Source: Gammaproteobacteria bacterium
Lineage (GTDB): Bacteria; Pseudomonadota; Gammaproteobacteria; UWMA-0217
Assembly: GCA_026981985.1 (NCBI GenBank)
Contig: JALSHZ010000046.1
Location: forward strand, 1 to 64,000
DNA length: 64,000 nt
Direction of reading: 5' to 3'
Below the pieces are notes generated by a model, which was given only the letters and a program-made list of their open reading frames with translations, did no database searches and was not told the origin of the DNA. A program made the translations under genes and the position numbers. Below are positions 1 to 64,000 of the stretch, piece after piece (positions within the stretch are counted from its first letter, which is position 1; every line of letters begins with the position of its first letter).

Positions 1-33
1 GTCAGCTTGAGCGGCTTCCTGCCGCGCAAGCTT

Positions 34-57
34 CAACCGGCCATCCATGGCCGGTTG
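34..57. repeat. Perfect 11-bp-arm palindrome with 2-nt centre
   Basis: The arms CAACCGGCCAT and ATGGCCGGTTG are exact reverse complements separated by CC. A short C-rich run follows, but there is no T-tract, so this is not a clear terminator. It could be a REP-like unit or a protein site. Only the symmetry is directly seen. Confidence 0.6.
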
Positions 58-188
58 CCCCCTCCAGGCGCACCCGTCAGCGGCGCGTGTGAAGGGGGAA
101 AGAAAACCAGATTTCCAAATGGCCACTCAACGGCTAAATCGGTAACATCGTTACTTTTCGGTGTGTGCCCGCGCAGCGGGCTGGGGCG

Positions 189-200
189 CTGAGTAGTTAC
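189..200. repeat. Solo half-site of the GTAACTGCTCAG repeat family
   Basis: CTGAGTAGTTAC is identical to the end of the repeat copy at 38602-38613. No partner arm lies within the window upstream, so this is either a decayed remnant or the outer end of a copy whose body is lost. Confidence 0.45.
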
Positions 201-286
201 GCCAGAAGTTCCTGTGCAAGCGCCATTCGGAGTGGACCTGGTGGCAGTGTTTTAGCTGGCGTCGAATCCGTCGCTCGAAATCCAGG

Positions 287-643
287 CTAGAGCATTTCTG
301 TGTCCTCATGCCGATACGCTGGTGCGCAGCAGCACAGTATTGTCAGCATCTCGTTGCCGGTGTTTTCGATGCAGTGTGCTGTGCCCGGTGGTATCAACAC
401 ACTGTCACCTTTTTCCACATTGAAGTGCTCCTCGCCGAGCGTCATCAGGCCGCTGCCGGCGGTGATGTGGTAGATCTCTTCGGTTTCTATATGGCGGTGG
501 AGGAGGGTTTTTGCGCCGGGCGGGATGGTGGCTTCGGCGAGACTCTGGTTTCTGCCGCCATGCTGGTCGGGGTGCATCAGTTCACGGATGGTGGAACCAT
601 CCTTGGTGATGTAGGCGGGGATGTCGCGGTAGTGGCTACGCAT
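287..643 (-). CDS. Small cupin-domain protein
   Basis: This 118-residue protein is a single cupin barrel. Both conserved cupin motifs are perfect. Motif 1 runs from G43 through H49-x-H51 and E56 to G63. Motif 2 runs from G79 through P85-x-G87 and H90 to N94. The two His plus Glu of motif 1 and the His of motif 2 form the usual metal site. I chose the ATG at 643 because the longer open frame upstream is a shadow of the neighbouring membrane-protein gene. It lies 86 bp downstream of soeC on the same strand and could be co-transcribed with it. The substrate is unknown; single-domain cupins include dioxygenases, isomerases and sensory proteins. Fold assignment is firm, function is not. Confidence 0.85.
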   Translation of the reverse strand: MRSHYRDIPAYITKDGSTIRELMHPDQHGGRNQSLAEATIPPGAKTLLHRHIETEEIYHITAGSGLMTLGEEHFNVEKGDSVLIPPGTAHCIENTGNEMLTILCCCAPAYRHEDTEML

Positions 644-729
644 AGTGTGCTGGCAGCGTTGGCCTCTTGCCAGCCCTGGGACCGCCAGCATCCTGCTGGC
701 AATGCCGGCGGGACGCCGGCGCTCCCAGG

Positions 730-1710
730 TCAGGCAATACTCTGATAGTAGATATTCTGCGGATGTCTGGCTTCGGCGAAGAAGTACCAGCGTTCGGCGA
801 TGAGGCCGAGGTACTGGATGACGAAGGCGGACAGCGGCAGCAGGTAGCCAGGCTGGTAGAAGCTGGCGATGATCAGCGCGGTGGGGATCAGAAATGTCAA
901 CACGATGAAGATGTATTTGACGCTTTTGACGAAGGCGTCTTTCTTGCCGTGGAAAAATTCGCGGGTGTTGAACGAGCCGCCCATGGCGCCCTGGGCTTTC
1001 TGCGCCATGTTGCTGTGGCGCACACCAATCGCCGAGCGCAGGTCGGATTTCGGCCGCAGGCGTTTGTTGCGCAGCAGTGATGCGCCGCGAAAGATAAACC
1101 CCAGAATAGTGAACAGCAGCGTCCAGCCCGCATAGAAGTTGGTTAGATGGGTGCCGAGCAGGGCTGACAGCGTGGTGGCGATCAGAAAGCCTGAGGCGCT
1201 GCCGAGCAGGATGAAGTTGATAATGGTCAGCGGTGTGTGCCACTCCTGCAGGAACTTGATGCTGGCGTAGATCATGCCGGTGCAGACGAACAGCGCGAAT
1301 GCGGCGATGGTGGCAAGAAAGCCGAGAATCAGCGTCAGGTCGACTTCGGTGCCGCCGGGCGCCTGGAACAGCGGTCGGGTGAGGTCGAAATAGTGCGCCA
1401 GCCCCCACAGCGCGATCAGCCCCATGGCGATGGGTAGCACGATCACTTCCCGCGACAGCCACGAGGTGCGCCACTGCGATGCTGCCCGCCAGGCTCGCTC
1501 CGGGTGGCCGAGGTGGAAGAATGAGGCGACCAGCCCCGCAATGAGCAGTGCCACGGCGATCAGGCTGCCGACGGCGTAGAACAGGCTCATGTGCTGGGTC
1601 GGCAGCAACTTGAAAATGGAGTAGACCTGACTGGTGTAGAGCGCCAGGAATAACCCCTGGCCGGCGCCGATCAGGGTGGTGAGAAAAATGACTGAAAATG
1701 CTGGATGCAT
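730..1710 (-). CDS. soeC: Sulfite dehydrogenase membrane anchor SoeC (DmsC/NrfD-like)
   Basis: A 326-residue, very hydrophobic protein with about eight predicted membrane helices, starting with the stretch at residues 3-29 and ending near residue 320. It fits the DmsC-like anchor family, which binds quinone and holds the cytoplasmic catalytic and iron-sulfur subunits at the inner membrane. The start at 1710 (MHPAFS) is preferred over an upstream in-frame extension, because that extension would overlap soeB and has no membrane character. The gene is last of the three soe genes, 82 bp after soeB. In the SoeABC complex known from Allochromatium vinosum, electrons from sulfite pass to the quinone pool through this subunit. 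A DMSO-reductase-type anchor is the alternative reading, but the SoeA partner favours sulfite oxidation. Confidence 0.85.
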   Translation of the reverse strand: MHPAFSVIFLTTLIGAGQGLFLALYTSQVYSIFKLLPTQHMSLFYAVGSLIAVALLIAGLVASFFHLGHPERAWRAASQWRTSWLSREVIVLPIAMGLIALWGLAHYFDLTRPLFQAPGGTEVDLTLILGFLATIAAFALFVCTGMIYASIKFLQEWHTPLTIINFILLGSASGFLIATTLSALLGTHLTNFYAGWTLLFTILGFIFRGASLLRNKRLRPKSDLRSAIGVRHSNMAQKAQGAMGGSFNTREFFHGKKDAFVKSVKYIFIVLTFLIPTALIIASFYQPGYLLPLSAFVIQYLGLIAERWYFFAEARHPQNIYYQSIA

Positions 1711-1792
1711 GGCGTGTTTCCGATTTTCGATCGGGGCTTGTAGTGCTGCCCCGCCGTTGTGCAAAGGGTTGTCTAGGAGTCTGTCGAACGAC

Positions 1793-2527
1793 CTACCAGG
1801 AAGCCATATCGTCGATGGACGGTCCTTCGCTTGGGCCGATGTGCCGTTTGCGCTCTTCCTTGCTGAGCGGGTTGTCGACCCTTTCCAGCTCGTCCTCATG
1901 AATCTTGACGTAGGTCTTGCGCCGCGGCAGGTAGTGGTTCGACGGGTTGGTGCCCCATTCCGGCATCAACTGGTAACCACCGTTCTCGCGGATGGCGACC
2001 GAAACTTCTGAATCGGGATCATGCACATCGCCGAACAGCCGCGCGCTGGTCGGGCAGGACATGACGCAGGCCGGCTTGCGCTCGCTCTCGGGCAGCGACT
2101 CGTCGTAAATGCGATCGACGCAGAGCGTGCATTTCTTCATCACCTTCTGTTTTTCGTCCAGCTCGCGGGCACCATAGGGGCAGGTCCAGGAGCAGTATTT
2201 GCAGCCGATGCATTTGTCGTAGTCCACCAGCACGATGCCGTCTTCCTCGCGCTTGTAGCTGGCGCCAGTGGGGCAGACCGGCACGCATGGCGGATCTTCG
2301 CAGTGCAGGCAGCTCTTGGGGAAGTGGACGGTCTCGGTGTTGGGAAACTCGCCGACCTCGAAGGTCTGCACGCGGTTGAAGAAGGTGCCGCTGGGATCGG
2401 CGCCATAGGGGTTCTTGTCGTTCATCGGTCCAGCCTCGCCGGAGGTGTTCCACTCCTTGCAGCTGGTGACGCAGGCATGGCAGCCCACGCAGACGTTCAG
2501 ATCGATTACCAGAGCCAGTTGCGTCAT
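1793..2527 (-). CDS. soeB: Sulfite dehydrogenase iron-sulfur subunit SoeB
   Basis: The 244-residue product is a DmsB/NrfC-type ferredoxin subunit. Four cysteine groups are visible: C13-x2-C-x2-C-x3-C near the N-terminus, then the CLHC...CVPVCP group, the CIGCKYCSWTCP group, and a CTLC...CVMSCP group. These would bind four [4Fe-4S] clusters. It relays electrons from the molybdenum site of SoeA to SoeC. There is no signal peptide, so it acts in the cytoplasm. It begins 4 bp after the soeA stop, which implies translational coupling. The last 50 or so residues are charged and lack cysteines. Confidence 0.92.
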   Translation of the reverse strand: MTQLALVIDLNVCVGCHACVTSCKEWNTSGEAGPMNDKNPYGADPSGTFFNRVQTFEVGEFPNTETVHFPKSCLHCEDPPCVPVCPTGASYKREEDGIVLVDYDKCIGCKYCSWTCPYGARELDEKQKVMKKCTLCVDRIYDESLPESERKPACVMSCPTSARLFGDVHDPDSEVSVAIRENGGYQLMPEWGTNPSNHYLPRRKTYVKIHEDELERVDNPLSKEERKRHIGPSEGPSIDDMASW

Positions 2528-2531
2528 TGTC

Positions 2532-5426
2532 TCAAGCTCCCTTCTTCAGTTTTTTGTTGAACATGCCCGCGACGTAGCCCTGCCACTTGCCGCGGCGGCG
2601 TCCCATGCCGGGCAATGCTGCCACGGGTTTGAACTGCGGAAAGGTCTGTTCGGGCTCATCCTCTCCCGCCTTGTAGACGCGTACGCGCACGTCGTACCAG
2701 CCCGCCTGCCCGGTTACCGGGTCGGAGTTGGAGATGTGTTCGCCAGCTTCATGCGGCGGCAGCTCCTCCGAGATCACATGGTTGAGCAGAAAGCCCTTCT
2801 GCGACTCGTTAGCATTGGGTTCCAGCCCCCAGGCACCAGAGGCTTTGCCAATGGCGTTCCAGGTCCACACGGTGCCAGGCTCGACCGCTTCGGAGAAGCG
2901 GCACATACAGCGCACCTTGCCGTGCATCGACTCCACCCATACCCAGTCACCGTCGCCAAAGCCATTGGCCTTGCCCAGCCGTGGATTGACGAACAGATAG
3001 TTGTGGGTGTGGATCTGCCGCAGCCAGGCGTTCTGCGAGTCCCAGGAGTGGTACATCGCCATCGGCCGCTGCGTCAGCGCATTGAGCGGGTACTTGTGGG
3101 TGTCGGTCAGCTGAGCCTCCAGCGGCTCGTGGAAGAACGGCAGCGGATCGAAATAGGTCTTGATGCGTTCGCGCAAGCGGTCCGGTGGCTGGCGGCCATC
3201 GGTCTTGCCTTCGGCGGCGAGACGGAATTTTTGCAACACCTCAGAGTAGACGTGGATATTGATCGGCTCGTCGTAGCGCGTCATGGCGTGTTCCTGCGCC
3301 CAGTGCAGGTAGCCTTTGTTCCAGTTGCGCATGTACTGAAATGAGCGCGGCAGTTCATGGTGGTAGACGCAGTTGTTCTTCTCGTACATCTCCCACTGGC
3401 GTGGATTGGGCTCGCCCTTGAGGAATTTTTCGCCGCTCTTGCCACGCCAGCCAGAGAGAAAGCCGATGCCGGAGCCGGGCGAAGTCTCGAAGTTGATGAT
3501 GAAGTCGCGATAGTCGCGGTACTTGCGCTTGCCTTCTTTATCGACAAAGGCGGGCAGCTTGAGCCGTGTGCCCATCTCCACCAGCACGTCCTGGAATGGC
3601 TTGCAGTCGCCTTTTGGTGGCAGCACCGGAATGCGCACCGAATCGACCGGACCGTCGTATTCGGAAATGGGCCGGTCGAGCATTGACATCACATCGTGGC
3701 GTTCCAGATAGCTGGTGTCGGGCAGGATCAGGTCGGCAAAATCCACCGTTTCCGAGCGGTAGGCGTCGGCAACAATAATGAACGGAATTTTGTGCTCGCC
3801 GTTCTCATCCTTGTCTTGCAGCATCTTGCGGACTTCGACGGTGTTCATCGACGAGTTCCAGGCCATGTTGGCCATGAACAGCAGCAGCGTGTCGATCTTG
3901 TACGGATCGCCGCGCCAGGCATTGGTAATAGCGTTGTGCATCAGGCCGTGGACCGACAGCGGGTACTCCCAGGAAAAGCCCTTGTCGAGGCGCACTGGCT
4001 CGCCCTCGTCATCGACGAAGAGATCATCGGGGTCGGCTGGCCAGCCCAGCGGGTTGCCGTTCAGCGGTGTATCCGGCGCAACATCATCGGGACTGTTGGG
4101 CGGTTTGGGGCAGGGCGGGATCGGCCGCGGAAACGGCGGCTTGTGACGAAAACCGCCGGGGCGGTCGATGGTGCCGAGAATGGTCATCAGAATACTCAGC
4201 GCCCGAATGGTCTGAAAACCATTGGAGTGTGCTGCCAGGCCGCGCATGGCGTGGAACGACACCGGGCTGCCCTCGATGGTGTCGTGGTCCTTGTCCCAGC
4301 AGTCGGTCCACTGGATCGGCAGCTCGATTTTCTGATCGCGAGCGATGATACCCATTTCATGGGCCAGGCGGCGGATCGTATCGGCCGGGATGCCGGTAAT
4401 GCCTTCGGCCCACTCTGGCGTGTATTTTTCTACCCGCTCTTTGAGTAGCTGAAAGGCCGGTTTGCAAGGTGTGCCGTCGGGCAGGGTGAATTCACCCATC
4501 AGGTAGGGATCGACGCCCTCGGTGTGGGTCGAGATGGGCTTGTCCAGCTCCTTGTCCCACCACAGCTTGTTCTGCGGGTCGAAGCAGCCCTCTTCCTGAG
4601 GGACTTCAAAGCGCAGAAACATGCCATATTCATTGTTACTCGCATCCATGTTCACCAGCTCGGCCGAGTTGGTGTAACGCACCAGGAAGTCGCGGTCGTA
4701 GAGCCCCTGCTTGATGATTTCGTGAATAAAGGCGAGAAACAGCGCGCCGTCGGTGCCGGGCTTGATCGGCACCCACTCGTCGGCAATCGCTGCATAGCCG
4801 GTGCGCACCGGATTGATGGCGACGAAGCGGCCGCCGTTACGTTTGAACCGCGACAACTCGATCTTCATCGGGTTGGAGTGGTGATCCTCGGCGGTACCGA
4901 TCATGAAAAACAGCTTCGAGCGCTCCAGATCGGGCCCGCCAAACTCCCAGAACGAGCCGCCGATGGTGTAGATCATCCCCGCGGCCATATTGACCGAGCA
5001 GAAGCCGCCATGTGCCGCGTAGTTGGGCGTGCCGAACTGCTTGGCGAACATCCCGGTCAATGCCTGCATCTGGTCGCGCCCGGTGAACAGCGCGAATTTT
5101 TTCGGGTCTTCGGCGCGAATCTTGCCCAGGCGTTGCTCCATGATGTCGAAAGCTTCGTCCCAGGAGATCTCGTCGTACTTGCCCTCTCCACGTTCCGTGC
5201 CAGGCTTGCGCAGTAGCGGTTTGGTCAGGCGTGCCGGTGAATACTGCTTCATGATCCCCGATGCGCCCTTGGCGCAGAGCACCCCCTTGTTCAACGGGTG
5301 ATCCGGGTTGCCTTGAATATAGCGAACCTCCCCATCCTTGAGCGTCACCCGGATGCCGCAGCGGCAGGCGCACATGTAGCAAGTGGTGTTCTTGACCTCG
5401 ACGGCAGCGTCGTTTTCTTTGCTCAT
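2532..5426 (-). CDS. soeA: Sulfite dehydrogenase molybdopterin subunit SoeA
   Basis: A 964-residue molybdopterin-guanine-dinucleotide oxidoreductase of the DMSO reductase/PSR family. Near the N-terminus a CYMCACRC motif (C-x2-C-x3-C) and a fourth Cys 27 residues later (GVLCAKG) bind the FS0 [4Fe-4S] cluster. The body then follows the family plan and ends with a molydopterin dinucleotide-binding domain. No twin-arginine signal is present; the protein starts MSKEND and runs straight into the cluster motif, so it is cytoplasmic. This matches SoeA and not periplasmic DmsA or PsrA. The reaction would be oxidation of sulfite to sulfate with quinone as acceptor. An in-frame TTG at 5471 would add 15 residues, but the ATG at 5426 is preferred. 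It is first in soeABC and divergent from the TrpD2-like gene. Confidence 0.88.
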   Translation of the reverse strand: MSKENDAAVEVKNTTCYMCACRCGIRVTLKDGEVRYIQGNPDHPLNKGVLCAKGASGIMKQYSPARLTKPLLRKPGTERGEGKYDEISWDEAFDIMEQRLGKIRAEDPKKFALFTGRDQMQALTGMFAKQFGTPNYAAHGGFCSVNMAAGMIYTIGGSFWEFGGPDLERSKLFFMIGTAEDHHSNPMKIELSRFKRNGGRFVAINPVRTGYAAIADEWVPIKPGTDGALFLAFIHEIIKQGLYDRDFLVRYTNSAELVNMDASNNEYGMFLRFEVPQEEGCFDPQNKLWWDKELDKPISTHTEGVDPYLMGEFTLPDGTPCKPAFQLLKERVEKYTPEWAEGITGIPADTIRRLAHEMGIIARDQKIELPIQWTDCWDKDHDTIEGSPVSFHAMRGLAAHSNGFQTIRALSILMTILGTIDRPGGFRHKPPFPRPIPPCPKPPNSPDDVAPDTPLNGNPLGWPADPDDLFVDDEGEPVRLDKGFSWEYPLSVHGLMHNAITNAWRGDPYKIDTLLLFMANMAWNSSMNTVEVRKMLQDKDENGEHKIPFIIVADAYRSETVDFADLILPDTSYLERHDVMSMLDRPISEYDGPVDSVRIPVLPPKGDCKPFQDVLVEMGTRLKLPAFVDKEGKRKYRDYRDFIINFETSPGSGIGFLSGWRGKSGEKFLKGEPNPRQWEMYEKNNCVYHHELPRSFQYMRNWNKGYLHWAQEHAMTRYDEPINIHVYSEVLQKFRLAAEGKTDGRQPPDRLRERIKTYFDPLPFFHEPLEAQLTDTHKYPLNALTQRPMAMYHSWDSQNAWLRQIHTHNYLFVNPRLGKANGFGDGDWVWVESMHGKVRCMCRFSEAVEPGTVWTWNAIGKASGAWGLEPNANESQKGFLLNHVISEELPPHEAGEHISNSDPVTGQAGWYDVRVRVYKAGEDEPEQTFPQFKPVAALPGMGRRRGKWQGYVAGMFNKKLKKGA

Positions 5427-5600
5427 TAGTAATTCAGCAGGTTCTAATGGGTGGCCGCCTAGTGTGGCCAAGTAGAACTTATGCGTCTAATCAAAGAATT
5501 TGATGGTTGGATAGAGCCCTCGTCCGTATGGGCAATGGGGTTTTGTTGTGAAATCAGCCCAATGGGGTACATCTGTAGCGATGAAACAAGGAGATAGCCG

Positions 5601-6632
5601 ATGACAGAGAATCCCAAGGTAACAACAGCGTTGCGTGTAGAACATCCGTTCGCCAAATATGTCCGTTTGCTTGGCAAAGGCAAGACGGGTTCCCGCAATC
5701 TGAACCGTGAAGAAGCCACCGACGCAATGCGGATGATTCTGCGCGCAGAAGTGGCGCCCGAGCAGCTCGGCGCGTTCATGATGTTGCTGCGTTATCAGGA
5801 GGAAAGTGCCGAAGAACTGGCTGGCTTCGTCGATGCTTCGCGCGAGGTATTTAGCGTGCCGGACGATATGCCGAAGGTCGATCTCGACTGGTCCTGCTAT
5901 GCTGGCAAAGCCCGGCGGCTGCCCTGGTTCGTTCTCACTTTGCTGTTATTGGCTGAAAATGGCATCTCCGTTCTGGTCCACGGCGAGGGCAACCACACGG
6001 CCGGTCGGATCTATGCCGAGGAAACTTTCGAAGCGCTGGGCCTGCCCGTTGCCCACTCTTTCGCGCAGGCCGCGGAGCATATTCGCAGCGGCAACCTCGC
6101 CTACCTGCCGTTGCGGGATTTTCTGCCCGAACTGGCGCGAATCATGAACCTGAAATGGATACTCGGCTTGCGCTCGCCGGTCAACACCTTCACCCGGCTC
6201 ATCAACCCCTGTCATGCAGACTGCTCCATGCAGGGCATTCACCACCCCGCCTATCGTGATACCCACCAGGCAGCATCCCTATTGCTGAAGCAGCCACGCA
6301 TGGCCGTGATCCGCGGTGACGGCGGTGAAACCGAATGGAACCCCGACATCAAGAACCTGGTGCGCTATGTCCGCGATGGTGAAGCCTTCGAGGAAGAGTG
6401 GGCGCCCCTGTTCGAACGTCGCCACGTCAAAGACAAAACCCTCGACCTGAATAAACTCGCACGCGTCTGGCAGGGTGAGGAAGAGGATGAATACGGAGTA
6501 GGCGCCATCACCGGCACAGCAGCGATCACCCTGTACACCATGGGCAAAGCCGCAAGCCACGCAGCCGCGCTCGACATGGCGCGACAGTGGTGGGATCAAC
6601 GGGATTTGAAGCGAGTGGCGGTAAGCTGCTGA
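5601..6632 (+). CDS. ybiB: TrpD2/YbiB-like glycosyltransferase-family protein
   Basis: A 343-residue protein with the anthranilate phosphoribosyltransferase fold: an N-terminal helical domain (GKGKTGSRNLNREEA region) and a larger alpha/beta domain. The PRPP-binding glycine loop of true TrpD (GTGGD) is not there. In its place is a CYAGKARRLPWF stretch, as in E. coli YbiB (TrpD2), a family reported to bind nucleic acids and not to make tryptophan. A good ribosome site (AAGGAG, 5589-5594) lies 6 bases before the ATG. It is divergent from soeA and shares the 174-bp gap with it. Whether it has anything to do with sulfite oxidation is unknown. It is unlikely to be a trp gene because no other trp genes are nearby. 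Confidence 0.8.
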   Translation: MTENPKVTTALRVEHPFAKYVRLLGKGKTGSRNLNREEATDAMRMILRAEVAPEQLGAFMMLLRYQEESAEELAGFVDASREVFSVPDDMPKVDLDWSCYAGKARRLPWFVLTLLLLAENGISVLVHGEGNHTAGRIYAEETFEALGLPVAHSFAQAAEHIRSGNLAYLPLRDFLPELARIMNLKWILGLRSPVNTFTRLINPCHADCSMQGIHHPAYRDTHQAASLLLKQPRMAVIRGDGGETEWNPDIKNLVRYVRDGEAFEEEWAPLFERRHVKDKTLDLNKLARVWQGEEEDEYGVGAITGTAAITLYTMGKAASHAAALDMARQWWDQRDLKRVAVSC

Positions 6633-6731
6633 GCCAGATCTTTCGGGCGCCTGTTGAGTGCCCCACGTTGTCGTCGCATTCAGACTATTGCCTCAGAGAG
6701 CTGTCGAGTATGGCTTAGAGCCAGGCTTACG

Positions 6732-7007
6732 TTAGCTGTTATTTTCATGTAGCCGGCCTTCAACATATTTATGCAGAATGCTGGCAACCAGCGTTTGGTA
6801 GGGAATGCCTTCCGCTAAGGCCTTCTTCTGCAATCCACGCAAATCCTTTGACGAAAGCCGAATATTAATTCGAGCATCTTTTTTTAACATGGCTTTTGCG
6901 TACTCTTGATGCCTTTTTTTCGTTTTTTCAGCCATTTTAGACTGCTTTAGCTCACCCTTCTCAAACGCCTCCAGGATCTCACTTTCTTCACTCGATAAAT
7001 TGCTCAT
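6732..7007 (-). CDS. Putative antitoxin of a BrnT/BrnA-like module
   Basis: This 91-residue protein has a charged N-terminal half rich in Lys and Glu. Its C-terminal part (residues 45-85, INIRLSSKDLRGLQKKA) looks like a ribbon-helix-helix DNA-binding fold. Its start overlaps the stop of the upstream toxin gene by 4 bases (ATGA), the usual toxin-antitoxin arrangement with the toxin first. It is expected to neutralise that toxin and to repress the operon. The order toxin-then-antitoxin and the RHH domain match BrnTA. The family match is from recognition only. Confidence 0.75.
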   Translation of the reverse strand: MSNLSSEESEILEAFEKGELKQSKMAEKTKKRHQEYAKAMLKKDARINIRLSSKDLRGLQKKALAEGIPYQTLVASILHKYVEGRLHENNS

Positions 7008-7288
7008 GTCCTTTCATCCAAATAACTCTTCGTAGCCTTCCGGCTCGGTATGATCGTTTTTAGAAACACCTCTTCATCTGATTCCACGAATGGAACGAGA
7101 TAAACGTATTCCTCAATAGCAATGACATGGATTTGTTGCCCGGGATAGCGCTGCTGATTGGGGTGATCGACCGTATCGAGGATATCGCCAGCCATGATAT
7201 GGAAAACCACATCCTCGAAAGAAACTCCTCTCTCAGCCCTCAACCAGGAGTTTTTCTCTGTATTCCATGAAATTGGCTTCATTGGCAT
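7004..7288 (-). CDS. Putative BrnT-family ribonuclease toxin
   Basis: A 94-residue protein. It starts with ISWNTEKNSWLRAERGVSFEDV, which follows the BrnT pattern of a W-D/N-x2-K-N motif and then a GVSFE motif. It continues with an IHVIAIEEYVYLVPFV beta segment and ends with IIPSRKATKSYL, where BrnT toxins also carry an arginine/lysine-rich strand. BrnT is an RNase of the RelE-like fold that blocks translation. The start could be the ATG at 7288 or the second ATG two codons later. Together with the downstream RHH gene it makes a two-gene minus-strand operon. It sits back to back with another toxin-antitoxin module at 7493. Confidence 0.75.
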   Translation of the reverse strand: MPMKPISWNTEKNSWLRAERGVSFEDVVFHIMAGDILDTVDHPNQQRYPGQQIHVIAIEEYVYLVPFVESDEEVFLKTIIPSRKATKSYLDERT

Positions 7289-7435
7289 ATTTTATCCCAA
7301 TGTGTGCCTTTTGTCATTATTAGGCTAGCCTCTCACAGAGGGTTATGCGCTAGATCCAGAACTGCCCCGGTTTTGGCAGACAGAGGGAAACTCATTGAAG
7401 GACCTGCTACGCGAGCCTGACCCCTCATGCGTCTT

Positions 7436-7486
7436 GCGGCAGAGCTGTCGTGATGGCAAGACAGCTCTGCTGCCTCGTGTTATAAA
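7436..7486 (+). promoter_or_regulatory. Inverted repeat and -10-like box before mntA
   Basis: Arms at 7436-7449 and 7460-7473 pair over 14 bases with one G-U; the inner 11 bases (GCAGAGCTGTC / GACAGCTCTGC) are perfect. A TATAAA box at 7481-7486 follows. If it is the -10 box, transcription would start about at the mntA ATG (7493), giving a nearly leaderless mRNA, and the repeat would lie over the -35 region as an operator. This reading is inference. Confidence 0.45.
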
Positions 7487-7492
7487 ATATGC

Positions 7493-7792
7493 ATGCGTAT
7501 ATCCGATGAGACACGACAAACAATCGTGAAAACCGCACAAGAGATCTTCGGTGACAATGCCGAGGTTTTGTTGTTTGGCTCCAGGGTCGATGATCATGCA
7601 AGGGGAGGCGATATCGATTTGCTGGTACGCAGTTCCAAAGTCATCCCTGAGCGGGAACGCAAGATGCTTGCCCTTGTTGCGAGGCTTCAGCGCCGTCTCG
7701 GCGATCAACCAATCGATGTGCTGCTTTTCGATCCGCAGACCAAACCCATGCCGATCCACGAAGAAGCACTTGCGACTGGGCTGCGGTTATGA
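7493..7792 (+). CDS. mntA: MNT-domain nucleotidyltransferase (MntA-like antitoxin)
   Basis: A 99-residue minimal nucleotidyltransferase. The signature G29-S30 followed by D40-x-D42 (GGDIDLLV) is present, giving the metal-binding aspartates. In studied pairs MntA blocks the HEPN toxin HepT by transferring AMP groups to a tyrosine next to its active site. The stop overlaps the hepT start by 4 bases (ATGA), so the two are translationally coupled. No obvious Shine-Dalgarno sequence precedes the ATG, in keeping with a short or absent leader. Function as an antitoxin follows from the pairing. Confidence 0.85.
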   Translation: MRISDETRQTIVKTAQEIFGDNAEVLLFGSRVDDHARGGDIDLLVRSSKVIPERERKMLALVARLQRRLGDQPIDVLLFDPQTKPMPIHEEALATGLRL

Positions 7793-8316
7793 GCAAGGAA
7801 ACGTTGCTGCCGATTGACCGCTTTCTGTTCACCCTGAATATTGTCGCCAAGGAGGGCAATCACCTCGCCTTCAGCTGGCAACGACTCTATTCCCATGACA
7901 TTACGCCTGCATGGGTCAGAGAGTTGGAGGCACACCCGGAACAGGCCGAGCAACTGGAGGCGTTCGTCTCCCGATTCGGCAGAATGCAGGACACCATCGC
8001 TGACAAGTTGCTGCCTCGTTGGTTGATGGCGCTGGCAGAAACCCCAGGCAGTTTGATCGAAACACTGAATCGTGCGGAAAGACTGGGTGTGATTGAGAAT
8101 GTAGAGGCTTGGCTAGAGGCCCGCCAACTCCGCAACCGGCTCGTCCACGAGTACATGCAAGACGAGCAGAGTTTTTGTAAAGATCTCATGCTAGCGAGGG
8201 AATACAGCATGATGCTGATTGAGACCTACAACCGGGTCCTCGAATACGCCGTGTCACGTATGCATCTTCCCAAGCTGCCAGAGCCTTTGGTATTGCCGGG
8301 GGTTAGTGGTCGGTAG
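7789..8316 (+). CDS. hepT: HEPN-domain ribonuclease toxin (HepT-like)
   Basis: This 175-residue mostly helical protein carries the HEPN catalytic motif R115-x4-H120 in RNRLVHEY. Y122 two residues after the His is the position modified by MntA enzymes in related systems. HEPN toxins cut RNA as dimers. At 175 residues it is longer than many HepT proteins (about 120-145). The extra length is at the N-terminus, in a helical region before the motif. The 3' end overlaps the end of hemG on the other strand by 14 bases. Confidence 0.82.
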   Translation: MSKETLLPIDRFLFTLNIVAKEGNHLAFSWQRLYSHDITPAWVRELEAHPEQAEQLEAFVSRFGRMQDTIADKLLPRWLMALAETPGSLIETLNRAERLGVIENVEAWLEARQLRNRLVHEYMQDEQSFCKDLMLAREYSMMLIETYNRVLEYAVSRMHLPKLPEPLVLPGVSGR

Positions 8317-8842
8317 GGTTTTGCGCGAGTCGTTCAGCAAAGGCGCGAACCCGTTCCCAATCAGTATATTCAATCACGGTATCCTTGGCCGTTGGGCCTT
8401 TGGTCATCCACATGATCAAGCGGATGATCTGGCGATCACGCCAGCTGATGCTGGGGTAGTCGAGGCGTCCGGCGAATACTTCGAGGTGGTCGGGTTTCCA
8501 TTCGGTCTGCTGCAGGAACTTCTGCATGTAGGGGTTGGTGTCTGGCTGGTTCTTGTGCGGCTTGCGGGCAACGATGTTGACGGTGAAGAAGGCGCTCTCT
8601 TTCTGTTCCAGCAGGGCGAGGTTGCGTTCGATGAAGCTGAATACTTCGGGCTGGTGTTTGCCGTAGCGGATGCTGGCGCCGAGGATGATCTTGTCGTAAG
8701 GCGTCAGGTCGATGTCGCCATTGTCCTTGAGCGGCCGCAGATCGACTTCGTGGCCATGTGCGCCAATGCTGCTGGCGATCTGGCTGCAGATGGTGCGGGT
8801 GTGACCGTCGGTGGTGGAGTAGATGATCAGGAATCGGGACAT
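8303..8842 (-). CDS. hemG: Menaquinone-dependent protoporphyrinogen IX dehydrogenase (HemG)
   Basis: A 179-residue flavodoxin-like protein, the usual HemG length. The N-terminal FMN phosphate loop is visible (IIYSTTDGHT), followed by the flavodoxin pattern ending GASIRYGKH. HemG oxidises protoporphyrinogen IX to protoporphyrin IX in heme synthesis, passing electrons to respiratory quinones at the inner membrane. A HemG-specific insert with basic and aromatic residues lies near residues 90-140. The gene is alone on this strand between hepT and a small membrane protein gene. hemB and hemF, other heme genes, lie elsewhere in the window. A general flavodoxin is the alternative. Confidence 0.85.
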   Translation of the reverse strand: MSRFLIIYSTTDGHTRTICSQIASSIGAHGHEVDLRPLKDNGDIDLTPYDKIILGASIRYGKHQPEVFSFIERNLALLEQKESAFFTVNIVARKPHKNQPDTNPYMQKFLQQTEWKPDHLEVFAGRLDYPSISWRDRQIIRLIMWMTKGPTAKDTVIEYTDWERVRAFAERLAQNPTDH

Positions 8843-9017
8843 GGCCAGTGCTGGGGTGCTGAATTCGGGAGACGGATTGTAGCCTGAATTCAGTATCGAA
8901 TGGGCACTTCACAGTGCGGGGTGTGGGGATGTTTTCGAGAGCGCTGACGCTGTCATTTCCGTTATGTGCTGCCCATCGGCAATCCCGGTGCGCACCATTG
9001 CTGCTGAGAAATGCGGC

Positions 9018-9338
9018 CTACAACGGCCAGAGCTGGATGCCGGTGGCGAAGAAGTAGATGGCGAGTACAAAGCCGATGACGGCGGCGATGCTGTTGATCG
9101 AGGGGCGGCAGTTACGCCAGTCGGCCTTGCAGCCGACGAAGGCGGCAATGGCGCTGGTGATGAACCCCAGCTCGCAGATGGCGAGCCGGGCCAGCAATGG
9201 CAGAAAGGGTTCTCCGTCCGGTCCCTGAGCGCCGCCGATAAGCAGCAGCACGAACAGGCCAAACCCTGTCAGCGTGAGTAACAGGGCGGGGGTAAGCTTT
9301 TTTGCATTCTGTTCCGGGACGCTACAGCTTGTTGTCAT
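9018..9338 (-). CDS. Small membrane protein downstream of gltD
   Basis: A 106-residue protein with three likely membrane helices (about residues 16-35, 47-68 and 80-103) and a short polar N-terminus. The loop between the last two helices contains two cysteines (C70 and C77 region). I do not recognise a family. It starts 18 bp after the gltD stop on the same strand and so may be the third gene of the glutamate synthase operon. A 175-bp gap without a gene separates it from hemG. Confidence 0.65.
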   Translation of the reverse strand: MTTSCSVPEQNAKKLTPALLLTLTGFGLFVLLLIGGAQGPDGEPFLPLLARLAICELGFITSAIAAFVGCKADWRNCRPSINSIAAVIGFVLAIYFFATGIQLWPL

Positions 9339-9356
9339 TGCTCTATTCCGATGGGT

Positions 9357-10802
9357 TTAACGTGGTAGTTCGGATGCCCCCATCAGGAACTCGTCGACGG
9401 CGCGTGCGCACTGACGCCCTTCGCGAATCGCCCACACGACCAGTGATTGGCCGCGGCGCATGTCGCCGGCGGCGAAGACGCCCTCGATAGAGGTTTTGTA
9501 CGCGTTGTTGCCTTCGGTGCTGCCTTTGACGTTGCCGCGCGGGTCGAGCTCTACGCCCAGCTCTTCGAGCATGCCTTCATGCACCGGATGGACGAATCCC
9601 ATGGCCAGGGTGACGAGTTCGGCGTCGAGCACGAATTCGGAACCTTCGACCTCACTCATTTGCCAGCGGCCCTGGGCATCCTTGTTCCACTCAACGTTAA
9701 CGCATTTCACACCGGAAACTTTCCCGTTTTTGCCGAGGAATTCCTTGGTGGCGACCGAAAACAGGCGCGTGCAACCCTCTTCCTGTGAGGTGGAGGTGCG
9801 CATCTTGTTGGGCCAGTCGGGCCAGGTCAGCAGCTTGTCTTCCTTCTCTGGCGGCTGCGGCAGGATCTCGATCTGGGTGACCGATTTCGCGCCCTGACGG
9901 ATGCTGGTGCCGATACAGTCGGAACCGGTATCACCGCCGCCGATGACGACGACATTCTTGTCCTGCGCGCTGATGGCGAGTTCCTTTTCGATGCCCTGCA
10001 CTACCTTGGTGTTGCTGCGCAGGAAGTCCATCGCGAAGTGCACGCCGTCCAGGTCACGCCCCGGCACGGGCAGATCGCGTGGTTTTTCCGAGCCGCCGGT
10101 CAGCACCACGGCATCGTAGCGATCGAGTAGTGCCTTGGCGGGAATATCGACACCGACATGCGTATGCGTCTTGAATTTCACGCCTTCGGCCATCATCTGG
10201 CTGACGCGACGGTCGATGATCGATTTTCCCAGCTTGAAGTCGGGGATGCCGAAGCGCATCAGCCCGCCAATGCGTTCCTGCCGCTCGAACACGGTCACCT
10301 CGTGCCCCACGCGCGCAAGCTGCTGGGCGGCCGCCATGCCTGCCGGGCCGGAGCCGACCACAGCGACGCTTTTGTGGGTGGCGCGTTGCGGGATATCGGG
10401 CTCGACCCAGCCTTCTTCCCAGGCCTTGTCGATGATCGCGCATTCGATCGACTTGATCGTGACTGGCTCGTCTTCCAGGTTCAGCGTGCAGGACTCCTGG
10501 CAGGGCGCCGGGCAAATCCGCCCGGTGATCTCCGGGAAGTTGTTGGTCGAATGCAGCACGCCCAGCGCGTCCTGCCAGTCGCCGTGATAGACCAGATCGT
10601 TCCAGTCCGGAATGATGTTGTTGACCGGGCAACCCTGATGGCAAAACGGAATGCCGCAGTCCATGCAGCGCGCACCCTGAGCGGCAAGCTCTTCCTGCGA
10701 CATCGGGATGACGAACTCGTGGAAATGACGGATGCGGTCGGCAACGGGCTTGTAGCCACGGTCTTTGCGAGGAATCTCGAGAAATCCGGTTGGTTTACCC
10801 AT
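9357..10802 (-). CDS. gltD: Glutamate synthase small subunit GltD
   Basis: A 481-residue NADPH-dependent subunit, close to the usual 470-490. The N-terminal part holds cysteine groups for two [4Fe-4S] clusters ([14 protein letters not shown] and CPAPCQESC). Residues about 146-175 carry the FAD loop [14 protein letters not shown] second Rossmann loop, [11 protein letters not shown], binds NADPH. It feeds electrons to GltB for conversion of 2-oxoglutarate and glutamine to two glutamates. It starts 3 bp after the gltB stop, giving a tight operon. Confidence 0.97.
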
Positions 10803-10805
10803 TGT

Positions 10806-15443
<4,638 letters not shown>

Positions 15444-15728
15444 CGATAAAACCTCATCAAAAAATGGCTGTTCGCGCCCGTGGCCGCACCGCGGTGGCGG
15501 CGTGACGGTCGCTGCCTCAAGTGGCTGATTCCCACGGTGATCCGCCAGAACGCACGCCGGCGCGTCAGCTTGTTGTTATGTCCGCAGGGTAGCGGCGGGA
15601 TCCCGGAAAGACATGCAAGGGAAAGGCCCGCCAAGGGGACGTGACGAACAACACAGAATAAACGAAGTAAGAGTGTGACGCCAGTTCCACAATTGCGACA
15701 GTTCCACAATTGCGATTGTACAGCGGGG
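15444..15728. other. gltB upstream region
   Basis: This 285-bp gap must hold the gltB promoter, which I could not assign. It contains the 16-bp direct repeat at 15683-15715 and ends at the left terminal repeat of the RAYT unit. No gene is supported. Confidence 0.4.
15683..15715. repeat. Two direct copies of a 16-bp sequence
   Basis: AGTTCCACAATTGCGA occurs at 15683-15698 and again at 15700-15715, one base apart. The spacing puts equivalent bases 17 bp apart. It lies about 240 bp upstream of gltB and just outside the RAYT left end. It may be a short duplication or tandem protein sites. Confidence 0.6.
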
Positions 15729-16723
15729 TCAGGCTTGCGTAATTGCGTCTATCTGTTTCTTAAGGTCTTCTTGCATCTCCGGGGAAGAGCTGGCCAGTTT
15801 TTCGATTCTGCCTACCTGCCGGCTCAGGGTGGATACGTCCCGTCCAAACCAGGCAGCAACTTCAGTCAGGGAAGCAGCATCCAGTTGGCGTGCCAGATAA
15901 CCGGTCATTGCGCGCGCCTGTGCCGCCCCCCGATTCCGCCCCGGTGTACTGAGTGTCTCTGGTTCGACACCCATCGCAGCTGTTACATGATGAATGATGG
16001 CTTCCAGGGTGGTGTGGCTATTCGAGCGGCTGTGCTTGCCCAGCACTTGGTTCACGTAGCTGTCGTCACCCAGTATTCGGCTGTCGTCGCCTCCCCCTTG
16101 GTGGAACTCCTGACGATGGCCTTCGGCAATCGCATCTTGAACAAAGGCGGCATAGCGTTTTCTGCAAGTCTCAAGCCGCTTGGCAAACTGGCTGAGTACC
16201 CAGTCTGCCTGTAGCCATGGCAGTGTTTCCAGTCCCAGATACGCACGATGACTGCTCCAGGGGTATTCCGATGGATCTGAAACCAGGCCGGCGCGGACTG
16301 GATTGAGGTGGATATAACGCACCAGTTCCAGCATGTAGCTGTCGGCGTCGACCAACACGGCCTTATATCGCCCCTGGAACAGGTGACCGGTTCGTGACTG
16401 ATTGTTGTTGATCCAGCGGGTGTAGCGAAATGCCAGATTTTGCATGATCCGCGAGAGTGGTGTGTCGGCCACCTGTATCGCCAGATGAAGATGGTTACTC
16501 ATGCAGCAGAAGGCGTGAATCCTGTGGCCGAATTTCTCAGTACCCTCTTGCATCAGCAGGTAGAGATGGTGCCGGTCGTCGTCATCAAAGAAAATGTCCT
16601 GCCCGCCGTTGCCGCGCAGCATGACGTGATAGAAGCCTCCCGGCACATGGATTCTGGGTTTTCTGGCCATTCGGCGATGATATGTCAGCGGGGGTTGTTA
16701 TACAATAGCGCAAGCCTGACCCC
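15725..16723. mobile_element. RAYT unit bounded by 15-bp inverted repeats
   Basis: GGGGTCAGGCTTGCG (15725-15739) is matched exactly by its reverse complement at 16709-16723. Both ends continue with related A/T-rich bases (AATTG on the left, ATTGTA on the right arm). The RAYT gene fills the inside, and its stop codon (15729-15731) lies within the left repeat. The same arm sequence forms a perfect palindrome at 36492-36553. RAYTs normally act on REP palindromes and do not move as classical insertion sequences, so whether this whole unit is mobile is inference. Confidence 0.65.
15729..16670 (-). CDS. REP-associated tyrosine transposase (RAYT, Y1/HUH family)
   Basis: A 313-residue protein of the TnpA_REP/IS200-like family. 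It starts MARKPRIHVPGGFYHVMLRGNG, as RAYTs do. The HUH metal motif is NHLHLAI near residue 79. The catalytic tyrosine is expected in the helix ending in YIHLNPVRAGLV. A C-terminal domain of about 90 residues (ARAMTGYLAR...LTEVAAWFGRDVSTLSRQV) resembles a DnaA/HTH-type DNA-binding domain. These proteins cleave single-stranded REP hairpins. The gene is intact. It sits between gltB and a flippase gene, in the opposite orientation to the latter. Confidence 0.9.
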   Translation of the reverse strand: MARKPRIHVPGGFYHVMLRGNGGQDIFFDDDDRHHLYLLMQEGTEKFGHRIHAFCCMSNHLHLAIQVADTPLSRIMQNLAFRYTRWINNNQSRTGHLFQGRYKAVLVDADSYMLELVRYIHLNPVRAGLVSDPSEYPWSSHRAYLGLETLPWLQADWVLSQFAKRLETCRKRYAAFVQDAIAEGHRQEFHQGGGDDSRILGDDSYVNQVLGKHSRSNSHTTLEAIIHHVTAAMGVEPETLSTPGRNRGAAQARAMTGYLARQLDAASLTEVAAWFGRDVSTLSRQVGRIEKLASSSPEMQEDLKKQIDAITQA

Positions 16724-16821
16724 AGGGTGCAGACCCCAGGGTGGGGAACTTTTTCTGTGATCTGGCCTCGAAACCCGCGTAGATGTTGGGTCATCCGTCA
16801 TTTAAGGAGAAAAACAAGAAG

Positions 16822-18186
16822 ATGGGTCTTTTGCAACGGCGCCTGCTAACTCTGCTGGAGCACGATTTCTTTCGTTTGCTGGGTGGCTCGGCCTATGTGT
16901 TCATTTTCCGCATCATGGGGGCGGCCAGTGTGTACTTGACCCAGGTCGTGATTGCGCGCTGGCTGGGTGCTGAGGCGCTGGGCGCTTATGTCTACGCCTT
17001 TTCGTGGCTGGTGATGCTGGCTGTGGTCTCTGGTTTTGGTTTCCCTGCGGCGTCGTTTCGTTTTATTGGTCATGCGCTGACGCATGGCGACGATGGCAGG
17101 TTGTGGGGCTACATTCGCCGTGGCTATCAGTTCGTGCTGGGTGGTAGCCTGATCGCTGCTGTTGTTGCCGGGGTTGTCGTGATCAGCTCTGATGAGCTGG
17201 TGAAGCCTGAGTATCGCAGCCCGTTACTGATCGCGATCGCCACCGCGCCGTTGATGGCGATGATTATCTTTCGTACTGCTATCGCGCAGGCGTTTTCCTG
17301 GTTTGATCTGGCGGTTGTGCCCCATGATGCTTTGCGGCCCTTCGCGTTCTTGCTGATTTTGGCTGGATTGTGGTGGGCGGGGGTGCGACTCGATATCAAT
17401 CAGGTGTTGCTGTTGCAATTGCTGGTGATGGGTTTTTTTGCGACTCTGATCGAGCTGCTGGTCAGGCGCCGGATGGCACACAAGATCACGGCGGCCGAGC
17501 CGCAATACGACACCCGTCTGTGGTTGCGGACGGCGTCTCCGTTGTTGATCATTGTTCTTTTTTCGGGCTTCTTTTCCGAGGTCAACATGATTGTCGTGGG
17601 CAGCTATTTGCCGGCGGATCAGTTGGCGATGTTCAATGCCGCTTTTCGCACGGCGTTCATGATCGGTTTTGGCATTACTGCGGTTGACAGCGTGACTTTG
17701 CCGAAGGCGGCGCGCCTGCATGCGGCCGGAGATATGGTTGAATTGCAGCGGCTGATCAGCCATGCAACCCATATGAAATTTTGGGGTGCGCTGGTAGCGA
17801 TTCTGCTGTTTTCTGTCTTCGGTCGGCCAATCTTGTCCATCTTCGGTGCGGGATTCGAGCAGGCCTACCATGCCCTGGTGATTCTCGGTGTAGCCATGGT
17901 GATCGTCGCCGGCACCGGTGCGGTGACGGAGTTGCTGAGTATTTCTGGTCATCAGGACAGTTGCCTCTATGTTTTTCTGTCGTCATTCGTCCTGACGCTG
18001 GTGCTGCATTCACTGGTGACGCCGCACTATGGGCTGGAAGGCGCGGCGTGGTCGGTGTTGGCGGTCGTGTCGTTCTATTCCGCCTGGCTGCACTGGCTGG
18101 TGATTCGCAACCTCGGTATTTTGCCGTCTATTTTCGGCATCTTTTGGTTGCGCAAGGCCGCGCCTGTTGCTGCCCCGGCAGATTGA
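16822..18186 (+). CDS. Polysaccharide flippase (Wzx/MATE-like)
   Basis: A 454-residue membrane protein with about 12 to 14 predicted helices, of the oligosaccharide flippase/MOP superfamily. The start at 16822 (MGLLQRR) is preferred over an ATG at 16783 because AAGGAGA (16804-16810) lies just before it. The conserved first-helix block (VFIFRIMGAASVYLTQVVIARWLGAEALGAY) is typical: a family with the 'G-x-ARxLG-xxxxG-Y' pattern. It would move lipid-linked sugars across the inner membrane. Its 3' end faces algC. There is no wzy or complete glycan locus next to it, so the glycan it serves is unknown. Confidence 0.85.
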   Translation: MGLLQRRLLTLLEHDFFRLLGGSAYVFIFRIMGAASVYLTQVVIARWLGAEALGAYVYAFSWLVMLAVVSGFGFPAASFRFIGHALTHGDDGRLWGYIRRGYQFVLGGSLIAAVVAGVVVISSDELVKPEYRSPLLIAIATAPLMAMIIFRTAIAQAFSWFDLAVVPHDALRPFAFLLILAGLWWAGVRLDINQVLLLQLLVMGFFATLIELLVRRRMAHKITAAEPQYDTRLWLRTASPLLIIVLFSGFFSEVNMIVVGSYLPADQLAMFNAAFRTAFMIGFGITAVDSVTLPKAARLHAAGDMVELQRLISHATHMKFWGALVAILLFSVFGRPILSIFGAGFEQAYHALVILGVAMVIVAGTGAVTELLSISGHQDSCLYVFLSSFVLTLVLHSLVTPHYGLEGAAWSVLAVVSFYSAWLHWLVIRNLGILPSIFGIFWLRKAAPVAAPAD

Positions 18187-18196
18187 TGGTGGCATG

Positions 18197-19660
18197 CTAA
18201 AACGTCAGCTTGAGACCGGGATCCACCCTGAGCAGTTGTCGGCGTATCGACGTCTTGATTGCTTCCAGCGCCTGCTCATCATCTGCTTCGAAGCGCAGTG
18301 ACAGTGATGGTGTCGTGTTCGAGGCGCGAACAAGTCCCCAGCCGTGGGGGTATTCGAGCCGCAGGCCGTCGATTGCCGATACCTTGATTTGTTCATTGTC
18401 GCGATCAAGCCGGCTGAACGCCTCCATGAAGGCTAGCAGTGCTTCTTCTGAGTTGAAACTGATGTTGATTTCAGGGGTGCAGGGGCTGTCGGGCAGCGTG
18501 GCGAATAGCTCGTTGCTCGACTGAGTGGTGTTGGCGAGGATTTCCAGTAGCCGCGCCGCGGTATAGAGCCCGTCATCGAAGCCGTCCCAGCGGTCGGCGA
18601 AAAACATGTGTCCGCTCAGTTCGCCGGCCAGCGGTGCGCCGGTTTCTCTCATTTTCTGGCGCAGTACTGAGTGGCCTGACGCGACCATGAGGGGTTTGCC
18701 CCCAGCACGGCGGATGACGCGATCCAAATGACAGCTGGATTTGACGTCGTAGATGATGGTGCTGCCGGGTTGCTGTTTGAGGATCTCCTGCGCGAACAGC
18801 ATCAGTTGCCGATCTGGCCAGATGATCTTGCCACTGGAATCGATGACGCCGAGGCGGTCGCCGTCGCCATCGAGTGCGAGGCCGATGTCGAGACTGTGGT
18901 CGATGACAGCCTGTTGCAGTGCCTTGAGGTTTTCTGGTTCGGAAGGGTTGGGGTGGTGATTGGGGAAGCGCCCGTCGGGTTTGCAGTAGAGCGTGTGAAC
19001 GCGGCAGCCAAGGCGCCGTAGTAGTGCCGATGCCACCGGGCCGGAGATGCCATTGCCACAGTCGATGGCAACGCTCAGTGGGCGTTCGATCTCGACGCTG
19101 CCGGCAACCCGCTCGATATAGCGGGAGGTGACAGAGCGTGAAACCAGCTTGCCGTCGCCATGGCTGAAGTCAGCGTTGATGATGCGCTGATTCAGTGCTG
19201 CCAGTTTATCGGCATGCCAGGGCTTGCGACCAACCACCAGCTTGAGGCCATTGTAGTTGGGCGGGTTGTGGCTGCCGGTGACGATGACGGCATTGGGAAT
19301 GTCGAGCGCGTGGGTGGCGAAGTTGGCGACCGGTGTTGGTGTGGCGCCGATGTCGGTGATGTCGATGCCGGTTTCGCGCAGCCCGCTGATCATGGCCTGG
19401 GCATAGACCGGGCTGCTGAGCCGGGTGTCACGGGCGACGATCACCTGCCGCTCTCCGCGTTCGACCAGGGTGCTGCCGAAGCCGCGCCCAATCTGCCGCA
19501 GGATATTTTCGTTCAGCGTCACATCGACGATGCCGCGGATATCGTACTTGCGGAAAATGGTCCTGACGGGGATGTCGCTGGCCGCCACGACCGGGGCAGG
19601 ACTATTGTTTGCCAGTGTGACCAAAGCCCCCTGCACCTCGCTTGCTTTCGATGAATTCAT
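18197..19660 (-). CDS. algC: Phosphomannomutase/phosphoglucomutase AlgC
   Basis: A 487-residue alpha-D-phosphohexomutase. The active-site serine loop [11 protein letters not shown], the metal loop DGDGDRLG, and the sugar-binding loop GELSGHMFF are all intact. It interconverts mannose 6-phosphate and mannose 1-phosphate, and the glucose equivalents, for sugar nucleotide and exopolysaccharide synthesis. The mutase core begins near residue 32 ([14 protein letters not shown]). The first 30 residues are a low-complexity lead that overlaps the end of dut by 59 bases in another frame. No strong ribosome site was seen at the ATG (19660), so a later start is possible. It is last in coaBC-dut-algC. Confidence 0.93.
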
Positions 19661-20057
19661 CGACGATGTTGAAGCTGGCCTGAATCACCGGGATCACCAC
19701 CAGTTGGGCAATGCGGTCGCCGGGCTGGACGGTGAACGTGGTGTTGCCGCGGTTCCAGCAGGAAACATAGATTTGTCCCTGGTAGTCGGAGTCGATCAGG
19801 CCCACCAGGTTGCCGAGTACGATGCCGTGTTTATGGCCCAGCCCGGAACGCGGCAGGATCGTCGCCGCGAGTCCCGGATCACCCAGGTGGATGGCGATGC
19901 CGGTCGGGATCAGTTCGGTCTGACCCGGTTCCAGGGTAACGGGGCTGTCGCAACAGGCGCGCAGATCCATGCCGGCGGAGCCCGGGGTGGCATGCTCGGG
20001 CAGGGGGAATTCCTTGCCGATGCGTGGGTCGAGAATCTTGACGTCAATCTGATGCAT
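19602..20057 (-). CDS. dut: Deoxyuridine 5'-triphosphate nucleotidohydrolase (Dut)
   Basis: A 151-residue trimeric dUTPase of standard length. The five motifs are present: [35 protein letters not shown] and the C-terminal P-loop-like [10 protein letters not shown]. It hydrolyses dUTP to dUMP and pyrophosphate, which keeps uracil out of DNA. Its start overlaps the coaBC end by 14 bases and its own end overlaps the algC start by 59. The coaBC-dut-algC order is a familiar gammaproteobacterial arrangement. Confidence 0.97.
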
Positions 20058-21258
20058 GGCGCTTGTGATCCTTGTTGTAGTGATTGGCGAGCAGCTCGAT
20101 CAAGGCAGCGGCGAGCTGTTGCTTGCTGCTGACCGGCAGGCTTTGCTGCCCGCCGGGCCAGAACACTTCCAGCGAGTTGTCATCGCGGTCAAAACCCAGC
20201 CCGTCGTTGACCGGGTTGGCGGCGATCATGTCGAGCCGTTTGTTGGTGAGCTTGTCCCGTGCATGCTTTTCCAGATCTTGGGTTTCTGCGGCGAATCCGA
20301 CGCAGAAAAGCTGGGGAAAGCTGGCCGAGACATCGGCGAGTATGTCCGGGTTTTTGACCAGTGTCAGCTCGATTTGTTCGGCGGACTTCTTGATTTTCTG
20401 TGCGCTGATATCGGCTGCCCGATAGTCGCTGACCGCCGCCGTGGCGATGAAGATGTCTTTGCCCGCTGCCTCCTGCATGACGTGATGATGCATCTGCGCG
20501 GCGGTTTCGACGTTGATGCGCTTCACGCCCTGTGGTTCGGGCAGTGCGGTTGGGCCGGCAACGATGGTCACATCGGCCCCCGCGTTGACTGCGGCGCGGG
20601 CCAGTGCCATGCCCATCTTTCCTGAGCTGCGGTTGCTGAGAAATCGCACCGGGTCGAGCGGTTCACGGGTTGGCCCCAGGGTGAGCAGCAGCTTGCGCCC
20701 GGCAAGTTGCTGCTCACCGAAATGGGCGGTCACGGCAGCGAGGATCGTGGCGGGTTCTTCCATGCGCCCCGGCCCGGTGTCGCCGCAGGCCTGCTCACCG
20801 CTGGCGGGCCCGATCAGCTGCACGCCACGCTGTGTCAGTAGCGACATGTTCCGCTGGGTGGCAGGATGGGTCCACATCTGCTGGTTCATCGCCGGGGCGG
20901 CCATTACCGGATTGGGGTTGGCCAGACAGAGGGTGGAAAGCAGGTCGTCGGCGAGTCCCTGGGCCAGCCGCGCCAAGGTGTTGGCCGATGCCGGTGCAAT
21001 CACAATCAGATCTGCCCAGCGCGCCAGTTCGATATGTCCCATGGCCGCTTCATGGGCCGGATCGAACAGCGCCCCGCGTACTTCGTGGCCGCTCAGTGCT
21101 TGCAACGTCATAGGTGTGATGAATGCTTCGGCGGCGGCGGTCATCACCACCCTGACGTCAGCGCCGGCTTTCACCAACAGGCGGGTCAGTTCAGCTGCTT
21201 TGTAGGCAGCGATACCGCCACTGATGCCGAGAATGATCTTTTTGTTCCGCAAGGGCAT
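20044..21258 (-). CDS. coaBC: Bifunctional phosphopantothenoylcysteine decarboxylase/synthetase
   Basis: A 404-residue two-domain enzyme of coenzyme A synthesis. The N-terminal CoaC flavoprotein domain shows [16 protein letters not shown], the APAMNQQMW motif and [14 protein letters not shown], whose Cys is catalytic. The CoaB half (from about residue 190) has the [22 protein letters not shown] motif. It joins 4'-phosphopantothenate with cysteine and then decarboxylates the product. I chose the ATG at 21258 (MPLRNKK); an upstream start would run 25 residues into the radC intergenic region. It is divergent from radC, a common arrangement. Confidence 0.97.
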
Positions 21259-21353
21259 GAGTGGGATTATTCCGTGTTGTGAAAACTGAACTGATTGTAC
21301 CGCCGTTTTCGGTGCTATGTTCGCTCGCTGCAATTGGATAGTGGACGGACAGC

Positions 21354-22025
21354 ATGTCGATCATCGACTGGCCCGCAGACGAGCGGCCGAGGGAAAAGCT
21401 GATTCAGCGTGGCGCTGCTGCGTTGTCGGATGCGGAGTTGCTGGCGATATTTCTGCGTACTGGCATACAGGGCAAGTCGGCGGTCGATCTGGCACGCGAG
21501 CTGCTCGATCGTTACGGTAGCCTGCGGGCGCTGCTGGAAGACGATGCCAACGGATTCTGCAGTAACAAGGGCTTGGGTCTGGCCAAGTTTGCCCAGCTTC
21601 AGGCGGTGCTGGAGATGGCGAATCGTCACCTGCGGGAACGCTTGCAGCGAGGTGATGCCTTCACCGATCCGCAAGGGGCGCGACAGTATTTGCAGCAGCG
21701 ACTGCGTCACCGGCCGATGGAGGTGTTCGCCTGCCTGTTTCTCGACACCCGGCACCGCCTGATCGAATTTTCTGAGCTGTTTACCGGCACCATCGATGGT
21801 GCCAGCGTTCACCCCCGCGAGGTGGTGAAAAAAGCCCTGGCATTGAATGCAGCGGCCGTCATTCTGGCGCATAATCATCCTTCAGGCATTGCCGAGCCAA
21901 GTCAGGCGGATCAGCAGATCACCCGGCGTTTGCAAGACGCGCTGGGGTTGGTTGATGTCCGCGTGCTCGACCATATTGTGGTGGGGGATGACTGCGTTTC
22001 AATGGCCGAGCGTGGCATGCTGTAA
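21354..22025 (+). CDS. radC: RadC/UPF0758 JAB-domain protein
   Basis: A 223-residue protein of normal RadC length. An N-terminal helix-hairpin-helix region (residues 1-80) precedes an MPN/JAB domain. The metal motif HNHPSG near residue 172 and the following D-Q pattern fit the family. Despite the name, a repair role has been questioned and the enzymatic activity is unknown. It is transcribed away from coaBC. Confidence 0.93.
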
Positions 22026-22069
22026 AGCGGGTTTGGCTGTTACCGCAAGCGTTGCACTGGAGAAAATCG

Positions 22070-22642
22070 ATGAAATACGCCGTGATTCTGCTACTGCTCT
22101 TTGCCGGGCCGCTGCATGCGGCCGACTGGTTTCCATTCGCGAATGACGACAGTCAATATGAGTATTGGGATGATGGTTTCGCCTATGGCCAAGGATATGG
22201 CCAGGGCTACGGGTATGGCTATGGCGAGAACTGGTATCGGGGGGAGGGAAAAGGTCGTGGTGAATCCATTTTCGACAGCATGTCGGATGCGATGGGTGAC
22301 TTCATGACCGACGGCGTTGGCGATGTCATGGGCGATATCGAACTCGATCTCGATTTCACCGTTCGCGCCCGTGGCAAGGGTTCTGGCAAGGCGCGTGGCG
22401 AGGCTGACAGCCGCGCCGAGTACTATGGCGGTGGGTATGGCAGCGGCTACGGTGATTACCTGGCTGACTACTACGGCTATGGCGGCGGATATGGCGATGC
22501 CGTGGGGTCGGAATATTACGATGGCGGTTGGGATGGCTACCATGGCTATGAAGGCGGCTACTACCCGGGCTACGAGTCTTGGGGGTATGGCTACATTCCG
22601 CCTTATTATCAATCAGATGTGTTAACTTATCCGCAATACTAG
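22070..22642 (+). CDS. Secreted Gly/Tyr-rich protein, sulfur-globule-protein-like
   Basis: A 190-residue protein with a clean signal peptide (MKYAVILLLLFAGPLHA, cut before ADW). The mature part has three zones. The first is acidic-aromatic and then GYGQGYGYGYG. The middle has a FDSMSDAMGDFMTDGVGDVMGDIELDLDF-type zone of M/D/G/F repeats, with DLDFTVRARGKGSGKARGEA after it. The last is a YGGGYGSGYGDY-rich tail. This composition and order resemble the sulfur globule family proteins that coat periplasmic sulfur in Chromatiaceae. Start at 22070 is supported by CTGGAG just upstream. Together with soeABC it hints that the cell stores sulfur. Other Gly/Tyr-rich surface proteins remain possible. No gene beside it is known to belong to sulfur oxidation. 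Confidence 0.68.
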   Translation: MKYAVILLLLFAGPLHAADWFPFANDDSQYEYWDDGFAYGQGYGQGYGYGYGENWYRGEGKGRGESIFDSMSDAMGDFMTDGVGDVMGDIELDLDFTVRARGKGSGKARGEADSRAEYYGGGYGSGYGDYLADYYGYGGGYGDAVGSEYYDGGWDGYHGYEGGYYPGYESWGYGYIPPYYQSDVLTYPQY

Positions 22643-22672
22643 CCCGCATTACTCACCAGTTTGCTGCTGCGA

Positions 22673-22690
22673 CCCGGCGAGAAATCCGGG
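22673..22690. repeat. Hairpin repeat CCCGG-N8-CCGGG, copy 1
   Basis: CCCGGCGAGAAATCCGGG forms a 5-bp-arm hairpin. Its reverse complement differs by one base from the copy at 61979-61996. It lies between the convergent sulfur-globule-like and gamma carbonic anhydrase genes. Confidence 0.55.
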
Positions 22691-22726
22691 CTAAACGCTC
22701 TCTGAACGCTGATTTCATCACCGGCC

Positions 22727-23260
22727 TCACGGGTTGCGCTCGGTGTGCTGGCGCATCAGCTTGACATAGTGGCTGGCCGAATAGCGCAGGTATTCCCGTT
22801 CCTTGTCACTCAGGAGCCGGCTGCGTCTGGCGGGTGCGCCAACCCACAGATAACCCCCTTCCAGTGTTTTCCCAGGCGGTACCAATGCGCCCGCGCCGAG
22901 CATGACGCCTGCCTCCAGCACGGCCTTATCGAGCACGATGCTGCCCATGCCGATCAGGCAACGGTCACCAATGGTGCAGGCATGCAGGGTGGCATTGTGT
23001 CCAACCGTCACCTCGTCGCCGATCAGTAGGGGAGAGCCGCCGGGGACGTACTGGCTGTCGTGGGTGACGTGCAATACCGAGCCATCCTGAATATTGCTGC
23101 GGGCACCGATTTCGATACGCTGGATATCGCCGCGAACCACCACCTGGGGCCATATCGAACTCTCTTCGCCAATGCGCACCTGGCCGATGACCGTAGCCTG
23201 ATCATCAACCCAGGCAGATGCTGCAATCTGTGGTGTCCAGTCGAGAAAGCGTCTGATCAT
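22727..23260 (-). CDS. Gamma carbonic anhydrase family protein (YrdA-like)
   Basis: A 177-residue left-handed beta-helix protein with hexapeptide repeats. Metal ligands appear as His in LHVTHD and the GHNATLHAC stretch, the pattern of the gamma carbonic anhydrase family. The bacterial YrdA/PaaY branch contains both weak anhydrases and proteins of unknown activity. It is convergent with the preceding gene and divergent from ubiA. Confidence 0.9.
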   Translation of the reverse strand: MIRRFLDWTPQIAASAWVDDQATVIGQVRIGEESSIWPQVVVRGDIQRIEIGARSNIQDGSVLHVTHDSQYVPGGSPLLIGDEVTVGHNATLHACTIGDRCLIGMGSIVLDKAVLEAGVMLGAGALVPPGKTLEGGYLWVGAPARRSRLLSDKEREYLRYSASHYVKLMRQHTERNP

Positions 23261-23312
23261 TGATAGGGTCTCCGGCAGTGGCTTTGTGGGGTAAGGCGGT
23301 TTTCAAAATCAG

Positions 23313-23318
23313 TATAAT
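23313..23318 (+). promoter_or_regulatory. -10 box before ubiA
   Basis: A consensus TATAAT lies 30 bases before the ubiA ATG. No good -35 box was found at 16-18 bp spacing, so this is only a likely -10 element. Confidence 0.4.
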
Positions 23319-23348
23319 ACGTCGACCATCCCCTTTCTGAATGCAACT

Positions 23349-24236
23349 ATGCAACCAACACATGCGCCATTGAGCCTACTCGACCGTCTCCAGCTCTATG
23401 GCCAGCTGATCCGGCTGGACAAGCCCATCGGCATTTTTCTGCTGCTGTGGCCAACATTGTGGGCCTTGTGGATTGCTGCCGATGGTTTGCCTGATCTGAC
23501 GGTGCTTGCCGTGTTTTGCGTCGGCGTGTTCCTGATGCGGTCGGCGGGTTGCGCCATCAATGACTATGCGGATCGCGACATCGATCTGCATGTCGAGCGC
23601 ACTCGTAACCGGCCGCTGGCTGCGCGTTTGATTTCACCCGCCGAGGCGCTGGGGGTTTTCGCCGTATTGTCGCTGCTGGCGTTTTCGCTGGTGTTTTTTC
23701 TGAATACCGCGACGCGCTGGATGTCGGTTGGCGGTGTCTTGCTGGCGGCCAGCTATCCTTTCATGAAACGCTTCCACCATTTGCCGCAGATTCATTTGGG
23801 CATCGCCTTCGCCTGGGCGGTGCCGATGGCGTATACGGCGCAGACCGGCGCGTTTCCGGATCGATCCGGCTGGATGCTGTTCATTGCGGCGATCTTGTGG
23901 ACCACGGCCTACGACACGATGTATGCCATGACGGACCGGGAAGAGGATTTGCGTATCGGCGTCAAATCGACCGCCATTCTGTTTGGGGATGCTGATCGCG
24001 TGATCATCGGTGCATTGCAGGCCATGATGTTGTTCGCGCTCTATCTGGTGGGCAGGGAGGTTGGGTTGCACTGGCCATGGCATGTCGGTCTGGCCGCTGC
24101 CGCACTGTTCAGTCTGTACCAGCAATTCCTCATTCGGCAGCGCAATCCGCGTGATTGCTTCCGGGCGTTCCTCAACAACAACTACCTGGGTATGACCCTG
24201 TTCGTCGCGGTTGTCGTCGATAAGGCGTTGTATTGA
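23349..24236 (+). CDS. ubiA: 4-hydroxybenzoate octaprenyltransferase UbiA
   Basis: A 295-residue integral membrane prenyltransferase with about eight or nine helices. Both aspartate-rich motifs are present: NDYADRDIDLHVERT near residue 77 and YDTMYAMTDREED near residue 195. It attaches the polyprenyl tail to 4-hydroxybenzoate, the second step of ubiquinone synthesis. No ubiC lies directly upstream. An ATG 8 bases upstream is out of frame. It implies ubiquinone in this organism, while hemG and SoeABC also use quinones. Confidence 0.96.
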   Translation: MQPTHAPLSLLDRLQLYGQLIRLDKPIGIFLLLWPTLWALWIAADGLPDLTVLAVFCVGVFLMRSAGCAINDYADRDIDLHVERTRNRPLAARLISPAEALGVFAVLSLLAFSLVFFLNTATRWMSVGGVLLAASYPFMKRFHHLPQIHLGIAFAWAVPMAYTAQTGAFPDRSGWMLFIAAILWTTAYDTMYAMTDREEDLRIGVKSTAILFGDADRVIIGALQAMMLFALYLVGREVGLHWPWHVGLAAAALFSLYQQFLIRQRNPRDCFRAFLNNNYLGMTLFVAVVVDKALY

Positions 24237-24335
24237 TGACAATAGTTTTCTTCTGATTCCGAACCACTGTTCCTGAAGATTGTCGAACCAGAGTATTGCC
24301 AGGCTCGGCCTGGGGCCTTCAGGGTAATATTCAGT

Positions 24336-25388
24336 ATGGTGCCGATACCGCCCGCGCTACAGCGTGCAGCCAGAGTTGCACACAAATTAGTACCGATTCA
24401 CGAGTTGCTACGCCCGCTCTATTCAGGGAAAGGTGTGATATTCGCACTACACAGGGTGGTGCCTGACCGTGGCGGGCCTCGCATAGCGGCCAATGCCAGC
24501 CTGGAAGTCACCCCTGGTTTTCTTGAGCAGGTAATCGACAGCGTCATCGAGTGGGGCTACGAAGTCATCTCGCTCGATCAGCTGCACCAGCGTTTGCTGA
24601 ATGGTACGGGGAGGCGCTTCGCCTGTTTTACTTTTGATGACGGCTATGTCGATACGTATCAAAATGTTTATCCGATTTTCCGTCAGCGTGGCTTGCCTTT
24701 TGCTGTCTACATTACCACTGCCTACATCGACAAGACGATGGGGCTTTGGCACCACATGCTGGAGACGCTGCTGCTGGAGCGCGAAGAAATTCGGTTCTCT
24801 TTGGGTGGGCGGCATCAGGTTTTCAGGGCAGCTGATGCCAACGAGAAGGAGACGCTCAATGCCAGGCTATCCGCCAAGATCATTGGGCTTTCTTCAGCGG
24901 AATACCCCAGGTTCATCGAGGCGCTTTTCGAACGGAATGATGTCTATCCGGAACAGTTTTTTGACCGCACGATGAGCTGGGAGCAAGTCGAAGCACTGGC
25001 TCGGGATCCGTTGGTGACGATAGGTGCCCACACCGTCAACCATTTCAATCTGGCACGGCTTCCTGCCGATAAGGCCCGATGGGAGATCGCCGAGTCAAAG
25101 CATCTGCTCGAAGATCATATCGGTGGGCCGGTGGCGCATTTTGCCTATCCTTATGGTGGACCGGGATCAGCTGGTGCGCGGGAGTTCCGCTTGGCAGCGT
25201 CCTGTGGCTTCAAGACGATGACGACGATGCGCGAGGGCAATATTTTTGCGACGCATCGAAACCATCTGAGCTGTTTGCCGAGAATTGAGGTCAGGGGGCG
25301 GCACCAAGAGCTGGCGCTGCTCGATCTGCGTTTGAGTGGCTTGTTGTCGATCCTGAAAAACGGGTTGAATCCGGTGGTAACGGTGTGA
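24336..25388 (+). CDS. Polysaccharide deacetylase family protein (NodB-like)
   Basis: A 350-residue protein with a carbohydrate esterase 4 domain. The FTFDDGY motif (about residue 99) supplies the catalytic base and a metal Asp; the GAHTVNH motif gives the two metal His. The HFAYPYGG motif follows. There is no signal peptide, so it is likely cytoplasmic or membrane-associated. Such enzymes remove acetyl groups from sugars in glycan synthesis. Two glycosyltransferase genes follow, oriented towards it, suggesting a shared glycan role. Confidence 0.88.
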   Translation: MVPIPPALQRAARVAHKLVPIHELLRPLYSGKGVIFALHRVVPDRGGPRIAANASLEVTPGFLEQVIDSVIEWGYEVISLDQLHQRLLNGTGRRFACFTFDDGYVDTYQNVYPIFRQRGLPFAVYITTAYIDKTMGLWHHMLETLLLEREEIRFSLGGRHQVFRAADANEKETLNARLSAKIIGLSSAEYPRFIEALFERNDVYPEQFFDRTMSWEQVEALARDPLVTIGAHTVNHFNLARLPADKARWEIAESKHLLEDHIGGPVAHFAYPYGGPGSAGAREFRLAASCGFKTMTTMREGNIFATHRNHLSCLPRIEVRGRHQELALLDLRLSGLLSILKNGLNPVVTV

Positions 25389-25411
25389 GTAGCAAGTGCG
25401 TCGTTCGGCTT

Positions 25412-26368
25412 TCAAGAGCTCATCTGCACGCCGCGGTAGCGGGCCACCAGGTCAGCAAGGCGACGGTAAATATCAGGAAAGAAGGTCTGTACTGATTGAC
25501 GTATACACTCCTTGCCGCTGAGCGCATTGGCCCGATAAGCTGCGATCAGGTCGCTGATGGCTTCGCGGGGTGACGATTTTGCGGTCAGGCGGGAGCGGAA
25601 TCTGGCCCGGTATGCCAGATAGGCGGCCGGCGACATCTCGGCACGGTGAGATTCCACCCAGTCGAAGAATCTCTCATGCATTGGCGAGGTAGCGGCGAAC
25701 ACCGGCGCTTGCGAAAGTCGGTCGCTGTCGTAGCCATCGGTATAGACCACCAGCGGTTCTTCGATGTATTCAAGCTGCGCGCCACTGCGCCACAAGTCGA
25801 TGCCAAACTGGTCGTTGTCGCCGAACCAGAGGGTTTCGAGGAACGGGTGTTTCCGTGCCAGGCTCGTTTCAACCACCAGTGTGCTGGTTTGAAAGAAACC
25901 CCGGCGCAAGAACGTCCAGTCGAAAGCATTTTCATCCTGCCGCATGCCGGATTCCGGTCGGATCCACATCTTGCCGACACCGCGATCGACATAGATTGGC
26001 CCGTAGCAGACAGCGGCGCCCGATGTCATGATGCGGTCGTGGTAGTGCGCCAGTTTTTCTGGCAGGAACCGGTCGTCGGAGTCGAGGAAAGCAAGATACC
26101 GTCCCCGGGCTGCCATGATGCCAGTGTTTCGGGCGGCAGCCGGCCCGCCATTGTCCCGCTTGATGTAGCGGATGCGGTGATCGTTGATCGCCGTGACGAC
26201 TGCTTCGGTGTGATCGCTGGAGCCATCATCGATGACCAGAAGCTCGAAGTCGTGCCAGGTCTGTTGCAGGCATGAATCGATGGTTGCGCTGATCATATCC
26301 GCGCGGTTGTAGGTTGGAACAATGATGCTGAAAAAAGGGGGCTTTCCGTTCTGCAGTGCTGAGCTCAT
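25412..26368 (-). CDS. Family 2 glycosyltransferase
   Basis: A 318-residue GT-A protein. The nucleotide-binding start FSIIVPTYNRADM and the DXD-like FLDSDDRF are clear, followed by a long C-terminal part. The start at 26368 (MSSALQ) is preceded by AAGGAAAA and avoids overlap with the upstream gene. It begins 16 bp after the stop of the other glycosyltransferase, so the two form an operon. The acceptor and sugar are unknown. Confidence 0.88.
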   Translation of the reverse strand: MSSALQNGKPPFFSIIVPTYNRADMISATIDSCLQQTWHDFELLVIDDGSSDHTEAVVTAINDHRIRYIKRDNGGPAAARNTGIMAARGRYLAFLDSDDRFLPEKLAHYHDRIMTSGAAVCYGPIYVDRGVGKMWIRPESGMRQDENAFDWTFLRRGFFQTSTLVVETSLARKHPFLETLWFGDNDQFGIDLWRSGAQLEYIEEPLVVYTDGYDSDRLSQAPVFAATSPMHERFFDWVESHRAEMSPAAYLAYRARFRSRLTAKSSPREAISDLIAAYRANALSGKECIRQSVQTFFPDIYRRLADLVARYRGVQMSS

Positions 26369-26384
26369 TGGTGTTGTTTTCCTT

Positions 26385-27326
26385 TTAAGTGTCGGGGCGC
26401 GTGAGGGTGCGACCAAAATGCGCTTGCAGCTTGCCTCTGGCGCGCCAAAGGTTTAGCCATGCGCGAATACGTGTGGGTGTATGAAAAAGCCCCGCAATAT
26501 ACTGGGTGGCACCTGTGCCCAGCAGCGCCATGGTCTTGGCCCAGCGCACGGTTTCGTGGCGGAGGCCGGGGTTTTGCACGCGAAACATTCTTATCTGGAT
26601 GTTGCCCTTCAGAATCATGCGGTCGCGCACCCACGCCAGGCTGAGGCGGCTGTCGGGGACACTCTCCCAGACAATGGCCTGGGTGGACCAGTGCTGGCGA
26701 AAGCCCATCGCGTGCAAGCGGCGGAAGAAGACATCGTCCTCACCGCCTGAGTGCGCAAATTCGCTTGGAAAACATTCGGGCGCCAGTGCGTCGAAGCAGC
26801 GGGTTCTGGCAATGAAGTTGCCGCTGGCATGGAGTCTGCAAGGCCCGCCATCGGCAACTTTCTGGTTGGCGCCGTAACAGATCTGCGCCTGCTCGACCCA
26901 GGGAGGGCTGTGTTGCGGAAATGCCGGCAGCACAGGGCCGCCCACGATGTCGGCATCGGTCGCTTTTTGCACCTGAAGCAAGGCCCGCAGCCACTGGCGT
27001 GAAGGCCATTCATCATCGTCGAGCGTGGCGATAAAATCGGGGTTGGATGTCAGCGCGAGCCGGATGCTGTGATTGCGCGCATGGGAGATGCCGCGGCGCG
27101 GCTCAAACGCCCAGCGTAGTGGCCAGCGGTAGCCGTTCGCCAGCGCCTCGCATACCGCGATACCCTCGCGTTCTGCGTCGTTGTCAATGACAACGACTTC
27201 GAGCGGGCCATCCCAGTCGATGGCTGCGAGGTCATGCAGGAGTCGCTCCAAACCATCCGGGCGTCGACAGGTGCAGATACAGATGGTGACGTCTGGCTGG
27301 TGCGGATCAGAAGTGGTGGGACGCAT
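26385..27326 (-). CDS. Family 2 glycosyltransferase
   Basis: A 313-residue GT2 protein. It begins VTICICTCRRPDGL, has VVVIDND as the second strand, and ATLDDDEWP as the metal motif. GGEDDVFFRR in the second half is the ED motif that holds the catalytic base. The start at 27326 is chosen because a much longer open frame upstream crosses the rplU promoter and shadows rplU. It is first of a two-gene minus-strand operon and may build a capsule or lipopolysaccharide glycan. Confidence 0.88.
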   Translation of the reverse strand: MRPTTSDPHQPDVTICICTCRRPDGLERLLHDLAAIDWDGPLEVVVIDNDAEREGIAVCEALANGYRWPLRWAFEPRRGISHARNHSIRLALTSNPDFIATLDDDEWPSRQWLRALLQVQKATDADIVGGPVLPAFPQHSPPWVEQAQICYGANQKVADGGPCRLHASGNFIARTRCFDALAPECFPSEFAHSGGEDDVFFRRLHAMGFRQHWSTQAIVWESVPDSRLSLAWVRDRMILKGNIQIRMFRVQNPGLRHETVRWAKTMALLGTGATQYIAGLFHTPTRIRAWLNLWRARGKLQAHFGRTLTRPDT

Positions 27327-27441
27327 TGAGCTGTACAGTTGAATTCGCTTGCATTGTCCTAGTAAGAGTCGTGAAGCGGTGGAATGGTTCCCGCGGTCAT
27401 CGATGGAGCACGCAGACAGCGTCTCTCGATGCGAGAGCAAA

Positions 27442-27481
27442 AGCCCCGATTGCAGCGAGCCCCGATTGACAGCCCCGATTG
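27442..27481. repeat. Three spaced copies of AGCCCCGATTG
   Basis: Copies start at 27442, 27458 and 27471, the last ending 5 bp before the -35 box of the rplU promoter. Copies one and three extend to AGCCCCGATTGCAGCG. They may be activator sites or a local duplication. Confidence 0.5.
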
Positions 27482-27486
27482 CAGCG

Positions 27487-27515
27487 TTGACCTGCTTTGG
27501 GTCAGCCTGTATGAT
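27487..27515 (+). promoter_or_regulatory. Sigma-70 promoter of rplU-rpmA
   Basis: TTGACC (27487-27492) and TATGAT (27510-27515) are separated by exactly 17 bases. Start of transcription would be near 27522, giving a 5' leader of about 30 bases. Confidence 0.75.
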
Positions 27516-27551
27516 CCGTCCTCTTTTTTTCGACGAGTTTGTGGAGTTGTT

Positions 27552-27863
27552 ATGTACGCGGTAATCGCTACTGGTGGAAAACAGTACAAAGTATCCGAAG
27601 GTGACGTTATCCGTATAGAGACGTTGGCTGCGGCAGAGAATGACGAAATCACCTTTGATAAGGTGCTGTTGGTGGCTGATGGCGACAACGTCAATATTGG
27701 CGCTCCGTATATCGATGGCGGCAAGGTCAGCGCGACGGTGAATGCGCATGGTCGCGGCAAGAAGATCGAGATCATCAAGTTCAAGCGCCGCAAGCACTAT
27801 CGCAAGCAGATGGGGCATCGCCAGAACTTCACCGAAGTGAAGATCACTGGTATCAGCGTCTGA
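27552..27863 (+). CDS. rplU: 50S ribosomal protein L21
   Basis: A 103-residue protein, the same length as E. coli L21. It starts [18 protein letters not shown] and has the conserved [14 protein letters not shown] segment near the C-terminus, which contacts 23S rRNA. It is the first gene of rplU-rpmA. I ignored an upstream in-frame extension that runs through the promoter. Confidence 0.99.
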
Positions 27864-27892
27864 TCCCTGTCAGGTATTAAGAGGATTTAGAG

Positions 27893-28156
27893 ATGGCACA
27901 TAAGAAAGCTGGCGGTAGTACCCGCAACGGTCGTGATTCGATTTCCAAACGTCTTGGCGTCAAGCGCTTCGGCGGCCAGGTTGTCAAGGCAGGCAATATT
28001 CTGGTGCGGCAGCGTGGCACCAAGTTCCATCCCGGCGAGAATGTCGGTTGTGGCAAGGACTACACATTGTTCGCCAAGGTCGATGGTACGGTGGTCTTTC
28101 GAACCAAGGGTGTCAAGAACCGCAAGTATGTCAGTGTAGAGCCAATGGCTTCGTAA
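27893..28156 (+). CDS. rpmA: 50S ribosomal protein L27
   Basis: An 87-residue protein beginning [16 protein letters not shown], the flexible basic tail that reaches the peptidyl-transferase centre. AGAGGATTT upstream supplies the ribosome site. A clear terminator follows 29 bp after the stop. Confidence 0.99.
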
Positions 28157-28185
28157 GCCCGCGCTCAACATCTGTTGCACCTGAG

Positions 28186-28209
28186 AGCCCCGCCCAGTGC
28201 GGGGCTTTT
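28186..28209 (+). terminator. Rho-independent terminator after rpmA
   Basis: AGCCCCGC and GCGGGGCT pair as an 8-bp stem with a 5-base loop, followed by TTTT. It would end the rplU-rpmA transcript before obgE. Confidence 0.8.
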
Positions 28210-28222
28210 GCGTTATAATTGG

Positions 28223-28365
28223 GTAACTGCTCAGCTTACCCCCTTATTTGCGCCAACTCTGCGTTGGAAGTGCTCATTTACACTTGTAAACTCCGCGCTT
28301 CCGCCTTGATTTGACGCAAAACGGGGGCAATCTGAGCAGTTACTGGCATTGCGCTGAGCGGTTAC
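28223..28365. repeat. Dispersed inverted repeat, copy A
   Basis: The main unit (28223-28343, 121 bp) starts GTAACTGCTCAG and ends CTGAGCAGTTAC. Inside are TTTGCGCCAA and, near the other end, the partly complementary TTTGACGCAAA; the middle has TTTACACTTGTAAA. An extra half-site CTGAGCGGTTAC lies at 28354-28365. It fills the gap between the rpmA terminator and obgE. Confidence 0.85.
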
Positions 28366-28389
28366 ATAATTGGTTGCAATTCCGGATAA

Positions 28390-30589
<2,200 letters not shown>

Positions 30590-30649
30590 TCACGATGGGT
30601 TGGTGGATCGACGCCAGTGGCATCCGTCATGGCAAGCCATTGAGCATAA

Positions 30650-30679
30650 AAAAGGCCGACTCCGCAGCGTCGGCCTTTT
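30650..30679. terminator. Bidirectional terminator between proB and rpsT
   Basis: AAAGGCCGAC pairs with GTCGGCCTTT over 10 bp around an 8-base loop. A-runs on one side and T-runs on the other allow it to act for both converging genes. Confidence 0.85.
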
Positions 30680-30701
30680 GCATTCTCTTGTCTCGCCGTT
30701 T

Positions 30702-30962
30702 TTACAGCGCCTTGATCCGGGCGCTCATACGGCTTTTTTGGCGTGCTGCCTTGTTGGCATGAATCAGCCCTTTGCCAGCAGATGAATCGAGTACCGACTG
30801 GACTTCGACAAAAGCGGCGGTCGCTTTCTCCTTGTCGCCAGCTTCGATGGCCGCTTGGGCGCGTTTCACGTAAGTACGCATTCGAGAGCGCAGTGCCATG
30901 TTATGCGCACGATTTTTTACAGCTTGACGAGCACGTTTCCGTGCCTGGGCAGAGTTAGCCAA
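30702..30962 (-). CDS. rpsT: 30S ribosomal protein S20, TTG start
   Basis: An 86-residue S20. The mature sequence [20 protein letters not shown] is typical, but no ATG precedes it. A TTG at 30960-30962 is directly before the Ala codon, with AGGAGTG 5 bases upstream of it. E. coli rpsT also starts with UUG, which there helps autogenous control. A longer frame starting at an ATG about 23 codons upstream would cross the promoter and is rejected. Confidence 0.95.
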
Positions 30963-31002
30963 CGATTCACTCCTGCAGTGGTCACCAGAAATAGGAGCGC
31001 GG

Positions 31003-31031
31003 ATAATACGCGCGTCGTATTGCCAAATCAA
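31003..31031 (-). promoter_or_regulatory. Sigma-70 promoter of rpsT
   Basis: On the minus strand, TTGATT (31031-31026) and TATTAT (31008-31003) are 17 bases apart. Transcription would start near 30996, about 34 bases before the TTG start codon. Confidence 0.7.
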
Positions 31032-31148
31032 CCCTTTATCTGTTCTTGGCGCCGGTCATTGTTTGCCGGAACTGTGAGCAGGCTGATTGTTTGTCAGCTC
31101 CGCTTGCATTAGCATCCCCGCCTTTGTCACTGACTGCGACGGACCGCG

Positions 31149-32750
31149 ATGAACCATCCTGTTGTCAAGGGGCTGCTTTTTGCTGTCGTGCTGCTTGTTT
31201 TTTACCTCGGCGGATGGCTCAACTATGTCCAGGCTGGCACCATTGGTGCCGTGGGTTTTTTTATCCTCACATCCCTGTTCTATTGGCAGGTCGTGGTGGC
31301 GGGGCATCGCCGGCGTTCATCGTTGGTGTTGTCCCTGATCGTTCTTTTTGTTGTGGCGCTGTTCTTCTTTGCCTCATTCCAGATGGCACTGCGCGATATC
31401 TTTCATGTCCAGCAGGACAATGTCGTCGTTATCGAGTCGATATTCAACACCAATGCCGCCGAATCAGGCGAGTTCCTGCAGCAGTACGGTCCCTACCTGC
31501 TCAAACACCTGCTGATTTTTGTCGTGGTGACGGCGGGGTATCTCTATTTGACCCGCCGCCCATGGCAGCCAGCAGGCGTTGGTCGCAGAACAGTTGTTGC
31601 CTGTTGTGTATTCACTGCGGTTACGCTGCTGCTGCACTTCAACCCGACTGTCAGGCGCACAAACCCATTGCTGTATGTGCCGATCTACCATGCCAAGTGG
31701 AAGGCGGATCTTGAGAGTACGCAAAAGCTGTTACTGCAGCTGGAGCGCAATATGGCACTGGAAGGTTCTGCCGCCACTTATCTTGGTGACAGTGGGCGCA
31801 ACACGGTGGTCTGGGTGATCGGCGAGAGTGATACCCGCCATAACTGGAGCCTTTACGGCTATCCGCGCAAGACGACGCCTCGGCTTGAACAGCACTCGGA
31901 GTTGCTGGCCTTCTCCAATGTGCGTGCTGCGGACGCAGGCACGGTCATCTCCATGACCAAGATGCTGACACCTGCTACCTTGGCGCAGCCGGATTTGTGG
32001 AAGCAGCAGCCCAGTCTATTGGTATTGGCCAAAGCCGCTGGTTACAAGGTGTTCTGGATCAGCAATCAGGGCACCGACCGGCGGGGGGTGATGTCGGTTT
32101 TTTCCAGCCAGGCTGACGAGGCGGTATTCACCAACCGGGGAACCTCCCGCGGTGAGAGCAGTTTCGATGAGGTGCTGTTTGCGCCTTACGAACAGTCGCT
32201 GCGTGATCCGGCAGAAAAGAAGTTGATTGTCGTGCATCTCATGGGGGCGCATCCGGCCTACGATTTCCGTTACCCGGCTGGCTGGGACGAGTTCACGCTG
32301 GCTACCGACGATCGTGTCGCCAACGAGCTGCGCGCGCAGGGGCGTTCTTTGGCTGCCATTATGCTGCGGAATCAATATGACAACGCCATCCGCTATCAGG
32401 ATCATGTCATTGCCACCTTGCTGGAAAAAGCGCAGCAGATGGCTGATGGCCGGCTGGCCTGGCTCTATATTGCCGACCATGGCGAGGATGTTGCGCATCA
32501 CAGCAATTTTGCCGGCCACAATCATCGCGCTGCCGAGATGTGGGAGGTGCCGATGCTTTTCTGGGCATCGCCAGAGTATGATGTGAACGTGCCGTCACCG
32601 GAAGTGGCCTATCAGGCGGATCACATCGATCACACGCTGCTTGGGCTATTGAAGCTCGAAAGCCCCTATCATGATTTGGCCGCTGATCTGTTCTCGACAG
32701 GTCGAACCCGCCTGGCCGCTAGCGCCGCAAGGCAGCCCTCGCCACCGTAG
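31149..32750 (+). CDS. Phosphoethanolamine-transferase-like membrane sulfatase
   Basis: A 533-residue protein with five predicted N-terminal helices (residues about 6-27, 32-52, 57-78, 118-135, 148-164), then a periplasmic alkaline-phosphatase-fold domain. The metal motifs WVIGESDTRHN (E226), ADHGEDV and GHNHRAAEMWEVP are present, and LYGYPRKTTP follows the first, as in the EptA/CptA/OpgE group. T265 in AGTVISMTKML is the likely nucleophile. These enzymes put phosphoethanolamine on lipid A, core sugars or glucans. Which acceptor applies cannot be told. The 3' end overlaps comF (opposite strand) by 32 bases. Confidence 0.8.
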   Translation: MNHPVVKGLLFAVVLLVFYLGGWLNYVQAGTIGAVGFFILTSLFYWQVVVAGHRRRSSLVLSLIVLFVVALFFFASFQMALRDIFHVQQDNVVVIESIFNTNAAESGEFLQQYGPYLLKHLLIFVVVTAGYLYLTRRPWQPAGVGRRTVVACCVFTAVTLLLHFNPTVRRTNPLLYVPIYHAKWKADLESTQKLLLQLERNMALEGSAATYLGDSGRNTVVWVIGESDTRHNWSLYGYPRKTTPRLEQHSELLAFSNVRAADAGTVISMTKMLTPATLAQPDLWKQQPSLLVLAKAAGYKVFWISNQGTDRRGVMSVFSSQADEAVFTNRGTSRGESSFDEVLFAPYEQSLRDPAEKKLIVVHLMGAHPAYDFRYPAGWDEFTLATDDRVANELRAQGRSLAAIMLRNQYDNAIRYQDHVIATLLEKAQQMADGRLAWLYIADHGEDVAHHSNFAGHNHRAAEMWEVPMLFWASPEYDVNVPSPEVAYQADHIDHTLLGLLKLESPYHDLAADLFSTGRTRLAASAARQPSPP

Positions 32751-33492
32751 CTACCGTAATTTCGGCAGCACCGTGTTTCATTAGCTCGCGCGCCAGCGAG
32801 TTGACCGTCATGCCGGTCGTCATGACGTCGTCGAGCAACAGAATCGAGGTGTCTGGTGGCAGTTTCTGGCGCAACCGGAACACATTTCGCACATTGCTTT
32901 TGCGTTCACGCATCGTCAGGCCGAGCTGTGGTGGTGTGGCTTTGCTGCGGCAGACCATTCCCGCTGCAACTGGAACACCGAGTTGCCGAGCGGCGAAACG
33001 GGCCAGCTCCAGTGCCTGATTGAAACCCCGCTGCCCCAGTCTGCGTCGGTGCATTGGTACCGGAATGATCAGGTCGGGGTGGGTATGCAGTGCATGTGAC
33101 AGGTAGTTGCCGAGCAGTGTGCCGAGTGTGCGGGCGAGGTCGAGTTTGTGATCGAATTTCAGTTGCTGAATCAGACTGGCAATCGGTTCCTCGTAAAGGA
33201 ATGGGCTGTAAACCGCATTGAACGCGGGTGGAGATTGTTGGCATCTGCCGCAGAGCTGCTCCCCCGCAACAGGCATGGGTTCGGCGCAGCGCATGCAGGC
33301 GTTCGTCAGCCGGGGCAGGTCGGCCTGGCAGCCGCTACAGAGTTGCGGTTGCCGGGTGGTGGTGCCGCAGAGAACACAATGTTCAGGCAGCAGCACGCCG
33401 AGCCAGCCGCACCGTGACGATATTGCTTCTCCATCCGCCCTAAGTGCAGTTGGGGCATCCTCGCACTGGCGGGCCTTTCTGCTAAACTTCAC
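32719..33492 (-). CDS. comF: ComF-family amidophosphoribosyltransferase-like protein
   Basis: A 257-residue protein. Residues 36-85 carry a double zinc-finger-like part (CVLC...CSGC and CMRC...CGRC). The PRTase domain has the PRPP motif LLLDDVMTTGMTVN near residue 218. ComF/GntX proteins are linked to DNA uptake or use of DNA as nutrient. It is often next to bioB in gammaproteobacteria, as it nearly is here (divergent). Confidence 0.92.
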   Translation of the reverse strand: MKFSRKARQCEDAPTALRADGEAISSRCGWLGVLLPEHCVLCGTTTRQPQLCSGCQADLPRLTNACMRCAEPMPVAGEQLCGRCQQSPPAFNAVYSPFLYEEPIASLIQQLKFDHKLDLARTLGTLLGNYLSHALHTHPDLIIPVPMHRRRLGQRGFNQALELARFAARQLGVPVAAGMVCRSKATPPQLGLTMRERKSNVRNVFRLRQKLPPDTSILLLDDVMTTGMTVNSLARELMKHGAAEITVATVARAALRR

Positions 33493-33521
33493 GTCTTTGT
33501 TTTCCCGGTACTTCAGCGTCG

Positions 33522-33887
33522 ATGCCTGAAAAGAAAATTGTGACCGCCGAGTCGTCCCGACGTACGGCCAGCATGTTCAGTTATGGCAACATTCTGTCGG
33601 TGGCCATTCCCGTATTGATCCCGTTCTGGTTTGGTGCTTCGATGTTTATTTATGCCATGAACCGGCATCATCCCAACCCTCGCGTCGGTTACTATACGCA
33701 ATGGGCCGCCTACCGGTTTTATGGCTTGATTGGCCTGATCATTCCGGTTGGCACCTTTTTTCCGGCCGACATCCGTTATTACCTTGCGACCTGGGCTGTG
33801 CTGGCCGCCGTCATCATTCCCTGGGAGATCAGGGATTTGCGGCGCATCGCGCGCGAACAGTGGCAGGACACCGAGTATCAGACATGA
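33522..33887 (+). CDS. Small membrane protein upstream of bioB
   Basis: A 121-residue protein with a polar N-terminus, a helix at about 27-45 and a second and third hydrophobic stretch at about 68-82 and 88-102. The C-terminus is charged. No family recognised. Its stop overlaps the bioB start by 4 bases (ATGA), which points to translational coupling with biotin synthesis, though a biotin role is unproven. Confidence 0.7.
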
Positions 33888-34864
33888 ACACTATCAGGCA
33901 CGACTGGACACGCGAGGAAATACTCCGGCTTTTCGCCGAGCCGCTGAACGATCTGCTGTTCGAGGCGCAGCGAATCCATCGGCAGCATTTCGATCCCAAC
34001 GAGGTGCAGGTCAGTTCGTTGCTGAGCATCAAGACCGGCGCCTGTCCCGAGGATTGCGGCTACTGTCCGCAATCTTCACATCACCACACCGAGATCGAGC
34101 GCGAGCGGCTGTTGCCGCTGGATGAGGTGCTGGAAAACGCTCGAGCCGCCAAGGCCAGCGGCGCCACCCGTTTTTGCATGGGGGCCGCCTGGCGCAACCC
34201 GACCGATACCCATCTCGACAAGATTCTGCCGATGATCGAGGGGGTCAAGGCGCTGGGCATGGAGACCTGCGTGACGCTAGGCATGCTCACCGACGCGCAG
34301 GCAGCCAAGCTCAAGGCATCCGGGCTCGACTACTACAATCACAATCTCGATACGTCGCCGGAGTTCTACGGTAGCGTCATCTCCACCCGTACCTATGAAG
34401 ACCGTCTCGATACACTGGGGAACGTGCGTGAGGCGGGTATCAACGTTTGTGCCGGTGGCATCATTGGTATGGGGGAATCACGCCGCGACCGCGCCGGGCT
34501 GCTGCAGCAGTTGGCGAACCTGCCAAAACATCCGGAGTCGGTACCCATCAACAACCTCGTGCAGGTCGAAGGTACACCGCTGCATGGTGTCGAGGCGCTC
34601 GATCCGCTGGAGTTCGTGCGCACCATTGCTGTCGCGCGCATCATGATGCCGCACTCGGTGGTGCGCTTGTCGGCGGGCCGACTGGAAATGTCGGACGAGT
34701 TGCAGGCGATGTGTTTTTTTGCTGGTGCCAACTCCATTTTTTATGGCGACAAGCTGCTCACCACCGACAATCCCGAGGCCAGCCGCGACCGCGCTCTGCT
34801 TGAGCGGCTGGGGATGCGTTTCAGCGAGGCAAGGTCGCAGACCGACAGCACGGCCACTGCCTGA
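33884..34864 (+). CDS. bioB: Biotin synthase BioB
   Basis: A 326-residue radical-SAM enzyme. The [10 protein letters not shown] motif (C-x3-C-x2-C) binds the SAM cluster. Further cysteines near MGAAWRNP and CVTLGML, and the R in VVRLSAGR, are those used for the [2Fe-2S] cluster that donates sulfur. It inserts sulfur into dethiobiotin. The ATG at 33884 overlaps the preceding stop; longer frames upstream are shadows. bioF follows. Confidence 0.98.
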
Positions 34865-34874
34865 TTTTGCCGCG

Positions 34875-36038
34875 GTGAAAGATCTGCGCAAGGATTTGCA
34901 GCAGCGGCACGAACAGTCGCTCTATCGCCACCGCCGCGTTACCGAATCGCCGCAGCAACCGCAGATGCGCATTGATGGTCGTGAGGTTGTCGGTTTCTGC
35001 AGTAATGATTATCTGGGGCTAGCCAACCATCCTGATATCAGTGCCGCTTTCCAGCGAGCCGTGAATGACTACGGTGTCGGTGCTGGCGCTGCGCACCTCA
35101 TCAACGGCCATAGCCACTATCACCACAGGCTCGAAGAGGCGCTGGCCGAGTTCACCGGCTATCCGCGCTGCCTGCTGTTTTCCACCGGCTACATGGCCAA
35201 CCTTGGCACGCTCCAGGCAGTGGTCGGCCCGGGCGATGCTGTTTTCGCCGACCGTCTGAACCATGCTTCCTTGCTCGATGGTGCGCTGCTCTCCCGCGCC
35301 CGCTTGCAGCGCTATCCACACAATGACATTGCCACGCTGACACAGCGTTTGCAGGGCAGTCGTGCCGATGACCATATCATCGTCACCGATGGCGTGTTCA
35401 GCATGGATGGGGACCTCGCGCCATTGCCCGAACTTGTGCGCGTTGCCCGCCAGCATGAGGCCTGGCTGATGGTCGATGATGCCCACGGTTTCGGGGTGCT
35501 CGGCGAGCAGGGGGGTGGCAGCATGCGTCACTTCGGCTTGTTACCGGACGATGTGCCGATCCTCGTCGGTACGTTGGGCAAGGCCTTCGGCACTGCCGGT
35601 GCTTTCGTCTGCGGTGATGAGACGCTGATCGAATACCTCATTCAGCATGCCCGCAGCTATATCTACACTACTGCCATGCCCGCCGCCATCGCCGCTGCCA
35701 CCCTCGTCAGCCTGCAACTGGTGCAGCGCGAATCGTGGCGGCGTGAGCGGTTACAAGGCCTGATCAGACGCTTCCGGCAAGGCGCGCAACAATTGGGTCT
35801 GCAATTGCTCGAATCCACTACGCCAGTCCAGGGTATTGTGCTTGGCAGCAACCAGGCCGTTGTCGGTGCGAGCGAAAAACTGTTCGCCCAGGGCTTTCTC
35901 GTCACCGCCATCCGCCCACCCACCGTTCCCGCTGGCTCGGCTCGGCTGCGCCTCACGCTTTCGGCCAGCCACAGAGACGAGCAGCTCGACCAGTTGCTGG
36001 AGGCGTTGGCAGATATAGCGCGTGAACAAAGGCGGTAG
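34875..36038 (+). CDS. bioF: 8-amino-7-oxononanoate synthase BioF
   Basis: A PLP enzyme of about 388 residues that joins pimeloyl-ACP (or -CoA) and alanine. The PLP lysine is in GTLGKAFGT and [10 protein letters not shown] is conserved. The start is uncertain. The frame is open far into bioB, but homology seems to begin near [11 protein letters not shown], so I chose the GTG at 34875, 11 bases after the bioB stop. No clear Shine-Dalgarno was seen. bioC, bioD and bioA are not in the window. Confidence 0.92.
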
Positions 36039-36051
36039 CCTGGGGGTATGG

Positions 36052-36465
36052 ATGAATTCTATCCTCGAACAGGCTTACCGTCAGACCGACTACCGGATCC
36101 CTGAACTCGGCATTACGCTGCGTGTTGATGAGCCTGCACCGATACTGGAGCGTTGGCTGCACAGCGAAGGCTGGTTCAGTTGGGCGTTCATTTCTGCTGC
36201 CAACCCTCAATCGGAACCAACTGATGATGACACCAACCGCCGTCAGCACCGGCGCCTGCAACAAAGTGTCGATACCCTCGGGCTGCCTCACTACGAAGCC
36301 ATTGGCGAGGGCCGGGATGGGCGCTGGCCGCCCGAACGGTCATTGTTCATCCCCGGTTTGACACGGGAGCAAGCCAGTCAGCTCTGCCAGCAATACCAGC
36401 AGAACGCCATACTCTACGGCGAAGCTGGTAGCGCGCCGCGACTGCTATGGTGCCGCAACCCGTAG
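36052..36465 (+). CDS. DUF3293-family protein
   Basis: A 137-residue protein. WAFISAANPQSEP is the hallmark of DUF3293 (usual WAFITAxNP). The ATG at 36052 follows GGGGGT; a GTG at 36022 in the same frame would overlap bioF. The role of the family is unknown. It is last in the plus-strand bio cluster, followed by the 62-bp palindrome. Confidence 0.8.
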   Translation: MNSILEQAYRQTDYRIPELGITLRVDEPAPILERWLHSEGWFSWAFISAANPQSEPTDDDTNRRQHRRLQQSVDTLGLPHYEAIGEGRDGRWPPERSLFIPGLTREQASQLCQQYQQNAILYGEAGSAPRLLWCRNP

Positions 36466-36491
36466 CGGGCAGTGGTGTCGCCCGGTGTCGA

Positions 36492-36553
36492 CGGTGTCAG
36501 GCTTGCGTTATTGTATTAATGGCCATTAATACAATAACGCAAGCCTGACACCG
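36492..36553. repeat. Perfect 62-bp palindrome related to the RAYT ends
   Basis: Every base from 36492 to 36553 is matched by symmetry about 36522/36523; the centre is TAATGGCCATTA. Each arm contains GTCAGGCTTGCG and then TTATTGTA. The first of these equals bases in the 15-bp terminal repeat at 15725-15739 and 16709-16723. It lies between the convergent DUF3293 and aroE genes and could also work as a bidirectional terminator. Best read as a non-autonomous RAYT substrate (REP doublet). Confidence 0.85.
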
Positions 36554-36573
36554 GACACATCTATTGGGGCTGC

Positions 36574-37385
36574 TTATTCTGCCCGCAGTGTTTGTAAAAT
36601 GCTCCGCGTATTTGGCCGCATGTCTCGCCATAGGTAGAAGCTCTCTGCGGCCTGTTCCACCAGCATACCGAGGCCGTCGCTGCTGATGCGTGCGCCCTGG
36701 TTTTTTCCCCATTGCACGAAGGCGGTGTCGCCGTTGCGGGAGTACATCATGTCGTAGCAGATGCCACCGGGTTTGAGCAGGCCGTCGGGGATGGCTGGGA
36801 TTTCGCCCTGCAGGCTGGTGGCGGTGCCGTTGATGATGATGTCGTATTGCGCGAAAGGGCCGTCGAGCCCGCTGCCGTGGGTGGGGCCGAGGTCGCTGAA
36901 GGTTTCGGCCAATGCTTTGGCGCGGTTGGCGGTGCGGTTGGCGATGTGCAGGCGTTCGGGTTGGCCTTCCAGCAGTGGTTGCAGTACGCCGCGTACCGCG
37001 CCGCCGGCGCCGAGCAGCAGGATATTGGCACCGCAGAGTTTGGCCCCGAGGTTTTTCGTCAGATCGTTGAGCAGCCCGATGCCATCGGTGTTGTCGCCCT
37101 TGTAGCCGGTTTGGGTGCGGATCAGCGTGTTGACTGCGCCAGCCAGTTCAGCACGCTGGCTGCGTTGTTCACTCATGGCCCAGGCCTGTTCCTTGAACGG
37201 AATGGTGATGTTCATGCCTTGGTAACCTTCGGCGTGGAGGTTTTCCACGAAGGGGAGGAATGCGTCAGGCGGGACTTCCAGCGCCTCGTAGCTGATCGAC
37301 TCGCGGGTCTGTTCGGCGAACAGGGCGTGAATGCGGGGCGACAGGCTGTGGCCGACCGGGTTGCCCAAAACGGCGTAGCGGTCCA

Positions 37386-37386
<1 letters not shown>
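36574..37386 (-). CDS. aroE: Shikimate dehydrogenase AroE
   Basis: A 270-residue enzyme. It starts RYAVLGNPVGHSLSPRIH. The catalytic Lys is in NITIPFKEQAW and Asp in NTDGIG. The NADP loop GAGGAVRGVL follows with NRTANRA. It reduces 3-dehydroshikimate in aromatic amino acid synthesis. Its start codon shares one base with the hemB stop. Confidence 0.97.
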
Positions 37387-42317
<4,931 letters not shown>

Positions 42318-42349
42318 TTATTTCGATATTCCTATGGTACAAGCATGTT

Positions 42350-42778
42350 TCAATGCTCATCGGAAAGGGTATTTATGATGCCAATTAGTGTTTTTGGCTC
42401 GTAAACAGGAATTTTGGCTTGCTGGAAGTCTCTGATATTTCGCGTGACGATATATTGTGCGCCTGCATGAATGGCTGCTTCATGCAGAACTGCATCTTCG
42501 AAATCAGTGAATTCGGAATGCAATGCCCCATCCAGTGTCAGGCGATTGACTGGCGCGATGGTAAAAAGGGCAAGTAGTGAAGCAATGTGACGGGATGTGG
42601 CTTCCATACCAAGCGCTTTTGCGGTGAGATAGTGGATGGTTGTTATCGTTGTTGCGCATGCGAAGGCTGTGATCTCGCCACGTTCTGCTCGTGACATCAA
42701 ATAGAGAGACGCATGGACATGAGGCTCCCGGTCAAGCAGTACGTCGAGGATGATATTGGTATCGAAGAGCACTTTCAT
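42350..42778 (-). CDS. PIN-domain toxin (VapC-like)
   Basis: A 142-residue PIN-domain protein. D6 in LFDTNIILD is the first acidic residue; the TDFEDAVLHEAA segment and VTRNIRDF give the later ones. PIN toxins cut tRNA or rRNA. The start overlaps the antitoxin stop by 4 bases. It belongs to the PIN_3-like group by its DTNIILDVLL start. Confidence 0.85.
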   Translation of the reverse strand: MKVLFDTNIILDVLLDREPHVHASLYLMSRAERGEITAFACATTITTIHYLTAKALGMEATSRHIASLLALFTIAPVNRLTLDGALHSEFTDFEDAVLHEAAIHAGAQYIVTRNIRDFQQAKIPVYEPKTLIGIINTLSDEH

Positions 42779-43017
42779 GCGTGTTTCTTTTCGAGATACT
42801 CCTTGTAATCTAGCTCATCAATGGCTTTTCCCTTGAGTATACCCCGCAGTGATTCTACCGTGGGCGGGAGGCGCTGTTCGCCAGGGACTTCCTCGTTGCC
42901 TATGGCTTCAAACAGCTCTGCGACGATCTGTGAAACCGATTTACCTGTTTTTCGGGAATAGGCTTTGGCAGTACTGATCAACTGCTCGTCCAGTCGGAGT
43001 GTCAGTTTGGTGTTCAT
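42775..43017 (-). CDS. Antitoxin of the PIN module (DUF6364-like)
   Basis: An 80-residue protein starting MNTKLTLRLDEQLISTAKAY, typical of small ribbon-helix-helix proteins of the DUF6364 type. It has KTGKSVSQIVAELF next, then an acidic C-terminal toxin-binding tail. I chose the ATG at 43017; others lie at 43026 and upstream. It sits first in the pair. Confidence 0.8.
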   Translation of the reverse strand: MNTKLTLRLDEQLISTAKAYSRKTGKSVSQIVAELFEAIGNEEVPGEQRLPPTVESLRGILKGKAIDELDYKEYLEKKHA

Positions 43018-43135
43018 GGCATGCATCATAGGTTGACGTATAAAGATAGGGGTACTGTACGTCGTTGCGCAGGGTTTGGTCAATGCTGTTTGATACCGTT
43101 CTTATCTTCTAACGGCGGGACTCATGGAGTACGGG

Positions 43136-43696
43136 TTACTGCCGGACTATTTTTCCTGTCGCAAGTTCAACAATCCGGCTGGGCCGGGGATCATCGCCGC
43201 AGTCACCGTGCAGGATGTAGTCCAGCCGGTCGCATAGCGCGTCGGGCAGGGCGTCGGCGGTTTTCGGTGGTGCTTCACCACTGAAGTTGGCGCTGGTGGA
43301 GACCAGTGCCGAGCCGCTCGTTTTGCACAGTGCGGTGACGATGGGGTGGGTGGTGAGGCGTATGGCGATCTGCGAGTGCTTGCCGGTCAGCAGGGGTGAG
43401 ATATCGTGGGCGGCGGGCACTGTCCAGGTGGTTGCCCGTTCATGTCGTTCCGCGATCGTTTTCCATTGCTCATCACTGAGGCTGGCGGTGTAGGGGGTGA
43501 GTTGATGTGCGTCGGCGGCCAGTAGAATGAATCCCTTGTCCGCGTCACGGCCTTTGATGTCGATGAGGTGCTGTAGCGCATCATCGTTGTCAGGCAGGCA
43601 GCCGAGGCCATAGACCGTCTCGGTGGGATAGGCGATGATGCCGCCACGGCGCAGGATGTTGGCGGCTTCGGCAATCGCGCCCTGCTCGTCAGGCAT
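43136..43696 (-). CDS. tsaC: Threonylcarbamoyl-AMP synthase TsaC (Sua5/YrdC family)
   Basis: A 186-residue single YrdC domain. AYPTETVYGLGC and the SALVSTSANFSG motif are conserved. It makes threonylcarbamoyl-AMP for the t6A37 tRNA modification. It begins 3 bp after the topA stop. Confidence 0.95.
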   Translation of the reverse strand: MPDEQGAIAEAANILRRGGIIAYPTETVYGLGCLPDNDDALQHLIDIKGRDADKGFILLAADAHQLTPYTASLSDEQWKTIAERHERATTWTVPAAHDISPLLTGKHSQIAIRLTTHPIVTALCKTSGSALVSTSANFSGEAPPKTADALPDALCDRLDYILHGDCGDDPRPSRIVELATGKIVRQ

Positions 43697-43699
43697 TGC

Positions 43700-46171
43700 T
43701 CAGGCGATTTTCTTGACGGCGGTTTTCTTTTTTGTCGCACTTTTTTTGGCTGTCGCCTTTTTCTTTGTTGCTGCTTTCTTTTTGGTTGCGGTCTTCTTTT
43801 TTGCTGTCGTCTTTTTCTTTGCCGTGGTTTTTTTCTTGGCAGCTGTTTTCTTTTTTGCCGCCGCTTTTTTCTTGCCCCGGGCTTTTCGTTCTGGCGCTTC
43901 GGCGAGCAATTTCTTGCAGGTTTCCAGATCGAGTGATTTCGGATCTGTATCCTTCGGAATGCGGGCGTTCTTGTTGCCGTCAGTGATGTACGGCCCGTAG
44001 CGACCGTTCAGCACTTGAATGCCTTCATCTTCCCAGTCATGGATGATGCGGTTGGCGTCGGCGAGTTTTTTCTCGGCGATCAGTTCCAGCGCGCGTTCCA
44101 GGGTGATGGTGTGAGGATCTTCACCGCGGATCGAGACGAAGGCGTTACCGTATTTCACATAGGGGCCGAAACGGCCAATGCTGGTGCTGACCGGTTCGCC
44201 TTCGGGGGTCTCGCCGAGTTTGCGTGGCAGCTTGAACAGTTCCAGCGCTTCTTCCAGCGTGATCTTGTCCATTTTCTGTCCCGGCACGAGCCCGGCGAAA
44301 GTGAGCTTTTCATCCTCATTGTCTGGATCGCCCAGCTGTACATAAGGCCCATAGCGGCCCATGCGCACGGCTACGGGTTTGCCGGTTTTGGGGTCGGTGC
44401 CGAGCAGGCGCGACTGGCTGGCTTCCTTGCGGCTGACGGATTCTTCCTTGTCGTCGAGCAACGCTTTGAACGGTTCCCAGAATTCGGAGAGCACCGGAAT
44501 CCACTCTTTTTCACCGCGCGAGATTTCGTCGAGTTCGTCCTCGAGGTGGGCGGTGAAGTCGTAATCGACGTATTTGGTGAAGTGTTTTGTTAGGAAGTTG
44601 TTGACGATGCGCCCCACATCCGTCGGATGGAAGCGCTTGTTCTCCAGCTCGACATATTCGCGATTCAGCAGCGTGGAGATAATGCTGGCATAGGTGGAAG
44701 GGCGGCCAATGCCATATTCCTCCAGCGCCTTGACCAGACTGGCCTCACTGTAACGTGGTGGCGGTTCGGTGAAGTGCTGATCGGCGCGGATCTCTTCCAG
44801 CGCAACGCGATCGCCCTCTTCGAACTGAGGTAGCAGCTTCTCATCCTTATCGCTCTTTTCTTCGCCATCGTCGGTACCTTCGAGGTAGACGGCCATGAAG
44901 CCGGGGTGGCGGATGGACGAGCCGGTGGCGCGGAAGCTGTTGCCTTCGCCGCAGGCAAAGTCGATGGCGACGGTATCCATCGTCGCGTGGATCATCTGGC
45001 AGGCGACCGTGCGTTTCCAGATCAGCTCGTAGAGGCGGAACTGGTCATTGGTGAGATGATTCTTGATCTCTTTTGGCACGCGCATGGCCGAGGTGGGGCG
45101 AATGGCTTCGTGGGCCTCTTGCGCGTTTTTCGATTTGGTTTTGTAGGTGCGCGGCGCCTCGGGCACGTTTTCCTTGCCGAATCGTTTGGCGATCAGCTCG
45201 CGCAGCTCCACCAGCGCTTCGTCGGCGAGGTTGACCGAGTCGGTCCGCATATAGGAGATGAGGCCGACAGGCCCGTCCCCCAGGTCGATGCCTTCGTAGA
45301 GCTGTTGCGCGATCTGCATGGTCTTGCGCGTCGAGAAGCCCAGCTTGCGTGCGGCTTCCTGTTGCAGTGTAGAGGTGATGAACGGTGGCGCGGGGTTGCG
45401 CTTGCGCTGTTTCTTGACGACCTTGGAGACAACCAGTTCGTTGCCGCCAGCCGCTTTCAGCGCTTGCTGGACGGCGGTGGCCTGTTCCTCGTTGGTGAAG
45501 CTGAACTGTTCGACCTTCTTGCCGTCGAAGGTGGCGAGTTTGGCGGTGAAGGCCTGTGTCTCTTTTTTCAGTGCGGCTTCGATGGTCCAGTATTCCTGCG
45601 GCTCGAACGCTTCGATCTCCTGTTCACGTTCGACGATCATGCGCAGCGCCGGGCTTTGCACTCGGCCAGCCGAGAGTCCGCGGCGGATCTTCTTCCATAG
45701 CAGCGGTGACAGGTTGAAGCCGACCAGGTAGTCCAGTGCACGGCGCGCCTGCTGGGCATTGACCAGGTCCTGCGACAGCCCGCGTGGTTCCGCGACGGCG
45801 TCCTGAACTGCTTTCTTGGTGATTTCGTGAAATACAACGCGCTGGATGTTCTTGCCTTCGAGCGCACCTTTCTCGTTCAGCAGCTCGTAGAGATGCCAGG
45901 AGATGGCCTCACCCTCGCGATCCGGGTCAGTCGCGAGATAGAGTGTATCGGCCTTTTTCAGCGCCTTGATGATGCGGTCGACGTGTTTCTGGTTGCGCTC
46001 GATGATCTCGTACTTCATCGCGAAGTCGTGATCCGGGTCCACCGCGCCGGTTTTGGGTACCAGGTCGCGCACATGGCCATAGGAGGCGAGCACCTCGAAA
46101 TCCTTGCCAAGGTATTTCTTGATGGTATTGCCTTTCGCAGGCGATTCTACAATTACCAGGTGATGGCTCAT
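43700..46171 (-). CDS. topA: DNA topoisomerase I with long Lys/Ala tail
   Basis: An 823-residue type IA topoisomerase. The toprim domain (VIVESPAKGNTIKKYLG, DPDREGEAISWHL) and catalytic Tyr (SYMRTDS) are intact. The C-terminal part has three GRYGPYV-type repeats (GRYGPYVQ, GRFGPYVK, GRYGPYIT) and no four-cysteine zinc fingers as in E. coli. It ends with about 60 residues of KKKTAAKKKTT-like sequence. The tail resembles histone-H1-like proteins and should bind DNA. It relaxes negative supercoils. Confidence 0.97.
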   Translation of the reverse strand: MSHHLVIVESPAKGNTIKKYLGKDFEVLASYGHVRDLVPKTGAVDPDHDFAMKYEIIERNQKHVDRIIKALKKADTLYLATDPDREGEAISWHLYELLNEKGALEGKNIQRVVFHEITKKAVQDAVAEPRGLSQDLVNAQQARRALDYLVGFNLSPLLWKKIRRGLSAGRVQSPALRMIVEREQEIEAFEPQEYWTIEAALKKETQAFTAKLATFDGKKVEQFSFTNEEQATAVQQALKAAGGNELVVSKVVKKQRKRNPAPPFITSTLQQEAARKLGFSTRKTMQIAQQLYEGIDLGDGPVGLISYMRTDSVNLADEALVELRELIAKRFGKENVPEAPRTYKTKSKNAQEAHEAIRPTSAMRVPKEIKNHLTNDQFRLYELIWKRTVACQMIHATMDTVAIDFACGEGNSFRATGSSIRHPGFMAVYLEGTDDGEEKSDKDEKLLPQFEEGDRVALEEIRADQHFTEPPPRYSEASLVKALEEYGIGRPSTYASIISTLLNREYVELENKRFHPTDVGRIVNNFLTKHFTKYVDYDFTAHLEDELDEISRGEKEWIPVLSEFWEPFKALLDDKEESVSRKEASQSRLLGTDPKTGKPVAVRMGRYGPYVQLGDPDNEDEKLTFAGLVPGQKMDKITLEEALELFKLPRKLGETPEGEPVSTSIGRFGPYVKYGNAFVSIRGEDPHTITLERALELIAEKKLADANRIIHDWEDEGIQVLNGRYGPYITDGNKNARIPKDTDPKSLDLETCKKLLAEAPERKARGKKKAAAKKKTAAKKKTTAKKKTTAKKKTATKKKAATKKKATAKKSATKKKTAVKKIA

Positions 46172-46212
46172 CGTATAGTTGAGTATTCAGGTTTTGGGAG
46201 AAGAAAGGGCTG

Positions 46213-46692
46213 TCAGTGCAGCGTCAGGCCCTGATCGTCGTAGACGAGGTCTTCGAGCCAGCCAAGATCGGCCGGTTCCTCGTGGGGCTGGTTGAACAGC
46301 ACCATCAGAATAACCCATTTGAGCTGGTCGAGACTGACGGGGTGGCTTTCCAGCGCCTGGGCGCGATCGATGATCTGTTCCCGAATGACCGGGGTCAATA
46401 CACCATTTTGTTCCAGGTAGTGGAGAAAGCCGATTCCCTCCGCAGTCAGTTGCGCCAGTTCCTCATCGCGGTAGATGCGCAGCGAGTCGCTCTGATCGGC
46501 AGGGTGTTCGCCTTCCTTGAGGCTGGCAAGATCTTCCAGCCAGTCGAATGCTCGGCTGACCTCGTGATTGCCGAAACCAGCTTCCAGCAGATGACCTTCA
46601 AGGTCGGTACGGCTGGGTTCGATATGTGGATCGTCCTCGATGTAGTGTTCGAACAGGTACATCAGAACGTCGAAGATATTCTCTTTCAACAT
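46213..46692 (-). CDS. smg: Smg/DUF494 protein
   Basis: A 159-residue acidic protein starting MLKENIFDVLMYLFEHYIED, the Smg hallmark. E. coli Smg is 157 residues. The function is unknown. It is encoded between dprA and topA, its usual neighbour. An earlier in-frame ATG at 46719 would overlap dprA. Confidence 0.93.
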   Translation of the reverse strand: MLKENIFDVLMYLFEHYIEDDPHIEPSRTDLEGHLLEAGFGNHEVSRAFDWLEDLASLKEGEHPADQSDSLRIYRDEELAQLTAEGIGFLHYLEQNGVLTPVIREQIIDRAQALESHPVSLDQLKWVILMVLFNQPHEEPADLGWLEDLVYDDQGLTLH

Positions 46693-46702
46693 AATATAGC
46701 GG

Positions 46703-47803
46703 TCATCCGACTCGTACATAGTAACCGCCGGTCTCGGCAGCCACCAGGTTATTCAGTTCCATGATCAGGAGCATGGAGGAAACTACATCGGCGGTCAATC
46801 CACTGCGCGTAATTATGGTATCGATGGCTGTCGGCTCAAAGTCAATGTGCTGCAGCAGTGCTTGGTGTTCCGGGTCGACGTCGGCGCTGGCCGAATCCTC
46901 ATCAAGCACTTGTTCCGGAACGGAAAGTTCTGCCGATTGCAGCAATGGGCCGAGCTCTTCGAGAATGTCGTCGGCGGTCTCGACCAGTTTGGCTCCCTGG
47001 CGAATCAACTGGTGGCAGCCACGGGCGAGGGGATTGTGAATCGAGCCGGGAATGGCGAAAACCTCGCGCCCTTGCTCGTTGGCGATGCGTGCAGTGATCA
47101 GCGAGCCGCTCTTCTTTGCCGCTTCGACCACCAGTACGCCGAGACTGAGCCCGCTGATGATGCGATTGCGTCGTGGGAAGTTGCCCGGCTTGGCAATAGT
47201 GCCGATGGGAAACTCGGAAACCAGCAATCCCTCGCTGGCGATCTCGTGTGCCAGTGTGCGATTCCGGGCGGGGTAGATACGATCGAGGCCGGTGCCTGCT
47301 ACGGCAATGGTAACGCCGTTCGCTTGCAGTGCGCCCTCGTGCGCGGCGGCGTCAATGCCAAGTGCCAGCCCGCTGGTGATGCCAACCCCGGCTGCGGCCA
47401 GATGACGCGCGAACGCTTTTGCGTTGCCCTGGCCACCCTGTGTCGGATGGCGACTGCCTACCATGGCCAGCTGCGGGTAACGCAGCAGGGAACTGTCGCC
47501 ACAGGTATAGAGCAATGGTGGTGGACTGGGGATATTGCAGAGCAAGCTGGGATAGCGGTCACTGCCGTACAGCACCACATCGTTACCTTCCTGCGCCAGC
47601 CAGTCGAGATCGGCGCTGATGTCGCCGTCTCGCCCGGCTGCGAGTGCATTGATCTGGGCGTTTTTCAGGCCGGCTTCGCGCCAGCCGGCGGCGCTTGCAT
47701 TCAGTGCGGCTTCGGGTGAGCCGAAGCGATCCAACAGGGCAAAAAAGGTTATTGGCCCAATCCCCGGCACCCGCCAGAGACGGAGCCAGTGTTCGATGTT
47801 CAT
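46703..47803 (-). CDS. dprA: DNA-processing protein DprA
   Basis: A 366-residue protein. The Rossmann domain has MVGSRHPTQGG and GITSGLALGIDAAAHEGAL, followed by GVLVVEAAKKSGSLITA. A C-terminal winged-helix domain (about 300-366) is present. It loads RecA on incoming single-stranded DNA in transformation. Together with comF, it suggests a possible DNA uptake ability. Its start overlaps the LysM gene's stop by 4 bases. Confidence 0.96.
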   Translation of the reverse strand: MNIEHWLRLWRVPGIGPITFFALLDRFGSPEAALNASAAGWREAGLKNAQINALAAGRDGDISADLDWLAQEGNDVVLYGSDRYPSLLCNIPSPPPLLYTCGDSSLLRYPQLAMVGSRHPTQGGQGNAKAFARHLAAAGVGITSGLALGIDAAAHEGALQANGVTIAVAGTGLDRIYPARNRTLAHEIASEGLLVSEFPIGTIAKPGNFPRRNRIISGLSLGVLVVEAAKKSGSLITARIANEQGREVFAIPGSIHNPLARGCHQLIRQGAKLVETADDILEELGPLLQSAELSVPEQVLDEDSASADVDPEHQALLQHIDFEPTAIDTIITRSGLTADVVSSMLLIMELNNLVAAETGGYYVRVG

Positions 47804-48966
47804 GGTCCGGTGACGATGTCTCCGATGCGAATCGGATGATCGGATTCCATGATCAGGCCGTAGCTGACCTTGTCGAAGGTGCGGAAGATCATCATCAAAC
47901 CGGATGTTTCGGTCGGCAGGGCGACTTCGCGATCTTTCTGGTCGCGATGAAAATGATCAGTGACGGTGCGGCCGGCCTGGTGGATTTCCAGCACATGGCC
48001 GGGTTCCATGCCGTTGCGCTGCCCAAGGTTGACGACGGCGACCTGGTATTGGGCGACCTGACTGAGCGCATTGAACAGCGAGACGATATTGCCTTCAGTT
48101 GCCGGTGCGGGAGCATGGGGAATAAAGTAGAAACCTTCCGGGCCGGGATCGAGCGGCAGCAGCCGGTCGCCGCGCAGCACCTCGCGTACCGAGTCCTGAA
48201 GCTCAATCGTCGCCGGTTCGCCTTCGCGGATCAGTTCGGCATCACTGGCGTGTGTTGCCTCGTAGCCGAGCAATTCCCCTGTTTTGGGATCGAGCAGCTT
48301 CTTGCCCGGACGGAACACGCTGAAACGCTGGCCGGCCCAGGCATTGTTCAGGCCGTGTACATAGACTTCATCGCCGCTGCCATAGATCAGCCGTGCTTCG
48401 CGGGAGTCGAGTACATGCGGTGCTGATTCGAGGGTTTCCTCGGCGACGACCTGGGGCCGGATCAGGAAGGGCTTGATCGCCTGGATCGCAATGCCGACAT
48501 CTTTTTCGTCCAGCGGGTAGGTGCGAATCTTTGGCTGCAAGCGGGTCGAGCCGGGAACCTGCTTCATGTTGATGCCCAGCCGTGGCTTACCGTTGACGTA
48601 ATACAGGCTGATGACATCGCCAGGATAGATCAGGTGCGGATTCTTGATGTCGGGGTTGCTGTGCCAGATTTCAGGCCAGTACCAGGGATTTTTCAGGAAG
48701 TGCTTGGCAATGCCCCAGAGCGTGTCGCCCTTTTTGACCACATAGGTCTCTGGCGCATTGGCCTGCAAGTCGTCGCTGGTGACGGTCACTGCTGGCGCAG
48801 GTTGGGGTGCCGCGCTGGCGGGCGCAGCTGGTGCGTATAGTGGCTTGGCGGAGACAACAGGTTTGTCGTCATAAATCTCGCGCGGCCCCACACAACCGCT
48901 GCTCAGCGCGGCGGTGGTCATTCCTGTGATCATGGCCAGAAAGCAGCGATTCATTCGCTTGTTCAA
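47800..48966 (-). CDS. LysM-domain lipoprotein
   Basis: A 388-residue protein with a lipoprotein signal (lipobox LSSGC, C25). An Ala/Pro-rich linker leads to a LysM domain (about 73-122: YVVKKGDTLWGIAKHFL). A conserved C-terminal part of about 250 residues follows. It binds peptidoglycan. This gene is regularly found next to dprA and def in gammaproteobacteria, but the exact role is unknown. First gene of LysM-dprA-smg-topA-tsaC. Confidence 0.93.
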   Translation of the reverse strand: MNKRMNRCFLAMITGMTTAALSSGCVGPREIYDDKPVVSAKPLYAPAAPASAAPQPAPAVTVTSDDLQANAPETYVVKKGDTLWGIAKHFLKNPWYWPEIWHSNPDIKNPHLIYPGDVISLYYVNGKPRLGINMKQVPGSTRLQPKIRTYPLDEKDVGIAIQAIKPFLIRPQVVAEETLESAPHVLDSREARLIYGSGDEVYVHGLNNAWAGQRFSVFRPGKKLLDPKTGELLGYEATHASDAELIREGEPATIELQDSVREVLRGDRLLPLDPGPEGFYFIPHAPAPATEGNIVSLFNALSQVAQYQVAVVNLGQRNGMEPGHVLEIHQAGRTVTDHFHRDQKDREVALPTETSGLMMIFRTFDKVSYGLIMESDHPIRIGDIVTGP

Positions 48967-49073
48967 TGTCGTCCCCTTACAATAGACTTCCGCATGGCGT
49001 TCGGGTCGCAGCCGCCATCGTGTGCATGCAACCGCAACAAATGCGTTTGAGTGTGCCCGCTATCGTAGCAAAA

Positions 49074-49102
49074 TTGCTCGTACTGCTTCACGGGTTTATT
49101 GT
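49074..49102 (+). promoter_or_regulatory. Candidate sigma-70 promoter of def-fmt-rsmB
   Basis: TTGCTC and TATTGT are 17 bases apart. If used, the transcript would include the whole of repeat copy C as its leader. Confidence 0.4.
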
Positions 49103-49164
49103 AGCCGTGACGGATCCATTATAAATAACGAGATCAATATCAGCTTTTTCAAGAAATCATGGCT

Positions 49165-49316
49165 GTAACTGCTCAGCTCACCACTGAAACGCGCCATCTC
49201 TGCGTTGGGAAATGGTCATTTACACATGTAAACTCACATTTCCCGCCTTGATCTGACGCGTTTCAGCGGCGATCTGAGCAGTTACGATTCTATTTTTCTA
49301 CCTACTGAATAGTTAC
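49165..49316. repeat. Dispersed inverted repeat, copy C, touching def
   Basis: The main unit is 49165-49285 (121 bp, GTAACTGCTCAG to CTGAGCAGTTAC), with the outside half-site CTGAATAGTTAC at 49305-49316. The def ATG is at 49319, so the usual ribosome-site position lies within the half-site, and no Shine-Dalgarno is visible. Confidence 0.88.
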
Positions 49317-49318
49317 TC

Positions 49319-49822
49319 ATGGCTTTACTGGACATTCTTCATTTCCCGGACCCGCGTTTGCGCAAGGTCTCGAAACCGGTCGACAAGGTCGATGCCGCCG
49401 TCAACAAGCTGGTCGACGACATGCTCGAGACCATGTATGACGCGCCGGGCATTGGCTTGGCCGCGCCGCAGATCAATGTACATCAGCGGATCGTGACGAT
49501 CGACGTGTCGGAAAAGCGCGACTCACCGGTGTTTCTGATTAATCCGGTGATCGTCGCCAGCGAAGGCACCGAAGAGATGGAGGAAGGCTGCCTGTCGGTA
49601 CCCGATCAGTTTGCCCCCGTCACGCGGGCCGAAGGGGTGGCCATCGAGTATCTCGACCGCGACGGCAAGCAGCGTACGCTCGAAGCGGATGGCCTGCTCG
49701 CGGTGTGCATTCAGCATGAAATCGACCACCTCGACGGCAAGCTGTTCGTCGACTACCTCTCACCGCTCAAGCGCGCCCGCATCCGCAAGAAGCTGGAAAA
49801 GATGGCCAGGGCGCAAATGTGA
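49319..49822 (+). CDS. def: Peptide deformylase
   Basis: A 167-residue enzyme with all three motifs: [17 protein letters not shown] and HEIDHLDG. These hold the metal (Cys and two His). It removes the formyl group from new proteins. It overlaps fmt by 4 bases. The start follows repeat copy C directly, without a visible ribosome site. Confidence 0.98.
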
Positions 49823-50778
49823 GAATCATCTATGCCGGGACGCCGGCGTTTGCGGTGCCTGCGCTCGAAGCCCTGATCGCGTCGGCGCACGATGTGGTCG
49901 CCGTCTACACCCAGCCAGATCGCCCCGCAGGTCGCGGTCGCAAGCTCAAGGCCAGCCCGGTCAAGGCTGTTGCCAGCGCTGCCGGCATTCCGGTGATGCA
50001 GCCGGAAACATTGAAAGACGCCGCAGCGCAAGCCGAACTCGCCGCTTTCGAACCCGATCTGATGGTGGTCGCCGCCTACGGTCTGCTGTTGCCTGCTGCG
50101 GTGCTGGATATCCCGAAATACGGTTGCATCAATATTCATGCCTCGCTGCTGCCACGCTGGCGCGGCGCGGCACCAATTCATCGCGCCGTTCTTGCTGGTG
50201 ACGCCGAGACGGGCATCACCATCATGCAGATGGACGAGGGGCTGGATACCGGCGGCATGCTATCGCGCAAGGTGGTTCCGATCGGCGCGCGCGAGACCAC
50301 TGCGCAGCTTCACGACCGGCTGGCTGCGGCAGGTGCCGAAGCGCTGATGGCGGTGTTACCCGCGATCGAAACAGGCGAACTCGAGGCCGAAGCCCAGGAC
50401 GATGCGCTGTCCACCTACGCCAGCAAGCTGCACAAAAGCGAGGCCCTGATCGATTGGCGGCAACCGGCCATCGAAATCGATCGCAAGGTACGCGCTTTCG
50501 ACCCCTGGCCGGTGGCCCAGACCCCGCTGGACAAGGGCATGCTCCGCATTCATGCCGCCGAGCCTGAGCCGGGCGCAGGCCAGGGCGAGCCCGGCGAGGT
50601 AGTTGCCGAAGATCCCAAACGCGGTATCGCGGTACAGACCGGCGATGGCCTGCTATGGCTGAAAAAGTTGCAGCTCCCCGGTGGCAAGCCCCTCGATGCG
50701 GCGACGTTCCTCAATGGCCGCAGTCTGCTCGGTCACCGGCTGGGAGAAGACAGTGCAGACGCGACTGGCAGCCGCTAG
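49819..50778 (+). CDS. fmt: Methionyl-tRNA formyltransferase
   Basis: A 319-residue enzyme. [11 protein letters not shown] is the family loop, [16 protein letters not shown] gives the catalytic Asn-His pair, and a D in DTGGM follows. The C-terminal OB-fold domain binds tRNA. Coupled to def, as usual. Confidence 0.98.
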
Positions 50779-52054
50779 GGTCCTGCAAGGCGTCCGTGAA
50801 GGTGGCTCACTCAGCCGCGAATTGCCGCTGTGGCTTGCCAAGTGTTCCCCCGAAACCCACCCCACCATTCAGGCGCTCAGCTATGGTGTGCTGCGCCACT
50901 ACGAGCGGATCGACGCGCTGTTGGCAGTGCTGCTGCGCAAGCCGCTGAAGCGCAAGGACCGGATCGTCACTGATCTGCTGCAAGTGGCATTGTTTGAGCT
51001 GTTGGATGCCGAGACGCCTGACTATGCGGTGGTGGACAGCACCGTCAGCCTGATCCGCCAGCAGCGCCCGTGGGCAGCGGGTATGGGGAATGCTGTACTG
51101 CGACGTTTTCTGCGGGATCGCGACGTGTTGCTGCAACAGGTCATGGCGCAACCGGCGGCGCGCTATCTGATGCCCGATTGGCTCGTCGGAAAATTGCGCA
51201 AAGCCTGGCCCGATGACTTCGAGCAGGTGGCGGCAGCGATGGCCCGGCCGGCGCCAATGACGCTGCGCATCGATCTCAATCGTTGCAGCCGTGATGACTA
51301 CCTTGATGCGCTGCAAGTTGCGGGTGTGACGGCAACGGCGCACCCCGTTGCCACCGCAGCCATCGTGCTCGACACGCCCACCGATGTCACCCGCTTGCCC
51401 GGCTTCGACTCGGGCGAGGTTTCGGTGCAGGATGCTGCCGCCCAGCTCGCCGCCGGGCTGCTTGATCCCCGACCTGGTCAGCGGATACTCGACGCCTGCG
51501 CCGCACCCGGTGGCAAAACTGTCCACTTGCTCGAAGCCTCGGCCGGGGAGGCATCAGTCACCGCCGTCGAGAGTGACCCGCAGCGCGTCGAACGACTGCG
51601 CGAGAACCTCGCTCGTTCGGGTTATCAGGCCACTATCTCGATTGCCGATGCGGGCAATACGGCACCCTGGTGGGATGGTCAGCCCTTTGATCGCATCCTG
51701 CTCGACTCGCCCTGTTCCGCTACCGGCGTCATCCGCCGTCATCCCGACATCAAGCGCCATCGTCAGCCCGATGACGTCAAGGCACTCGTGGTACAGCAAC
51801 GCCGTCTGCTGGAACAGCTCTGGCCGTTGCTCAAACCCGGCGGCCTGCTGCTCTATGCTACTTGCTCGGTACTGCCCGAGGAAAACAGCAAACAAGCCGA
51901 ACGCTTCCTGGCAGATACCCCGGATTGTGCCGAACAGGCCATCGATGCCGACTGGGGGCGAGCCTGCAATGTTGGCCGCCAGGTTCTTCCGGGTGAACAC
52001 GGCATGGATGGGTTCTATTACGCGATGTTTACCAAGGGTAAACATGGCGTGTAA
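50753..52054 (+). CDS. rsmB: 16S rRNA m5C967 methyltransferase RsmB
   Basis: A 433-residue protein: an N-terminal NusB-like domain (1-140) and a C-terminal SAM methyltransferase. DACAAPGGKTVHL binds SAM, while DSPCSATG and ATCSVLPEEN carry the two cysteines. The GTG at 50753, after GGGAGAAGA, fits the family start; it overlaps fmt by 26 bases. Confidence 0.96.
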   Translation: MQTRLAAARVLQGVREGGSLSRELPLWLAKCSPETHPTIQALSYGVLRHYERIDALLAVLLRKPLKRKDRIVTDLLQVALFELLDAETPDYAVVDSTVSLIRQQRPWAAGMGNAVLRRFLRDRDVLLQQVMAQPAARYLMPDWLVGKLRKAWPDDFEQVAAAMARPAPMTLRIDLNRCSRDDYLDALQVAGVTATAHPVATAAIVLDTPTDVTRLPGFDSGEVSVQDAAAQLAAGLLDPRPGQRILDACAAPGGKTVHLLEASAGEASVTAVESDPQRVERLRENLARSGYQATISIADAGNTAPWWDGQPFDRILLDSPCSATGVIRRHPDIKRHRQPDDVKALVVQQRRLLEQLWPLLKPGGLLLYATCSVLPEENSKQAERFLADTPDCAEQAIDADWGRACNVGRQVLPGEHGMDGFYYAMFTKGKHGV

Positions 52055-52063
52055 ACTACCGGC

Positions 52064-52321
52064 GTGTATGAGCTTCTATACAAAAAATCAGCACTCAAGG
52101 CGTTGAGTCGGGTGTCTCCCCGAATTCGTGGCAGAATTCAGGCGGAGCTCAAACGTATTGCGGCTGGCCCTGATCGGTATGAAGGGGACTGGAAGCCGCT
52201 CAAGGGTTCACCTTACTGGCGCTTGCGAGTAGGTGGCTATCGCGCCATTTGCGAGCTAGAAAAGGGAAGGCTCATCCTGCTCGTTCTGAAAGTCGGCCCA
52301 AGAGGTGATGTCTACAAATGA
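52064..52321 (+). CDS. RelE/ParE-family toxin
   Basis: An 85-residue toxin with a GTG start. The pattern LLYKKSALKAL...KPLKGSPYWRLRVGGYRAICEL is typical of RelE (mRNA interferase) proteins. It begins 9 bp after rsmB, and its stop overlaps the antitoxin start by 4 bases. Confidence 0.88.
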   Translation: MYELLYKKSALKALSRVSPRIRGRIQAELKRIAAGPDRYEGDWKPLKGSPYWRLRVGGYRAICELEKGRLILLVLKVGPRGDVYK

Positions 52322-52704
52322 ATGCCCCTGTTCAGATCATCGAAAAAGACGGTAAGCCGGAATATGCCGTCGTGCCTTATGAAGAGTTCCGGCGCTTGCT
52401 GCAGTTGGCGGAGGATGCCGAGGATATTCGGGCTGCTGATGCGGCACGGCTCGAATTGCAAAATGGCGAGGATGAGTCTGTTCCTGCTGATGTGGCCGAG
52501 CAGCTGCTGAATGGTCAGCAGCATCCCTTGCGTGTCTGGCGTGAATATCGTGGCTTCACCCAGGAAGTGCTGGCGCAAATGTCAGGTGTTGGCAAGTCGT
52601 ATATTTCCCAGATCGAGGCAGGCAAAAAGACCGGTTCCGCCAAAGTGTTGCGCAGCATTGCAAAGGCGCTGCAGGTTGAGGTGGAAGACTTGCTTGGCGC
52701 TTAG
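52318..52704 (+). CDS. XRE-family antitoxin with Phd-like N-terminus
   Basis: A 128-residue protein. The first 40 residues (IIEKDGKPEYAVVPYEEFRRLL) look like a Phd/YefM start, while residues 70-125 form an XRE helix-turn-helix (YRGFTQEVLAQMSGVGKSYISQIEAGKKTGS). It should bind the RelE-like toxin and repress the operon. The module breaks a normally close rsmB-DUF4390/ntrY order. Confidence 0.87.
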   Translation: MNAPVQIIEKDGKPEYAVVPYEEFRRLLQLAEDAEDIRAADAARLELQNGEDESVPADVAEQLLNGQQHPLRVWREYRGFTQEVLAQMSGVGKSYISQIEAGKKTGSAKVLRSIAKALQVEVEDLLGA

Positions 52705-52884
52705 CCCGTTTTAGTTTGTGGTAAAAAAGCCTCAGCTCTCCTCCGTCCGGTGCTAAAATGCCGGGCACGGGTACCGATGGGTGCCACTTGCTTTCTTTCA
52801 GTCAATCTTCATGCGGGCGATGAATGAGCGCGGCGTTTCTTTCTGATATTGCTGATGTGTTTTGCTGTTGCAGCGTGGTTGCCC

Positions 52885-53454
52885 ATGCTGACTGAGCGGC
52901 TGCTGCGTGGTGTTTTGGTCCTGCTGCTGGGGATGGTCTGTCTGACGGCCGAGGCGGAAGCGTCTGATTTTTCTGTCGATCGTGTCGCGCTCAGGTTGCA
53001 CGAAGGCATTTACCATCTCGATGCCGACATGCGCTTGTCGCTGAGTCGTGAGATGCAGCGAGCGCTGAACAATGGTGTGCCGTTGGCGTTTGTGCTGGAG
53101 TTCGAGTTGTACGAGCCGCGGCGTCTGGTGTGGGATGAGCAGGTGGCGCGGCTGACGCAGGAGTACGTCTTGCGGTTTCATGCGCTCAGCAAACGTTATC
53201 TGGTTTTCAATCGCAATACCGAGCAGCAGCAGAGTTTCGCTGATCTGCAAACGGCGTTGGCGGCGCTGGGGCATGTCGATGGCCTGCCGGTGCTGGATCA
53301 GGCATTGCTGGAACCTGGTCGACGTTATGTCGCGCGGGTTCGCATTGGGCTGGACGCGGGCGAGTTGCCGGTGCCGCTGCGCGTGAAGTCTTTCTTCAAG
53401 CGCGCCTGGAAGGCGCACAGCCCTTGGGTTGAACTGACACTGGTAAGGCCCTGA
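52885..53454 (+). CDS. DUF4390 secreted protein
   Basis: A 189-residue protein from the ATG at 52885 with a signal peptide (RLLRGVLVLLLGMVCLTAEAEA). An ATG at 52855 would give a longer leader. The rest matches DUF4390, nearly always encoded before the ntrY-like kinase. The function is unknown; it might sense or modulate the kinase. Its stop overlaps the kinase start by one base. Confidence 0.85.
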   Translation: MLTERLLRGVLVLLLGMVCLTAEAEASDFSVDRVALRLHEGIYHLDADMRLSLSREMQRALNNGVPLAFVLEFELYEPRRLVWDEQVARLTQEYVLRFHALSKRYLVFNRNTEQQQSFADLQTALAALGHVDGLPVLDQALLEPGRRYVARVRIGLDAGELPVPLRVKSFFKRAWKAHSPWVELTLVRP

Positions 53455-55613
53455 TGCGCCGATCCTGGTCGTCCGCGCTGCCGATCCTGGGGCTGTTCCT
53501 GCTGATTCTGCTGTCGCTCTACTTCATGGGCTATGCGGCGCAGAAGTCGGACTGGTTCGGCGAAATCTACATCTGGATTCTGATCTTCAATATCGCCCTG
53601 ATGGTGATTCTGGCGATCATCATCGTGTTGCGCGTGGCCGGTATCGTGCGGGATCTGATTCGCGGCGTCGAAGGTTCACGACTGACGACGCGGCTGGTGC
53701 TGATGTTCTTCTTTGTGGCGGTGGTGCCGGTGTTCACCGTGTGGGCATTTTCGGTGCGCTTTCTGTCCTCGGGTATCGATCGCTGGTTCGATGTGGAGAT
53801 CGAGCGCTCCCTGAGTGACGCGCTGGCATTGAGTCAGCGTTCGCTGAACTTTTACAAGGACGTGCGGGCGGAGCAGAGTCGCGATGCCTTGGAGCGCGTG
53901 ATGCAGGTGCCGGAGGCGATGGTGCCGATCGTGCTCGATCAACTCCGCGAGTCATTGGGCGCATCGGAGCTGACCCTGCTGGGACGCAACAATCGCATCA
54001 TCGCCACCAGCAGCCGGGCGCTGGAATTGATCGTGCCGCGCTTCCCCAGTGATGAGGTGATGGTACAGCTGGCCAGTGGGCAGACCTACGCCGCGCTGGA
54101 GCCGGTTGGGCGGGGCGGCTTGCAGATTCGCGTCGTCACCCGCAAAAAAGGCCAGCGGCCACAGGACAGCGAGCGCCTGCTGATTGCGATCTATCCGCTT
54201 CCCGAGGGTGTCAGCCAGTTGGCCGACTCTGTGCAGCAGTCGTATCTCGATTACAAACAGCTGGAGTTTCTGCGGCGGCCACTGAAGCAGACTTACCGCA
54301 TCACGTTGTCGCTGGTGCTGCTATTGAGTACGCTGTTTGCGGTATGGGCGGCGTTTTTCATGGCGCGGCGGTTGCTGTCGCCCATTTTGGAGCTGGCCGC
54401 GGCAACGCGCTCGGTGGCCGATGGGGACTACAAGAAGCGTCTGCCGGTGTTGCACCACGATGAGCTTGGTTTTCTGGTGCGCTCCTTCAATCAGATGACC
54501 GCGCGTATTCGCTCCGCACGCGAGGCGGCGGAGTTGAGTCGACGGCTGGTGGAAAATCAGCGCTCGTATCTGGAAACAGTGCTGGGTCATTTGTCCTCGG
54601 GCGTGGTCACACTCGATGGCGAGATGAAAATCCGTACGGCCAACGAGATGGCCGACCAGATTCTGGAAATGGAGCAGCCGCTGGAAAATTTTCTCGGTCA
54701 GCATATTGCCGATGTGGCGCGCTCGCGTCCGGTGCTGCAGTCGTTCTATGATCAGTTGCTGGGGGAGTTGCTGAGATCCCGGTCGGAGTGGCGGCGGCAG
54801 TTGACGCTGTTTGGTGAGCACGGGCGCAAGGTGCTGATCTGCCGCGGGGTGCAGCTGCCCGCTGACGGTGAGGGCGAGCCCGGCTGGGTGATCGTGATCG
54901 ACGACGTGACCGACCTGATTCGGGCTCAGCGGGATGCGGCCTGGGGGGAGGTGGCGCGGCGGTTGGCGCATGAAATCAAGAATCCACTGACGCCGATCCA
55001 GCTATCGGCGGAACGGCTGCAACACAAACTTGCCGGTGGCTTGGACCCCCAGCTGGCGACAGTGCTGTCGCGGGCCACTGAAACCATCGTCAAGCAGGTA
55101 GATGCAATGAAGGCGATGGTGAATGCTTTTCGCGACTATGCCAGTTCGCCGCCGGCACAGTTTGAGCGCATCGATCTGAACGAGATTCTGCACGATGTCG
55201 CCGAACTCTATGCTGGTTTCAGCGACAAGGTGACGATCGAGCTGGCGCTGGACGAGTCGCTGCCATTGCTGCAGGGTGACGCGGTGCGTATCCGCCAGGT
55301 GTTGCACAATCTGATCAAGAACGCGATGGAAGCAGCCGACCGCCCGGTGGTGGTCCATTTGCGCACGTTGCATGTTGAATCGGGTCAGGAGCACTATATC
55401 CTGCTCGAAGTCACCGACAGCGGTGATGGCATTCCCGCAGAGATGCTCGACAACCTCTTCGAGCCGTATGTGACCACCAAGGTACGCGGCACCGGTCTCG
55501 GTCTGGCCGTGGTGAAGAAGATTGTCGAGGAACACGGTGGCGTTATCATGGCGGATAATCTGCCTGAGGCTGGCGCCCGTTTTACGATTCGTCTGCCGGT
55601 TGGGCCGCATTGA
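53454..55613 (+). CDS. ntrY: NtrY-like sensor histidine kinase
   Basis: A 719-residue membrane kinase. Three N-terminal helices (about 5-28, 36-64, 80-104), a sensor region (105-280) and a fourth helix (about 285-308) come first. HAMP (about 308-362) and PAS (about 375-480) follow, then HisKA with H506 in LAHEIKNPL and an HATPase domain. It should phosphorylate the next gene's product. In other bacteria NtrYX is linked to nitrogen, envelope or redox control. Confidence 0.93.
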   Translation: MRRSWSSALPILGLFLLILLSLYFMGYAAQKSDWFGEIYIWILIFNIALMVILAIIIVLRVAGIVRDLIRGVEGSRLTTRLVLMFFFVAVVPVFTVWAFSVRFLSSGIDRWFDVEIERSLSDALALSQRSLNFYKDVRAEQSRDALERVMQVPEAMVPIVLDQLRESLGASELTLLGRNNRIIATSSRALELIVPRFPSDEVMVQLASGQTYAALEPVGRGGLQIRVVTRKKGQRPQDSERLLIAIYPLPEGVSQLADSVQQSYLDYKQLEFLRRPLKQTYRITLSLVLLLSTLFAVWAAFFMARRLLSPILELAAATRSVADGDYKKRLPVLHHDELGFLVRSFNQMTARIRSAREAAELSRRLVENQRSYLETVLGHLSSGVVTLDGEMKIRTANEMADQILEMEQPLENFLGQHIADVARSRPVLQSFYDQLLGELLRSRSEWRRQLTLFGEHGRKVLICRGVQLPADGEGEPGWVIVIDDVTDLIRAQRDAAWGEVARRLAHEIKNPLTPIQLSAERLQHKLAGGLDPQLATVLSRATETIVKQVDAMKAMVNAFRDYASSPPAQFERIDLNEILHDVAELYAGFSDKVTIELALDESLPLLQGDAVRIRQVLHNLIKNAMEAADRPVVVHLRTLHVESGQEHYILLEVTDSGDGIPAEMLDNLFEPYVTTKVRGTGLGLAVVKKIVEEHGGVIMADNLPEAGARFTIRLPVGPH

Positions 55614-55647
55614 CGAGCCGGCGAACCACCAGGAGTAACAACGACCA

Positions 55648-57015
55648 ATGACTGCGAACCATATTCTTGTCGTCGATGACGAACCAGAGATCAGGAATTC
55701 GGTAAAAGACATTCTCGAAGACGAAGGCTTTACCGTTGCACTGGCGGAAAACGCACAGCAGGCGCGAGATCAGCTCAAACTGCGCACGCCTGATCTGGTG
55801 CTGCTCGATATCTGGATGCCCGGCGAAGATGGTGTCAGCCTGCTGAAGGCGTGGAGTGAGCAGAATGCGCTCGACTTTCCGGTGGTGATGATGTCTGGTC
55901 ACGGTACCGTGGAGACAGCGGTGGAGGCGACCCGGCTGGGGGCGTTCGATTTCATCGAAAAGCCGTTGTCGCTGGCGAAGCTGCTGCGCGTTGCCAATCA
56001 GGCATTGCAGGCGGCGCGCAGCGAGTCGGGGCAGGCTGGCGCGGCCGGGGCGCTGCGTATCCCGTTGCTGGAACCGGTGGGTAGCAGCCAGGTCATGCAG
56101 GACCTGCGTGAAGCCTGCCAGCGGGCGGCGCAGCACAACACCTGGGTATTCTTCGTGGGTGAGCCAGGCACCGGAAAGACGTTTGCTGCGCGTTATGTTC
56201 ATGCGCTTTCCGCCAACTCCGATCAGCCGTTTGTCGAGGTGTCGTCCGGGGCGCTGGATGAACAGAGTGCTGCAGAAGAGTTGTTTGGCAAGGAAGGCGG
56301 CACGCCGGGGCTGCTGGAGAAGGTGGGCAAGGGTACGCTCTATTTCAATGAGATTGCCGATCTCGATCTGGGTGTGCAGGCGTTACTGCTGAGCGTACTG
56401 GAACAAAAGAGCTACACGCGGGTGGGCGGCGACAAACGCTACCCGCTGCAAGCGCGCATTATGGCGTCATCCAGCTACGACCTGGTCGAGCGGGTAAAAG
56501 ACGGCCTCTTCCGCGAGGATCTCTACTACCATCTCAACGTGCTGTCGCTGCAGCTACCGCCACTGCGCGAGCATGCCGAGGACATTCCAGAGCTGCTGTC
56601 CTTCTACGTCGATCATTTCAACACCCAGGAAGGGTTGCCCTATCGTCATTTCACCGTGGCGGCGCAGAACTACCTGCGCTATTTCAGCTGGCCCGGCAAT
56701 GTCCGGCAGCTGCGCAATCTGGTACAGAGCCTGCTGGTGCTCGGTGACGAGTCTGAGGTCAGCCAGGGGGAGGTCGAAGAGGCGCTGGTGCGTGACCGCA
56801 TCGCCCAGGCGCGCATGACGGCAGGCCTGCCGCGTGAGGTGATGGAGCTGCCACTACGCGAAGCGCGCGAGGTGTTCGAGCGCGAATACCTCTGTCGTCA
56901 GCTGGAGCTATGCAAGGGCAATGTCAGCCGGCTGGCCGAGCGGGTCGGCATGGAACGCACCCATCTCTATCGCAAGATGCGGGCGCTGGGCATCTCGCCG
57001 CGAAAAGACAAATAG
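55648..57015 (+). CDS. ntrX: NtrX-like response regulator with altered AAA+ domain
   Basis: A 455-residue regulator: receiver (1-120, DIWMPGEDG), AAA+ domain (about 145-370) and Fis-type HTH (about 410-450). Walker A is intact (GEPGTGKT). Between ELFG and GTLY there are 14 residues and no GAFTGA loop, which contacts sigma-54. Walker B reads LYFNEI, with Asn in place of Asp. It may be unable to activate sigma-54 promoters and may act as a plain DNA-binding regulator. AGGAG lies before the start. Confidence 0.92.
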   Translation: MTANHILVVDDEPEIRNSVKDILEDEGFTVALAENAQQARDQLKLRTPDLVLLDIWMPGEDGVSLLKAWSEQNALDFPVVMMSGHGTVETAVEATRLGAFDFIEKPLSLAKLLRVANQALQAARSESGQAGAAGALRIPLLEPVGSSQVMQDLREACQRAAQHNTWVFFVGEPGTGKTFAARYVHALSANSDQPFVEVSSGALDEQSAAEELFGKEGGTPGLLEKVGKGTLYFNEIADLDLGVQALLLSVLEQKSYTRVGGDKRYPLQARIMASSSYDLVERVKDGLFREDLYYHLNVLSLQLPPLREHAEDIPELLSFYVDHFNTQEGLPYRHFTVAAQNYLRYFSWPGNVRQLRNLVQSLLVLGDESEVSQGEVEEALVRDRIAQARMTAGLPREVMELPLREAREVFEREYLCRQLELCKGNVSRLAERVGMERTHLYRKMRALGISPRKDK

Positions 57016-57019
57016 ATAG

Positions 57020-57161
57020 GTAACTGCCCAGCTTACGCCCTTATTTGCGCCAACTCTGCGTTGGAAGTGCTCATTTTCACTTGTAAACTGCGCGCTTCCG
57101 CCTTGATTTGGCGCAAACGGGGGCAATCTGAGCAGTTACTGGCACTATGCTGAGCAATTAC
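57020..57161. repeat. Dispersed inverted repeat, copy D
   Basis: Main unit 57020-57139 (120 bp; GTAACTGCCCAG to CTGAGCAGTTAC), outside half-site CTGAGCAATTAC at 57150-57161. It is nearly identical to copy A. It fills the 167-bp gap between ntrX and trkA. Confidence 0.88.
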
Positions 57162-57182
57162 AATAGATAAAGGGGCGGTTAG

Positions 57183-58562
57183 ATGAAGATTGTCATTCTC
57201 GGCGCCGGCCAGGTGGGCTCGTCGCTGGCGGAACATCTGGCGCGCGAGGCCAATGACATTACCGTCGTCGATCGTTCCAGCACGGTGCTGCGCGAGTTGC
57301 AGGATCGCCTCGACCTGCGCACGATCGCTGGCCACTGCGCCCATCCCGATGTGCTGGAGAATGCCGGTGGTGCCGATGCCGATATGATCGTCGCTGTGAC
57401 CGACAGCGACGAAGTCAACATGATCGCCTGCCAGGCGGCGTGGACGTTGTTCCATACGCCAACGAAAATTGCCCGTGTCCGCGCCGCCAGTTATCTCAAT
57501 CATCCCGAGCTTGCTGGTGGCGAGTCATCGGCGCTGCCGATCGATGTGATCATCAGCCCGGAGCAGTTGGTGACCAACCACATCGTCCGTTTGATCGAGC
57601 ACCCAGGGGCGCTGCAGGTGGTGGATTTTGCCGGCGGACGCATTCAGATGGTGGGCGTGCGGGCGATGGCGGGAGCCCCCGCGGTTGGTCAGCGGATTGC
57701 TTCGATTGGTATTCGCTTGCCGGGCGTCAATATGCGTATCGCGGCGATTTTTCGTGATGGTCGTAATATCAAGCCCGAAGGCTCAGTCGTCATCGAAGAT
57801 GGTGATGAGGTGTTTTTTCTGGTGGCACCTAGCCAGGTCGACATGCTGACCGCCGAATTTCGTCAAACTGACAAGCCCTACCGGCACATCATGATCGCCG
57901 GTGGCGGCAACATCGGCATGCGTCTGGCAAAACGGCTGGAGGGCCAGTACAAGGTCAAGTTGATCGAGTGGGACCGCAAGCGCGCCAACTACCTGAACGA
58001 AGTGCTGCGCAAGACTATGATTCTGCTCGGTGATGCGGCCGATGAGGAGCTGCTGCGCGAAGAGAACATCGGTGAGATGGATGTGTTCGTGGCCCTGACC
58101 AATCGTGGTGAAGCCAATATCCTCTCGGCGATGCTTGCCAAACGCATGGGCGCGCGCAAGGCGATGGCGCTGGTGAATCGTTCGGGGCATTCGCAGATTA
58201 TCGAGGGCGGGCTGGTCGACATTGCGATCTCGCCGCAGGAAATCACGCTGGGCGCGCTGCTGACACGGGTGCGCCGAGGCGATATTGCCGCTGTGCATTC
58301 CATGCGCAAGGGCTCGGCGGAGGCGATTGAGGCGATTGCTCATGGTGACCGCAAGACATCGAAGGTGGTTGGTCGCCGCATCGAGGATTTGAAGCTGCCG
58401 CCGGGCATCCGTTTCTCGGCGCTGGTGCGGGGGGAGGAGGTCATTATCGTCCACCACGACACCGTCATCGAGCCGGAAGATCATGTCATCGTTTTTGTCG
58501 CCGACAAGCGCAAGTTGCCGGAGGTCGAGCGAATGTTCCAGGTGAAGGTGACGTTCATCTGA
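57183..58562 (+). CDS. trkA: Trk potassium uptake regulatory protein TrkA
   Basis: A 459-residue protein with two RCK units. ILGAGQVGSSLAEHL and IAGGGNIGMRLAKRL are the NAD(H)-binding loops, each followed by a TrkA_C domain. It gates TrkH in potassium uptake at the membrane. Its stop overlaps the trkH start by one base. Confidence 0.97.
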   Translation: MKIVILGAGQVGSSLAEHLAREANDITVVDRSSTVLRELQDRLDLRTIAGHCAHPDVLENAGGADADMIVAVTDSDEVNMIACQAAWTLFHTPTKIARVRAASYLNHPELAGGESSALPIDVIISPEQLVTNHIVRLIEHPGALQVVDFAGGRIQMVGVRAMAGAPAVGQRIASIGIRLPGVNMRIAAIFRDGRNIKPEGSVVIEDGDEVFFLVAPSQVDMLTAEFRQTDKPYRHIMIAGGGNIGMRLAKRLEGQYKVKLIEWDRKRANYLNEVLRKTMILLGDAADEELLREENIGEMDVFVALTNRGEANILSAMLAKRMGARKAMALVNRSGHSQIIEGGLVDIAISPQEITLGALLTRVRRGDIAAVHSMRKGSAEAIEAIAHGDRKTSKVVGRRIEDLKLPPGIRFSALVRGEEVIIVHHDTVIEPEDHVIVFVADKRKLPEVERMFQVKVTFI

Positions 58563-60013
58563 TGCAGCCAGCCGTCGTCTTCCGCATTCTTGGTATTTTG
58601 CTGATGGTTTTCAGCACCACCATGCTGCCACCTGCGCTGGTGGGGCTGCTGTATCAGGATCAGACCGTGATGCCTTTTATCGAAGGTTTCATGATCCTGA
58701 TGCTGCTGGGGCTGCTGTTGTGGTTCAATCTGCGTCGGGCGCGCCAGGAAATGAAACTGCGCGATGGCTTTATCGTCGTAGTGATGTTCTGGGCGGGGCT
58801 TGGCCTCGCTGGTGCGCTGCCGCTGATGTTGTCCGACGGACTGTCGTTGTCTTTTTACGATGCGGTGTTCGAGTCGGTGTCGGCACTGACCACCACCGGC
58901 GCGACCGTACTGACGGGGCTCGACGACATGCCGAAGAGCATTCTGTTCTACCGGCAGCAGCTGCAATGGCTGGGTGGCATGGGCATTATCGTGCTGGCGG
59001 TAGCGATCTTGCCGATGCTGGGCATCGGTGGCATGCAGCTCTATCGTGCCGAAACACCTGGCCCGGTGAAAGATTCAAAGTTGACGCCGCGGATCACCCA
59101 GACCGCCAAGGCGCTGTGGTATGTCTACCTGCTGTTGACGGCGGCTTGCATGGCGGCGTATTGGGCCGCAGGCATGGATGGCTTCGATGCGCTGGCGCAT
59201 GCCTTTTCTACGGTGGCGATAGGTGGCTTTTCCACCCATGATGCGAGCATCGGCTATTTCAACAGCCCATTGATCGAAGCCGTGAGCATTTTTTTCATGG
59301 CGCTGGCGGGGATCAACTTCGCGCTGCATTTCGTTGCGCTGCGGGCGCATAGTCTGCGCGTCTGGTTCTATGATGCCGAATTCAAAACCTATTTTCTGTT
59401 GCTGCTGGGTGCATCGATGACCACGGTCGTCTACCTGCTGGCGGCTGGCATCGAAACCAATTTTTTCGATGCCTTGCGGCTGGGGATTTTTCAGACGGTA
59501 TCCATTGCCACCACAACGGGGTTCGTCACCGCCGATTTTGCCGCGTGGCCGACGTTCGTTGCCGTCAGCCTGATTTTCCTCAGCTTTATCGGTGGCTGTG
59601 CTGGATCCACCGGAGGTGGCATGAAGGTGATTCGGGTCATGCTGCTGTTCAAGCAAGGGCAGCGAGAGATGATGCGTCTGGTACATCCCCATGCGACGCT
59701 GGCGGTCAAGGTCGGTGACAAGGTGCTGCCAGATCGGGTAATCGAAGCGGTGTGGGGGTTTTTCTCCGCCTATGTTTTCGTGTTCGTGATGTTCATGCTG
59801 ATCATGCTTGCCACCGGCATGGACCAAGTGACCGCCTTTTCTGCTGTTGCCGCCAGCCTGAATAATCTCGGGCCGGGGCTTGGGGATGTAGCATCGAACT
59901 ATGCCACTATTACTGATGCGCAAAAACTGGTGCTGAGCCTCGCAATGCTGATGGGGCGGCTGGAAATTTTTACCTTGCTTGTATTGCTGACGCCGTCGTT
60001 CTGGCAGCGCTGA
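58562..60013 (+). CDS. trkH: Trk potassium transporter TrkH
   Basis: A 483-residue channel with four pore repeats; TTTGATVL and TTTGFVT are seen as selectivity-filter parts. GGCAGSTGGGMKVIR is the conserved region after the third repeat. It takes up potassium with TrkA. Confidence 0.97.
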   Translation: MQPAVVFRILGILLMVFSTTMLPPALVGLLYQDQTVMPFIEGFMILMLLGLLLWFNLRRARQEMKLRDGFIVVVMFWAGLGLAGALPLMLSDGLSLSFYDAVFESVSALTTTGATVLTGLDDMPKSILFYRQQLQWLGGMGIIVLAVAILPMLGIGGMQLYRAETPGPVKDSKLTPRITQTAKALWYVYLLLTAACMAAYWAAGMDGFDALAHAFSTVAIGGFSTHDASIGYFNSPLIEAVSIFFMALAGINFALHFVALRAHSLRVWFYDAEFKTYFLLLLGASMTTVVYLLAAGIETNFFDALRLGIFQTVSIATTTGFVTADFAAWPTFVAVSLIFLSFIGGCAGSTGGGMKVIRVMLLFKQGQREMMRLVHPHATLAVKVGDKVLPDRVIEAVWGFFSAYVFVFVMFMLIMLATGMDQVTAFSAVAASLNNLGPGLGDVASNYATITDAQKLVLSLAMLMGRLEIFTLLVLLTPSFWQR

Positions 60014-60043
60014 GCGGGTTTTCGCATCACCAGAGAGGAGTCT

Positions 60044-60628
60044 ATGACAACCGCCATCCAGGAGAAATGGAACGAACGTTACCGCGGCAGCGATGCCGTG
60101 GTGCCGCAACCTGTCTGGGTGTTGCAGCACTACGACTACCTGTTGCCACCAGCTGGCGTGGCGCTGGATCTCGCCTGCGGCCTGGGCGGGAATGCGATAT
60201 TTCTGGCGCAGGCCGGGTTTGCGGTGAATGCCTGGGACATCAGTGATGTCGCGGTGCGCACATTGCAGAATTTCAGCTTGAGCCGGCGCTTGATGATCGA
60301 TGCCGTGACCAGAGATGTCGAGCGCGAGCCGCCGGCGCCATTGTCGCAGGATGTCATTGTCGTCAGCTATTTTATGCACCGACCATTGTTTGCCCCCTTG
60401 GTCGCAGCGCTGCGCCCTGGCGGCATGATTTATTACCAGACATTTTCCATCGACCGTCCCGAGGGCGCACCCGGCCCCCGCAACCCGGAATTTCTGCTGC
60501 AACGCAATGAATTGTTGCGCGCATTTTCATCCCTGGATGTGCTGGCGTTCCATGATGAAGGGCTGCTGGGCAATGCCGACAAGGGGCTGCCCGGCGAGTC
60601 AGCAATCGTTGCACGAAAACGGCCATGA
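60044..60628 (+). CDS. SAM-dependent methyltransferase (TehB-like)
   Basis: A 194-residue class I methyltransferase. It starts WNERYRGSDAVVPQPVWVLQ. LDLACGLGGNAIFLAQ is the SAM loop. The WNERY start and size resemble TehB, which methylates tellurite or related groups. The substrate is unknown. Its stop overlaps the next start by 4 bases. Confidence 0.85.
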   Translation: MTTAIQEKWNERYRGSDAVVPQPVWVLQHYDYLLPPAGVALDLACGLGGNAIFLAQAGFAVNAWDISDVAVRTLQNFSLSRRLMIDAVTRDVEREPPAPLSQDVIVVSYFMHRPLFAPLVAALRPGGMIYYQTFSIDRPEGAPGPRNPEFLLQRNELLRAFSSLDVLAFHDEGLLGNADKGLPGESAIVARKRP

Positions 60629-61566
60629 CGAAAAATATCACATCGACGGTGCCGGTCAGTCTGCCGCGTGAATTACTGCACCCGCGCCACTGGGGTACCT
60701 GGGCGGGGGTCGGGATCTATTGGCTGGTTTCCCAGCTGCCAATGCGTTTGCGCCACAAGGCAGCCGGGCCGCTTGGGCAGCTGGCGTGGAAACACAACCA
60801 CAAGCGTCGTGGCATCGTGCTGAAAAACCTTGAACTCTGTTTTCCCGAATGGTCATCACAGCGGCGGGAGGAAATTGCAAAGGCGCATTTCACCGTGATG
60901 GCGCGTAGCCTGCTCGATCTTGGGCAGGTCTGGTTTGCGTCCGACCGAAAAATAAAACGGCTGGTATCGCTCGAAGGTTGGGAGCACGTCGAAGCCGCCA
61001 GAGCAGCAGGAAAAAATGTCATCTACAATGTTGCACATTCCGCGGCCCTGGATTTCGGCACCATGGCCATTGGTCTGCAGGAGCCGAGCATGGGACCCTA
61101 CAATGCTGCGAAAAACCCGGTAGCGGACTGGCTGATCGCGCGGGGGCGCAGGCGCTTTGGCAACCGAGTGTTCGAGCGCGGCGATGGCATGATGGCTTAT
61201 ACCCGCACCTTGAAGCGGGGCAAGGCGCTCTTTACATTGTCGGATGAAGACCACGGCCCCGAGGTGTCGGTATTTGCGCCCTTTTTCGCCGAGCCAAAAG
61301 CAACGTTGCCGATGATCGGGCGCCTGGCAAAACTGACAAACGCAGCGGTACTGCCGTTAATGACTTATTTCGACGCATACAGCCGGTGTTATCGGACAAA
61401 AATATTCCCGCCGATCCCTGATTTTCCAGTAGATGACGCGGTGGAAAATGCCACCAAAATGAATCGTTCACTGGAGCAGATGATCGAACAGGCGCCGGAG
61501 GAATACATGTGGACCCTGCGGCTGTTCAAAACGCGACCTGATGGTGGACGCGTCTACACCTATTGA
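60625..61566 (+). CDS. LpxL/HtrB-type lysophospholipid acyltransferase
   Basis: A 313-residue protein with one N-terminal helix. The H-x4-D motif is in AHSAALDFG. It continues with the family's ARGRRRFGNRVFERGD and a LSDEDHGP segment. LpxL-family proteins add secondary acyl chains to lipid A; other members work on glycolipids. The DEDHG replaces the DQ motif of standard LpxL, so the acceptor is uncertain. Confidence 0.83.
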   Translation: MTKNITSTVPVSLPRELLHPRHWGTWAGVGIYWLVSQLPMRLRHKAAGPLGQLAWKHNHKRRGIVLKNLELCFPEWSSQRREEIAKAHFTVMARSLLDLGQVWFASDRKIKRLVSLEGWEHVEAARAAGKNVIYNVAHSAALDFGTMAIGLQEPSMGPYNAAKNPVADWLIARGRRRFGNRVFERGDGMMAYTRTLKRGKALFTLSDEDHGPEVSVFAPFFAEPKATLPMIGRLAKLTNAAVLPLMTYFDAYSRCYRTKIFPPIPDFPVDDAVENATKMNRSLEQMIEQAPEEYMWTLRLFKTRPDGGRVYTY

Positions 61567-61588
61567 TGGTTCCAATAAAGGCTTGCAA

Positions 61589-61945
61589 ATGTCCCAGCAT
61601 CCATTTGATCAATTCAATCGCGAACTGAGGCAATTCGCCATCGACCGTGATTGGGAGCAGTTTCAGTCACCAAAAAATGTCGCCATGGCGCTGATCGTCG
61701 AAGCGGCGGAGTTGGTGGAGCATTTTCAGTGGTTGTCTGAGGACGAGAGCTATCAGCTTCCCGCCGACAAGCGCAAGGCCGTTGCCCACGAAATGGCCGA
61801 TGTGCTGATTTACCTGATGCGTCTGTCCGACCGGCTCGACATTGATCTGATGCAGGCTGTAGAGGAGAAAATCCAGCTGAATGCAGAGAAATATCCGGTA
61901 GAGAAGGTGAAGGGAAGTGCGAAGAAATACAGTGAGTATGATTGA
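61589..61945 (+). CDS. MazG-like nucleotide pyrophosphohydrolase
   Basis: A 118-residue all-alpha NTP pyrophosphatase. The EAAELVEHF motif and HEMADVLIYLMRL give the EExxE-type metal site. It resembles dCTP pyrophosphatase 1 (RS21-C6) homologues that clear modified dNTPs. I chose the ATG at 61589; an upstream one overlaps the acyltransferase. Confidence 0.9.
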   Translation: MSQHPFDQFNRELRQFAIDRDWEQFQSPKNVAMALIVEAAELVEHFQWLSEDESYQLPADKRKAVAHEMADVLIYLMRLSDRLDIDLMQAVEEKIQLNAEKYPVEKVKGSAKKYSEYD

Positions 61946-61978
61946 TCTGTCTTGAAAGCTTGGCTGGTGCGAAGCTAA

Positions 61979-61996
61979 CCCGGATTTCTCACCGGG
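61979..61996. repeat. Hairpin repeat CCCGG-N8-CCGGG, copy 2
   Basis: CCCGGATTTCTCACCGGG is the reverse complement of the copy at 22673-22690 with one change. It lies directly before the tandem array. Confidence 0.55.
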
Positions 61997-62020
61997 ATGT
62001 GCACCAGCGGTGTGGGTTGC

Positions 62021-62507
62021 CCTCTCTGGCACTGGATTCCGGCGTCCTGCCGGAAAGACGGCGCTTTCGTCATCCTCGCCGGGAAGCGGGGATCCAGGTT
62101 ACAGGGATGTATGCCACCGTGGGTGGAAGCCCTCCCTGGCGCTGGATTCCGGCGTCCTGCCGGAATGACAGCACTTTCGTCATCCTCGCAGGGAAGTGGC
62201 GATCCAGGTTACAGGGATGTATGCCACCGTCGGTGGAAGCCCTCCCTGGCGCTGGATTCCGGCGTCCCTGCCGGAAAGACGGCGCGTCGTCATCCTCGCA
62301 GGGAAGCGGGGATCCAGGTTACAGGGATGTATGTCACCGTGGGTGGAAGCCCTCCCTGGCGCTGGATTCCGGCATCCTGCCGGAATGACAGCACTTTCGT
62401 CATCCTCGCAGGGAAGTGGCGATCCAGGTTACAGGGATGTATGCCACCGTGGGTGGAGGTCCTCCCTGGCGCTGGATTCCGGCACCCCTGCCAGAACGAC
62501 GGGAGCC
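62021..62507. repeat. 110-bp tandem array, 4.4 copies
   Basis: Units start CCTC(C/T)CTGGC at 62021, 62131, 62241, 62351 and 62461, exactly 110 bp apart. A diverged partial unit probably precedes the first. Each unit has CTGGATTCCGGC followed by GCCGGAA(T/A)GAC, then GTCATCCTCGC and GGGATCCAGG or similar. CTGGAT pairs with ATCCAG and GTCAT with ATGAC, so each unit can fold into a long hairpin. Units alternate slightly (2 and 4 are more alike, as are 1 and 3). Confidence 0.92.
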
Positions 62508-62560
62508 ATGGTGTTGAGTTGGTTGACCCATTGATTCAGTGGCGTGTGAGGCTTTGCCGA

Positions 62561-64000
62561 TTATTTTTCCGCGCCGACTACCGCTTTGCCAATGCCACGT
62601 GGGTCGCTGGCGGCATCGGTTTTTTGCGATGATCTGTCGAAAATAACGACCTGCATATTACCGTAGCTGTTTTCCATTTGTTGCAGCTTGTGCCCCATGG
62701 CTTCGAGTTCTTTTTTGGTGGTTGCGTCGATGCTGCCGGGCTCCAGCTGAATGGCATCGGGCAGGTATTGGTGATGAAATCTCGGCATGGCGACGATTTC
62801 AGCAGCGGATGCATCCTGATCGAACGCCAGTGTTGCCAGCAGCACCATGGTGATGATGCGGCTGCCGCCCGGCGTGCCGATGATGCCGATGCGTTGCTTG
62901 TTCTCCAGAAAGGTCGGTGTCATTGACGAGAGCATGCGCTTGCCGGGTTCGATGGCGTTGGCGCGGGCACTGACCAGGCCATAGACATTGGGGGTGCCGG
63001 GCCGTGCGGCAAAGTCATCCATTTCGTCATTGAGCAGAACGCCTGTGCCCGCGGCGACAAAACCGGAGCCGAACGGGTAGTTGATCGACAAGGTTGCCGC
63101 AACGCGGTTGCCTTCGCTGTCGATGATCGAAAAATGAGTGGTGTGACGGCCCTGCGATGTCTCTCGCACGGTTGGCGCCAGCATCGCACTCGGTGTCGCC
63201 TTGTCGGGATGAATCGACTGGCGCAGTCCCGCGGCATAACGTTTGTCGAGCAACATTGTCTGCGGAACCTCGACAAAGTCACTATCCCCCAGATACTCGG
63301 CGCGATCGCGATACGCCCGGCGCATGGCTTCGACGATATGGTGCAGCTGGCCCGCCTCGTTCATTGCGCTGAGATCGTAGGCTTCCAGTTGGTTGAGTAT
63401 TTCCACCAGCACGATGCCGCCAGAAGAGGGTAGCGCGGCTGTGGTGATTCTTGTTCCACGGTATGTGCCTCGCACGGGCTGGCGTTCGACAATGGCGTAT
63501 TCGCGTAGATCCTTGTCCTGCCAGATGCCACCGGCCTGGGTCACGGCAGCGATCAGTTTCCTGGCAGTCTCGCCTTCGTAGAATCCTGCTCGCCCCTTTT
63601 CAGCAATCAGGCGTAAGGTTTGGGCTAGATCCGGCTGGGTGATCAGAGCTCCCAGGCGCGGCATTTTGCCGCCGGGCAGGAAAATCTCGCTGGCCGCAGC
63701 GGATGCTTTGATGGCCTGCTCGCGGAAGCCGGCCATTTTCAGATAGATGTCATCAGCCGGGAATCCCGTTTCTGCCAGGTGAATGGCTGGTGCCAGCGTC
63801 GCTTTGAGCGGCAATTTTCCGTAGTGTTTTGCAATATGTACCAGCGCGGCGGGTTCGCCGGGAATGCCGGCTGCCAACGCGCCATCGATCGACAAGCCCG
63901 GGATGACCTCGCCATTTTCATCCAGGTACATGTCGGCGGTGGCGGCGAGCGGCGCTTTCTCGCGCCCATCGACCATGGTTTGAAAGCCGTCACTGGCGCG
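62561..64000 (-). CDS. ggt: Gamma-glutamyltransferase, cut by the window edge
   Basis: About 480 residues of the C-terminal part are seen; the N-terminus lies beyond base 64000. The autoprocessing and catalytic Thr is in RHTTHFSIID. The glycine-rich substrate loop GTPGGSRII is present. The enzyme, normally periplasmic, cleaves gamma-glutamyl bonds of glutathione and moves the glutamyl group to amino acids or water. It would release cysteinylglycine for sulfur or amino acid use. The open frame continues without a stop to the edge. No start can be given. Confidence 0.95.
   Translation of the reverse strand, partial: RASDGFQTMVDGREKAPLAATADMYLDENGEVIPGLSIDGALAAGIPGEPAALVHIAKHYGKLPLKATLAPAIHLAETGFPADDIYLKMAGFREQAIKASAAASEIFLPGGKMPRLGALITQPDLAQTLRLIAEKGRAGFYEGETARKLIAAVTQAGGIWQDKDLREYAIVERQPVRGTYRGTRITTAALPSSGGIVLVEILNQLEAYDLSAMNEAGQLHHIVEAMRRAYRDRAEYLGDSDFVEVPQTMLLDKRYAAGLRQSIHPDKATPSAMLAPTVRETSQGRHTTHFSIIDSEGNRVAATLSINYPFGSGFVAAGTGVLLNDEMDDFAARPGTPNVYGLVSARANAIEPGKRMLSSMTPTFLENKQRIGIIGTPGGSRIITMVLLATLAFDQDASAAEIVAMPRFHHQYLPDAIQLEPGSIDATTKKELEAMGHKLQQMENSYGNMQVVIFDRSSQKTDAASDPRGIGKAVVGAEK

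Follow-up and report, generated by a model that had tools for sequence, protein, structure and literature searches.

The gene at positions 22070–22642 of a 64,000-nucleotide stretch of gammaproteobacterial DNA (the window) probably encodes a divergent Sgp-like protein that is an accessory component of the sulfur globule envelope. The product appears to be an acidic and lineage-specific variant, one of at least three Sgp-like proteins encoded in the genome, and a divergent relative that is tied to the Pfam sulfur globule protein family PF17228 through intermediates. Its acidity, its unusual C-terminus and its restriction to one lineage at this locus make an accessory role in the coat more probable than that of the main coat protein.

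The reading frame (Table 1) opens with ATG and is a genuine gene rather than a low-complexity frame open by chance, because its codon usage resembles that of the neighboring genes and homologs with open frames occur both in this genome and in those of relatives. The GC content at codon positions 1, 2 and 3 is 0.62, 0.45 and 0.61, close to that of the adjoining genes, and glycine is encoded mainly by GGC, as it is in them. A scan for promoters and terminators gave nothing convincing. A plausible signal peptide, the GYG repeats, the M/D/G/F-rich middle zone (residues 67–96) and tyrosine-rich tail listed in the initial annotation are all present, the signal peptide having been recognized by eye, as was the putative cleavage between MKYAVILLLLFAGPLHA and ADW, after which the mature part begins ADWFPF. 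The tryptophan and proline of the WFPF motif are invariant in the five closest members (alignment A1), the counterparts in relatives being WTPF, WTPW and WGPW, and the segment IFDSMSDAMGDFMTDGVGDVM is common, by alignment, to the homologs L219, L028 and L037. The mature protein is rich in glycine (23.7%) and aromatic residues (tyrosine 17.3%) and devoid of cysteine, but is longer than the median Sgp; its pI of 4.05 is the lowest in the family, no other among 93 family sequences falling below 4.2.

Table 1. Features of the Sgp-like gene, its neighbors and the molybdopterin oxidoreductase operon in the window
Feature	Position	Strand	Basis or remark
Three-gene molybdopterin oxidoreductase operon, SoeABC-consistent	730–5471	-	Domain content only
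radC, upstream neighbor, 44-bp gap	21354–22025	+	Not functionally linked
GGAG, ribosome-binding-site-like	22059–22062	+	7 nt 5' of ATG; sequence
Sgp-like gene, 190 aa	22070–22642, stop included	+	ORF; homologs
Predicted Sec signal peptide MKYAVILLLLFAGPLHA, residues 1–17	22070–22120	+	By eye; AlphaFold helix 4–16
Aromatic WFPF motif, directly past cleavage site	22127–22138	+	Alignment A1
First GYG repeat block, residues 36–52	22175–22225	+	Sequence; alignment A1
Acidic amphipathic segment IFDSMSDAMGDFMTDGVGDVM, residues 67–87	22268–22330	+	AlphaFold helix, low confidence; hydrophobic moment
Strand-like alternating segment DIELDLDFTVRA, residues 89–100	22334–22369	+	Beta moment
Basic RGKGSGKARG patch, residues 101–110	22370–22399	+	Alignments A1 and A2
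Tyr/Gly-rich C-terminal tail, residues 118–190	22421–22639	+	Sequence; predicted disordered, pLDDT 40–49
Gamma carbonic anhydrase-like gene, downstream convergent neighbor	22727–23260	-	Below curated cut-off; not functionally linked

The protein produced no match to PF17228 at E-values up to 10 and only chance matches in scans of Pfam and NCBIfam, which bears out the expectation that annotation would miss it; because it falls short of the PF17228 gathering score, it is not filed under that family. Its four nearest relatives, from its own genome and from the related genomes G001 and G002, share GYG repeats, a W-P pair past the cleavage site, a stretch of acidic residues and an F-x-F-x-x-GKG core, and the closest proteins are paralogs or homologs of the same layout within the same GTDB family. 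A search profile of these four and the protein itself (five sequences) retrieved further copies from the host genome (contigs C45 and C23, and a fragment on C22) as well as Sgp-looking proteins across the class Gammaproteobacteria, several of which exceed the PF17228 cut-off of 26.7 bits. The C45 paralog reaches 28.3 bits in the genome scan and 25.5 bits, just under the cut-off, when scanned alone. Proteins of G002 and G004, from the same family, are clearly above it (63–66 bits in G004), and L028, L037 and L040, which have the same core, match PF17228 with E-values of 7e-9 to 9e-13. Weak matches of relatives to TrAA12, keratin and serine-rich models were judged compositional, and a plasmid search with an Sgp query found no match. 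Of the proposed fit to the sulfur globule family, the similarity beyond composition and the PF17228 match of the C45 paralog stand; a PF17228 match of the protein itself is absent.

The Sgp-like pieces on C45 (21856–22318) and C22 (124–315) of the host genome (G000) both lie at contig ends, and G001 has a single gene with the same neighbor as on the C22 side (an MTxNWKDNIYLQR protein); therefore, the two pieces are probably one repetitive sgp locus that was split by the assembler. The neighbor itself (C22 446–1408, L053; C168 in G001), a conserved protein of the type TANWKDNIYLQRxQLAEQLR..., adjoins an sgp-like gene in both genomes. The C22 copy has no Pfam match, and a sensor linked to globules is a possible role for this neighbor.

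Homology is hard to prove for a repetitive Gly/Tyr-rich sequence. The mature part was scored against profiles built without the protein, with 1000 shuffles as the reference. The raw scores were 118 with the near-relative profile (dipeptide shuffles 47 ± 7, maximum 84), 86 with a profile of PF17228-positive proteins (43 ± 6, maximum 62.5), 76 with a profile of named Sgp proteins (40 ± 6, maximum 62) and 83 with L219 alone (30 ± 5, maximum 50). They top all residue and dipeptide shuffles, the whole-family profile included, and 97–100% of the block shuffles, in which local repeats are kept; since just 0–31 of 1000 of the latter equal the raw score, the order of the blocks matters too. The named-Sgp profile comprises mostly purple sulfur bacteria (Allochromatium palmeri, Thiocapsa, Thiocystis, Thiococcus and Chromatium, with Sedimenticola and Thiodiazotropha in addition). 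A scan of named genomes with an A. vinosum sat primer found nothing; the DsrE of A. vinosum (PDB:2hy5), used next as bait, yielded named purple sulfur bacteria with A. vinosum itself absent. With HMMER bias correction the near-relative profile still assigns 70 bits to the protein. In the profile search with Sgp-family proteins that had been suggested at the outset, the raw score of 76 is above every dipeptide shuffle, and the bias-corrected score is -8.3, which 3 of 1000 dipeptide shuffles and 6–12% of block shuffles equal. Because this score is negative and equalled by shuffles, the link to classical Sgps is carried by intermediates, the best of which is L219 in G134 (BLAST E = 3e-4, from a single comparison). 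Taken in this way, the similarity to PF17228-positive proteins goes beyond composition and points to homology, in part via intermediate relatives.

A single-sequence AlphaFold model (pLDDT 49) contains just two helices, that of the signal peptide and one spanning residues 67–87, and its low confidence is as expected for a disordered protein. The helical hydrophobic moment of residues 67–87 exceeds 99% of the shuffles of this segment, and the beta moment of DIELDLDFTVRA is equalled by 0.04% of shuffles. The same type of hydrophobic/polar alternation is seen in L219, L028, L037 and the A. palmeri protein (99.8–99.98% of shuffles). In a subgroup from G105, G221 and G320 (L020, L022 and L031) the middle looks similar and has no amphipathic moment; support for this subgroup is weaker once bias-corrected.

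Although the gene does lie away from other sulfur genes, as had been remarked, this carries little weight: such distance is normal for sgp genes, since the locus tags of those in A. vinosum are scattered (PMC3368242, PMC10386293) and the recognizable neighbor of the A. palmeri homolog is leuA. The gene is lineage-specific at the radC locus, because in G002, G003, G004 and G134 other genes follow radC and no Sgp-like copy was seen beside it; radC was not found in G001. A function linked to radC or to a conserved operon was rejected, since radC is followed by other genes in relatives with a readable locus. Elsewhere in the window, positions 61997–62632 contain about four tandem copies of a 110-bp unit (repeat 62019–62502; alternatively 2.2 copies of 220 bp), with one open frame of GAGFRRPAGMT-like peptides, which is probably a REP-like intergenic repeat and not a gene. 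A Y1/IS200-like transposase of the REP-associated type, fused to a DnaA-like helix-turn-helix (15729–16670, minus strand), may be related to this repeat.

The gene content of the host comprises a reverse Dsr pathway, Sox without SoxCD, and sulfide oxidation: contig C75 carries the reverse dsr cluster in full (dsrAB, EFH and additional dsr genes), soxB and a flavocytochrome c sulfide dehydrogenase (FCSD) are present, and soxC was not found in this genome, which is 98% complete. The combination of dsrAB, soxB and FCSD without soxC is the gene set of globule-forming sulfur oxidizers, and A. vinosum, which has such a set, makes periplasmic globules (PMC3368242). Stored sulfur had initially been suggested from the candidate together with soeABC in the window; the operon is consistent with SoeABC by its domains, but soeABC is not specific for storage, and it is the dsr/sox pattern that is. 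A soxC gene is present in the relative G003 (contig C228, 3400–4692) but was found neither in the host nor in three other members of the family, which may therefore not all store sulfur in the same way. Among 369 Gammaproteobacteria, the Sgp-like proteins are strongly associated with dsrA: the five-sequence profile has matches at E ≤ 1e-7 in 23 of 119 dsrA-positive genomes versus 4 of 250 others (odds ratio 14.7, or 12.3 without the window's own family; P = 5e-9, the P values being indicative only because the genomes are related). By hand count, 50 of the 56 genomes with PF17228 matches are dsrA-positive, and PF17228 was found in 11 of 12 named sulfur oxidizers, the exception being the betaproteobacterium Sulfurisoma.

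Could the resemblance reflect composition rather than descent? A secreted Gly/Tyr-rich protein of unrelated origin, such as a cell-wall or adhesive protein, which became Sgp-like by convergence would fit the weak bias-corrected scores against distant Sgp profiles and the modest, single-comparison BLAST match to L219. This is improbable, given that composition and dipeptide shuffles never equal the raw scores and block shuffles rarely do, that the near-relative profile remains strong after bias correction, and that the family tracks dsrA. A descendant of an sgp gene that has moved to another role, in the envelope, in the matrix or at the surface, as an acidic low-complexity protein that is not bound to sulfur, is unlikely too, if somewhat less so. 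It would account for a protein whose acidity exceeds that of all others in the set, whose C-terminus is not of the usual Ala/Pro type, and which occupies a lineage-specific locus and stays below the PF17228 threshold, but the family layout and the amphipathic core are kept, and the host has a complete globule-type sulfur pathway.

By far the least probable reading is that of a decaying or non-expressed sgp duplicate. The several paralogs in the genome, the divergent sequence and the lack of conservation at the radC locus in relatives are compatible with it, whereas the intact frame, the putative ribosome-binding site, the intact predicted signal peptide and the neighbor-like codon usage speak against it.

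For an accessory envelope protein, which we prefer, the following sequence of events can be proposed. The protein would be exported to the periplasm by Sec, as its signal peptide suggests. There, FCSD and Sox without SoxCD, whose genes are present and whose functions are established in A. vinosum, would oxidize sulfide and thiosulfate to sulfane sulfur. The mature, mostly disordered protein would join its Sgp paralogs in a thin coat around the globule, with the amphipathic helix/strand module at the sulfur–water interface, the basic GKG patch in contact with anionic polysulfide ends or neighboring acidic segments, and the GY-rich tails holding the coat together. Stored sulfur would later be oxidized by the reverse Dsr pathway, the genes for which are present. 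A module that seeks the interface, combined with a basic patch and with GY tails that adhere to one another, would make a reasonable design for a sulfur coat. A more speculative and unlikely extension is that a distinct acidic Sgp subfamily missed by Pfam, defined by the conserved amphipathic helix, the alternating strand and the basic GKG patch, acts beside the ordinary coat as an interface-active layer or a regulator of globule size.

Little is understood of the way in which a thin layer of protein governs stored sulfur, and to our knowledge few globule proteins have been tested so far. Divergent copies escape the curated SGP model even where a genome encodes the whole pathway, and the variety of globule coats is thus probably larger than annotation suggests. 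In the helix–strand–GKG core, which is conserved, there is a short segment open to mutation for work on sulfur binding.

Compared with SgpA, SgpB and SgpC of A. vinosum and PF17228, for which proteins of A. palmeri and Thiocapsa stood in as A. vinosum was absent from the searched set, the protein has a like predicted Sec signal and the same aromatic mature start, Gly/Tyr richness and lack of cysteine, as well as an MxD/GD-spaced acidic stretch followed by an F(N/D)-M-S/R-G-rich segment; a host with reverse Dsr and dispersed sgp genes are likewise common to both. It differs in being longer (mature part 173 versus about 100 aa) and more acidic, in its basic GKGSGKARG patch, in a score below the PF17228 threshold, and in a Tyr-rich end without the usual APVAPAAP-type tail. 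The core of L219 (146 aa) is nearly identical (SDALGDVFGDFFGDAEVDITFRIRASGKGKGRGKGRG versus SDAMGDFMTDGVGDVMGDIELDLDFTVRARGKGSGKARG), but L219 lacks the long GYG block ahead of it, has KYRRW at its C-terminal end and matches PF17228 weakly (16.7 bits, under the cut-off). The C45/C22 and C23 paralogs share the predicted signal peptide, the W-rich start, the GYG repeats, the acidic step and the F-S-F-KGKG core and differ by Asn-rich repeats and, for C23, by a C-terminal region that is extended and rich in Ala, Pro and Met. SgpD of A. vinosum (Alvin_2515), an abundant and possibly coiled-coil periplasmic globule protein (PMC10386293), can be set beside the protein by description, as a known next to a candidate periplasmic globule protein. 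The protein is, in sum, most likely a distant relative of a known family of coat proteins, useful as such, and not a new kind of system.
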